Virus record (IMG/VR): IMGVR_UViG_3300043436_002855
Location: 1-34,971 of that record
Length of the DNA: 34,971 bases
DNA from: a virus
Reading direction: 5' to 3' (one strand)
The notes below the pieces were generated by a model. That model was not told the DNA's origin. It was given only the letters and a program-made list of their open reading frames with translations, and ran no database searches. Of this stretch, positions 1 to 34,971 are shown in pieces; the first letter of the stretch is position 1, and each line of letters starts with the position of its first letter. The position numbers and the translations under genes were made by a program.

Positions 1-16
1 GTTAGCATCAATGCTA
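1..16 (-). repeat. Edge of a fourth attC-like palindrome (partial)
   Basis: Bases 1-8 (GTTAGCAT) are the exact inverse of bases 213-220, where the minus-strand unit holding the 56-residue zinc-ribbon gene begins. If the units are integron cassettes, this is the first R box of the attC closing that unit, and the rest lies off the window edge. The stop codon of the gene (14-16) lies a few bases before this box, the usual placement in a cassette. Confidence 0.45.
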
Positions 17-184
17 CGAAAATTCTAAACCACAGACATTGCATCTTAAAAGATTTTTACCAATGTAGCTTCTTTGTTCTCTTGGGTGTTTGCAGTTTTT
101 TCTTTTTTCGCCATATTCAACAGCTTTTTGTTTTGTTTCGTTTGACGTTTCAGAAAATATTTTTTTTGATACTATACTTTTCAT
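14..184 (-). CDS. Small zinc-ribbon-like protein in a cassette-like unit
   Basis: A 56-residue protein if translation starts at the ATG at 184. An upstream ATG at 232 lies inside the palindrome at 213-352, before the presumed crossover point, so I prefer 184. The C-terminal half has a CxxH pair, about 14 residues, then CNVCG followed by an aromatic residue, which is the look of a one-zinc ribbon. The N-terminal half is charged and unremarkable. I do not recognise a family. It sits alone between two palindromes, reads in the same direction as the phage genes and stops next to the next palindrome. Its function is unknown. Confidence 0.5.
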   Translation of the reverse strand: MKSIVSKKIFSETSNETKQKAVEYGEKRKNCKHPREQRSYIGKNLLRCNVCGLEFS

Positions 185-212
185 AAGACTTTCAATTTTA
201 AGAACCGCACTA

Positions 213-352
213 ATGCTAACAGCAATTTGCATCAATGCCTTTGGCTTGGTTATTAATTTAAAGTTTTGTTTTTATTTGTTGTGTTTGGTCATAATCCGAA
301 AGATTAGTTTTTTTTTGCAAAGGCACTAATGCAAGTTGCAAAACGTTGGGAA
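213..352 (-). repeat. attC-like palindrome 3
   Basis: An imperfect palindrome of about 140 bp. The arms at 222-243 and 317-339 match at 19 of 22 positions, and the three differences are transitions that could pair as G:U. Outside the arms are short R-like boxes, ATGCTAAC (213-220) and GTTGGGAA (345-352). These two boxes do not match each other well. Each is instead the exact inverse of a box in a neighbouring palindrome (1-8 and 368-375). That pattern is expected when cassettes recombine inside the R box. The central loop, about 73 bases, is AT-rich and has no gene. Confidence 0.5.
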
Positions 353-367
353 AAAGTCTCCGACTTC

Positions 368-474
368 TTCCCAACCAGCGGAGCTTTCCAAAGGAAGAAG
401 CTCTTTCAGACCTTCTCCCAACTTGACCTTTGCGCAAGCGCAAACGCCTTCGCAAAGCTCCGCTGGTTATAGGG
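368..474 (-). repeat. attC-like palindrome 2
   Basis: A GC-rich block in AT-rich DNA, with perfect 15-bp inverted arms at 373-387 and 454-468 (core CCAGCGGAGC / GCTCCGCTGG). Flanking boxes are TTCCCAAC (368-375) and GTTATAGGG (466-474). The first is the inverse of 345-352. The second is the inverse of 658-666. The interior holds a smaller hairpin (TTTGCG/CGCAAA near 429-444). The stop codon of the zinc-ribbon gene at 467-640 lies inside the 466-474 box. Unlike textbook attC sites, no unpaired spacer separates the outer box from the inner arm here. Confidence 0.5.
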
Positions 475-640
475 TATTTGTCGAATCTGTTAAAACCGCT
501 TTCACACCGTTTTGCATTTTACATTTTTCACACCTTGTTACCTTAATGGTTCTACTATATTTTGTGTCTTTAAAAATCATTGTAACGGTGTTTCGCTCAC
601 CGCAGTAGGTACAATTTACTTTCTGTTTAATTTCAGCCAT
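467..640 (-). CDS. Small CxxC/CxxC zinc-ribbon protein in a cassette-like unit
   Basis: A 57-residue protein from the ATG at 640. The track start upstream is not ATG and would run into the palindrome. Two CxxC knuckles (CTYCG near residue 9 and CEKC near residue 35), separated by about 25 residues containing beta-prone segments, suggest a single zinc ribbon. There is no catalytic domain. The gene begins about 18 bases after the presumed crossover point of palindrome 1, and its stop overlaps the first box of palindrome 2. That is the classic position of a gene inside an integron cassette. It could bind nucleic acid or another protein. Its function is unknown. Confidence 0.6.
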   Translation of the reverse strand: MAEIKQKVNCTYCGERNTVTMIFKDTKYSRTIKVTRCEKCKMQNGVKAVLTDSTNTL

Positions 641-657
641 AATTTTAAATTCAAACG

Positions 658-751
658 CCCTATAACAAAGTCTAAAAAGCAATTGCCACTAAGCGTGTTA
701 TCAAGCAGTATTTGTTAATAGGCAACTGCTTTTAGCCTCGTCCGTTATATT
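658..751 (-). repeat. attC-like palindrome 1
   Basis: The most attC-like of the palindromes. Outer boxes TATAAC (661-666) and GTTATA (744-749) are perfectly inverse. Next come about 5-8 unpaired bases on each side. Inner arms CTAAAAAGCAATTGCC (672-687) and GGCAACTGCTTTTAG (721-735) pair with one extra A and one mismatch, around a 33-base loop. This order (R box, unpaired spacer, L box with an extrahelical base, loop) is the folded architecture of integron attC sites. The bases GTTATAGGG read inward on the minus strand from 666 recur inverted at 466-474. Confidence 0.55.
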
Positions 752-757
752 TTATTA

Positions 758-799
758 AATTCTTACACAAAAGGCGGTTTTTTTTATACAATTCTTACA
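758..799. repeat. Direct repeat AATTCTTACA, two copies
   Basis: Identical 10-mers at 758-767 and 790-799, with an AAAGGCGG and a run of T between. They fill the gap between the terminase-like gene (stop at 803) and the first palindrome. They may mark an insertion boundary or a regulatory site. No function can be read from them. Confidence 0.35.
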
Positions 800-802
800 A
801 AT

Positions 803-1405
803 TTACTTTTTTTCACCCCTTGAACGAACTTCTTGATAATCCATAATTGCAGATTCAATTTCAAACATCGCATCTTCTTTTGCTTTTTCAATTGCTTTAG
901 ATAATATTTGCTTTTGTTTTGTGATTACAATTGATAATTCTTTACGGTCTAACACATATAAACTTGCAATATTCTCATTTTCAGATTCTAAATTCTTAAA
1001 AACAGATTGAATGTTTATTGCAAAAATCTTTTCAACTAGTTCAACTGGCAATAATCTACCCGCTAATTTTTCTAATTGAACTCTTTTTAGTTCAGCTTCA
1101 CGTTCAGCACGGTCAGCTTCTGCCATTTTACGCCTTAAATCTAAATCAGCATATTGTTGTTGAATTGCAGTAAGCGGAATTAAATCTTCACTTTTTGACT
1201 TAACCTTTTTTTCATAACTCAAACCGATTAAATTAGCATTTACTTTCAGTTGCATTTCGGAAATTAAACTCTTATTTATTGGATTATCAGTATCAATTAA
1301 CCCATCTGCACCCCGAATAAGTTTTCCACGTTGCACCCAACTCTTTACCGTGTTAGGCTTTTGTTTATAAGCATCTGTAAAATCTTTAACACTATATTTT
1401 GCCAT
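803..1405 (-). CDS. Probable terminase small subunit
   Basis: A 200-residue protein. The N-terminus (about 1-50) looks like a MerR/Nu1-type winged helix, with the motif NTVKSWVQRGKL used for DNA recognition. A glutamate- and arginine-rich coiled coil follows (about 85-125), then a helical oligomerisation region and a basic C-terminus. This layout fits small terminase subunits, which bind the packaging site and load the large subunit. The large subunit should follow but is not in the window: downstream is palindromic cassette-like DNA and then the window edge. An alternative is another phage DNA-binding protein of the Nu1 fold. Confidence 0.6.
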   Translation of the reverse strand: MAKYSVKDFTDAYKQKPNTVKSWVQRGKLIRGADGLIDTDNPINKSLISEMQLKVNANLIGLSYEKKVKSKSEDLIPLTAIQQQYADLDLRRKMAEADRAEREAELKRVQLEKLAGRLLPVELVEKIFAINIQSVFKNLESENENIASLYVLDRKELSIVITKQKQILSKAIEKAKEDAMFEIESAIMDYQEVRSRGEKK

Positions 1406-1408
1406 TTT

Positions 1409-1624
1409 TTATTTTTTTTGCACCCACAAATATAATAAATCGGGTGCGATTATAGGTGCATACTTTAAAAAAGGGTTATGAGTATGAAAGTCGGGAGTCG
1501 CAACACATTGCGAGGGGTACCGTTTTACTTCACAGTACCTAAACAAAAACAATAATAAGCCGTCAATCACGTTGTTTTTTTTTGATTTGAGCCACGATAA
1601 CAAATAAATAATATATCTACTCAT
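1409..1624 (-). CDS. Doubtful small hydrophobic ORF upstream of the terminase-like gene
   Basis: An open frame of 71 residues from the ATG at 1624, or 80 from 1651. It begins with a hydrophobic stretch (YIIYLLSWL, then GLLLFLF) and ends with an unrelated-looking, His/Pro-rich part. Its stop lies 3 bases before the terminase-like ATG, which suits operon spacing here. Against it, the DNA contains several hairpins and a promoter-like element (1427-1434), and the second half reads unlike neighbouring proteins. It may be a non-coding packaging or leader region. Confidence 0.3.
   Translation of the reverse strand: MSRYIIYLLSWLKSKKNNVIDGLLLFLFRYCEVKRYPSQCVATPDFHTHNPFLKYAPIIAPDLLYLWVQKK
1420..1539 (-). 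other. Cluster of hairpins upstream of the terminase-like gene
   Basis: Three inverted repeats occur in 120 bases: GCACCC (1420-1425) with GGGTGC (1442-1447), CGCAA (1499-1503) with TTGCG (1508-1512), and GGTAC (1516-1520) with GTACC (1535-1539). GGTGC also repeats directly at 1443-1447 and 1455-1459. The block is richer in G+C than its surroundings. Phage packaging sites often lie next to the small terminase gene, so a cos or pac role is possible, but nothing here proves it. Confidence 0.35.
1427..1434 (-). promoter_or_regulatory. -7 promoter element TATATTTG before the terminase-like gene
   Basis: A perfect Bacteroidota TAnnTTTG box on the minus strand, 22 bases before the ATG at 1405. I see no TTG 19 bases upstream, so the promoter is incomplete. 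The box lies in the loop of the GCACCC/GGGTGC inverted repeat, which could act as an operator. Confidence 0.35.
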
Positions 1625-1654
1625 TTGAATTGTTTTTATTCGCTTATACATTAA

Positions 1655-1879
1655 TTAAATTAGTTTGTTTCTTTTTAAGACTTCACTTAGTTCTTTCTTT
1701 GGTCTATTCCTGCAATTAGTACATGTGCATCCATCTAATACAAATCTACCACATCCAACGCCAAACAAATAGTTTTGTTTTATCATTTCATTATACTTAC
1801 CATTATCAATCCATCTTTGCAAAGTGTTTGGATTTGTTATTCGAGTTGTTCCTGAATAGTTTGTTTCTGAATATATCAT
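1655..1879 (-). CDS. Small Cys-rich protein with an excisionase-like helix
   Basis: A 74-residue protein from the ATG at 1879. Residues about 17-29 read NPNTLQRWIDNGK, which resembles the recognition helix and wing turn of MerR, Xis and Nu1-type winged helices and echoes the terminase-like protein downstream. The C-terminal half has four cysteines in the pattern CG...CTCTNC, possibly a zinc site, followed by a basic tail. I infer a small DNA-binding protein. Excisionase, regulator or packaging accessory are all possible. Confidence 0.5.
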   Translation of the reverse strand: MIYSETNYSGTTRITNPNTLQRWIDNGKYNEMIKQNYLFGVGCGRFVLDGCTCTNCRNRPKKELSEVLKRNKLI

Positions 1880-1883
1880 TTGT

Positions 1884-2156
1884 CTATTCTTTTTCCCTTT
1901 CTTTTAGCATTGCATCAGCATACATATAGCTTTTTTTAACTACTATTTGAATATGTCTTTCATCTATACATAAGCCTATTCCTTCAGTAGAGGCTATAAT
2001 TAATTTCATTGCTGAACTAGCAAAATAATCTCTTAGTGTCATTCCGAATTCTTGACCTTCATAAACTGTTCTACATTGCATAGCGCTTTCTCTATGGTCG
2101 ATTATATAACTTGGATAAGCACTCGGGTTTTGTGGTTTTTTTTCTTGATTTTTCAT
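1884..2156 (-). CDS. Conserved-looking small phage protein of unknown function
   Basis: A 90-residue protein. Its features match a common small phage protein type: a short Asn/Pro-rich start, a middle motif GMTLRDYFASSAMK followed by a hydrophobic helix, and an ending with YADAMLKEREK. Proteins of this shape are frequent in the accessory early regions of tailed phages and have no known function. It lies 4 bases after the stop of the upstream gene. Confidence 0.6.
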   Translation of the reverse strand: MKNQEKKPQNPSAYPSYIIDHRESAMQCRTVYEGQEFGMTLRDYFASSAMKLIIASTEGIGLCIDERHIQIVVKKSYMYADAMLKEREKE

Positions 2157-2160
2157 TGTT

Positions 2161-2367
2161 CTAAAATATTAATTCAGTTCTATCTATTCCGTTACCTCTT
2201 ATAACAAAAATAAGTGTGCTATTACGATGTACTTTTGTGTAGTTTAATCCTGCTCTTTGAAGCTTTGATTGTAGTTCGTTTGGTGTTAAGTGTCCTGCTA
2301 AATGATTTTCTATTAAGGTTTTAGCCGTTTGAATTAATTCGTTTTCAGATAATTTAATTTTTGCCAT
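2161..2367 (-). CDS. Small protein of unknown function
   Basis: A 68-residue protein from the ATG at 2367, which directly follows the stop of the membrane protein gene at 2370. A longer reading from 2403 would overlap that gene without need. The sequence is helical at the start (LSENELIQTAKTLIE) and beta-like at the end. I do not recognise it. Confidence 0.55.
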   Translation of the reverse strand: MAKIKLSENELIQTAKTLIENHLAGHLTPNELQSKLQRAGLNYTKVHRNSTLIFVIRGNGIDRTELIF

Positions 2368-2369
2368 GG

Positions 2370-2603
2370 TTAGATTATTGTTTTTATGATTAGTAAACCG
2401 CATACAGCTCCGATACCAGCTCCAAATGCATAGGTTAATTTTTGATTTAATGTTGATATTGCGACTTTTGAAACATTAAAAGCCCAAAGTAAGCTAATTA
2501 AGAAACTTACTATAAAAACTCCAATAATGTATCCTTTAGCTATTAGCATGGTATTTATAGCTACAAGTCCTACTTGAAAGAATGATTGTAAAAATATTTT
2601 CAT
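2370..2603 (-). CDS. Small membrane protein, holin possible
   Basis: A 77-residue protein from the ATG at 2603; the longer reading would need a TTG start. It has two or three hydrophobic segments (roughly residues 8-25, 22-42 and 58-76) and few charges. Size and topology fit a class II holin, which forms inner-membrane holes timed with lysis. However, it lies in an operon of small early-type genes and far from the endolysin, so a membrane protein for exclusion or another role is as likely. A structured 184-base leader precedes it. Confidence 0.5.
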   Translation of the reverse strand: MKIFLQSFFQVGLVAINTMLIAKGYIIGVFIVSFLISLLWAFNVSKVAISTLNQKLTYAFGAGIGAVCGLLIIKTII

Positions 2604-2626
2604 TTGGTAATGATCTTTAAATTTAA

Positions 2627-2728
2627 AAAGCAAGGGCGGAATTTCCCCAAATTTTATGATACGTTACTATCAAAAACCGCCCCGCTTTATTTTGGTTTTA
2701 ATACCTACTTACTTTACTTCGATAGGTA
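2627..2728 (-). other. Structured untranslated leader
   Basis: This stretch (2604-2817) has no gene. On the minus strand it contains TACCTA...TAGGTA (2702-2707 with 2723-2728). It then has a longer stem with GGGCGG (2634-2639) against CCGCCC (2677-2682), extended by GC and AAA/TTT pairs. Inside its loop is TGATA (2657-2661) against TATCA (2668-2672). The nested stems lie just before the membrane protein gene at 2603. This may be a regulatory leader, a weak terminator after 2818, or both. Confidence 0.4.
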
Positions 2729-2817
2729 GTGTGCAAGGTAAATTTATATAAAATCAAATCACGTAATTATTATTAAACTTCAAAACTTGCAAAATCTTTT
2801 TTTATTACTTCATAGGC

Positions 2818-3102
2818 TTATTGTTTAGGTTTTATTGTTTTTGTTTTTAATTTTTTCCAGCCTTCTTTGATTATAACTTTTACTTTATCTGGATGTACTA
2901 ATCTAGATGTTTTACCATTTGTTAGCCATACATAACCGTCTTTTATTCTTTGAATTTCTATTTGCTTACAAACATCTAAAGCTTTTTTTGCCTTTTCAAC
3001 ATATTTTTTAGAATTTGTATGTAATCCAACAGTTCCCATATCAATAGAATCTACTTTATCTTTTTTAATTACTGTTAAAATTGATTTATCTAATTTACTC
3101 AT
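2818..3102 (-). CDS. Small basic protein of unknown function
   Basis: A 94-residue protein, lysine-rich at both ends. The middle (GYVWLTNGKTSRLVHPDKV) looks beta-stranded and is followed by a basic helix ending KTKTIKPKQ. Its start overlaps the upstream stop by 4 bases, indicating coupled translation. It may bind nucleic acid by its charge. No family is recognised. Confidence 0.55.
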   Translation of the reverse strand: MSKLDKSILTVIKKDKVDSIDMGTVGLHTNSKKYVEKAKKALDVCKQIEIQRIKDGYVWLTNGKTSRLVHPDKVKVIIKEGWKKLKTKTIKPKQ

Positions 3103-3449
3103 GATTTCAATTCCGTATGTATGTTAAACTTCATTTCGCTAATAGTTTGAGTGTTTTCTGATTGAATTTGCCATTCTTTTAATAAGTTTGATAGTAAATT
3201 ATTCTTTACTGATTCTTTACTTAATGCTAAAAACGTTTCAAATAATGCTTTTTCTTCGCTTTTAAGATACATCATATAGTTTGAGTAGTATTTATCCAAT
3301 TCATTATCTAAAGTATCTAAAACATCAAAATAACGCTGTTTGTTTTCAAAATACCCAGATTCACGATATTTGATAAAAAGCATTTGACTTTTTTTGTACA
3401 AATACTTCATTCTGGATTTACTTTTGTTGAGTGTTGATTGTGTAGACAT
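3099..3449 (-). CDS. Helical protein of unknown function
   Basis: A 116-residue protein from the ATG at 3449, one base after the upstream stop; the longer reading from 3497 would overlap the membrane gene by 47 bases. It is almost wholly helical, with many Lys, Glu, Tyr and Leu. The central part (YFDVLDTLDNELDKYYSNYM) is coiled-coil-like. No motif for a function is visible. Confidence 0.55.
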   Translation of the reverse strand: MSTQSTLNKSKSRMKYLYKKSQMLFIKYRESGYFENKQRYFDVLDTLDNELDKYYSNYMMYLKSEEKALFETFLALSKESVKNNLLSNLLKEWQIQSENTQTISEMKFNIHTELKS

Positions 3450-3450
3450 A

Positions 3451-3672
3451 TTAAATAAATTTATCACAATATTCATCACATACTTTTTTACACTCACATT
3501 CTCTATTCATTACTTTTTGAAATGATTCTTTTGAACGTTCTACTTTGGTATCTTTTTTTAGTTCCCATTTCCAAAATAAGTAAGCTACAACTAATAAGCA
3601 AATACCAGATAAGAATAAAATATCAGTTAACATACCTATTGAACTGATTAAAAATAAAATTGTTGTTTTCAT
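3451..3672 (-). CDS. Membrane-anchored protein with a Cys-rich tail, first gene of an operon
   Basis: A 73-residue protein. Two hydrophobic stretches (about residues 3-18 and 18-36) end in WKW, followed by a charged cytoplasmic-type segment. The tail carries ECECKKVCDEYC, four cysteines in 12 residues that could bind metal or form disulfides. It is the first gene after the promoter at 3704-3734, with a leader of about 25-30 bases. Its function is unknown. An early membrane role such as superinfection exclusion is one guess. Confidence 0.55.
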   Translation of the reverse strand: MKTTILFLISSIGMLTDILFLSGICLLVVAYLFWKWELKKDTKVERSKESFQKVMNRECECKKVCDEYCDKFI

Positions 3673-3692
3673 ATTTTTTAATTTTTCTATTT

Positions 3693-3734
3693 GTTTGATG
3701 TGGCTAAATTACAAATATTTTTCATTCGTGCAAA
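3693..3734 (-). promoter_or_regulatory. Promoter of the leftmost operon
   Basis: On the minus strand: TTTG (3731-3734), exactly 19 bases, then TAATTTAG (3704-3711), a one-base variant of the Bacteroidota TAnnTTTG box. The 22 bases at 3693-3714, which include the -7 box and about the first ten transcribed bases (GCCACATCAAAC), are identical to 17027-17048. The start site should fall near 3698-3701. Sharing beyond the promoter boxes suggests a common regulator or a conserved initial transcribed sequence. Confidence 0.75.
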
Positions 3735-3783
3735 TTTTTTTGTAAAAAAATTATAAAAAATTTTACATTATATTTCTAAAGCA

Positions 3784-3811
3784 TAAAAAAACCGACCTTT
3801 TACAGTCGGTT
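3784..3811 (-). terminator. Intrinsic terminator of the early operon
   Basis: AACCGAC (3790-3796) pairs perfectly with GTCGGTT (3805-3811) around an 8-base loop. On the minus strand the stem is followed by seven T. It begins a few bases after the stop of the SSB-like gene at 3816 and precedes the next promoter. Confidence 0.85.
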
Positions 3812-3815
3812 AATA

Positions 3816-4205
3816 TTAAAATGGTAAATCATCTTTTTCTTCTTCATATTGGTCAATTGCACTTTCTGATAAAGACTCGCTTTGAATTGGTGAAGGTTCT
3901 CTAAATCCACCCCAGTAAATTGCATTTCCTAAAATCGGTAATGATTTACGTTCATCATCTGTCATTACATCATATTTTTCTTTAGGAATGTCTTGTTTAA
4001 TCAAATGAGTATCTTTTGAATCTGTACGCTTTTCTTTTAGTTCAATTGCTGTTAAGCCTAAATAAGCACCTTTTTCACCTTGATAAATCATGTTTTCTTC
4101 TAATGGAATAATTAAGCATTTTATTTTTTTGCCATCTTTTCCACTCATTTCACGCTCTACGTGTTTTAATTGTTTCAAGTTTAACTTGATTGAAATGTTT
4201 GCCAT
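3816..4205 (-). CDS. Probable single-stranded DNA-binding protein
   Basis: A 129-residue protein and the last gene of the early operon. The body (about 1-105) is beta-rich, consistent with a diverged OB fold. The C-terminus is acidic and ends EEEKDDLPF, closely matching the DDIPF tip by which bacterial SSB proteins recruit replication and repair partners. Phage SSBs coat single strands during replication and annealing. This fits the nearby Sak4-type ATPase and YqaJ-type nuclease. The body is too diverged to confirm by eye. Confidence 0.65.
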   Translation of the reverse strand: MANISIKLNLKQLKHVEREMSGKDGKKIKCLIIPLEENMIYQGEKGAYLGLTAIELKEKRTDSKDTHLIKQDIPKEKYDVMTDDERKSLPILGNAIYWGGFREPSPIQSESLSESAIDQYEEEKDDLPF

Positions 4206-4225
4206 TGTATTATAAATTTAAAGTG

Positions 4226-4444
4226 TTATTTAAATAATTTTATTAATTGTTTCAAATCTTCAATTGTTTTGCAATTTGGAACATCATTCCAGAAACCACA
4301 TGATAATTTAATTTCTACATTATCAATTCCAGAAACTTCAATTATAAATTTTTCTTTTGTTAATGTAAATTCTGTAAAATCAATACCATCTTCTGTATAT
4401 GAAGTGTCAATAAATCCTAATTCTAATAATTCGTTTTGATTCAT
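4226..4444 (-). CDS. Small protein of unknown function
   Basis: A 72-residue protein from the ATG at 4444, which forms an ATGA overlap with the upstream stop; a start at 4477 would overlap by 37 bases. It reads as alternating beta strands with acidic residues (TSYTEDGIDFTEFTL) and ends in a Leu/Lys helix. No family is recognised. Confidence 0.5.
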   Translation of the reverse strand: MNQNELLELGFIDTSYTEDGIDFTEFTLTKEKFIIEVSGIDNVEIKLSCGFWNDVPNCKTIEDLKQLIKLFK

Positions 4445-4635
4445 AAATTTAAAGTTAATTGTTTTGGCTTTTGCCATTCTGCTAATCCTGTGCTAATATC
4501 GATTAAATCTTCAAAAACACAATTAGTAACCCTATGACCACATTTGAAAATATAAGTAGTTCCAGTTACTTTTTTAAGTTCAAATATTTTATCTGAGTTA
4601 GGTTCTGGATATTTAAAGAATTTACCTTTAGTCAT
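4441..4635 (-). CDS. Small protein of unknown function
   Basis: A 64-residue protein with two cysteines and a histidine (FKCGHRVTNC) in a beta-rich middle that could form a half zinc site. It overlaps the HNH-like gene by 8 bases upstream and the next gene by 4 bases, so all three are probably translated together. No family is recognised. Confidence 0.5.
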   Translation of the reverse strand: MTKGKFFKYPEPNSDKIFELKKVTGTTYIFKCGHRVTNCVFEDLIDISTGLAEWQKPKQLTLNL

Positions 4636-5041
4636 TAGTTAATCGATTTAAACTATATCCGTTTTCTTTTGCCCATTCTGGATTTTCTTCTACGTACTTA
4701 TGCCCATCACGGCTTAAAGCAACCCAATAACGAGTGTCTAATAACAATCTACCTATACGCCCTTTCATGTGGTGAACGTCTGTTGTTGGTTTTCCTGTAA
4801 TCGGGCATTTTTGATTTTCTGGTCTTCCTAAAAACTCAATTCTTAAAACTAAATACTTTGCATTTTCTACTTTTCGTTTATCGCTTACTTGCTTAATAGG
4901 TTTGTAAAGTGATTTTAGTTGTAAGTTTGGTTTTCGGTTCTTGTTTTGGCATTTAGGACCACAATACTTAACTAAACTATTGTATTGTTTAAATTCATTA
5001 TTGCAGTCCTTATCTGCACACTTTTTTAGCACAAAGCTCAT
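4628..5041 (-). CDS. NinG/HNH-like recombination nuclease candidate
   Basis: A 137-residue protein. Residues 8-31 hold a zinc ribbon (Cys8, Cys13, Cys27, Cys31), as at the start of NinG-type proteins. The C-terminal part has C79, a DVHH motif (His90, His91) and RDGHK (His114), followed by an ENPEWA helix. This resembles the compact HNH-like fold seen in phage recombination genes. NinG (Rap) acts in phage recombination as a structure-specific nuclease. Its place between an SSB-like gene and a RusA-like gene supports a role in DNA processing. Whether it cleaves is unproven. Confidence 0.6.
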   Translation of the reverse strand: MSFVLKKCADKDCNNEFKQYNSLVKYCGPKCQNKNRKPNLQLKSLYKPIKQVSDKRKVENAKYLVLRIEFLGRPENQKCPITGKPTTDVHHMKGRIGRLLLDTRYWVALSRDGHKYVEENPEWAKENGYSLNRLTND

Positions 5042-5568
5042 TACCCTACTTTTTGAAGTTTAGGCAAATTTAACCCGCTTTCTGGAGATTCTTCAACTAC
5101 TTCTGAAAACAATTCAGGGTCGGCACGTTTATCTTTGAATAAGTATTGAAACACTTCATCATTAATAGCATCTACAATAGCGTCAATTTCTTCTTCAAAT
5201 CCGCTTTCAGAATCTTCTAAATTAATTTTTGAAGTTGAAAGATTTACAATTCCACCATGCAAAGTATTAAAAGTTGCATTAATAACACAAAGTCTATTAT
5301 CTACACTTACCGAAGTAACATCTAATAAAGTTAGATTTTCTGCACTTGGTTCAATGTAAAATTCACGACAAACGTATTCACGTAATTGATTGTAAAGTGA
5401 AACTAAATCAATGTGCGGTTTTCCTGGAATTTTCACATCGTAAATTCTTTTTTCAATGATTTCTTTTTCATCATGTAAATAACTATAACTTGTAACTGCT
5501 GTACCCTTTACTAATTTGAATTTCTTTAATTCGAAATTAGCCTTTTTTGCGTCTTTAATTTTTGACAT
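5041..5568 (-). CDS. Early protein of unknown function
   Basis: A 175-residue protein. A basic N-terminus leads to beta-rich segments with the phrase IPGKPHIDL, then an acidic helical stretch (SESGFEEEIDAIVDAINDEVFQYLF) and a Pro/Glu-rich tail. It overlaps the HNH-like gene in a TAATG junction. I do not recognise the family. Its place among recombination genes suggests DNA metabolism. Confidence 0.5.
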   Translation of the reverse strand: MSKIKDAKKANFELKKFKLVKGTAVTSYSYLHDEKEIIEKRIYDVKIPGKPHIDLVSLYNQLREYVCREFYIEPSAENLTLLDVTSVSVDNRLCVINATFNTLHGGIVNLSTSKINLEDSESGFEEEIDAIVDAINDEVFQYLFKDKRADPELFSEVVEESPESGLNLPKLQKVG

Positions 5569-5586
5569 ATTTATAAATTTAATTGA

Positions 5587-6108
5587 TTACTTAAAAAACA
5601 AATCCATTTGCTCCTGTTGAGGTTTTAACCTACCATAAATACGAATTATCATACAATGTTCCCCACGTTCAAACTTCATTCTAATATCATCGATATACTT
5701 TGTTGTGTCATCGTGTATGCAATTCAAAGTTATGATTTCTTTTCCTTTTATTGATGCGTTATCTAATTGTCTTTTTGTTGGTGTTTTCATTACGTCCAAT
5801 AAAAGTTTTAAAAAAAAGTAAGCTTTGTTATCTAAATCGATTTCTTTTGTATGCCTATATTCTAACTCAATTCTACATTTGTCAAGTTCTGGAATGTATT
5901 TTATATTATCCCTAAGGTAAATTTTACATTCTTGAATTATCTTTGATGTAATGTGGTATGAAGTCCTATCTGCATAAAATAAATTGGCCGTTAAATAAAA
6001 ATCTTGCTTTGTTATCTTTTCACCTTTGGAATTAAATTTTTCTTTTTTATAATTCAATGTCCATTTTGTTGGAGGTGAATGTAATATTATTTCTTTAATC
6101 AGTTCCAT
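5587..6108 (-). CDS. RusA-like Holliday junction resolvase
   Basis: A 173-residue protein. It carries the RusA pattern: a beta-rich N-terminal half, then EIDLDNKAY (Asp91, Asp93, Asn94, Lys95), Asp104 in a helix, and IHDDTTKYID (Asp133, Asp134) followed by beta strands. In RusA, clustered aspartates bind the metals that cut four-way junctions, and the lysine supports catalysis. It is somewhat longer than E. coli RusA (120 residues), mainly at the N-terminus. It would resolve recombination or replication intermediates before packaging. Confidence 0.75.
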   Translation of the reverse strand: MELIKEIILHSPPTKWTLNYKKEKFNSKGEKITKQDFYLTANLFYADRTSYHITSKIIQECKIYLRDNIKYIPELDKCRIELEYRHTKEIDLDNKAYFFLKLLLDVMKTPTKRQLDNASIKGKEIITLNCIHDDTTKYIDDIRMKFERGEHCMIIRIYGRLKPQQEQMDLFFK

Positions 6109-6337
6109 TTTGTAAAGTGTTTTTTAGTTCTTGCAAAGCATCATTACATTGATTTTTAGAGTTAAATTTCCATTTTAAAACTTCCTCATTTTTTAAAACA
6201 AAATAGATAGTGTTTGACTCTTTAAAATTATTAAAAAATACTTTTCCAAAAACTTCAATGTCAATTCCAAAAAACTGCACTTCACTAACTTTTATTGATG
6301 GATGTATTATCCATTCCGATATAAAAAATTTATCCAT
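6095..6337 (-). CDS. Small protein of unknown function
   Basis: An 80-residue protein, aromatic and beta-rich at the start, with a helix at the end (QCNDALQELKNTLQ). It overlaps the RusA-like gene by 14 bases and the upstream HTH gene by 8, so it is part of a tightly coupled run. No motif is recognised. Confidence 0.5.
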   Translation of the reverse strand: MDKFFISEWIIHPSIKVSEVQFFGIDIEVFGKVFFNNFKESNTIYFVLKNEEVLKWKFNSKNQCNDALQELKNTLQNGTD

Positions 6338-6599
6338 AGTTATTAATTTTAGATTCTAATGTTATTTCTGAAAATTCAAAATAAGGTTTTCGTTCTTTTT
6401 TTACAATTGGAATAGTTATATACAAATTGAAAATTTTATAAATCGTTTCAAATAAGTAAAAGTTTAAATTTTTGCGATTTTTAGCTTTTTTAATTAAATC
6501 TGGTTTAATTCCAAAACTATCAATTTTAATATAAATAGTTGTTTTTGAAAGTCCAGTTATATTAGAAATATCTTTTGCCGTATAATATTTATTTTCCAT
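6330..6599 (-). CDS. Small helix-turn-helix protein
   Basis: An 89-residue protein. Residues about 5-27 (YTAKDISNITGLSKTTIYIKI) form a clear helix-turn-helix of the excisionase/MerR-like HTH_17 kind. The next basic segment would contact DNA. The C-terminal half is beta-like, with no enzyme motif. It is probably a regulator or a replication accessory. It overlaps both neighbours by about 10 bases. Confidence 0.6.
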   Translation of the reverse strand: MENKYYTAKDISNITGLSKTTIYIKIDSFGIKPDLIKKAKNRKNLNFYLFETIYKIFNLYITIPIVKKERKPYFEFSEITLESKINNYG

Positions 6600-6783
6600 T
6601 TTCCAACTGTTTTAATCGATTATAATAAAATTGATAAGTTTTAACAGCCGATTCAGATATTTCTTTTTCAGTAATAGACTTTTCAAATGTTTTTATTTTT
6701 CCATTGTTATCAACTTCAATAAACCATTTGCCTTTTTTATTTACCGGATAAACTTTAATTCCAGATGCTAAACAAAAACTCAT
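6589..6783 (-). CDS. Small protein of unknown function
   Basis: A 64-residue protein from the ATG at 6783, which follows the upstream stop (6788) by four bases and has AAAG just before it. Starting at 6846 would overlap the coiled-coil gene by 59 bases. Its beta-rich start (KWFIEVDNNGKIKTF) and helical end (KTYQFYYNRLKQLE) resemble a small beta-beta-alpha arrangement, as in integrase arm-binding domains, but this is only a resemblance. Confidence 0.5.
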   Translation of the reverse strand: MSFCLASGIKVYPVNKKGKWFIEVDNNGKIKTFEKSITEKEISESAVKTYQFYYNRLKQLENGK

Positions 6784-6787
6784 TTCT

Positions 6788-7231
6788 TTACTTATTGTTG
6801 GAACTGAATTCAAGTTGTGCATTGAGGCTTTTGATTTCGCTTTCATATTTGGCTTTTAAATTACTTATTTCAAGTTTTAAATGATATAATTCATTTTCTA
6901 ACTTCTGACTTCTTTTAACCTCATTAGAATACTCAGCAACTGAACCCTTAGCAATAGTTTGAATTGTACTGCAATAACTTTGAATTCTAAACAAAGCCAT
7001 AATAATTTCTAAAAATTGTGCCTTATTTGACTCTTTTGCCATTGAGTGCCATTCATTAACCTTTTCAGAAATAAATATCAAATCTGTTTCATTTTTATTT
7101 TCTAAAATCCAATGAGCCGTATCGGCATAATCAAAACGTTTTCTTTGCTGTTCCAAAAACTTTGAAACTAATTTTATTTGATTTTGCTCTATTTGGTGAT
7201 TAGCCCTTTTTTTTTCTTCTAAACTATCCAT
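6788..7231 (-). CDS. Coiled-coil early protein
   Basis: A 147-residue protein, helical throughout. The last 50 residues form a regular coiled coil (LENELYHLKLEISNLKAKYESEIK). The N-terminus is rich in Glu, Lys and Gln. It follows the RecA/DnaB-type ATPase gene by 11 bases, so a replication accessory role is plausible. No specific family is recognised. Confidence 0.5.
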   Translation of the reverse strand: MDSLEEKKRANHQIEQNQIKLVSKFLEQQRKRFDYADTAHWILENKNETDLIFISEKVNEWHSMAKESNKAQFLEIIMALFRIQSYCSTIQTIAKGSVAEYSNEVKRSQKLENELYHLKLEISNLKAKYESEIKSLNAQLEFSSNNK

Positions 7232-7242
7232 AAGTCAATATT

Positions 7243-8193
7243 TTAAAATGGAACCTCATCTTCATTTTCATCTAATTTTTTTGCATTTGGCTCTAAATAT
7301 TCTTTTGCAGCATAAACACGATTATTATTTTCGTTTATGTGATAAAAATTATATTTTACCAAATCCAAATACAATTCCGTCATTCCTTGCTTTGCTACTG
7401 ATTTTGGTTTTGCTTTTTTAATATAAACTTCAGTAGTATTGCTTGAACCCTCAGGACGATGCACTACAATAATGTTTTTTCCATTATTCCACCATTCGGA
7501 CCCCCCTTTTAAATCATCTGGACCAGGAACTTTACGTTCACCTTTTGATGTTTTCTCATTTCCTAAACCTTTTGGATGTATAACCGTATGTAGATGCATT
7601 TTGTATTTTTCTGCAATCATATTTCGATACGATAAAACATCTTCTAAATATTGATCATCCCTCATACTTCTATCATGTTTTAAATCTTTCCAACTATCAA
7701 TGGTCATTGTTTGAATACCTCCGATAACTTCACTTGAATAGTTAATCCCAAAATCCCAAAACTCGTAAGGGGTTATTTTAGCTTTCTCATCTGTTTTGTG
7801 AAGTATAAAAAAATGATTTAAAACCCAGTCTAAATTTTTTGAAACTTCTAATTCTGTGATATAATTTGACTTGTAACGCTTATCAAATGTTTTTCCAGTC
7901 TTTTTATGAATCAGCAAAGAAATTATATCTTCTTGCGTTCCAACATCCGGAACATACAATAAATGTTTCCAGCCATAAAACAAAGAAGTATTTAAAAGCA
8001 ATTCAATTAAAAGTTCAGTTTTACCACTTTGAGGATAACCCGTCCAATCGCTAACTCCTGGCAAACTCATTGTATAAAATTCATGTAAGTTTGGAAAACC
8101 TAAATACTTGCCTCTTAAAGCTCCTTGCTCTCTATACTTCATTATGCTGTCATGGCTTGTAGAAGCTTTTAATATTTCAAATCCTTTTAGCAT
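7243..8193 (-). CDS. RecA/DnaB-fold ATPase, probable replicative helicase or loader
   Basis: A 316-residue protein. Walker A is GYPQSGKT (52-59) and Walker B is TMTID (162-166), with DVGTQEDI between them, typical of the DnaB/RecA branch of ATPases. A later region (KGGSEWWNNGKNIIVVHRPEG) fits the sensor and arm segments of Twinkle/DnaB-like proteins. The C-terminus is acidic and ends in EDEVPF, like an SSB tail. It lies between a replication-initiator-like gene and a coiled-coil gene, supporting a role in moving or loading the phage fork. It is shorter than full DnaB (about 450 residues) and lacks the N-terminal primase-binding domain. Confidence 0.7.
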   Translation of the reverse strand: MLKGFEILKASTSHDSIMKYREQGALRGKYLGFPNLHEFYTMSLPGVSDWTGYPQSGKTELLIELLLNTSLFYGWKHLLYVPDVGTQEDIISLLIHKKTGKTFDKRYKSNYITELEVSKNLDWVLNHFFILHKTDEKAKITPYEFWDFGINYSSEVIGGIQTMTIDSWKDLKHDRSMRDDQYLEDVLSYRNMIAEKYKMHLHTVIHPKGLGNEKTSKGERKVPGPDDLKGGSEWWNNGKNIIVVHRPEGSSNTTEVYIKKAKPKSVAKQGMTELYLDLVKYNFYHINENNNRVYAAKEYLEPNAKKLDENEDEVPF

Positions 8194-8200
8194 AATTTAT

Positions 8201-8851
8201 TTAGTGATTAGTGAAACCGCCTTTTTTTCCTTCAAAGTTTTTTAATAAAACTAATTTATTGTCATTTTTTGCTCTTTTCATCCAGTTTCTTAAAGTAGCT
8301 AACCAACCTCTATTATTCCTTTTTTTATTTTGAGAATCAGACCATAATAAAACATCCTCAATATAAAATTTTAAATCTACACCGTAATAATCTTTTTTGA
8401 ATTTTTCATCTTTTGATAATTCTATTTTTAAATAATCATAACTATTCCAAATTGAATCAGAAAAAAGAATTTGTTTCTTATCTTCTATATTATTAGTTAT
8501 TATATTATTGGGTGCGGTTTTAGTACTACCTACTTGTTCTAAAATAGTACTACCCCAGTACGAATTTAGTACTACCAGTTCATTTTGAAAGTATTTACAA
8601 AATTGAATGTTATTTACAACAAAATTTTCTTTTAAAATAAGTTCTTTTTCAATTAAAGAATGTAGTGTTTTAATAGTAGTAGTTCTACTTGCTCCAGTTG
8701 CATCTGAAAGATATTTAATACTACCATCAAATTTACCTTGACCATCTTTTGAAAATCCGTAAATAATAGCAAATACTAATAATTCATTTCCTTTCAATTG
8801 TAATTCATTAATCATCCAACCTTGAATTACATAATAGCTACTACTTTTCAT
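8201..8851 (-). CDS. Replication initiator-like winged-helix protein
   Basis: A 216-residue protein from the ATG at 8851; the longer reading would overlap the upstream gene by 50 bases. The N-terminal domain (about 1-75) is a winged helix like those of phage O/DnaD-type proteins: YVIQGWMINELQLKGNELLVFAII, then SIKYLSDATGASRTTTIKTLHSL. The C-terminal third has a basic WLATLRNWMKRAK segment, as seen where such proteins bind DNA. Members mark the origin and bring the helicase. The ATPase gene 8 bases downstream would be its partner. Confidence 0.65.
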   Translation of the reverse strand: MKSSSYYVIQGWMINELQLKGNELLVFAIIYGFSKDGQGKFDGSIKYLSDATGASRTTTIKTLHSLIEKELILKENFVVNNIQFCKYFQNELVVLNSYWGSTILEQVGSTKTAPNNIITNNIEDKKQILFSDSIWNSYDYLKIELSKDEKFKKDYYGVDLKFYIEDVLLWSDSQNKKRNNRGWLATLRNWMKRAKNDNKLVLLKNFEGKKGGFTNH

Positions 8852-9056
8852 TGTTTCTGATTTTAGATTGAACAAAAAGCATAGTGCCAATAAAAGAATA
8901 AAATTGATTTTTATCTAAATCAATGTAATTTGCATCAATAAAAACATTTTCAAAATCAAAAGATAAAATTGAAATTCTTACTTTTTCATTTTCAAGTTGT
9001 GTTACTTCAATTGTAGAGTAACCATTTTCAGTTTTGTTTGTAATAGAATGTACCAT
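8841..9056 (-). CDS. Small protein downstream of a structured RNA
   Basis: A 71-residue protein. It is beta-rich in the first half (TIEVTQLENEKVRISILSFDFENVF), with no recognised motif. It is the first gene after the pseudoknot-capable leader at 9075-9170, so its translation may be controlled by that RNA. It overlaps the initiator gene by 11 bases. Confidence 0.5.
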   Translation of the reverse strand: MVHSITNKTENGYSTIEVTQLENEKVRISILSFDFENVFIDANYIDLDKNQFYSFIGTMLFVQSKIRNNEK

Positions 9057-9074
9057 AATATAATATTAATTAAA

Positions 9075-9170
9075 AAGTTAAGCCCCTAATCGTTTGGCTA
9101 TTGTGGAACTCGCCTCCCGATTAAGGGCTTTAATATTTTTTCCGTTACAATAATGAGTTCCACTTCATTA
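9075..9170 (-). ncRNA. Pseudoknot-capable small RNA or regulatory leader
   Basis: Two interleaved inverted repeats on the minus strand. Stem 1 is GTGGAACTC (9155-9163) with GAGTTCCAC (9103-9111), 9 perfect pairs. Stem 2 is AAGCCCTTAATCG (9118-9130) with CGATTAGGGGCTT (9080-9092), 12 pairs and one mismatch. The halves alternate, so both can form together only as an H-type pseudoknot; otherwise they compete. Stem 2 is followed by AACTTTTT, like an attenuator. A TAGATTTG box lies just upstream, so the transcript would begin a few bases before stem 1. A seven-codon frame (ATG at 9168) overlaps stem 1. The next gene starts at 9056. It could be a riboswitch, an attenuator or a free small RNA. Confidence 0.55.
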
Positions 9171-9175
9171 CCCTA

Positions 9176-9183
9176 CAAATCTA
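9176..9183 (-). promoter_or_regulatory. -7 promoter element TAGATTTG
   Basis: A perfect TAnnTTTG box on the minus strand, placed so that transcription would begin near 9168-9171, right before the first stem of the RNA at 9075-9170. No TTG is seen at the standard 19-base distance, so it is weak or needs an activator. Confidence 0.4.
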
Positions 9184-9189
9184 TAAAAA

Positions 9190-9432
9190 TTATTTTAAAT
9201 AATCGGATGCGCTTTTCAATTCTTTTAATTTCTGATTATTTTCAGTAATATTTGAAATACACTTTTGACGCTTATTTTCAATATTTTGAACTAAAAGTAA
9301 ACGCACTTCATTTAAAATTTGTACCGTTTCAAGTTCAGTAAATTCACATTCAATAGTTGAAGTTAATTCTGTAAAAACATTTTCAACTCTTTTTTGTATC
9401 TTTTGTTCCCTTGTTTTTGCTTTCCAGAACAT
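9190..9432 (-). CDS. Small coiled-coil protein
   Basis: An 80-residue protein, all helical, with heptad-like Leu/Val/Ile spacing through VENVFTELTSTIE and NIENKRQKCI. It starts 2 bases after the lipoprotein gene. No family is recognised. Confidence 0.5.
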   Translation of the reverse strand: MFWKAKTREQKIQKRVENVFTELTSTIECEFTELETVQILNEVRLLLVQNIENKRQKCISNITENNQKLKELKSASDYLK

Positions 9433-9434
9433 AG

Positions 9435-9809
9435 CTAATAGATTTTAATTATATTTCCAAGTGTATCGCTTTGAAATGAAATATCTTCTCTTACAGCTCC
9501 GCCAAATGCGTTTTTAGCTGTAAACTCCCAATACACATCTAATGTGTGATTTATAGTATCCTCAACATAAGTACATCCTAAATTCTCAATACTTTTCGGG
9601 TCATTTGATAATTCAGATACTAAAATAAAAGCGTTTTTGTGTGGTCCACCTTCATAATAAAATAAGCTTTTAATTTGCTTATCATGAATTTGTTTTTTAG
9701 TTGGCTTACTTTCACAACTTAAAGCGGACATAAGTAACGATATAATACCCAATATAATTGCAATAGTTATAAATATCTCAACTAATGCTTTTACAATTTT
9801 GTTTCTCAT
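9435..9809 (-). CDS. Small probable lipoprotein or membrane-anchored protein in the early operon
   Basis: A 124-residue protein. A basic start is followed by a hydrophobic segment (about residues 9-30) and ALSC with Cys32, a possible though imperfect lipobox. The mature part is soluble, with mixed beta and acidic segments. It sits in the early operon rather than with lysis genes. Phage lipoproteins expressed early or from a prophage can block infection by related phages (the T5 Llp type), so superinfection exclusion is a reasonable guess. Nothing in the sequence identifies the target. Confidence 0.55.
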   Translation of the reverse strand: MRNKIVKALVEIFITIAIILGIISLLMSALSCESKPTKKQIHDKQIKSLFYYEGGPHKNAFILVSELSNDPKSIENLGCTYVEDTINHTLDVYWEFTAKNAFGGAVREDISFQSDTLGNIIKIY

Positions 9810-9821
9810 AATTTTTAATTT

Positions 9822-10190
9822 TTAATTGTTTTCAAATAAATTTAAAGTTTGCTCTTTTTTAGCGTTTTGACTTTGTTTTAGTGAATATTCTCGTGAAATA
9901 TAAATTCTAATAATTCTACCATGAGCTTGTTTATTTTTAGCAGTAGAATATCCATGAGTTAAAATTCTTTTTTCTTTAATCAATCGAAAAAAAATAGCGC
10001 CAAATACATTTGGATTTTTAGGAATACCCAATATGAAATCGCTATGATTTCTAAAATCTTCACATGAGAAAGGTTTAAAATGTGTTGAAACCCATCTTTG
10101 AGCTAAATCAAGTGCAAGATTGTAAAACCCTTGATTATTTTCTTGCACTTGTTTTATTGCTTCTTCTTTAGTTTTGAGTTGTTTGCTCAT
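9822..10190 (-). CDS. Winged-helix phage protein next to the helicase
   Basis: A 122-residue protein from the ATG at 10190; the longer reading uses TTG. The pattern FKPFSCEDFRNHS, then NPNVFGAIFFRLIKEKRILTHGYS and HGRIIRIY, is that of a small winged helix common in phage early regions, usually unnamed and near recombination genes. It overlaps the end of the helicase-methyltransferase gene by 23 bases. A role in DNA binding is inferred. Confidence 0.55.
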   Translation of the reverse strand: MSKQLKTKEEAIKQVQENNQGFYNLALDLAQRWVSTHFKPFSCEDFRNHSDFILGIPKNPNVFGAIFFRLIKEKRILTHGYSTAKNKQAHGRIIRIYISREYSLKQSQNAKKEQTLNLFENN

Positions 10191-12399
10191 CGTCAAAAAG
10201 CGTTAAAGTTGAATTTTTTTCAGAAACAAAATCTTTATGATTCTTTGAATTTAAAGCGAAATAACTTTCTTTTAGTTCAATTGATATTGATTTTCGATTC
10301 ATTTTAATAGCACAACAACCCTCTGAACCAATACCGCCAAACGGACTAAAAACGGTTTCTCCTTCGTTTGAATATAAATGTAATATTCTTTCAATTGTAT
10401 CTAATTGTAATGGTGCAATGTGTTTTTCATCATTTCCATCTCGTCCAGAACGATATTGTAAAGTTCTTGAATAATCAATATCATACCAAACTGGTGAAGC
10501 GTATTTTTGCCATAAATCAACCGGTAAAAAATCTAATTTAGAACTATCAGTGTCTTGGTGCTTTATTGGCGTTTCATTTTCTCCATCATTTCTAAAAAAC
10601 AAAATATAATCAGGAATACCAACTCTTGACATAATACTATCTTTTTTAATAGTTTTATGAAGCAATCCTAATGCTTTTGTTCTTTGCATTTCTGTAACTG
10701 GATTTTTCCATATTGTAGTTCTTGAATGATAAATAAATCCATTTTCTTGAAACCAATCAATTAACATTCCGCTAAAATCTCTTAATCCAATATAACCCTC
10801 TTTACCTTTTTGAATTGGCAAACCCATACAATGAATAGCACACATTCTGCCACTTTTAAGAACTCTTTTTAATTCAGGAATAAGAAACTTAAAATGATGT
10901 TCAAATTGTTTGTAATCTGATACATTTCCCATATCTTCTTCTTTATCAGAATAAACATATAACTCTGCAAATGGTGGAGAAAAAACCACAATATCCGCAC
11001 AATTATCGGGTAGGTTTTTAGTTTCTTGAACACAATCACCATTAATCAAATGGTATTGATCTGTTTTAATTTCTTTGTTCATTATTTTTACTTTTGATTT
11101 TGCTGTTTTATAATTTGTTTCTGCAGAATACAAAGCCATTTCTTTAATACGTTCAAAATGCTGTTTTTCTTTTTCTAAAATAGTGGCTCTTACATTTGTT
11201 TGGCTTTCTGGAATAAGAATATGTACAACTACTTTGTTTTTTTGCCCAAAACGATAACAACGTCTAACAGCCTGATAAAATGCTTCAAATTTAAAATCAT
11301 AAGACATAAAAACCATTTGACTACAATTTTGATAATTCATACCAAAAGACGCAATTGAAGTTTTAGTAATCAAAGTTTTAAATTCATTATTCGCAAATCC
11401 ATTCAAATATTTAGCCTTGTATTCTGGCTTATCAGAACCTTGCACATTCACTGAATTTGGAAGTAATTTTGCAAGTGTATCGGTTTCGCTATTTTTCAAA
11501 CCCCAAACAATCCATTGATTATCATTTGAATTGACAAGTTCAATAGTTTTTTGTATTCTTAAATCAAAACTTCTATTCAAGTCTTTGTGTAATTCAGTAG
11601 CAGAAACAGCAACATCTCCAAACAAAGAATTACTTGTATTTTCAACTGGAATTATATGCTCAATATATTCTATTTCTGGTAAATAATATCCATCTGAATT
11701 AAAACCTAAAGTAGACGGTTTATCAATCGCAATACTCCAACTTGATACATATTTCCAAAACGCATCTTTTGCGTGCTTTCTTAATCTCCATTTTGAAGTT
11801 TCGCCACCATCATGCACAAAAAACATAGCTAACATTTCTAAATAACTCATTCCTCCTAAAAATTCAGAATGCTGTCCAAGTTCCATGTGGTCATTTGGTG
11901 AAGGTGTAGCAGTACAACAAAGCTTGTAAGGCGTGTTTTTAAAAAGCTCAATAATCATACTTGAAATTTTACCATCTCTACCTTTCAAAATTGAACTTTC
12001 ATCTAAAACAACTCCAGAATATTTAGAAACATTGATATTTTTCAATTGTTCATAATTATTGATTTCATTTGACAAATTATCAGTTGCAAAAGAATCAATT
12101 TCAATTCCGAATTTTTTACCCTCATCAATAGTTTGTTGACAAATAGCTAATGGAGCTAATAAAAGAACTGGTTTTTTTGTTTTAGCTTTTACTTGCTTAG
12201 CCCATTCTAATTGACAAAAAGTTTTTCCAAGTCCACAATCAAAAAACAAAGCGAATTTTCCTTTCCTTAAAGCAACTTTAACTCCGAACTTTTGAAAATC
12301 TTTTAAAGATTTATTTAGCTTTTTTTCTTCAATTTCAAATCCACTTTCAATAAAAGACTTTCTTTTTGTTTCTAAAAACTCTTTATACTTTTTATCCAT
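10168..12399 (-). CDS. SNF2-type helicase fused to a DNA methyltransferase
   Basis: A 743-residue two-domain protein. The helicase part (about 30-435) has Walker A CGLGKT (55-60), a DES box (133-135), TATPSPND (163-170) and the C-terminal signature QAVRRCYRFGQ (376-386) of SNF2-like proteins. The methyltransferase part (about 445-725) begins at LINGD. It has the catalytic FSPPF (473-477) before the SAM-binding SPFGGIGSEG (685-694). This permuted order is typical of beta-class N4-cytosine or N6-adenine enzymes. The domains may open and modify phage DNA, or the helicase may help restart or recombine it. A Met near 440 could allow a separate methyltransferase. It overlaps the YqaJ gene by 8 bases. 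Confidence 0.8.
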   Translation of the reverse strand: MDKKYKEFLETKRKSFIESGFEIEEKKLNKSLKDFQKFGVKVALRKGKFALFFDCGLGKTFCQLEWAKQVKAKTKKPVLLLAPLAICQQTIDEGKKFGIEIDSFATDNLSNEINNYEQLKNINVSKYSGVVLDESSILKGRDGKISSMIIELFKNTPYKLCCTATPSPNDHMELGQHSEFLGGMSYLEMLAMFFVHDGGETSKWRLRKHAKDAFWKYVSSWSIAIDKPSTLGFNSDGYYLPEIEYIEHIIPVENTSNSLFGDVAVSATELHKDLNRSFDLRIQKTIELVNSNDNQWIVWGLKNSETDTLAKLLPNSVNVQGSDKPEYKAKYLNGFANNEFKTLITKTSIASFGMNYQNCSQMVFMSYDFKFEAFYQAVRRCYRFGQKNKVVVHILIPESQTNVRATILEKEKQHFERIKEMALYSAETNYKTAKSKVKIMNKEIKTDQYHLINGDCVQETKNLPDNCADIVVFSPPFAELYVYSDKEEDMGNVSDYKQFEHHFKFLIPELKRVLKSGRMCAIHCMGLPIQKGKEGYIGLRDFSGMLIDWFQENGFIYHSRTTIWKNPVTEMQRTKALGLLHKTIKKDSIMSRVGIPDYILFFRNDGENETPIKHQDTDSSKLDFLPVDLWQKYASPVWYDIDYSRTLQYRSGRDGNDEKHIAPLQLDTIERILHLYSNEGETVFSPFGGIGSEGCCAIKMNRKSISIELKESYFALNSKNHKDFVSEKNSTLTLFDDEQTTQN

Positions 12400-13135
12400 T
12401 TACTAATAATTTTTCAGCGTCAACAACGCATTTAGTTAAAAATATAATATCCTCAGCAGGCACTTCAAACTGAAACTTTACAAAGTTTGGATATTGAATA
12501 CCCTCTGGAATATAACTCAAATTATGCAATTCATTTTCTACAATGAATCTTGTTTGCCATTCGTTAAATCCTAACTTTTCAACTATTCCAGTTTCTTCTA
12601 TTTCTTTACGAATTTCAAGTAATTGTTTTTCAGTAGGCATATAAGTAATAATTTCGCCTTTTGGTTTTCCTAAAATAATACAATTTGATACAACTTGCCA
12701 ATAAACCTCCTTTTCATCTTTTTTGAATTGCTCCAACGTTATTAAGCCCTCATTAAGCTTTAAAAGTTGCATTGATAGTTCATAGTGTCTTTTAGGTTCA
12801 AAACACTTAATATCGCCTGCTGTGTCATTTTTAACATAATCTTTGGAACCGCTCCAAAATTTATATTTAGGATGTACGTCTGTTTGTTTTGAACCGAAAG
12901 TATATTCAATTCCTAAATGATACTTATTGCAGTAGTGTTCCATTACTTGACCCCAAATTGTAGCCTGACTACTTTTACCTAAATCAATTGAACGTCCTAA
13001 TGTTCTTTCTGCTCTTTTTTCTTCGATGTAAGTTAGTGCAGGTGCGCCAAATGTTTTTCCTGTTCTATCTTTTGTTGTTAGTTTCCAAATTTGACTACTT
13101 GTGAAACGTCCTATTCTTTCTAATACTTCTACCAT
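12392..13135 (-). CDS. YqaJ-like PD-(D/E)XK exonuclease
   Basis: A 247-residue protein. Its motifs fit the lambda-exonuclease/YqaJ family: Glu66 in WGQVMEH, Asp99 in SGSKDY, D108-I-K110 in AGDIKC, and a Gln in YWQVV after the core. Such enzymes degrade one strand from double-stranded ends to expose single strands for annealing. Its partner would be the Sak4-type ATPase encoded two genes upstream, with the SSB-like protein. The acidic residue of the last motif is Asp rather than the commoner Glu. Confidence 0.75.
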   Translation of the reverse strand: MVEVLERIGRFTSSQIWKLTTKDRTGKTFGAPALTYIEEKRAERTLGRSIDLGKSSQATIWGQVMEHYCNKYHLGIEYTFGSKQTDVHPKYKFWSGSKDYVKNDTAGDIKCFEPKRHYELSMQLLKLNEGLITLEQFKKDEKEVYWQVVSNCIILGKPKGEIITYMPTEKQLLEIRKEIEETGIVEKLGFNEWQTRFIVENELHNLSYIPEGIQYPNFVKFQFEVPAEDIIFLTKCVVDAEKLLVNG

Positions 13136-13136
13136 G

Positions 13137-13268
13137 TTATTTGTTTTTTTTAGTTAAAAATATTGTTTCACAAATCCTAACAATCATTGAAAGTAAAATG
13201 TAAATCATTAAGAAAGTCCAAAATGAAGTCCAAGGATATTTATTTACGATATTTATTAATTGTTCCAT
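13137..13268 (-). CDS. 43-residue single-span membrane peptide
   Basis: A short gene that fits exactly between its neighbours: the stop is one base before the YqaJ gene ATG and the start lies 4 bases after the MazG-like gene. The protein has a polar start, one hydrophobic span (WTSFWTFLMIYILLSMIV, about 13-30) and a basic tail ending LTKKNK, so its C-terminus would be cytoplasmic. Its function is unknown. Confidence 0.6.
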   Translation of the reverse strand: MEQLINIVNKYPWTSFWTFLMIYILLSMIVRICETIFLTKKNK

Positions 13269-13271
13269 AAT

Positions 13272-13745
13272 TTAATCTTTTATAAAAGTTCCGTTAATAG
13301 TGTTTCCAGTTCTATTTTTGATTTCATTCCATGCGATGTTTGCGCACTCGGTTAAGTCTAAGTTTAAAATTAATGAAATATTACGTAAATGATAAATAGA
13401 AATTTCAATATCAAGATTAATTGTAAAACAAATTGAATTTGTAAAAAGCCTTTGAAAACAGAAACTTAAATCATAATCTTCATATAGTTTTTCTTTAAAC
13501 ATTTCATCTTCAAAATTAATTTTTTGGCTAATTTGTTCAGCTAAAATAGTAAGCACTACAAAAATATCACCAATAGCATCTTTTTGAAGTTTGACATCAT
13601 TTTTAAGAATTGTACTTGCAAGCTCCCCACATTCCTCGATTAATTTTAATCTTTGTTTTGGTGCATTTTCTGGAATAAGTAAATTTTTATCTTTAGCCCA
13701 TTGTAACATTAAAGGCTGTAATTCGGTAAGGTTTAAATTATTCAT
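13272..13745 (-). CDS. MazG-like nucleotide pyrophosphohydrolase
   Basis: A 157-residue protein. The helical core reads LIEECGELAS (Glu37, Glu38, Glu41) and, 14 residues on, KDAIGD (Asp56, Asp60), the metal-binding pattern of the MazG/all-alpha NTP-PPase fold. The end (IAWNEIKNRTG) matches the closing helix of many phage MazG proteins. These hydrolyse nucleoside triphosphates and may lower alarmone or non-canonical nucleotide levels during infection. It overlaps the ATPase gene by 8 bases. Confidence 0.75.
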   Translation of the reverse strand: MNNLNLTELQPLMLQWAKDKNLLIPENAPKQRLKLIEECGELASTILKNDVKLQKDAIGDIFVVLTILAEQISQKINFEDEMFKEKLYEDYDLSFCFQRLFTNSICFTINLDIEISIYHLRNISLILNLDLTECANIAWNEIKNRTGNTINGTFIKD

Positions 13746-14805
13746 TTGTTTTCTTTTTTGAGTTTAATAATTCAATTGCTTTTGCAAAGTTTGTTTCTTC
13801 TTTTTCATCAATAATTCGATTAATGTTGTTGACTTCATCACTCGATAATTTTGATTTGTCGCACTTTTCAAACAATTCAATCAAACTATCTAAAAGCAAT
13901 GTTTCATTTTCTGAATCTGCATTATTGATACTATCGTAAGCTTTAGCACTTTCAGCACAAATAACAAAATGATTTTTCAAGTCTTCATTATCTCTGGCTT
14001 GCTTTGGGATTGATTTCCATAGATCAGTTAAAGCTTCCGTTCCTTTTTCGCAAATTAGCAAAGCCTCTGATTTGTATTTTTCTATATCTGGCGTTTGCTT
14101 TTCTCCTTTGCTTAACCATTCACGAACCTTTTTACCTGTTTCAATTCCTAAATAGTTTTGACCATTTCCAAATGAATCTTTTAAGAAACTTGGCAATTTT
14201 AAGAACTTTTGATTTTTACCTTCATTTACCATAAGCATTGAAGCTGTCATTTCAAACATAAAATTCTTTTCGCAAATTGGTTGTATTCCTAAAGATACTG
14301 GCTTTGTTGGGTCTTTAAAATCTGTTTTTTCTCTGGCACGAATACAACATATAATATCCATATTTGACTGCAAAAGAACATTCATAAATTGTTTATGCTG
14401 CCTTTTTGCTTCAATCCAATTTGCAACTTTTCGAGGCGTTCCATCGGCTTTTGGTGCGTTTGCAATATCATCGCATCCGCCTTCACCTTCCCATTCGTGA
14501 GTTACAGAATCAATAACCAATACTTTTACGCCTGCATCTTGAAATTCTCTAATTGCTTGTGCATATCTTGTTGGACTGAAAGGCGGATACAAATCACCTA
14601 TCATAAATTGACCGTCTAAAATATCAGCATACAAAGAACCTCTTTTGTTTTCAGTATCTAAAAATCCAATTTCAGATGCTTTATCTACCATACCACGTGC
14701 AATAAGTAAAGCAGTATAAGTTTTCCCACTTCCAGAAATTCCAGCAATTCCGATAACCGCTTTTGATTGTCCGCTTTGAACTGCTCTAATGTTTAATACA
14801 CTCAT
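13738..14805 (-). CDS. Sak4-type RecA-fold ATPase (AAA_24)
   Basis: A 355-residue protein. It has Walker A GISGSGKT (22-29), DTENKRGS after it, and Walker B VLVID (95-99) followed by SVTHEWEG. The later KRQHKQFMNVLLQ and CIRAREK segments match the phage AAA_24/Sak4 group. Such proteins anneal or exchange single strands and replace RecA or Red-beta in some phages. The core ends near residue 235 and a helical tail follows. With the YqaJ-like nuclease, SSB-like protein and RusA-like resolvase it forms a full recombination set. Confidence 0.75.
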   Translation of the reverse strand: MSVLNIRAVQSGQSKAVIGIAGISGSGKTYTALLIARGMVDKASEIGFLDTENKRGSLYADILDGQFMIGDLYPPFSPTRYAQAIREFQDAGVKVLVIDSVTHEWEGEGGCDDIANAPKADGTPRKVANWIEAKRQHKQFMNVLLQSNMDIICCIRAREKTDFKDPTKPVSLGIQPICEKNFMFEMTASMLMVNEGKNQKFLKLPSFLKDSFGNGQNYLGIETGKKVREWLSKGEKQTPDIEKYKSEALLICEKGTEALTDLWKSIPKQARDNEDLKNHFVICAESAKAYDSINNADSENETLLLDSLIELFEKCDKSKLSSDEVNNINRIIDEKEETNFAKAIELLNSKKKTNE

Positions 14806-14806
14806 T

Positions 14807-15988
14807 TTATAAATTTTCTAAACATGTTAATACTTCATCAAACATCAAATCCATTTTTGATTGAATTGATTTTCTAAAATTTTCAGTTTCTTCATTTGGA
14901 AATTCTATAAAAACAATTTCAGTAATAAAAGAATCTTTTACAATTTCAATTGATTTTTTTAATTGTTCTTTGTCAGACTTTAAACGTTTTACTCTGGCTT
15001 TATTTTCTTTTTTAAGATTTTCTGCATCTAATTTAGATAATCGTTCATCTTCTTCTTTTTGCTTTGCCAAACGTTCAGTTTCTTCTTTTGCCTCTTGAAT
15101 TGCTTTTTTAGCTTTGGTTAAAATGTTTTCAAAATGAATAACATCAGCATCAAAAATGTTTTCTATTGAATAATTAACTATAAAAATTTTAGAATCTGGA
15201 AAAACAAAAAAACCCAATGAATTTAAAATAATTCCAATTTCAGCTAATCTATTTTTGCGAACTTCAAAAACTTTTACTTTTTCTTCACGCTCTTTTTTTT
15301 CACGTTCGTTACGTTCTTTTTCTTGCTGTTCTTCAATTGCTTTTAACTTTGCATCGGCTTCGGCTTTTTCACGTGCAAGGAGTTCATTTTCGACACGTTG
15401 GTTTTCTTTTTCTTGAACTTCACTATGCTTTAAATCAAATTGACTTTGAACTCTATTTTTAGCTTGTTGATATAAAATATCAAACTCCTGAGCATCATAA
15501 TCAATACTAAAATGTTTGTATAAAGTTTCTTTTGTTTCTTTTGCGTTTTGAAAAGTCATTTGAGAAATTAAAGCATAACAACAACTTTCAAAATCTGAAA
15601 TTGTACTTTTAATCTTTTCAATTCTTTCATTCTCTAAACGTTCACGCTCCAAACGTTCATTTTCTTTGATTTGCTCAAATCTTTTTACTTCTTCTTGTTG
15701 TTTTTCTTCATGGGGCAAAGTAATCGAAATAAGCTCATCTGTAACGCTTTTTACTTCTTTACGAAATGAAGTCAATTTTGATGCAATTAACTTATCTTGA
15801 CTTTCTAAAGATGTACGACCTTTTACTAATGCAGTACGATGCTTTTTAGCTAATTCATAAGTTGAATTATCAATAATTTCTACAAAAGGACATTCTTTGA
15901 CTAATTCTAATTGTTTGTCTTTTAATCCTTGTAATTCTGGCAAGTTTTTAGCGTTTAAGCTATCTAATGTAATTAAATTTTCACTCAT
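14807..15988 (-). CDS. Coiled-coil protein, DUF1351-like
   Basis: A 393-residue protein. The N-terminal part (about 40-100) has the pattern AKKHRTALVKGRTSLESQDK and LTSFRKEVKS, seen in DUF1351-type phage proteins encoded next to single-strand annealing genes. Long Glu/Arg/Lys coiled coils (about 95-130, 195-250 and 295-335) surround a short globular segment (about 255-285). It lies 2 bases upstream of the Sak4-type gene, so it probably assists recombination. Its biochemical role is not known. Confidence 0.6.
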   Translation of the reverse strand: MSENLITLDSLNAKNLPELQGLKDKQLELVKECPFVEIIDNSTYELAKKHRTALVKGRTSLESQDKLIASKLTSFRKEVKSVTDELISITLPHEEKQQEEVKRFEQIKENERLERERLENERIEKIKSTISDFESCCYALISQMTFQNAKETKETLYKHFSIDYDAQEFDILYQQAKNRVQSQFDLKHSEVQEKENQRVENELLAREKAEADAKLKAIEEQQEKERNEREKKEREEKVKVFEVRKNRLAEIGIILNSLGFFVFPDSKIFIVNYSIENIFDADVIHFENILTKAKKAIQEAKEETERLAKQKEEDERLSKLDAENLKKENKARVKRLKSDKEQLKKSIEIVKDSFITEIVFIEFPNEETENFRKSIQSKMDLMFDEVLTCLENL

Positions 15989-16000
15989 GTTTTTTATAAA

Positions 16001-16180
16001 TTATTTGTTAAGTAAATCAATCCAATTTTTATTCCCAATTTCAACTAATAAAGTTTGAAAGTCAATAGCGGTTACTTCATCTTCAAAATCATACATATTA
16101 GAATCCATGATCTCAATCCATAGTTCGCAATACCATTTATCGTGCTTCTTGCTTATTCTAAGTTCTTTTTGTCCTGCCAT
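16001..16180 (-). CDS. Small protein of unknown function
   Basis: A 59-residue protein filling the gap between the Cro-like gene and the coiled-coil gene. Its ATG overlaps the Cro-like stop in a TAATG junction. A basic start (MAGQKELRISKKHDKWY) is followed by an acidic body ending in a Trp/Leu helix. No family is recognised. Confidence 0.6.
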   Translation of the reverse strand: MAGQKELRISKKHDKWYCELWIEIMDSNMYDFEDEVTAIDFQTLLVEIGNKNWIDLLNK

Positions 16181-16404
16181 TATTCAACTTCTTTAATTAT
16201 TGTTTCAATAGGTAAACCCGTAATCTTTGTGTATTCTGTTAAACTTGAAATGATATCGGGTGCTTTTTTATCCCATACATCCAATGTAGCCCGTGAAACA
16301 TTTAAAATCTCACTTAAATCTTTTTTACTGATTTGCTTGTCGAGTTTCTTTTGAATTTCAAATCTCATTTTCTCAACATTAATAGCGTGCTTTTTTTGTG
16401 CCAT
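16180..16404 (-). CDS. Cro/CI-like helix-turn-helix regulator
   Basis: A 74-residue protein. Residues about 24-47 (ISKKDLSEILNVSRATLDVWDKK) form a well-defined helix-turn-helix of the Cro/CI kind, with few residues outside it. It is the third gene of the early operon, coupled to the next gene. The likely role is repression or timing of early promoters. The shared promoter segments at 17027-17048 and 3693-3714 are natural candidates for its site, though no palindrome marks an operator there. Confidence 0.65.
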   Translation of the reverse strand: MAQKKHAINVEKMRFEIQKKLDKQISKKDLSEILNVSRATLDVWDKKAPDIISSLTEYTKITGLPIETIIKEVE

Positions 16405-16421
16405 AATTATATATTTGATTG

Positions 16422-16691
16422 TTAATACTCTTTAATTAAATCCGAAATAGGATTGTTTATGTGTTCAGAATTTACGCAAGAAATAAGCCAATTTGATTTA
16501 TACCATTGTAGCGGTTCTACATTAATTGCGTAATCTGTTGGAATTCGTTTATTATCTGGAAAATCTCGCTTTTTGATTTTCTTAAAAGCATCGTGAACTC
16601 CTAAAGCTTCAATTGTAAATAAATCGCATTCTTTTTGTTGCTCACCATATCGAGTGTATCGATACCAGATTAAAAGGCTGTAGGTAATCAT
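16422..16691 (-). CDS. Small early protein of unknown function
   Basis: An 89-residue protein, aromatic-rich (YSLLIWYRYTRYGEQQKECDLF), with an alternating beta and helix pattern. It starts 2 bases after the first early gene. No recognised motif. Confidence 0.5.
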   Translation of the reverse strand: MITYSLLIWYRYTRYGEQQKECDLFTIEALGVHDAFKKIKKRDFPDNKRIPTDYAINVEPLQWYKSNWLISCVNSEHINNPISDLIKEY

Positions 16692-16693
16692 GA

Positions 16694-17011
16694 TTAAAAA
16701 ACTATTTCTTTTTGATACGAATCTAATCTGTCTATTAAATCAGACTCAAACAATCCAGCCCAATAATCACAACCAATTTCATTCATTAAGTTTCTCAAAT
16801 GAATAGTTGATTTTTTACCCATAAACCAAATTAACCAGCCATTACAATAATCTGAATTACGACTACATTTTTCAAAAGCATTAGAAACATAATTTTTTAA
16901 TCCATGGTAAATTGAATCAACTGAATTGCTTTCTAAAGCATTTTTGTCAATAATAGCTAATGTTTTAATAAAGTAAGGATATACTTTTGAATAATTTAAA
17001 GGTGTTTCCAT
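16694..17011 (-). CDS. First gene of the early operon, unknown function
   Basis: A 105-residue protein, mostly helical, with three cysteines and several Trp residues (CNGWLIWFMGKK, then GCDYWAGLFESDLIDRL). It is the first gene behind the promoter at 17038-17068, with a leader of about 20 bases. First-expressed phage proteins often interfere with the host, but nothing in the sequence points to a target. Confidence 0.5.
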   Translation of the reverse strand: METPLNYSKVYPYFIKTLAIIDKNALESNSVDSIYHGLKNYVSNAFEKCSRNSDYCNGWLIWFMGKKSTIHLRNLMNEIGCDYWAGLFESDLIDRLDSYQKEIVF

Positions 17012-17026
17012 TTGTTTTTTTATTTA

Positions 17027-17068
17027 GTTTGATGTGGCTAAATTACAATAAATTATAATATATGCAAA
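17027..17068 (-). promoter_or_regulatory. Promoter of the early replication operon
   Basis: On the minus strand: TTTG (17065-17068), exactly 19 bases, then TAATTTAG (17038-17045). This is a near-consensus Bacteroidota promoter. The 22 bases at 17027-17048 are identical to 3693-3714. The upstream 19-base spacers of the two promoters differ, so the identity is confined to the -7 region and the first transcribed bases. Confidence 0.8.
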
Positions 17069-17110
17069 TATTTTTATAACTTTTTTATAAAATATTTTAC
17101 ACTAACAAAT

Positions 17111-17144
17111 AAAAAAAAGGGCTTAACATTATGTTAAACCCTTT
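17111..17144 (-). terminator. Terminator of the tail operon
   Basis: AAAGGG-C-TTAAC (17116-17127) pairs with GTTAA-A-CCCTTT (17133-17144), with one mismatch, and the minus strand continues with eight T. It separates the last baseplate gene (stop at 17179) from the early promoter. Confidence 0.85.
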
Positions 17145-17178
17145 CAAACAAACAATAAAACAAAACAAAACCTTGCTT

Positions 17179-17670
17179 TTAAGACTGTTTTAAATCTTCA
17201 TTTTTTGCAGTTGTAATATTTGTTGATATTGGTAATGGTGTATAACTTCCAGGAGCAAGTGAATTTAATACAGTAGCTATCTTACCCAATTCAACATTAA
17301 TCAAATTATCTTTTGCATTTATTCCGCTTTGTAGTGGCTCAAATCTTACCATAGAGTAAGTATTGCCATTAAACTCAATAGTATTATCATTCTTTAACCA
17401 AATAAACGATTTAATAGCCTTATTTGAATCCAAAGAATATAATCTAACTTCACCGCTACTGGCTAATTGATTTTTGTTAATATATCCTAAAATAACACTT
17501 TCACTCGCATTGGTTGTATCTGAATAGATGGCTACCATATCTTTTAAGGGATTTGCATCTATTCCAAAAGGCGCAACTTCATCGGCTGTTTTAACTCCGA
17601 ATTGTTCGACTTTTAAAATACGTTTTCCATTTTCAATAATAGCTTCTTTAAATTTACTAAATGAAATCAT
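17179..17670 (-). CDS. Baseplate spike-type protein, Mu gp45-like
   Basis: A 163-residue protein and the last gene of the structural operon. The phrases VKTADEVAPFGIDANPLKDMVAIYS and VILGYINKN, followed by ASSGEVRLYS, match the OB-fold domain of Mu gp45-type proteins, which form the trimeric spike under the tail hub and pierce the cell surface. The part after about residue 130 is low in structure, and no obvious metal-binding HxH tip is visible. Its position after the gp43- and gp44-like genes matches the Mu order for these three. Confidence 0.65.
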   Translation of the reverse strand: MISFSKFKEAIIENGKRILKVEQFGVKTADEVAPFGIDANPLKDMVAIYSDTTNASESVILGYINKNQLASSGEVRLYSLDSNKAIKSFIWLKNDNTIEFNGNTYSMVRFEPLQSGINAKDNLINVELGKIATVLNSLAPGSYTPLPISTNITTAKNEDLKQS

Positions 17671-17682
17671 ATCTTTTAATTT

Positions 17683-18729
17683 TTAATTGTGTCGTTGGTG
17701 ACTATCATAATAAAATAATATTGGCTTTGGAATATCACCCGTATATGTTTCTGGTAAAACTAAACTCAAAGATGTTTTATCACTTTTTTCATCATAGGAA
17801 TAAGAAACATCTTTAACCATATAACGTGAATAAGCAAAAGAATAAATTTCATGATTATGAACGTTTACAATATCGCCTGGCATAATATCCTCTAACAAAT
17901 AATTTAATTCTAATTTTAATTGTATAGCCTCCAATTCTGCCGCTAATTCATTATCGGCTGCTTTCTTTGTATCGGTATCTTCACCACTACTTAAAACCTT
18001 TGTAGTAGGTCTGTATTTTTCAATTAAAGGATTTACAACTTTGTCAACTGTTGATACTCCTGCATTTTCACCTGACGGCTGTCTAACAACATTAATTTCA
18101 CTATGCAAGCTTTGACCATTAAAAGAACTCGACATTGAAAGCGTATTTTCTTTATTAAAAAAGTATTTCGGCTTTTGTTCCGAATTTGGTTTAAACATTA
18201 CTACTCTACCTTTAGCATCATGAGAAAGTAAAATATTTCTTTGTGATGTTAATTTAGCTAAATAACCTTTAATTGTATCCGTAGGACTTGCAGTAGTCTT
18301 TTTATAAGGTCGATTAACTTCATTTGTTACCGAACTATCAATGACTAATCCAATATCAAAAAGTCCACATAAACGATTAGCAATATCTTTTAAATTTAGA
18401 TTATCACTTTGTAAAGGATATTGACTAACTGGAATTGTACAATCTTCTAAAATACCACTTAAAGAATAACCGCTAATTGATACTAGATTAGTTCCCGAAT
18501 TGCTTTCAAAAGCAGTATTTAAAATCGTACCAGTAAAAATTAAAATCTTATCGTTATTAAAAATTTCTACTTTGTAATATTGCAAAGGTTTGAATATTTC
18601 TTTATGATCATCATTCTCTGGATTAAATCTAGCTTTAAACTGAAAAACAGAAGCTATGCTATCCAATTTTAATTGAATGCTAACTCCTGTAAAGAAATCC
18701 ACGTTACGCCCGTTTATTTTGATTATCAT
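17683..18729 (-). CDS. Baseplate hub protein, Mu gp44-like
   Basis: A 348-residue protein. The start (KINGRNVDFFTGVSIQLKLD) and the segment FQFKARFNP fit the first barrel of the gp44/gp27 hub family. NLKDIANRLCGLFDIGL and the later KAADNELAAELEA and IMPGDIVNVHNHEIY phrases are also typical of Mu gp44 (protein P). These proteins form the ring joining tail tube to spike. The gene overlaps the gp43-like gene by 4 bases and is followed by the spike-type gene. Confidence 0.7.
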   Translation of the reverse strand: MIIKINGRNVDFFTGVSIQLKLDSIASVFQFKARFNPENDDHKEIFKPLQYYKVEIFNNDKILIFTGTILNTAFESNSGTNLVSISGYSLSGILEDCTIPVSQYPLQSDNLNLKDIANRLCGLFDIGLVIDSSVTNEVNRPYKKTTASPTDTIKGYLAKLTSQRNILLSHDAKGRVVMFKPNSEQKPKYFFNKENTLSMSSSFNGQSLHSEINVVRQPSGENAGVSTVDKVVNPLIEKYRPTTKVLSSGEDTDTKKAADNELAAELEAIQLKLELNYLLEDIMPGDIVNVHNHEIYSFAYSRYMVKDVSYSYDEKSDKTSLSLVLPETYTGDIPKPILFYYDSHQRHN

Positions 18730-19943
18730 ACGTAATATTTTATTTTGCGTTCCTTTTTAATTCTAAATAACTCTTTTAGTTTTACGTCGTTAATCTGTCT
18801 AAAAGTTTCAATATTTTCATCTGTGGCACTTCCTAAATATCTATGCGTTAAAAGTACAATATTAGTATCTTTTGTTGTGTAAACAATTCTTTCTTGTTGT
18901 GCTTCAAAAGCTAAATTATAAAGATTAGCTAAAGTGTATAAAACCAAATCATTTAATTGTGTTTGTACCGTTGCATTTGGTTGATAGTTATTTTCAATTT
19001 CATAATTTGAAGTACTTGCACTATCTAATATTTGTAAATAATCTTCATAGATTGAAATTAAACTACTTGCCACTTGTTCTACATCTGTTGATACTGTATA
19101 ATCTACTCCAAATTGATAGTTTACAGATGCATTACAATAACAAGCCATTAAACTAGCCCCTATGCTTTCAAAAAATAATTTATCACTTACAGTACTTAAA
19201 ACTCTTTTTATTCCATTATAAGCTGAAATATAAGCGCTAATTTTATCTTTTACAGTTTGTTGGTAGTCACTAGGTAAATTTAATAATTGTTCACTTTTTA
19301 AAATAGCATCAAAACTATCATTCAATAAATTATCATTTGCTTTTTGAGCTTTTGAAAGTGCATTTTGATAATCTGAATAGGTTTCATCAGTTTGCAAATT
19401 ATTAAAGGCTTTTGCTACTTGTAAATTAGCCTCTTTATTTTTTTGAATATCGGCTACTTCTTGAACTTTACGGCTTGAATATCCATTAGCTGAACTATTT
19501 AAAATTTCATTCTTTTTAAATAGCGTATTATCTTGAATTGATAAGTTACTTTTAGGATAATCAAAAACAATAGATTCCCAGAAATCAACTGAAATTTCAG
19601 TAATATTCAAATTGTTATCGTTTCTTGAAATACTTAAAGGCTGTCCTTTAATAGTTCCATAGTATGGATGCGTAATAGTCCAATATCTTTTATCTTCTGC
19701 ACTAACTTCAAAAGATTCTGCTATGTCAACATGATTTTCGCCATCAAACCAAAAGGTTAATGGATATTTACTACTCTTTGGTTGTTTACGTTCAACTAAA
19801 CTTTTAGGCACATCAATAAAATCGTAAATTGAAGTGTTAAATTCTTTTGATTTTTCACCACTTTTCCAAAGAGGTTTCCATTCTTTACCGTCACCCGTTT
19901 TAATAGTGAATTGTATATTTTCTAGTTTGTTTTGCCAACTCAT
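18726..19943 (-). CDS. Mu gp43 (gpN)-like tail protein
   Basis: A 405-residue protein. The N-terminal part (about 1-130), rich in Trp, Tyr and Phe with a YDFIDVPKSLVERK segment, resembles the Mu gpN / DNA circularisation N-terminal family by place and general layout. The rest is helical. Mu gpN acts in baseplate and tail assembly rather than in circularising DNA. Assignment rests partly on its place directly before the gp44-like gene. Confidence 0.55.
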   Translation of the reverse strand: MSWQNKLENIQFTIKTGDGKEWKPLWKSGEKSKEFNTSIYDFIDVPKSLVERKQPKSSKYPLTFWFDGENHVDIAESFEVSAEDKRYWTITHPYYGTIKGQPLSISRNDNNLNITEISVDFWESIVFDYPKSNLSIQDNTLFKKNEILNSSANGYSSRKVQEVADIQKNKEANLQVAKAFNNLQTDETYSDYQNALSKAQKANDNLLNDSFDAILKSEQLLNLPSDYQQTVKDKISAYISAYNGIKRVLSTVSDKLFFESIGASLMACYCNASVNYQFGVDYTVSTDVEQVASSLISIYEDYLQILDSASTSNYEIENNYQPNATVQTQLNDLVLYTLANLYNLAFEAQQERIVYTTKDTNIVLLTHRYLGSATDENIETFRQINDVKLKELFRIKKERKIKYYV

Positions 19944-20716
19944 TTTAAGTATTTTTTAAATTGAAATTCCGCTTTTTGAACATAAATAGCATCAATATTT
20001 TTTATAACCATGCGCCTAGAATCTTCTATAAAATTATGTTTTTTTGTTATAAATGTATTATCGGAAATATAACCATATAGTTTTTTTGTTTTTATACTTG
20101 TTTTTCTGCTTTTCATATTTGTTTTAGCTGAAGCAATACTATAAGCCATTCCACTCATTTTACCTTTTCTACCACCTTTAATCAAAAAGTTTTTAGAACC
20201 ATTTTTAACAGCACTTGCAACAGCAGAAATATAAGCACTTTTTCTACTTCCTGTTTTATTTAATTGAAACTTAAAAGCTTCAGTAGAATCATGTAAATCA
20301 TTTTTTTCAAATCTTGCACTTGATTTTACTTTTCCTGCATAATTTCCACCTGTTCTACTTTCTTTTGCTGCTAATAACTTTCTACCTTTTATTTTACCCC
20401 CAGTTTCTTGCTTTTCTAAATTATCAATTACTTTATTAGCTTTTCCATTTAACGCATTTGGGTTTAAACCAGAAATTGCAACCATTTTATCAACATCAAA
20501 TCCTTTAGCTTTTTCATAGTTTGTTATAGCTCTAAAAAATGTTTTATTTCTTTCATTTTTAAACTTATGTTTAGCTACTTTTGGAATTAATGCTTTGTGC
20601 CTATCCGCAACTTCATTCAAAGTATTTCTAACTGCACTCGGAAAAGCTGACCTATGCAACTTTTCCAGTTTTGCAGTTAATTGAATTGATGCATCTGTAT
20701 TTACATCTAATTTCAT
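19940..20716 (-). CDS. Basic tail-completion protein, lambda gpZ-like
   Basis: A 258-residue protein, very lysine-rich. The start (ASIQLTAKLEKLHRSAFPSAVRNTLNEVADRHKALIP) resembles the minor tail protein Z and related neck proteins, in which a helix carrying an alanine- and asparagine-rich motif precedes a basic body. Its middle holds repeated KxGRK-like blocks. In lambda gpZ sits with the neck genes. Here it stands between the fibre genes and gp43-like gene, so the match is tentative. Confidence 0.5.
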   Translation of the reverse strand: MKLDVNTDASIQLTAKLEKLHRSAFPSAVRNTLNEVADRHKALIPKVAKHKFKNERNKTFFRAITNYEKAKGFDVDKMVAISGLNPNALNGKANKVIDNLEKQETGGKIKGRKLLAAKESRTGGNYAGKVKSSARFEKNDLHDSTEAFKFQLNKTGSRKSAYISAVASAVKNGSKNFLIKGGRKGKMSGMAYSIASAKTNMKSRKTSIKTKKLYGYISDNTFITKKHNFIEDSRRMVIKNIDAIYVQKAEFQFKKYLK

Positions 20717-20717
20717 G

Positions 20718-21866
20718 CTATAAATTTAACTTGTGAGCGATGTTCATTTGATTTAAGTATAAACTACCATTTAATGAAAATAACTCGCCGTCAATAGCTG
20801 GAAAATAACCTATTGTTGTTTTGGCTAAAGTTGACAAATTATAGAAATCTAAAAAGCCATTTTTTAAAACATATAATTTATTATTTAAAGTAGTTCCATT
20901 TGCTGTTTTTTGAAAAGAAACATCAATAGTAAAATCTGAAAGATAATTAATTGTTTCATATGTTGCATCAAATTTTAATACAAAAAAAGAATAATCATTT
21001 ACGTTTGTGTTTGCATCATTAGTAACATAAAGATTATCATTATCAGCGTAAAAAATAGGAGCTAAATTAACCCCAACATCTTGCGTTAAATCAGTTGATA
21101 AAACTATTACAGTATTCAAATCCAATAAATCAAAAGCATAAAACTCATAGTTATCAGTTGCAGGATTTAAAACAACACAAACTACATAACCTTGCATAAT
21201 AAAAGATTCTTGTAAAATCAAAGTACCGTCAGATTGGTCAACACGAATTAAATTTTGCAAATCCCAAACTTGTATATTTTTATACAATTTACCAGAATCT
21301 AAATAATATAATTCGCTACCCTCACTAAATCTTAAAGGCGTTGAAATAATAGTTGGTAAAAAGTCAGGTGTTTCACTTAATTTACTCAAAGAATAAGCTC
21401 TTACACTAGAACTATCAATGATTACTAAAAGCTCATCACTTGCATTAAATCCACTAGAAGTAAAAGGTAATTCTAAAGTTCCACTCCCTTTAAATGTTGT
21501 ACTACCTACATAAGCATCTGAAGCTCTAGCAATAAAAAAATATTTATTAGGTAAAATACTTAAATCAAATGGAACACTCCAAACGGAACCACTTAAAGTC
21601 AAAATTTGTTCAATATCGTTTAGTGAGTTTGGTAATTTCTTTAAAGCATCTACTATTTGATATTGTGTAGTATCGTTATCTTCTGTATTTGTTGGCGTAA
21701 TTTTTGCCAACTCTAATAATCTATAAATATTCATTAAAACATCACCGTAAATTTCACGAACTACTGGAGTACCCGAAATAGTATCAGTTTCATTTTGAAT
21801 ATTTGCACCAAAAGGATAGTCTGTTGAACTATCCTTATTTACTGTTAAATTTCCTAATACTTTCAT
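20718..21866 (-). CDS. Tail fibre or adhesin with a probable beta-propeller, paralog of the next gene
   Basis: A 382-residue protein. Residues about 15-80 match the same region of the fibre gene at 21869-22912: YPxG, GTPV, IY.D and DNDTTQYQIVDALK against NETNGFQLVDALR. The rest is made of strands in repeats of roughly 45-50 residues, each with short hydrophobic pairs and a Tyr/Leu turn (DNDNLYVTND, NKLYVLKNGF, GSLYLNQM), suggesting a beta-propeller. It probably binds a cell-surface target and docks through the shared N-terminus. No enzyme motif is visible. Confidence 0.6.
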   Translation of the reverse strand: MKVLGNLTVNKDSSTDYPFGANIQNETDTISGTPVVREIYGDVLMNIYRLLELAKITPTNTEDNDTTQYQIVDALKKLPNSLNDIEQILTLSGSVWSVPFDLSILPNKYFFIARASDAYVGSTTFKGSGTLELPFTSSGFNASDELLVIIDSSSVRAYSLSKLSETPDFLPTIISTPLRFSEGSELYYLDSGKLYKNIQVWDLQNLIRVDQSDGTLILQESFIMQGYVVCVVLNPATDNYEFYAFDLLDLNTVIVLSTDLTQDVGVNLAPIFYADNDNLYVTNDANTNVNDYSFFVLKFDATYETINYLSDFTIDVSFQKTANGTTLNNKLYVLKNGFLDFYNLSTLAKTTIGYFPAIDGELFSLNGSLYLNQMNIAHKLNL

Positions 21867-21868
21867 AA

Positions 21869-22912
21869 TTATAATTGTTCAACTTTAATATGTATTTTTA
21901 AATTTTGCAAAACACTACCAGTTTCACCTATGCAAAATTGAAATTGATTGATACTAATTGGTTTGAAAACTATATTAGCAATTCTATTGTCATTAGTTAT
22001 AACACCTTGACTTTCAATAAACATTTGACATAAATAGTTTGTGTCTATCATGTTATTTGCTAAAATAACATTTACAACACTTACCCCTGCAATTAAAGAT
22101 GCATTTGCGCTTGTAAAATCTCCTGAAACTGCTAGAGGACCACTTGTGCCAGAAACATCTAAACCAGCGACCCAACCTTTATTTTTTATTGGACTTGCTC
22201 CGATTCCATCAATTATAACTTTGTCTTCTTTTGATAAAAGTCCATTTTGAGTTGTAGTAGCTAAATAAGTAGATGAATCTGTGCCGTTTACTCTTCTAGC
22301 AAAAGCAACTTTATTAACTAATGGAGTTGTAGCCTTTGTGTCAATTGTTCCCTCATTTTCTTCTGTTTGATTTGCTTTTTTCAAATAGCCAAACTCTCCA
22401 GTAGCTAAATCTAAATTAATAGCATCAACTTCACGAATTAAAGTAATACCAGAAACTGTTTTTATCAATCGTACATATTCACCACTTTTAAACCCTCCAA
22501 CAACGCTAATTGTATAAGTAACATTATCTAGTCCTTTAATTTGTGTTTGAGCGCTAAAATCAACTCCAGATAAGCATAAAACAGATTCTTTTTGTAACAT
22601 AAAACCTAACTTAATAGGAATTTGTAAAACCCCACTTGAATCCGTTAAATCTAATATAAAATCATTTTTTGAAGCTAAAGCACGCAAAGCATCTACCAAC
22701 TGAAAACCATTAGTTTCATTATCTGGCAAACCATTATAATCTAAACCATAAAGTCGCATTAACTTATCCTTCATTTCGTGTAAATCACTATAAATATAGT
22801 TGTTTACGGGTGTTCCATTACCGCTACCAGTATTATCTTGAATCTTTCCATTTGGATAAACCGATGGACTTGAATTATCGATATTTGGTGCAAATTTCTT
22901 ATCTCTTGCCAT
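21869..22912 (-). CDS. Tail fibre protein
   Basis: A 347-residue protein. The N-terminal region (about 15-80) is shared with the downstream gene and probably attaches to the baseplate. In the middle comes TTTQNGLLSKEDKVIIDG, a phrase typical of phage fibres ahead of the trimeric shaft. The C-terminal part (about 250-347) is beta-rich and should carry receptor binding. It is encoded directly after the gp48-like gene, the usual position for fibres in Mu-like phages. Confidence 0.7.
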   Translation of the reverse strand: MARDKKFAPNIDNSSPSVYPNGKIQDNTGSGNGTPVNNYIYSDLHEMKDKLMRLYGLDYNGLPDNETNGFQLVDALRALASKNDFILDLTDSSGVLQIPIKLGFMLQKESVLCLSGVDFSAQTQIKGLDNVTYTISVVGGFKSGEYVRLIKTVSGITLIREVDAINLDLATGEFGYLKKANQTEENEGTIDTKATTPLVNKVAFARRVNGTDSSTYLATTTQNGLLSKEDKVIIDGIGASPIKNKGWVAGLDVSGTSGPLAVSGDFTSANASLIAGVSVVNVILANNMIDTNYLCQMFIESQGVITNDNRIANIVFKPISINQFQFCIGETGSVLQNLKIHIKVEQL

Positions 22913-22923
22913 TTCTTAATATT

Positions 22924-23703
22924 TTAAACAAAGTTAATAAAAGTAAAACAAACCGTATGAGCAGGTTTTAATTTCAAAACCAACTCTTTAAATTCAATCA
23001 ATCTATTTGCCGGAACAATAGCCATATCACCTAAATTTTCACCACCAATAAAAAAAGTACTCCAAAGGTTTTCACTACCAACACTAAATGTTTCTTTTAC
23101 AATAGCCTCATTAGCTATAACATCAAAACTAACATAACCGTGTTGTGTTCCTATTCCATGCTGCGTATTACCTCCATGCTGTGTAAGTTCTAAACTCAAA
23201 GCTACTATTTCATCTGGAGTTTGATAAGGCGGTAAATTTTCATGTACATAAACATCAAATCCAGCTAATCTTAATTGACTTTCAATAAATAATTTATTTT
23301 GACGTGCTTCAATTCCTTTTGGATAAGCCATTTTTCTCAAAATAGCGTCTTTTCTTAATTCTAAAGACAAACTAGTATTTGTGATTAATCCCAATCTATA
23401 TTCCCATAAAGTAGCATCATTAACGTCAAAATTTTCATTATCTGGAAAACAACTATCAATGGTTAAATCGGAATCATTTAAAACACGAATAAAGCTACGG
23501 TTAATAGCTTTGTGTAAATTATCAAATACTCCGTTATTTTGCATCCACCATGCACGCCCAGTAGGGTATAATTGACGTGCTAATACTGACATAATATCAG
23601 TTAAATTTTCGCCTTGTGCAGTTGGATAACGGTGCGGAACTCCTAAACCATGCGGAGTTCCTAAACCGTGTACCGTGCTATTATTTGTAATTTCGTAACT
23701 CAT
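22924..23703 (-). CDS. Baseplate protein of the Mu gp48 / DUF2313 group, with His-Gly repeats
   Basis: A 259-residue protein. The central part (LARQLYPTGRAWWMQNNGVFDNLHKAINRSF, then a long helix) and its place after baseplate J fit Mu gp48-type proteins, which anchor the tail fibres. Unusual are short repeats of the form HGxGTPHG/QHGxGTQHG near the N-terminus (residues about 12-24) and again about residues 178-192. They may form a thin loop or bind metal. Their function is unknown. Confidence 0.7.
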   Translation of the reverse strand: MSYEITNNSTVHGLGTPHGLGVPHRYPTAQGENLTDIMSVLARQLYPTGRAWWMQNNGVFDNLHKAINRSFIRVLNDSDLTIDSCFPDNENFDVNDATLWEYRLGLITNTSLSLELRKDAILRKMAYPKGIEARQNKLFIESQLRLAGFDVYVHENLPPYQTPDEIVALSLELTQHGGNTQHGIGTQHGYVSFDVIANEAIVKETFSVGSENLWSTFFIGGENLGDMAIVPANRLIEFKELVLKLKPAHTVCFTFINFV

Positions 23704-23706
23704 ATT

Positions 23707-24882
23707 TTATGGTGTATAAGTTATATTTCTTAAATAAGGAATAAACCCTAAATCAAATTCAAATGAATTAACAGTAACTCCGTTTACTTGCATTACAAAT
23801 CCAGTAAAGAAATTTGAACTATCTAAAACATCTGTAACTATACTTTGAACACGTCCAGAATATAAAATGTCATTTTTTGTTCTTGGTAAATCAGCTCCTG
23901 CAATATAAGGTCTAACATCTAACAAATAAGTTTTAATATTATTTTCAATAGAAGTTAAAACAGCACTCGAAGTATCATTTAAACCTATAATTTCAACATC
24001 AACTGGAATTGGTTCTATTGGTAAAACCTCTAAAGTTGCTTGAATTGGAATACGCCCCCTTTCGTTTAATGGTTTTGTTTCGTCTGGGTCAAACAATATA
24101 ACATCTTCAACAGATTCAATTAAAGGTGTCGAAGGTGTTCCATATCCATCTGTTCCAGGTAGTACACTTTCAACATAAACTTGAACGGTACCAGCTTCAC
24201 CATTTTTAACATAAGGATATACTTTTCGGACCCCTTGCGCATCATTTGCCCATATACGATAATCTGTACGACTTCCGCCTTGTGGCTCTAATTGTATAGC
24301 ATCTAAAATATTTTGTCTATAAACTTCAATATCTTCACTTGCTAATGGTTGTTCAAGAACGTCTAAAACAGTCAAAGTTGAATTAACCCCTATTACTGGT
24401 TCAGTTATAGTAACTTGATCATCTACATCTAAATCAAAATTAACTCCACCGCCTAAACTTCTAACTTCAATTTCATCATCTGTGCCAGTTAATGTATATT
24501 CAGCATCTAAAATATAAAGTTTGTTTGGGTTTTTTGAATTTTCATTTGATTTAAAAGTAAGCGAATTTCTTAAAACAGCCCCAGCAGTTCCAGTTACTGA
24601 AAGTTTAAATATTCCAGATGTTGCAGGTCTTGGATTTCTATTCAAATAAATACGCCCTAATCTTTCAAGTGTTCCCCCGTTTGCTTCAATGTCAGCCGTA
24701 TCTGGGAAAATGTTATTTTGAATATCGGATAAGTACAAATAAACTAGTTTAAATTGCGCTGCTAAAACTGAATCCATAGCATCTAAAACGTATTTTAAAT
24801 TTGAATCACTTAAATTTAGCTTTTGTTTTAAGTCATTTGCAATAGCATCTTTCAACTCATTTAAGTTTGGAATTGCTCTCAT
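23707..24882 (-). CDS. Baseplate J-like protein (Mu gp47)
   Basis: A 391-residue protein. The N-terminal third (FKLVYLYLSDIQNNIFPDTADIEANGGTLERLGRIY) and the beta-rich middle with VTEPVIGVNSTL match baseplate J, which forms the inner wedge of contractile tails. Its phrase QGGSRTDYRIWANDAQGVRKVYPY is characteristic. It overlaps the gp46-like gene by 4 bases and is followed by the gp48-like gene, the standard Mu order. Confidence 0.8.
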   Translation of the reverse strand: MRAIPNLNELKDAIANDLKQKLNLSDSNLKYVLDAMDSVLAAQFKLVYLYLSDIQNNIFPDTADIEANGGTLERLGRIYLNRNPRPATSGIFKLSVTGTAGAVLRNSLTFKSNENSKNPNKLYILDAEYTLTGTDDEIEVRSLGGGVNFDLDVDDQVTITEPVIGVNSTLTVLDVLEQPLASEDIEVYRQNILDAIQLEPQGGSRTDYRIWANDAQGVRKVYPYVKNGEAGTVQVYVESVLPGTDGYGTPSTPLIESVEDVILFDPDETKPLNERGRIPIQATLEVLPIEPIPVDVEIIGLNDTSSAVLTSIENNIKTYLLDVRPYIAGADLPRTKNDILYSGRVQSIVTDVLDSSNFFTGFVMQVNGVTVNSFEFDLGFIPYLRNITYTP

Positions 24883-25358
24883 ATTGTTTTTTCAATTATT
24901 AGTTCATTTTTGGCATTATCATACACTAATTGTAATACCCTACTTTGTTGATTATTCTTTGGTGTAAAGTTAATAATAATTCTAATCTTATTTACTTCAA
25001 ATATTTGCACGTCAATTGAATAATTTAATAGCTCCGTTAAATAGCTTAAATCTTCATTTATAGCGTTTATAATCGATAACCTACCTTGACTATTCAAAGC
25101 GACTGAATTAATCGTTTTTTCGGTAATAGAATTGAATTGTTTACTAGGTGTTTCACTAAAAAATAAAGAATTTGCCCAATAATCAAAACGCTCTTCACTT
25201 ATTAATTCATCACCCCTTGTAACGGCTTCAATATTACCCCCAAATAACGCTAAATATACTTGTTGAAATAAACTCTCACCAATTAATAAATCATTGGAAA
25301 CGATAGCCATTTCGCCACCGTTTCCAGATTCATGTAAATTAATATCTTTTGTTATCAT
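24879..25358 (-). CDS. Baseplate wedge protein, Mu gp46 / gp25-like
   Basis: A 159-residue protein. Helices with YLALFGGN, the phrase RFDYWANSLFF and a long helix-strand pattern (GRLSIINAINEDLSYLTEL) fit Mu gp46 and the T4 gp25 fold, which join baseplate to sheath. Size (Mu gp46 is near 140 residues) and neighbours agree. Confidence 0.65.
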   Translation of the reverse strand: MITKDINLHESGNGGEMAIVSNDLLIGESLFQQVYLALFGGNIEAVTRGDELISEERFDYWANSLFFSETPSKQFNSITEKTINSVALNSQGRLSIINAINEDLSYLTELLNYSIDVQIFEVNKIRIIINFTPKNNQQSRVLQLVYDNAKNELIIEKTI

Positions 25359-25360
25359 AA

Positions 25361-27238
25361 TTAAAATGCCCCTTGCGTTTTAGTTGTGTTTACTCCAATA
25401 CCCCCAAAATCAGTCTGAATTGCTCCGATATTGTTTTGCTTATCATTTACAGTCATATTGATATTACCTTTCATTTCTGTTTTATTAACCATAGCGTCCT
25501 GTTTTGGTTCAACTACATCTAATTTTTCACGTAATATTTCAATTCCTTTTAAAGCTGGCGCAAGTAATGTACCAACTCCTGGAATTTTTGCTAACATTCC
25601 TAAAAGTTGCTGAACTGGATATAAAACAGAATCTAAAATAACAGCTCCTAAACGCTTAAATCCTTGAATAATTCCACCGCTACTAAAAGCCTCCACAATT
25701 GAATCCCAATGTTTACGTAAACTCATAAACAAATTTATAATCCAACCAATAGGACCAGTCATCAACAATATTGCAGCTCCCCAATCTTCCCAATAAGCAA
25801 TAGCACCAATAATCAACGCTACCATAGCTGCAATTGCAACTATTATAATTCCTATTGGATTTGCGGTCATAGCCGCATTTAAAGCCCATTGAGCTGCTGT
25901 AGCTAGTCCAGTTTCTCCTGCCATTGTTTTTTGATAATATCCATACAATTTCATTGCAGAACCAGCGATAGTTGAAACAACAGTAACCCCTTTTATAATA
26001 GCCGATAATCCTAATAAACCTAAACCTAAAAAAGCAATAGTTTTTGTTAGTTTTGGATTTTCAGCAATCCACGTTGTAAAACTTGTAATTATCGGAGTTA
26101 CATAACTAATCAACTGCGACAAAATAGGCGCTAATTGCGTACCTATAACTATACTTAATGTTTGTATGTTATTTTGCGCCATTGCTAATTTTCCAGCCAT
26201 TGTTTCGTTTTTCTTAGCAGCCTCATCTGATATTGAAGTTCCTTTTGTAAAAGCATCATTAGACGCATTCATAACCTTACCTAACTTTTCATATCCGCTT
26301 CCTAAAGCTCCAACTACTTTAATTGACTCTTGACTGCCTACTTTTAATTGCTCTAAAGTCATTGCCAATTCACGTGGTTTTAATTTAGATAATGATTTTG
26401 AAAATTTAACCGCAAATTGAGTAGGGTCTGTTTGATACAACTTATTTGCACTTTCAACTGTCATTCCCATTTGATTAGCAAATCCAGTCATGTTTTTACC
26501 AGCAACTAATATTAAATTAGAAAATCCACCCGCTGCAATTTCAGCACTTAACCCAGCATCTTCTAAAAATCCACCCAATGCTGCCGATTGTTGAATTGTA
26601 GGCTTCATTGCATCTGGTAAAGCTCCAATTCTTAACATAAAATTATTAATGTTATCCGCAGAACCAGCCATATTTGAAACCTCATTAATCGCACTTCCCG
26701 CTTTTGTCATAGAAGTTGCAATATCAATATCTCTAGTTTCTTTAAATAAATTCTTTAGTTTGGCTACTTGCGTTACAGCCTCTTCAGTACTTCCAAAATC
26801 AGAACCCAAAGCAATTGCAAATTCATTTCCTGCTTTTGTAAAAGCTACTAACTCATCTTTTGCAACTCCAATTGTACCAGCTACTATTCCAATATCTTGC
26901 AAAGCACTAATGCTAGTACGAGTATTTTTTGACATATCTAGAATAGCTTTTCCATACGCCTCGCTTTCACTTGTACTTAATCCAGTTGTTTTGGCTACAT
27001 CAGCCATCTTATCCTCAAATTTAATAGCAGAATTAACCGCTAATCCTAAAGGCGCTACAATAGCACCTCCAGCAATAGCCATATCACCAGCTACTTTATT
27101 TGCTTTTGTATTAAACCTATCTATTGCCGCAGTTGTTGAGTTACTAAAATTAGAAACGCCCGAAGTCATTTTACTGACTACGGACGTAAACTTATCAATT
27201 GCGGTAAACTCGGTAGGTATTCTCATTGTTGCAGCCAT
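25361..27238 (-). CDS. Tail tape measure protein
   Basis: A 625-residue protein with the TP901-type tape measure core (ALRDI-like helices, for example FEDKMADVAKTTGLSTSESEAYGKAILDM near residues 75-105) and several long hydrophobic stretches (roughly 395-510) that may insert into the host membrane during DNA entry. By the common rule of about 1.5 angstrom per residue it would set a tail of about 90-95 nm. It follows the frameshifted chaperone gene, as in most long-tailed phages, and precedes the gp46-like gene. Confidence 0.85.
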   Translation of the reverse strand: MAATMRIPTEFTAIDKFTSVVSKMTSGVSNFSNSTTAAIDRFNTKANKVAGDMAIAGGAIVAPLGLAVNSAIKFEDKMADVAKTTGLSTSESEAYGKAILDMSKNTRTSISALQDIGIVAGTIGVAKDELVAFTKAGNEFAIALGSDFGSTEEAVTQVAKLKNLFKETRDIDIATSMTKAGSAINEVSNMAGSADNINNFMLRIGALPDAMKPTIQQSAALGGFLEDAGLSAEIAAGGFSNLILVAGKNMTGFANQMGMTVESANKLYQTDPTQFAVKFSKSLSKLKPRELAMTLEQLKVGSQESIKVVGALGSGYEKLGKVMNASNDAFTKGTSISDEAAKKNETMAGKLAMAQNNIQTLSIVIGTQLAPILSQLISYVTPIITSFTTWIAENPKLTKTIAFLGLGLLGLSAIIKGVTVVSTIAGSAMKLYGYYQKTMAGETGLATAAQWALNAAMTANPIGIIIVAIAAMVALIIGAIAYWEDWGAAILLMTGPIGWIINLFMSLRKHWDSIVEAFSSGGIIQGFKRLGAVILDSVLYPVQQLLGMLAKIPGVGTLLAPALKGIEILREKLDVVEPKQDAMVNKTEMKGNINMTVNDKQNNIGAIQTDFGGIGVNTTKTQGAF

Positions 27239-27243
27239 AATAT

Positions 27244-27418
27244 TTATTTTTTTAGCTTTTTATCAATTAACTTAACCTCGTCGTACCAGTATTTTAAACC
27301 TTGAAAATCAAAGTCATCACAATACATTTCAGCTATTATTTGAGGTGACCATTCAAAATATAATACCACTGTTTTAATAATGGCATCATCTTCATCTAAC
27401 GACCACCTGCCATAAAAA
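27244..27418 (-). CDS. -1 frameshift extension of the tail-assembly chaperone
   Basis: A frame of about 57 codons with no usable start of its own. It begins at the run GTTTTTA (27413-27419 on the minus strand), six codons before the chaperone stop. A -1 slip at TTT would join it to the chaperone. The extension reads WSLDEDDAIIKTVVLYFEWSP and ends KLIDKKLKK, with a normal amino acid mix and a WSP phrase like those of other tail T domains. It ends 5 bases before the tape measure ATG. The joined product would be about 195 residues. This matches the lambda G-GT and Mu gp41 arrangement; slippage itself is inferred. Confidence 0.65.
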
Positions 27419-27836
27419 CCGCTGCAACTTCTGAAATAACATCGTAATCTTCTGGCTCAAACAAATCCAACTCTTTAACAGTACAACCAATAATAAAAGC
27501 AATCAATCTTAAAGAGTAGTTTGCTACGTCTTTTGCTAAATCAATTCCTTTTGCTAAATCAGCCTTTGTTGTTGGTTTAATTCGAGTTTTAAATTCGATT
27601 ACATCTTTATGAACTCCACCACCCTCACTAATTAAAGGAAATTGAAGCTTATAAGTAGGAACTTTATTTTCGTTAAAAACTAACTTACCTATTTGAACAG
27701 CTTCAACAATTGCAGAATGACTTTCTTTTACAGTATCATTGTCAATTGGTTTTTTTGAATATCGATTAATAAACTCTAAAACCTCATTAACTGCTACTTC
27801 TTCACTAATAACCTCTTTGTTTGTTTGTTTACTCAT
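27396..27836 (-). CDS. Tail-assembly chaperone (G-like; Mu gp41-type)
   Basis: A 146-residue protein. It has an acidic start, then VKESHSAIVEAVQIGKLVF, a beta region with EFKTRIKPTTKADLAKG, and a final helix ending VFMAGGR. It lies between tube and tape measure genes, the position of chaperones that coat the tape measure before tail assembly. Its stop is followed by the frameshift extension described at 27244-27418. Confidence 0.75.
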   Translation of the reverse strand: MSKQTNKEVISEEVAVNEVLEFINRYSKKPIDNDTVKESHSAIVEAVQIGKLVFNENKVPTYKLQFPLISEGGGVHKDVIEFKTRIKPTTKADLAKGIDLAKDVANYSLRLIAFIIGCTVKELDLFEPEDYDVISEVAAVFMAGGR

Positions 27837-27860
27837 AGTTTTGTTTTGTTTGTGTTATTA

Positions 27861-28268
27861 TTAAATTTTTTCTAAAACTCCACCGCCTGCAATTTTTAAA
27901 GTCATAGTTCCTGCATTTGAATCAGCTTGAATATCACCTACTGGACTACCTTTCCCTTTATAAATAGCTCCGTTAACCATTGAAAATGTCCAAACTCCAT
28001 CGTCTGGATGAGAAGATAATTTTGTAATATTCTCTAATTCAATGTCATTAACAGTGTCAACAGCTACTGGCCCCTCAATGCTCCAACGAACTCTATTCAT
28101 TTGTCGCATATTTTGACCATTAGAAGTAACTTGATTTGCGTCATCATTAGTTCTAATACCGCCTTTATCTATTGTAAAACTTTCGTTTGATTTAGGATTG
28201 AATCTAAATTCTCCTAAAGTATGCTGACATACAATTTCGTCAACATCGCCAAATATATAATTTGCCAT
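27861..28268 (-). CDS. Tail tube protein (Mu gpM-like)
   Basis: A 135-residue protein, beta-rich and almost free of charged helices. ARRANGEMENT: a GEFRFNPKSNESFTIDKGGIR start, RQMNRVRWSIEGPV in the middle and GVWTFSMVNG near the end are typical of Mu gpM, which stacks into the inner tube of contractile tails. It follows the sheath gene by 20 bases. Confidence 0.8.
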   Translation of the reverse strand: MANYIFGDVDEIVCQHTLGEFRFNPKSNESFTIDKGGIRTNDDANQVTSNGQNMRQMNRVRWSIEGPVAVDTVNDIELENITKLSSHPDDGVWTFSMVNGAIYKGKGSPVGDIQADSNAGTMTLKIAGGGVLEKI

Positions 28269-28288
28269 ATCTTTTTTAAATTTTTAAA

Positions 28289-29806
28289 TTAAAATCCAGC
28301 CTCAACATCCGTACTTTCAATTCTTGCAATACCTGTTCTTTTGTATCTAAAAGTAGTTTCAAATCTATTTGGATTTATAGTACTAACTTGAACAATTAAA
28401 CTGTCTTTTGAGAATTGTGGATCATTAATTAAGGCTCTAGTTGCTAAATCTTCAAATAAATCAAAAACAACAGCCTTCCACTCTTTCGGCTTAATAACCC
28501 CCGCAACATCTGAAACCTGTGTATCTAAAATTAAAGTTTTATCTTTTAATCTTATTGTTTCAAGTGTACGATAAGCATCTGACACGTTCCAATCAAGGTT
28601 CAAATTACGACAATAATTGTATTGTAATGGATTTTCTCCTTCTGGGTGGTATGTAGTTACTAAATCTTGTATTTTGTAAGCTCCATTATCAAGTATTACA
28701 GTTGAACAACCTTTTTTGATTAAGAAATCACGATTGTTGTAATCTGACATATCCCCAATATTACCACTTGCAGGAATTGGCATATCTGGATAAGACTTAT
28801 TATTTACGTCCAAATGAGGTGAATCTTGTGCAATTCTAGCAAATAAAGCAACCACATTTGCAGCAGCCTCAAAAGTAAAACCTAAAGATAATGGAGCAGG
28901 ACAAAGTACGTTTGTACATTGATTAATTCTATCAGAATCATTTGTAATTGCAGCTAAATCATCTTTATCATCCTTTACACTACCAAAATAAGCCATAAAA
29001 GGTTTAAAAATCAATCCAGAATAACGACCAGTTGGAGCGTCATCGTCAGGAAAACCGTTAAAAGCCTCAAATTCATCTAATATATCAGTATAAGGATTAA
29101 TTACAGCAGTATACCAATCATCACCAAACTGAGCAAAAGAAGCAGCTAAACTAACTGTACCAGCTCCATCTCTACTATCTGTTTGAGAATAAGAAACTCC
29201 AGCGGCATTAGTTCCAAAATCAATAGCAATATTAATTTCAGCAGAAGTAGCACCTTCCCATTTTGAAGTCATTGTAACAACTCCTAAAGTATTAGTAGCT
29301 GAAACTGGACTTCCTAAAACAGAATTAATTGCATCTTTTATTTTACCAGCTATTACAGTTGGTGTATCACCAGTAACAACGCTAAAACCTAAACTTTGAA
29401 AATCAATAGAATCACGTCCATTAATTACAACATAATGCGTAGCGTTAGCCGTTGCTGTTCCAGTTACAGTCCACTTTCTTACAGTAGCACTAGCACCAGC
29501 ATCTGAAACCTGTGGAAAAACAATAGTAGGTATTCCACCAACTCCATCTGAATTAATAGGGCGTAAAATTCGCATAATTCTATGAATAGGACTACCATAT
29601 CCATATAATTCAGCAGCTTCTTTAGCGCTTGTAACCTCTCTTTTATCAGCAGTTAATCCGGATTGATTAGTTGTATTAGCCTCTCCAAAAACCGCTATAA
29701 TTTGAGGTAAATTTTGAGTATCATTTGAAAAAAAACCCTTTTTGATTTTATATCCTGACACTCTTGAACGTCTGTCTGTACCAACAGCAGTTGAAATTGT
29801 ACTCAT
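28289..29806 (-). CDS. Tail sheath protein (Mu gpL-like)
   Basis: A 505-residue protein, close to Mu gpL (495). Characteristic parts are the start SRVSGYKIKKGFF, the middle DDWYTAVINPYTD, VALFARIAQDSPHLDVNN, and the C-terminal strand region with FRYKRTGIARIES, which swaps with neighbours in the sheath. It contracts to drive the tube through the envelope. The tube gene follows directly. Confidence 0.85.
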   Translation of the reverse strand: MSTISTAVGTDRRSRVSGYKIKKGFFSNDTQNLPQIIAVFGEANTTNQSGLTADKREVTSAKEAAELYGYGSPIHRIMRILRPINSDGVGGIPTIVFPQVSDAGASATVRKWTVTGTATANATHYVVINGRDSIDFQSLGFSVVTGDTPTVIAGKIKDAINSVLGSPVSATNTLGVVTMTSKWEGATSAEINIAIDFGTNAAGVSYSQTDSRDGAGTVSLAASFAQFGDDWYTAVINPYTDILDEFEAFNGFPDDDAPTGRYSGLIFKPFMAYFGSVKDDKDDLAAITNDSDRINQCTNVLCPAPLSLGFTFEAAANVVALFARIAQDSPHLDVNNKSYPDMPIPASGNIGDMSDYNNRDFLIKKGCSTVILDNGAYKIQDLVTTYHPEGENPLQYNYCRNLNLDWNVSDAYRTLETIRLKDKTLILDTQVSDVAGVIKPKEWKAVVFDLFEDLATRALINDPQFSKDSLIVQVSTINPNRFETTFRYKRTGIARIESTDVEAGF

Positions 29807-29809
29807 ATT

Positions 29810-30412
29810 TTAAGTATTAAAAATTAATTTATATCCTTTTGTTCCGCTATCTAATTTAGTAACGGTATCATTACCTGTAAATTCTAGTCCGTTCCACATT
29901 TGCTGACTTTCATTTGCTCTTACCGAAAATTGAAGTCGTGCCATTCTTACAAATGCGCCATCTTGACTACCATAATTATCATCGTACTGAATTGAATCAA
30001 CAAAAGTACCACCGATAAAACCCTTTTGAAAACCTAAAGTTTGATATTTTGTTGAACTTAAAATGTATCTTATCCATCCCAAAATTAAATCTAACTTTTT
30101 GCGTGTGATTGTGTTTCCATCAAAATCAATAGTAGCGTTTCCAGAAGCGTAAACATCAATATTAAAAGATATATTACCCTGAGATATTTTCTCATCAATA
30201 GAACCAAAAGAAACGTTATTTTGTGAAATATTTACAATAATATCTTCAACAACGTCGTATGGTTCTTGACGTTCAATAAATATATCTAAATCTGAACTCA
30301 AACATTGAATTCTTTTTTGATTAGACAACTCTTCTAACAAAATAACTCCGAGCTTATCTTTGATAATCTCGAAGTTTTGAAGTGGTATTATTTCAGTAAT
30401 TAAAACAGCCAT
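29810..30412 (-). CDS. Tail completion or terminator protein
   Basis: A 200-residue protein from the ATG at 30412, two bases after the upstream stop; the longer reading overlaps it by 28. The mixed alpha and beta body with VARMARLQFSVRANESQQ-like segments and its place just before the sheath gene suit the protein that caps the tail tube or joins it to the neck. No closer family is recognised. Confidence 0.5.
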   Translation of the reverse strand: MAVLITEIIPLQNFEIIKDKLGVILLEELSNQKRIQCLSSDLDIFIERQEPYDVVEDIIVNISQNNVSFGSIDEKISQGNISFNIDVYASGNATIDFDGNTITRKKLDLILGWIRYILSSTKYQTLGFQKGFIGGTFVDSIQYDDNYGSQDGAFVRMARLQFSVRANESQQMWNGLEFTGNDTVTKLDSGTKGYKLIFNT

Positions 30413-30414
30413 TT

Positions 30415-30798
30415 TTATAATTTTAAGTCGCCAAGTATACAAACAATTAATCCTAAAGTTTCATCTGGAAAATTCTCTCTAACTACATAAGTTTTTACAA
30501 TTCCACTTGAATCAGCAAAACTAACTTGATGGTTTTTTAAGAATATTTCTCCCTTTGAATTTCTTACCGGATAACCATTAGCAACTAAAACCGATTCATC
30601 TATACAAATGTGAACATTTTTAGAATTTATAGGATTTCCATCTGAATCAAAGTTAATATGATGTTTGGTGGCAAATCCAGTTAACGATAATGTTTTATCT
30701 TTTGAAGGTGTAACTAACTCAATATCCTCTTCAAACCCACCATTACTTACAAAGAATTTAGCATCTCGTTTCGCCAACTGGAATAAATTACCACTCAT
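30415..30798 (-). CDS. Head-tail connector candidate, gpFII position
   Basis: A 127-residue beta-rich protein with a sequence FVSNGGFEEDIELVTPSKDKTLSLTGFATKHHINFD that fits the barrel of head-tail joining proteins such as lambda gpFII (117 residues). Size and place (after the capsid and a small gene) agree. The assignment is by position and general character. Confidence 0.5.
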   Translation of the reverse strand: MSGNLFQLAKRDAKFFVSNGGFEEDIELVTPSKDKTLSLTGFATKHHINFDSDGNPINSKNVHICIDESVLVANGYPVRNSKGEIFLKNHQVSFADSSGIVKTYVVRENFPDETLGLIVCILGDLKL

Positions 30799-30804
30799 AA
30801 CATC

Positions 30805-31017
30805 TTATTTTTTTGCCTTTGGTTTTACTTCCTTTGGCTCTTTAACTTCAATTTCTTCAACTTTTTTTGTAGTGTCTTTAACCTCAACCACAAAACCAGC
30901 TTTTACCAATTCATCAGCATTACCCTCTAATTGACTTTCATCAACAATCTCAGGATAATAAGCAATTTTCTTATTTTTCAGCTGATGTCCTACTGTTAAA
31001 ATTTGAAACTTTCTCAT
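30805..31017 (-). CDS. Small protein with a charged tail, gpFI position
   Basis: A 70-residue protein. A short beta-alpha start (KFQILTVGHQLKNKKIAYYP) is followed by a Glu/Lys/Pro-rich tail ending KEVKPKAKK. It begins 1 base after the capsid stop, where lambda has gpFI. That protein assists DNA packaging. This one is half the size, and I cannot confirm homology. Confidence 0.45.
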   Translation of the reverse strand: MRKFQILTVGHQLKNKKIAYYPEIVDESQLEGNADELVKAGFVVEVKDTTKKVEEIEVKEPKEVKPKAKK

Positions 31018-31018
31018 A

Positions 31019-32101
31019 TTATGCTAAAACTTGCATTGTGTAAATCTTATCAATTGTAAAAGGAATTACAAGCGGAGCAGAAGTAATTTCTAATCCTGAC
31101 TGCATAGTTCTCTCATTTGCAAATGAACGTAATAAATATTTAGCCTCAACAACAGTTGGAACCATAGCATTAGTACCACTAATATTTAATTCATTCATTG
31201 AAGGTAATCCACCAAAAACAGTTTTACCTTGAAAATCACCAGGCAACATAACTACTTTGTTTGCGTCTAAATAATAAACAGTAGTACCAGATGCATTAGT
31301 ATATTTTTCATTGTAAGTCCAAACATTTACAATAAAATCACCAGCTCCTAATTGACCATGAAAAGCTAATCCGCTAGCTTCATCAAATTGAGGCATTGCA
31401 ATATTAACTCTATCAACACGTCTTAATTCAGCTTGTTCTTTAAATTGAGTAGTAGCCATCATAGCATTTAAAGCTTCTGAACGCATAATCATATTCACAA
31501 CTCCAGATGCAGAATTACCAACGTCACGTAAAAAACGTAATCCAGCTTGAATGTCATCTAATGGTTTTGCAGATGCAGCAACACTCCAATATTCACCAGC
31601 AGTATCTACATTTACTTTTGAGCCAGCTTTACGTCTGTAATCGATGTTATCTCCATTGATTAAAGTAACAATTCCAGTTTGTAAAACCTCAGCTTGTTGT
31701 TTACGAATTGCACGTTCAATTTTTAAACGCTCCTTTGTCATGTTTTTTAACGCATTTTGAGCTAATAAACGGTTGATGTTAGGATTTGTCATTACGCCTT
31801 GCGCAATAGTGTTCATGTAAACAGAATCAGTATTAAAATAATACTCTTGTTTGTAGTAAGGCGGAATGTATTTGTGTTCCGATACTTTTGATGTTTTACC
31901 AGGATTACCCTCAGTAAATCTTTGAACGTCAACAGCGATTAAATCGTTATCACGTTGCACTTCAACATCAACTTCTAAACTTGGTGTAGTTTCTTCTGGG
32001 AAAAAACCTGTAAAACCAGCTCTTACTGGAATCATTTCGTCAAATGCACCCACAACCTTTGACGTTAACGCATTACTATGCTCTAATAATGAAATAGCCA
32101 T
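31019..32101 (-). CDS. Major capsid protein, lambda gpE-like
   Basis: A 360-residue protein, near the size of lambda gpE (341). The start has IPVRAGFTGFFPEE, a phrase typical of the gpE/Phage_cap_E family, and next PPYYKQEYYF. The long helix with NALKNMTKERLKIERAIRKQQAEVL and the closing strand region are also as expected. It forms the icosahedral shell, held by the decoration protein encoded just upstream. Confidence 0.8.
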   Translation of the reverse strand: MAISLLEHSNALTSKVVGAFDEMIPVRAGFTGFFPEETTPSLEVDVEVQRDNDLIAVDVQRFTEGNPGKTSKVSEHKYIPPYYKQEYYFNTDSVYMNTIAQGVMTNPNINRLLAQNALKNMTKERLKIERAIRKQQAEVLQTGIVTLINGDNIDYRRKAGSKVNVDTAGEYWSVAASAKPLDDIQAGLRFLRDVGNSASGVVNMIMRSEALNAMMATTQFKEQAELRRVDRVNIAMPQFDEASGLAFHGQLGAGDFIVNVWTYNEKYTNASGTTVYYLDANKVVMLPGDFQGKTVFGGLPSMNELNISGTNAMVPTVVEAKYLLRSFANERTMQSGLEITSAPLVIPFTIDKIYTMQVLA

Positions 32102-32103
32102 AA

Positions 32104-32562
32104 TTAATTATCGATTTTAGAATTTTCAACAACGTTTTTCAAAACGAAGCCTAAATCAGTTAATACATCTCTTAAACATTTTCCAGTTGTTCCAACAACA
32201 GTATCTAAAGTAACACTTGCGGGAAATTGAATTAAATTAACATCAATATCACCACCCGTACAATAATTAGCTGGAGTTGTTCCAGCATCTGCTAAAGTAA
32301 CTGAACTGTCTAATTTTAAAATTCCAATAACTTTTACCAAGTCAGCCCCAGATGTTCCAGCAACAGCAGGTAAAATGTTTGCAGGTGTTCCAGTTTCTCT
32401 TATCACTAAGAATCCACTTTTAAAAGTAGCTTCTGCACCTGTGTTATTTTTGAAAGTAGCCGTTTGATAACGATTTCCAAACAAAAATAAATTTTCTAAA
32501 GAATAATCTACTGTACTTTGATTTCTAGTAGCATTTCTTTGTGTAGCGTCAATTCCGTACAT
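32104..32562 (-). CDS. Head decoration protein, lambda gpD-like
   Basis: A 152-residue protein, somewhat longer than lambda gpD (110). It is beta-rich, with small residues (AVAGTSGADLVKVIGILKLDSSVTLADAGTTPANYCTGGDIDVNLI), as in gpD-like cement proteins that sit on capsid three-fold points. Position between protease and capsid genes matches the lambda order. Confidence 0.65.
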   Translation of the reverse strand: MYGIDATQRNATRNQSTVDYSLENLFLFGNRYQTATFKNNTGAEATFKSGFLVIRETGTPANILPAVAGTSGADLVKVIGILKLDSSVTLADAGTTPANYCTGGDIDVNLIQFPASVTLDTVVGTTGKCLRDVLTDLGFVLKNVVENSKIDN

Positions 32563-32582
32563 ATCAAAATTATTTTTAAAGT

Positions 32583-32909
32583 TTACAATTTAAACCCGAA
32601 AGCATTTTCAAGTTCTTCATTTTTAGGATTACCACCTTCATTAACTGGAGCCTCAGCAACAACAACTGCATCTTGTGAATCAGATTGTAATTTCTTAATC
32701 ATTTCAGCTGAATTCATTTTAACCATAAACTCCTCTCTTTGGCTCGCACTAATTTCAGCACCTCCCTTAATACCTTGCGTTACAGCTTCTAAATCTGTAT
32801 TAGCATAAACCATCCACGAAGCAACTCGCTCCCTTTCAGCATTTGCACCTTCGCTTACTACACTTGAGTAAACTTCTGGATGCGACTGTTTCAATTCCTC
32901 TTTTGTCAT
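32583..32909 (-). CDS. Probable nested scaffold start inside the protease gene
   Basis: An in-frame ATG at 32909, preceded by an A-rich run, would yield the last 108 residues of the protease alone: MTKEELKQSHPEVYSSV, then a helical, Glu- and Gln-rich body. In lambda the C protease contains the scaffold Nu3 in the same way. The segment has no protease motif and a strong break in character from the rest. Separate translation is inferred. Confidence 0.45.
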   Translation of the reverse strand: MTKEELKQSHPEVYSSVVSEGANAERERVASWMVYANTDLEAVTQGIKGGAEISASQREEFMVKMNSAEMIKKLQSDSQDAVVVAEAPVNEGGNPKNEELENAFGFKL

Positions 32910-33833
32910 TTTTTTTTGAGAATTAATTAAACTTAAATTTGAACTTGAATTATTTTTTGAATCTTCTAAAACCATTTCAACAACTTCATTAAAACTTGCA
33001 ATTCCATCGATAAAAGTGCCTATTGCATCTTTTGAAAATACAGTATGTCCGTTATCAAAATCAGTGCCTTTTAATTGTGATCTGTTACTTTCTACCATTG
33101 CAATAAAGTTTTCGTTTATTGGGTCAAGTAACTCATTTACTAAAAGCTCATAATTATCATTATCTAAAGCCTCATTAAAAGCTTTGTTTTTTTCAGTTGA
33201 TTTTGTAGCATAAAGAACGATGTTCTTATAACCGTCCCTATCTTCATGAAAAGATTTTTTACCTTCAAAAGATATCATAGTACCAACTGAACCAATAGTA
33301 CTCATATTATCTTCTGCAAAAATCTTATTACCAGCTGAACCAATACCATAAGCTGCACTTGCCATAATACCGCCTTTTTCAACTAAAGTATAAACTGGCT
33401 TTGTTTGTTTGATTTCGTTTATAGTATCAGATAAAATACTAACAGCATTTGAAGCTCCACCTCCAGAATCAACTTTTAAAATAAAACCCTTAATTCTATT
33501 GTCATTTGCCATACTAAGCATTTGACTAGATAAGTCTTTTGTTCCATAACTTGAAGCTCCTCCACCTTTGGTAATAGGACCATTCAAATTAATAACTCCA
33601 ATACCTTCAAAATCGTTGTCGTTACTTAATTGCCATGTTTCGGTAACTAATCTAGTTTCTTTACTTTTCACATTGTAAAAAGAAATACTATTGTACTTTA
33701 CGTCTGGAATTTCTAAAGTAACCCCGTTTTGAACATTTTTAAGAGTTGACATTAAAGACTGAAACGTAATAGGGTCAACGCTCCATGCATTTAATCCGTA
33801 AATCTCCCTTGCTAATCCGAAATTCATATACAA
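32583..33833 (-). CDS. Head maturation protease, S49 family, with scaffold domain
   Basis: A 416-residue protein, close in size to lambda C (439). It has VDSGGGASNA (121-130), the catalytic serine in IMASAAYG (Ser159), and Lys211 in LYATKST. The 52-residue distance between Ser and Lys equals that of bacterial SppA, the family model. It cleaves scaffold and head proteins as the shell matures. The C-terminal part (from about 309) is scaffold-like and can start separately. It opens the head operon behind its own promoter element at 33851-33858. Confidence 0.75.
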   Translation of the reverse strand: MYMNFGLAREIYGLNAWSVDPITFQSLMSTLKNVQNGVTLEIPDVKYNSISFYNVKSKETRLVTETWQLSNDNDFEGIGVINLNGPITKGGGASSYGTKDLSSQMLSMANDNRIKGFILKVDSGGGASNAVSILSDTINEIKQTKPVYTLVEKGGIMASAAYGIGSAGNKIFAEDNMSTIGSVGTMISFEGKKSFHEDRDGYKNIVLYATKSTEKNKAFNEALDNDNYELLVNELLDPINENFIAMVESNRSQLKGTDFDNGHTVFSKDAIGTFIDGIASFNEVVEMVLEDSKNNSSSNLSLINSQKKMTKEELKQSHPEVYSSVVSEGANAERERVASWMVYANTDLEAVTQGIKGGAEISASQREEFMVKMNSAEMIKKLQSDSQDAVVVAEAPVNEGGNPKNEELENAFGFKL

Positions 33834-33850
33834 ATTATTTATTTTCTTTA

Positions 33851-33858
33851 CAAATATA
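33851..33858 (-). promoter_or_regulatory. -7 promoter element TATATTTG before the head genes
   Basis: A perfect TAnnTTTG box on the minus strand, 17 bases before the protease ATG. A terminator precedes it, so the head and tail genes need a start here. No TTG is seen 19 bases upstream, suggesting that a late activator could be needed. Confidence 0.5.
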
Positions 33859-33885
33859 AAGTAATTTTTTTAATAAATAATAAAA

Positions 33886-33916
33886 ATCAAAAAAGCTACC
33901 ATAAATGATAGCTTTT
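33886..33916 (-). terminator. Terminator after the lysis genes
   Basis: AAAAGCTACCA (33891-33901) pairs with TGATAGCTTTT (33906-33916), eleven pairs including one G:U, with a 4-base loop. On the minus strand it is followed by TTTTTTG. It lies 50 bases after the spanin-like gene. Confidence 0.8.
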
Positions 33917-33967
33917 AAGAATCTAAACCAAATAAAAAAAATTATTTACCCATTGCCTTTGACAATA

Positions 33968-34441
33968 TTACAAATTATTTTTTAATTGATTTACAATTAA
34001 GTCGAATTTTTTACTTTGAGAATTTACAAACCAAAATATTAAAGCAAAAAAGAATAATAAAATAAGAAACAAACCACCTAATCCAAGTCCTAAAAAAAGC
34101 ATTGTATTATCAGTTTCTTTGTCTTTTTTATTGGTTTCTTGATTAAATTCTTTTTTTGAAGAAATAGTATCTTTTATTATTTCACGTGTATGAGTATTAT
34201 TGTAAACTACTTTTGTGTTTTCAAATAATTCAGTTTCTCCTTTTGAATTTGTAAATTTAATAGGTTTTGATAAATCTACAGGCTCTAAATTATAGTTACT
34301 TGAATTTGTCCATCTATTAGTATTACTACCTGCATTTATGTTTTCTTTTTGTTCAGTTTCTGTATTTTCTTTATGCTTTTTTATACTACCACATGAACAT
34401 ATTCCTAACGTCAGGAAAGTGATAAATATTAACTTTCTCAT
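33968..34441 (-). CDS. Candidate one-piece spanin (lipoprotein with C-terminal membrane span)
   Basis: A 157-residue protein. A signal peptide ends in the lipobox ICSC, with Cys17 as the lipid site (Cys15 is nearby), which would place the N-terminus in the outer membrane. A charged, Asn- and Thr-rich periplasmic stretch follows. At residues about 113-140 there is one long hydrophobic span (LFLGLGLGGLFLILLFFFALIFWFV), and a short polar end. A lipoprotein with its other end in the inner membrane is the plan of u-spanins such as T1 gp11, which fuse the two membranes at lysis. The endolysin gene two genes upstream supports this. Confidence 0.65.
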   Translation of the reverse strand: MRKLIFITFLTLGICSCGSIKKHKENTETEQKENINAGSNTNRWTNSSNYNLEPVDLSKPIKFTNSKGETELFENTKVVYNNTHTREIIKDTISSKKEFNQETNKKDKETDNTMLFLGLGLGGLFLILLFFFALIFWFVNSQSKKFDLIVNQLKNNL

Positions 34442-34569
34442 TATTTGTGAAATTTAGATGTTGAAATAATTGTTTTACTTAAATCGTGAGTTTCAAAAAC
34501 TGGCAAACCAATAATATTAACTCCAATTTGAAAAGACACTGATACAATTAAATTTTTAATTTTTTTCAT
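34441..34569 (-). CDS. 42-residue peptide coupled to the spanin candidate
   Basis: A gene whose stop overlaps the spanin start in a TAATG junction. It starts at 34569 with a run of lysines (MKKIKNLIV), followed by a moderately hydrophobic segment up to about residue 25 (IVSVSFQIGVNIIGLPVF) and a polar end. It could be a small secreted or membrane peptide of the lysis module, or only a translational leader. No family is recognised. Confidence 0.5.
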   Translation of the reverse strand: MKKIKNLIVSVSFQIGVNIIGLPVFETHDLSKTIISTSKFHK

Positions 34570-34615
34570 AATACAATATTTGTTTTAAATTATATACAAT
34601 ATTAGTTAAAATTTA

Positions 34616-34713
34616 TATATTTGCCATGTACAAAATCAAAGCACCTAGGAAAGCTTTGTTTTTCAACTCGAAATCTGGCAAAATTAAACCGCTATTATAT
34701 AGCGGTTTTTTTT
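34616..34713 (+). ncRNA. Plus-strand small RNA candidate
   Basis: The only credible signal on the plus strand. A TATATTTG box (34616-34623) would start a transcript near 34628. It contains a hairpin CAAAGC/GCTTTG (34637-34642, 34653-34658) and ends at the strong terminator 34686-34713, giving an RNA of about 85 bases. TTTGCCA (34620-34626) and TGGCAAA (34676-34682) are also inverse. A short frame from 34626 runs through the terminator, so coding is unlikely. No -33 TTG is seen. The symmetrical stems could belong to a minus-strand leader of the lysis genes instead. Confidence 0.4.
34686..34713. terminator. Strong hairpin terminator, possibly two-way
   Basis: AAACCGCTAT (34686-34695) pairs perfectly with ATAGCGGTTT (34699-34708), with eight T following on the plus strand (34706-34713). 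On the minus strand the stem lies just after the endolysin stop and is followed by TTTAATTTT, a weaker tract. It may serve both directions. Confidence 0.7.
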
Positions 34714-34715
34714 AT

Positions 34716-34971
34716 TTATATTTTTGGATAAACAATTCCGTTTTCAGTTATTGTAATTCCTTTATCTACTCTTTGTTTTAAAACTTTCCAATTAAAACCA
34801 AATGTTTTTTGAAAATGTGGTGCATCAGGAAATTTTTTCCAATCACCGCCCCATTCCCAACCAGCATCTTTGAATACTTTTACTACTTCCATCCAATCGG
34901 CTGTTCCATCAAAATCAAAATCTTTTAAGGTGTCCCAAGTTGCCGTTTCAAAAGTTCCGTTTTTATCTTTA
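34716..34971 (-). CDS. Endolysin, M15-type peptidase, C-terminal part
   Basis: The last 84 residues of a gene that runs off the right edge. The end has WEWGGDWKKFPDAPHFQ, which matches the closing motif of phage M15 peptidases (L-alanyl-D-glutamate endopeptidases such as T5 Lys), in which the histidine of HFQ binds the catalytic zinc and the preceding aspartate-rich loop supports it. A KDFDFDGTADWMEV segment upstream agrees. The enzyme cuts peptide bridges in peptidoglycan. The N-terminal part with the other zinc ligands lies outside the window. Confidence 0.75.
   Translation of the reverse strand, partial: KDKNGTFETATWDTLKDFDFDGTADWMEVVKVFKDAGWEWGGDWKKFPDAPHFQKTFGFNWKVLKQRVDKGITITENGIVYPKI

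Follow-up and report, generated by a model that had tools for sequence, protein, structure and literature searches.

Chromosomal integrons of the sedentary type, such as those of Vibrio and Treponema, comprise a recombinase, an attI site, and a cassette array whose attC sites fold and carry R boxes. The start of each unit is complementary to its own R'' box, the crossover takes place at the GTT of R', and a new unit is placed at the leading end. The recombinase of the Treponema integron is read in the same direction as the cassettes. Integrons are regarded as nearly absent from the Bacteroidota. One complete integron within Bacteroidetes, that of Salinibacter ruber, was named by IntegronFinder 2 (PMC9024848). 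Qi et al. 2023 (PMC9892861) found clusters of attC sites that lack an integrase (CALINs) in virulent phages, a Polaribacter phage among them, and showed that IntI1 is able to use them; their main text makes no mention of Flavobacterium. The Muminvirus and Lillamyvirus phages of Baltic Flavobacterium were described by Nilsson et al. 2020 (PMC7077304), who reported their accessory regions and a pan-genome of 142 genes, 26 of them core, without a cassette explanation; integrons, cassettes, and palindromes are unmentioned there. The system described here has the three components of sedentary integrons, with an attI-like site and folded, R-boxed attC-like sites, as well as their complementary unit starts and crossover point, and a new unit was seen at the leading end. 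Like the phages of Qi et al., its phages are lytic, lack an integrase, and bear small genes and DNA methyltransferases bordered by attC sites, and the same sites as ours were found in the Muminvirus and Lillamyvirus phages.

The window, i.e., the whole stretch of DNA analyzed, is a linear viral contig of 34,971 bases. Its gene order is colinear with that of the Ficleduovirus phages of Flavobacterium columnare, and most of its structural and replication genes are 35–82% identical to those of phage V156 (55–82% for the conserved ones). Positions 1–751 were identified as a three-cassette array of integron type without an integrase, located inside a Flavobacterium myophage genome between terS and, on an overlapping contig, terL. 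The first complete gene to the right of the array is the counterpart of gene 1 of the Ficleduovirus phages, in which it is followed by two small genes and then terL; it was named terS-like because of this position. A first query of viral contigs with terS alone was unsuccessful, and relatives were obtained with an alignment query, while a terL query matched Ficleduovirus isolates only. In the related contig L005, the space separating terS from terL is taken up by a ten-site array flanked on either side by phage genes; the cargo of this array, which differs from that of the window, includes two DNA methyltransferases and an ASCH-domain protein. No match to the Flavobacterium recombinase described below was detected in the window (a fragment), the L005 contig, or positions 1–9000 of phage mumin6-1. 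The window, L005, and mumin6-1 contain 3, 10, and 12 attC sites, respectively, so that both properties of a CALIN, at least 2 attC sites and no nearby integrase, were fulfilled. A direct search of 1–760 against plasmids gave no match, and an Rfam scan of 1–3000 gave nothing above gathering scores and no attC hit. The preliminary description, made from the DNA letters alone, had proposed integron-type cassettes in a phage genome without an integrase, which was borne out; it also called them unusual, a point that gives way to the earlier report of such clusters in virulent phages (PMC9892861).

Table 1. Features of the array and its border with the phage backbone.
Feature	Positions	Strand	Remarks
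Start box GTTAGCAT of cassette C, cassette junction	1–8	+	Contig terminus exactly here
Cassette C gene, 54 aa	14–178	-	No Pfam match
attC-like site 3, own site of cassette C	213–352	+	R'' ATGCTAAC at 213–220, R' GTTGGGAA at 345–352
Cassette B, about 121 nt	345–465	+	Nearly all attC site, without plausible ORF
attC-like site 2, short, GC-rich, divergent	368–474	+	22-nt arms, 91% complementary; marginal model score
Cassette A gene, 57 aa	467–640	-	CxxC...CxxC, zinc-ribbon-like by eye
attC-like site 1, belonging to cassette A; variant with a short loop	658–751	+	E = 3e-6; final site before phage backbone
Array/backbone boundary	752–802	.	Phage backbone, conserved; L005 has it in common as far as about 760–770
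terS-like gene	803–1405	-	phrog_5193; 56–59% identical to Ficleduovirus gene 1, 75% to L005

The three long palindromes noted at the outset (213–352, 368–474, and 658–751) were all present, and they belong to cassettes C (about 1–344), B (about 345–465), and A (about 466–743), respectively. Both the crossover data and the host arrays place the attC sites on the plus strand with the genes opposite, and the cassettes were therefore delimited with attC on that strand. The units are consecutive as had been claimed, and their polarity required a correction, since the attC sites run opposite to the genes. An assignment in which the gene strand equals the attC top strand was ruled out by the unit junctions and the chromosomal arrays. 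Homologues of the cassette C gene occur in six other viral contigs with 74–100% identity and differing neighbours, and site 3 shares 91% identity across 131 nt with a site of the cultured phage snusmum6-1. The protein of cassette A exhibited no Pfam match and no relatives in the collections searched. Cassette B has virtually no content beyond its site, and is possibly a cassette that has decayed or is "empty".

The opening bases of each unit recur as an exact inverse in the box that closes it, and the pairs reported in the preliminary description were reproduced: 658–666 with 466–474 (9 of 9), 368–375 with 345–352 (8 of 8), and 213–220 with 1–8 (8 of 8). Sites of the form AAC-stem-GTT scored 32 (218–347), 30 (373–468), and 28 (664–746); in 300 dinucleotide-preserving shuffles of 1–760, a score of at least 28 arose 0.03 times per shuffle on average, and three such sites never arose together. 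Across seven arrays, 28 of 33 units had a box run of at least 8 bases in their own pair. Such runs were seen in 30 of the 1567 pairs that were not a unit's own, and in 0 of the 40 formed by two boxes of a single palindrome. The first of these figures is slightly flattered, because a few short sites of array L008 were found with the help of the boxes. The poorer match of two boxes inside one palindrome, remarked on for the window, hence turned out to be a general rule. A unit opens with GTTANNNNNN (at times GTTG) and closes with the same bases in exact reverse complement, its first 8–10 bases mirroring its own closing box, which is the expected trace of a cassette whose circular form closes across the box. 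This match is longer than the approximately 7 bases of integrons. The caution that not all boxes fit GTTRRRY was justified: nearly every site has A or G directly after GTT, and the bases beyond are variable. The R' of the Flavobacterium type is thus GTTR and departs from the GTTRRRY consensus of integrons.

The sites constitute a structured family of palindromes of approximately 130 nt, in which structure is conserved rather than sequence. An alignment of 39 sites, none from the window, gave a common fold of 24 pairs, of which 17 show compensatory double changes. This indicates that the integron property of an imperfect palindrome with R'' and R' boxes, conserved in structure over sequence, is met. 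A covariance model built here from these 39 non-window sites detected 211–353 with E = 5e-17 and, without filters, 657–752 with 3e-6, whereas 413–474 was marginal (0.015); the suggested check by covariance model was accordingly passed by the palindromes at 213–352 and 658–751, and only marginally by that at 368–474. In the consensus fold, 4 nt are left unpaired on one of the two arms but not on the other, and there is a mismatch that is mostly C-A; the two strands therefore differ. A bulge conserved on one side, where the R and L arms meet, and a family-specific centre are unlike integrons. Searches with a pattern of the central motif gave many chance matches, which were sorted by BLAST and the box rule. 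Arrays of the same kind were recognized in further viral contigs and in the cultured phages mumin, lillamy, sniff, mymlan, and 11b, with the caveat that some of the viral loci compared may be misclassified host contigs. Two L005 sites (1486–1621 and 2687–2822) share 96% identity across 124 nt, a resemblance of the kind seen within species-typical attC families. The Polaribacter phage of Qi et al. gave a single weak hit with the present model (E = 1.6e-4). As this sole site of phage P12002L lies at 14.5 kb (14497–14631), the published attC cluster probably represents another subtype. The P12002L genome (NC_028924, 1–1500) likewise starts with terS and small genes.

Near-identical cultured virulent phages differ by whole units. 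Phage sniff9-2 cleanly lacks one 439-nt unit of sniff9-1, and an identical 439-nt unit occupies one position in lillamy9-6 and another, at the leading end of the array, in lillamy9-7, of which the remainder and flanks are 99.9–100% identical. Similarly, mumin6-3 cleanly lacks 506 nt of mumin6-1. All unit junctions fall in the (A)TAAC box, which corresponds to G^TT when the other strand is read. The isolate comparisons, which represent natural variation and not an assay, hence agree with cassettes being excised and inserted precisely at R', as in integrons. These junctions bear directly on the reading of the palindromes as ordinary terminators or RNA hairpins between phage genes, whose content would vary by ordinary mosaicism. 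Hairpins between small genes are common, phages are mosaic, and attC sites can be weak terminators (PMC9892861); however, this reading accounts neither for the own-unit box rule nor for a consensus that requires no T-runs, the junctions lie exactly at the boxes, one unit was relocated elsewhere, and the same sites adjoin a recombinase in chromosomes. It is thus very improbable, and as a full explanation it is already refuted by the unit moves.

The junction at the window's own end is of the same nature. Past the box of the cassette C gene ending in GATGCTAAC, three different sequences were found among four viral contigs. Contig L295 matches the window exactly over 127 nt, as far as position 1, and then continues into a 66-aa ORF and terL, the latter 90% identical to the L005 terL. 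With this arrangement, three cassettes therefore make up the complete array, and the contig stops exactly at a crossover point. The exact 127-nt overlap resembles that of neighbouring contigs of one assembly graph, from which a branch at this point in the sample was inferred. The array had been placed at the edge of the phage genome, which does not hold: only the contig terminates there, and L005 and L295 place the array internally. Conservation of the region as one block in related phages would have refuted the idea of exchangeable cassettes. Exchangeable units were instead favoured by the terS–terL slot of related loci, which is filled with other cassettes (L005), as well as by the different neighbours of the window's cassette gene past the same box (L291–L295) and by the whole-unit differences of the cultured relatives.

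A pattern derived from one site subtype matched the genome of a Flavobacterium (L238, i.e., G001) with 34 sites. Behind several of the best-scoring integrase-like recombinases, which are about 347 or about 590 aa long, there are same-direction arrays of alternating genes and attC sites, and the recombinase itself reads in the direction of the cassettes, as in Treponema; for several other recombinase genes, the contig border lies just behind the gene. The first cassette starts 47–103 nt past the stop codon of the recombinase. In four genomes (G027, G091, G183, and G001), 9–10 bases of this cassette's start box agree with the first attC. In a fifth, G099, the start box GTTAGCGGT was read by eye at the expected place. 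An attI-like site beside the recombinase, where the first cassette begins, is thus part of the layout, as in integrons. The bases preceding GTT are alike, reading ATATAxACxA in most genomes, and this also holds for phage L005, where TATATTTACGA directly precedes GTTA. In the complete chromosome G047 (L287/L288, G047:C1:204000-243999), the recombinase is followed by more than 30 attC-like sites over a stretch of about 37 kb, representing a large chromosomal integron-like array of unidentified cargo. Sites were detected in 72 of the 101 sampled Flavobacterium genomes and in 16 of 41 genomes of a family-wide draw. Where a strong integrase-like recombinase was present (56 genomes), 40 genomes had at least 4 sites; where it was absent (45 genomes), 9 did (p = 3e-7). 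A strong recombinase denotes a TIGR02249 match at 1e-25, a threshold picked after two clusters of E-values had been seen; at E ≤ 0.001 this family is useless, as nearly every genome and all controls match. In some loci (L263:3376-5103, G083:C13, and others), a recombinase of approximately 575–610 aa with a long unassigned N-terminal part replaces the 347-aa type. The array contig of Flavobacterium sp. ZT3R18 (L238:2216-3831) ends with a reverse-transcriptase ORF (PF00078) of the group II intron type, the contig end lying inside an apparent attC box, AACCGCTAAT; it is possibly an attC-targeting intron, and an Rfam scan of L238 gave nothing above gathering scores and no intron hit.

This chromosomal system works like an integron, but its recombinase fails the IntI family test. 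The Flavobacterium enzyme scored 202–219 bits against TIGR02249 (cut-off 265) with a match split into 2–180 and 239–315, and in the alignment to IntI4 (2a3v) the IntI insertion is skipped; the enzyme hence does not qualify as an IntI with its specific insertion. All four proteins of the 347-aa type that were tested passed NF040815 ("site-specific tyrosine recombinase/integron integrase"), and the 575-aa one did not. Unlike in integrons, the nearest NCBIfam family is archaeal XerA. A survey of tyrosine recombinases described the insertion as specific to the integron group, incompletely conserved there, and essential for integron function (PMC8138268), a statement that makes the Flavobacterium enzymes interesting rather than excluded. 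It is possible, though unlikely, that the mover of the array is not the Flavobacterium integron recombinase but XerC/XerD, the IntI of another bacterium, a recombinase brought in by a co-infecting temperate phage, or a similar enzyme. The attC sites of virulent phages, a Polaribacter phage among them, can serve as substrates of IntI1 (PMC9892861), the nearest relatives of the recombinase in the phage collection are integrases of temperate Cellulophaga phages (40% identical), and 9 of the 49 site-rich genomes have no strong recombinase match. Nevertheless, recombinase, attI-like site, and array co-occur in a fixed layout in Flavobacterium, and no IntI above the curated TIGR02249 cut-off was found in 199 Flavobacterium genomes.

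Phage and host arrays are distinguished by the orientation of their genes. For 57 of 59 units of bacterial arrays, the longest ORF is on the strand opposite to that of the model, whereas for 39 of 41 units of viral arrays it is on the model strand. Relative to attC, the gene is therefore inverted in phages (39:2) compared with hosts (2:57). As a cassette has its gene and its attC in a fixed mutual orientation, the phage and bacterial pools appear largely separate; this suggests that phages draw on a cassette pool of their own, largely apart from the chromosomal one. The phage genes are thus read from terS to terL, along phage transcription and towards the attI-like site. The orientation also allows phage and bacterial cassettes to be distinguished by sequence alone. 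It is pertinent to whether 1–760 could be the bacterial flank of an integrated prophage or part of a chimeric contig. The position of the array at a contig end and the presence of such arrays in Flavobacterium chromosomes would agree with this; the L005 array is nevertheless surrounded by phage genes, L295 runs from the window end into terL, the window genes have the phage orientation, the relatives are virulent, and the window has no integrase, leaving hardly any room for such an origin. The host-flank, chimera, and terminator readings were all rejected on the L005 and L295 context, the orientation, the box rule, and the unit moves.

The locus is best explained as a mobile cassette array of a flavobacterial integron system, in which a phage of virulent type keeps attC-like sites and an attI-like site adjacent to terL but no integrase. 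We assign this reading a probability of roughly 85%. No recombination was observed directly and the phage's host is unidentified; these points, the poor score of site 2, and a recombinase without the insertion called essential in IntI (PMC8138268) count against it. Judged from sequence alone, the units are delimited by boxes, the palindromes conserve structure, units are lost and relocated at the boxes, and the chromosomal layout is one of recombinase, attI-like site, and array. By inference, the units would leave the array in circular form and be put back by a tyrosine recombinase whose substrate is the folded single strand. This enzyme may be the integron recombinase of the host, supplied in trans during infection. 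New units would preferentially enter at the attI-like site beside terL, and the cassette genes (DNA methyltransferases, ASCH, and other small proteins) may aid the phages against host defences. A more specific proposal, to which we give only slightly better than even odds, is a split integron: virulent phages keep their own attI-like site and a dedicated pool of inverted-gene cassettes, and borrow an insertion-free host recombinase of a new type, with which their accessory genes would be rearranged in the course of the lytic cycle.

A search of the open-access literature, which lacks most subscription papers, turned up no earlier account of integrons in Flavobacterium or of these sites. Flavobacterium phages, host integrons, an attI-like site in virulent phages, unit moves between isolates, and gene inversion were not found in the accessible text of PMC9892861. 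Phage CALINs were previously known, and we provisionally regard as new the Flavobacterium integrons, the integrase-less phage arrays with an attI-like site, and the inversion of cassette genes between phage and host. In place of the supposed near absence of integrons from Bacteroidota, Flavobacterium has these sites in 72 of 101 genomes and complete layouts behind a recombinase below the cut-off. Recombination of folded attC sites without the insertion would bear on the origin of IntI from Xer. Lytic Flavobacterium phages seem to trade single genes via the cassette-shuffling machine of their host, which provides a concrete, testable mechanism for single-gene exchange in lytic phage genomes and would account for part of the large accessory genome of the cultured Muminvirus phages.
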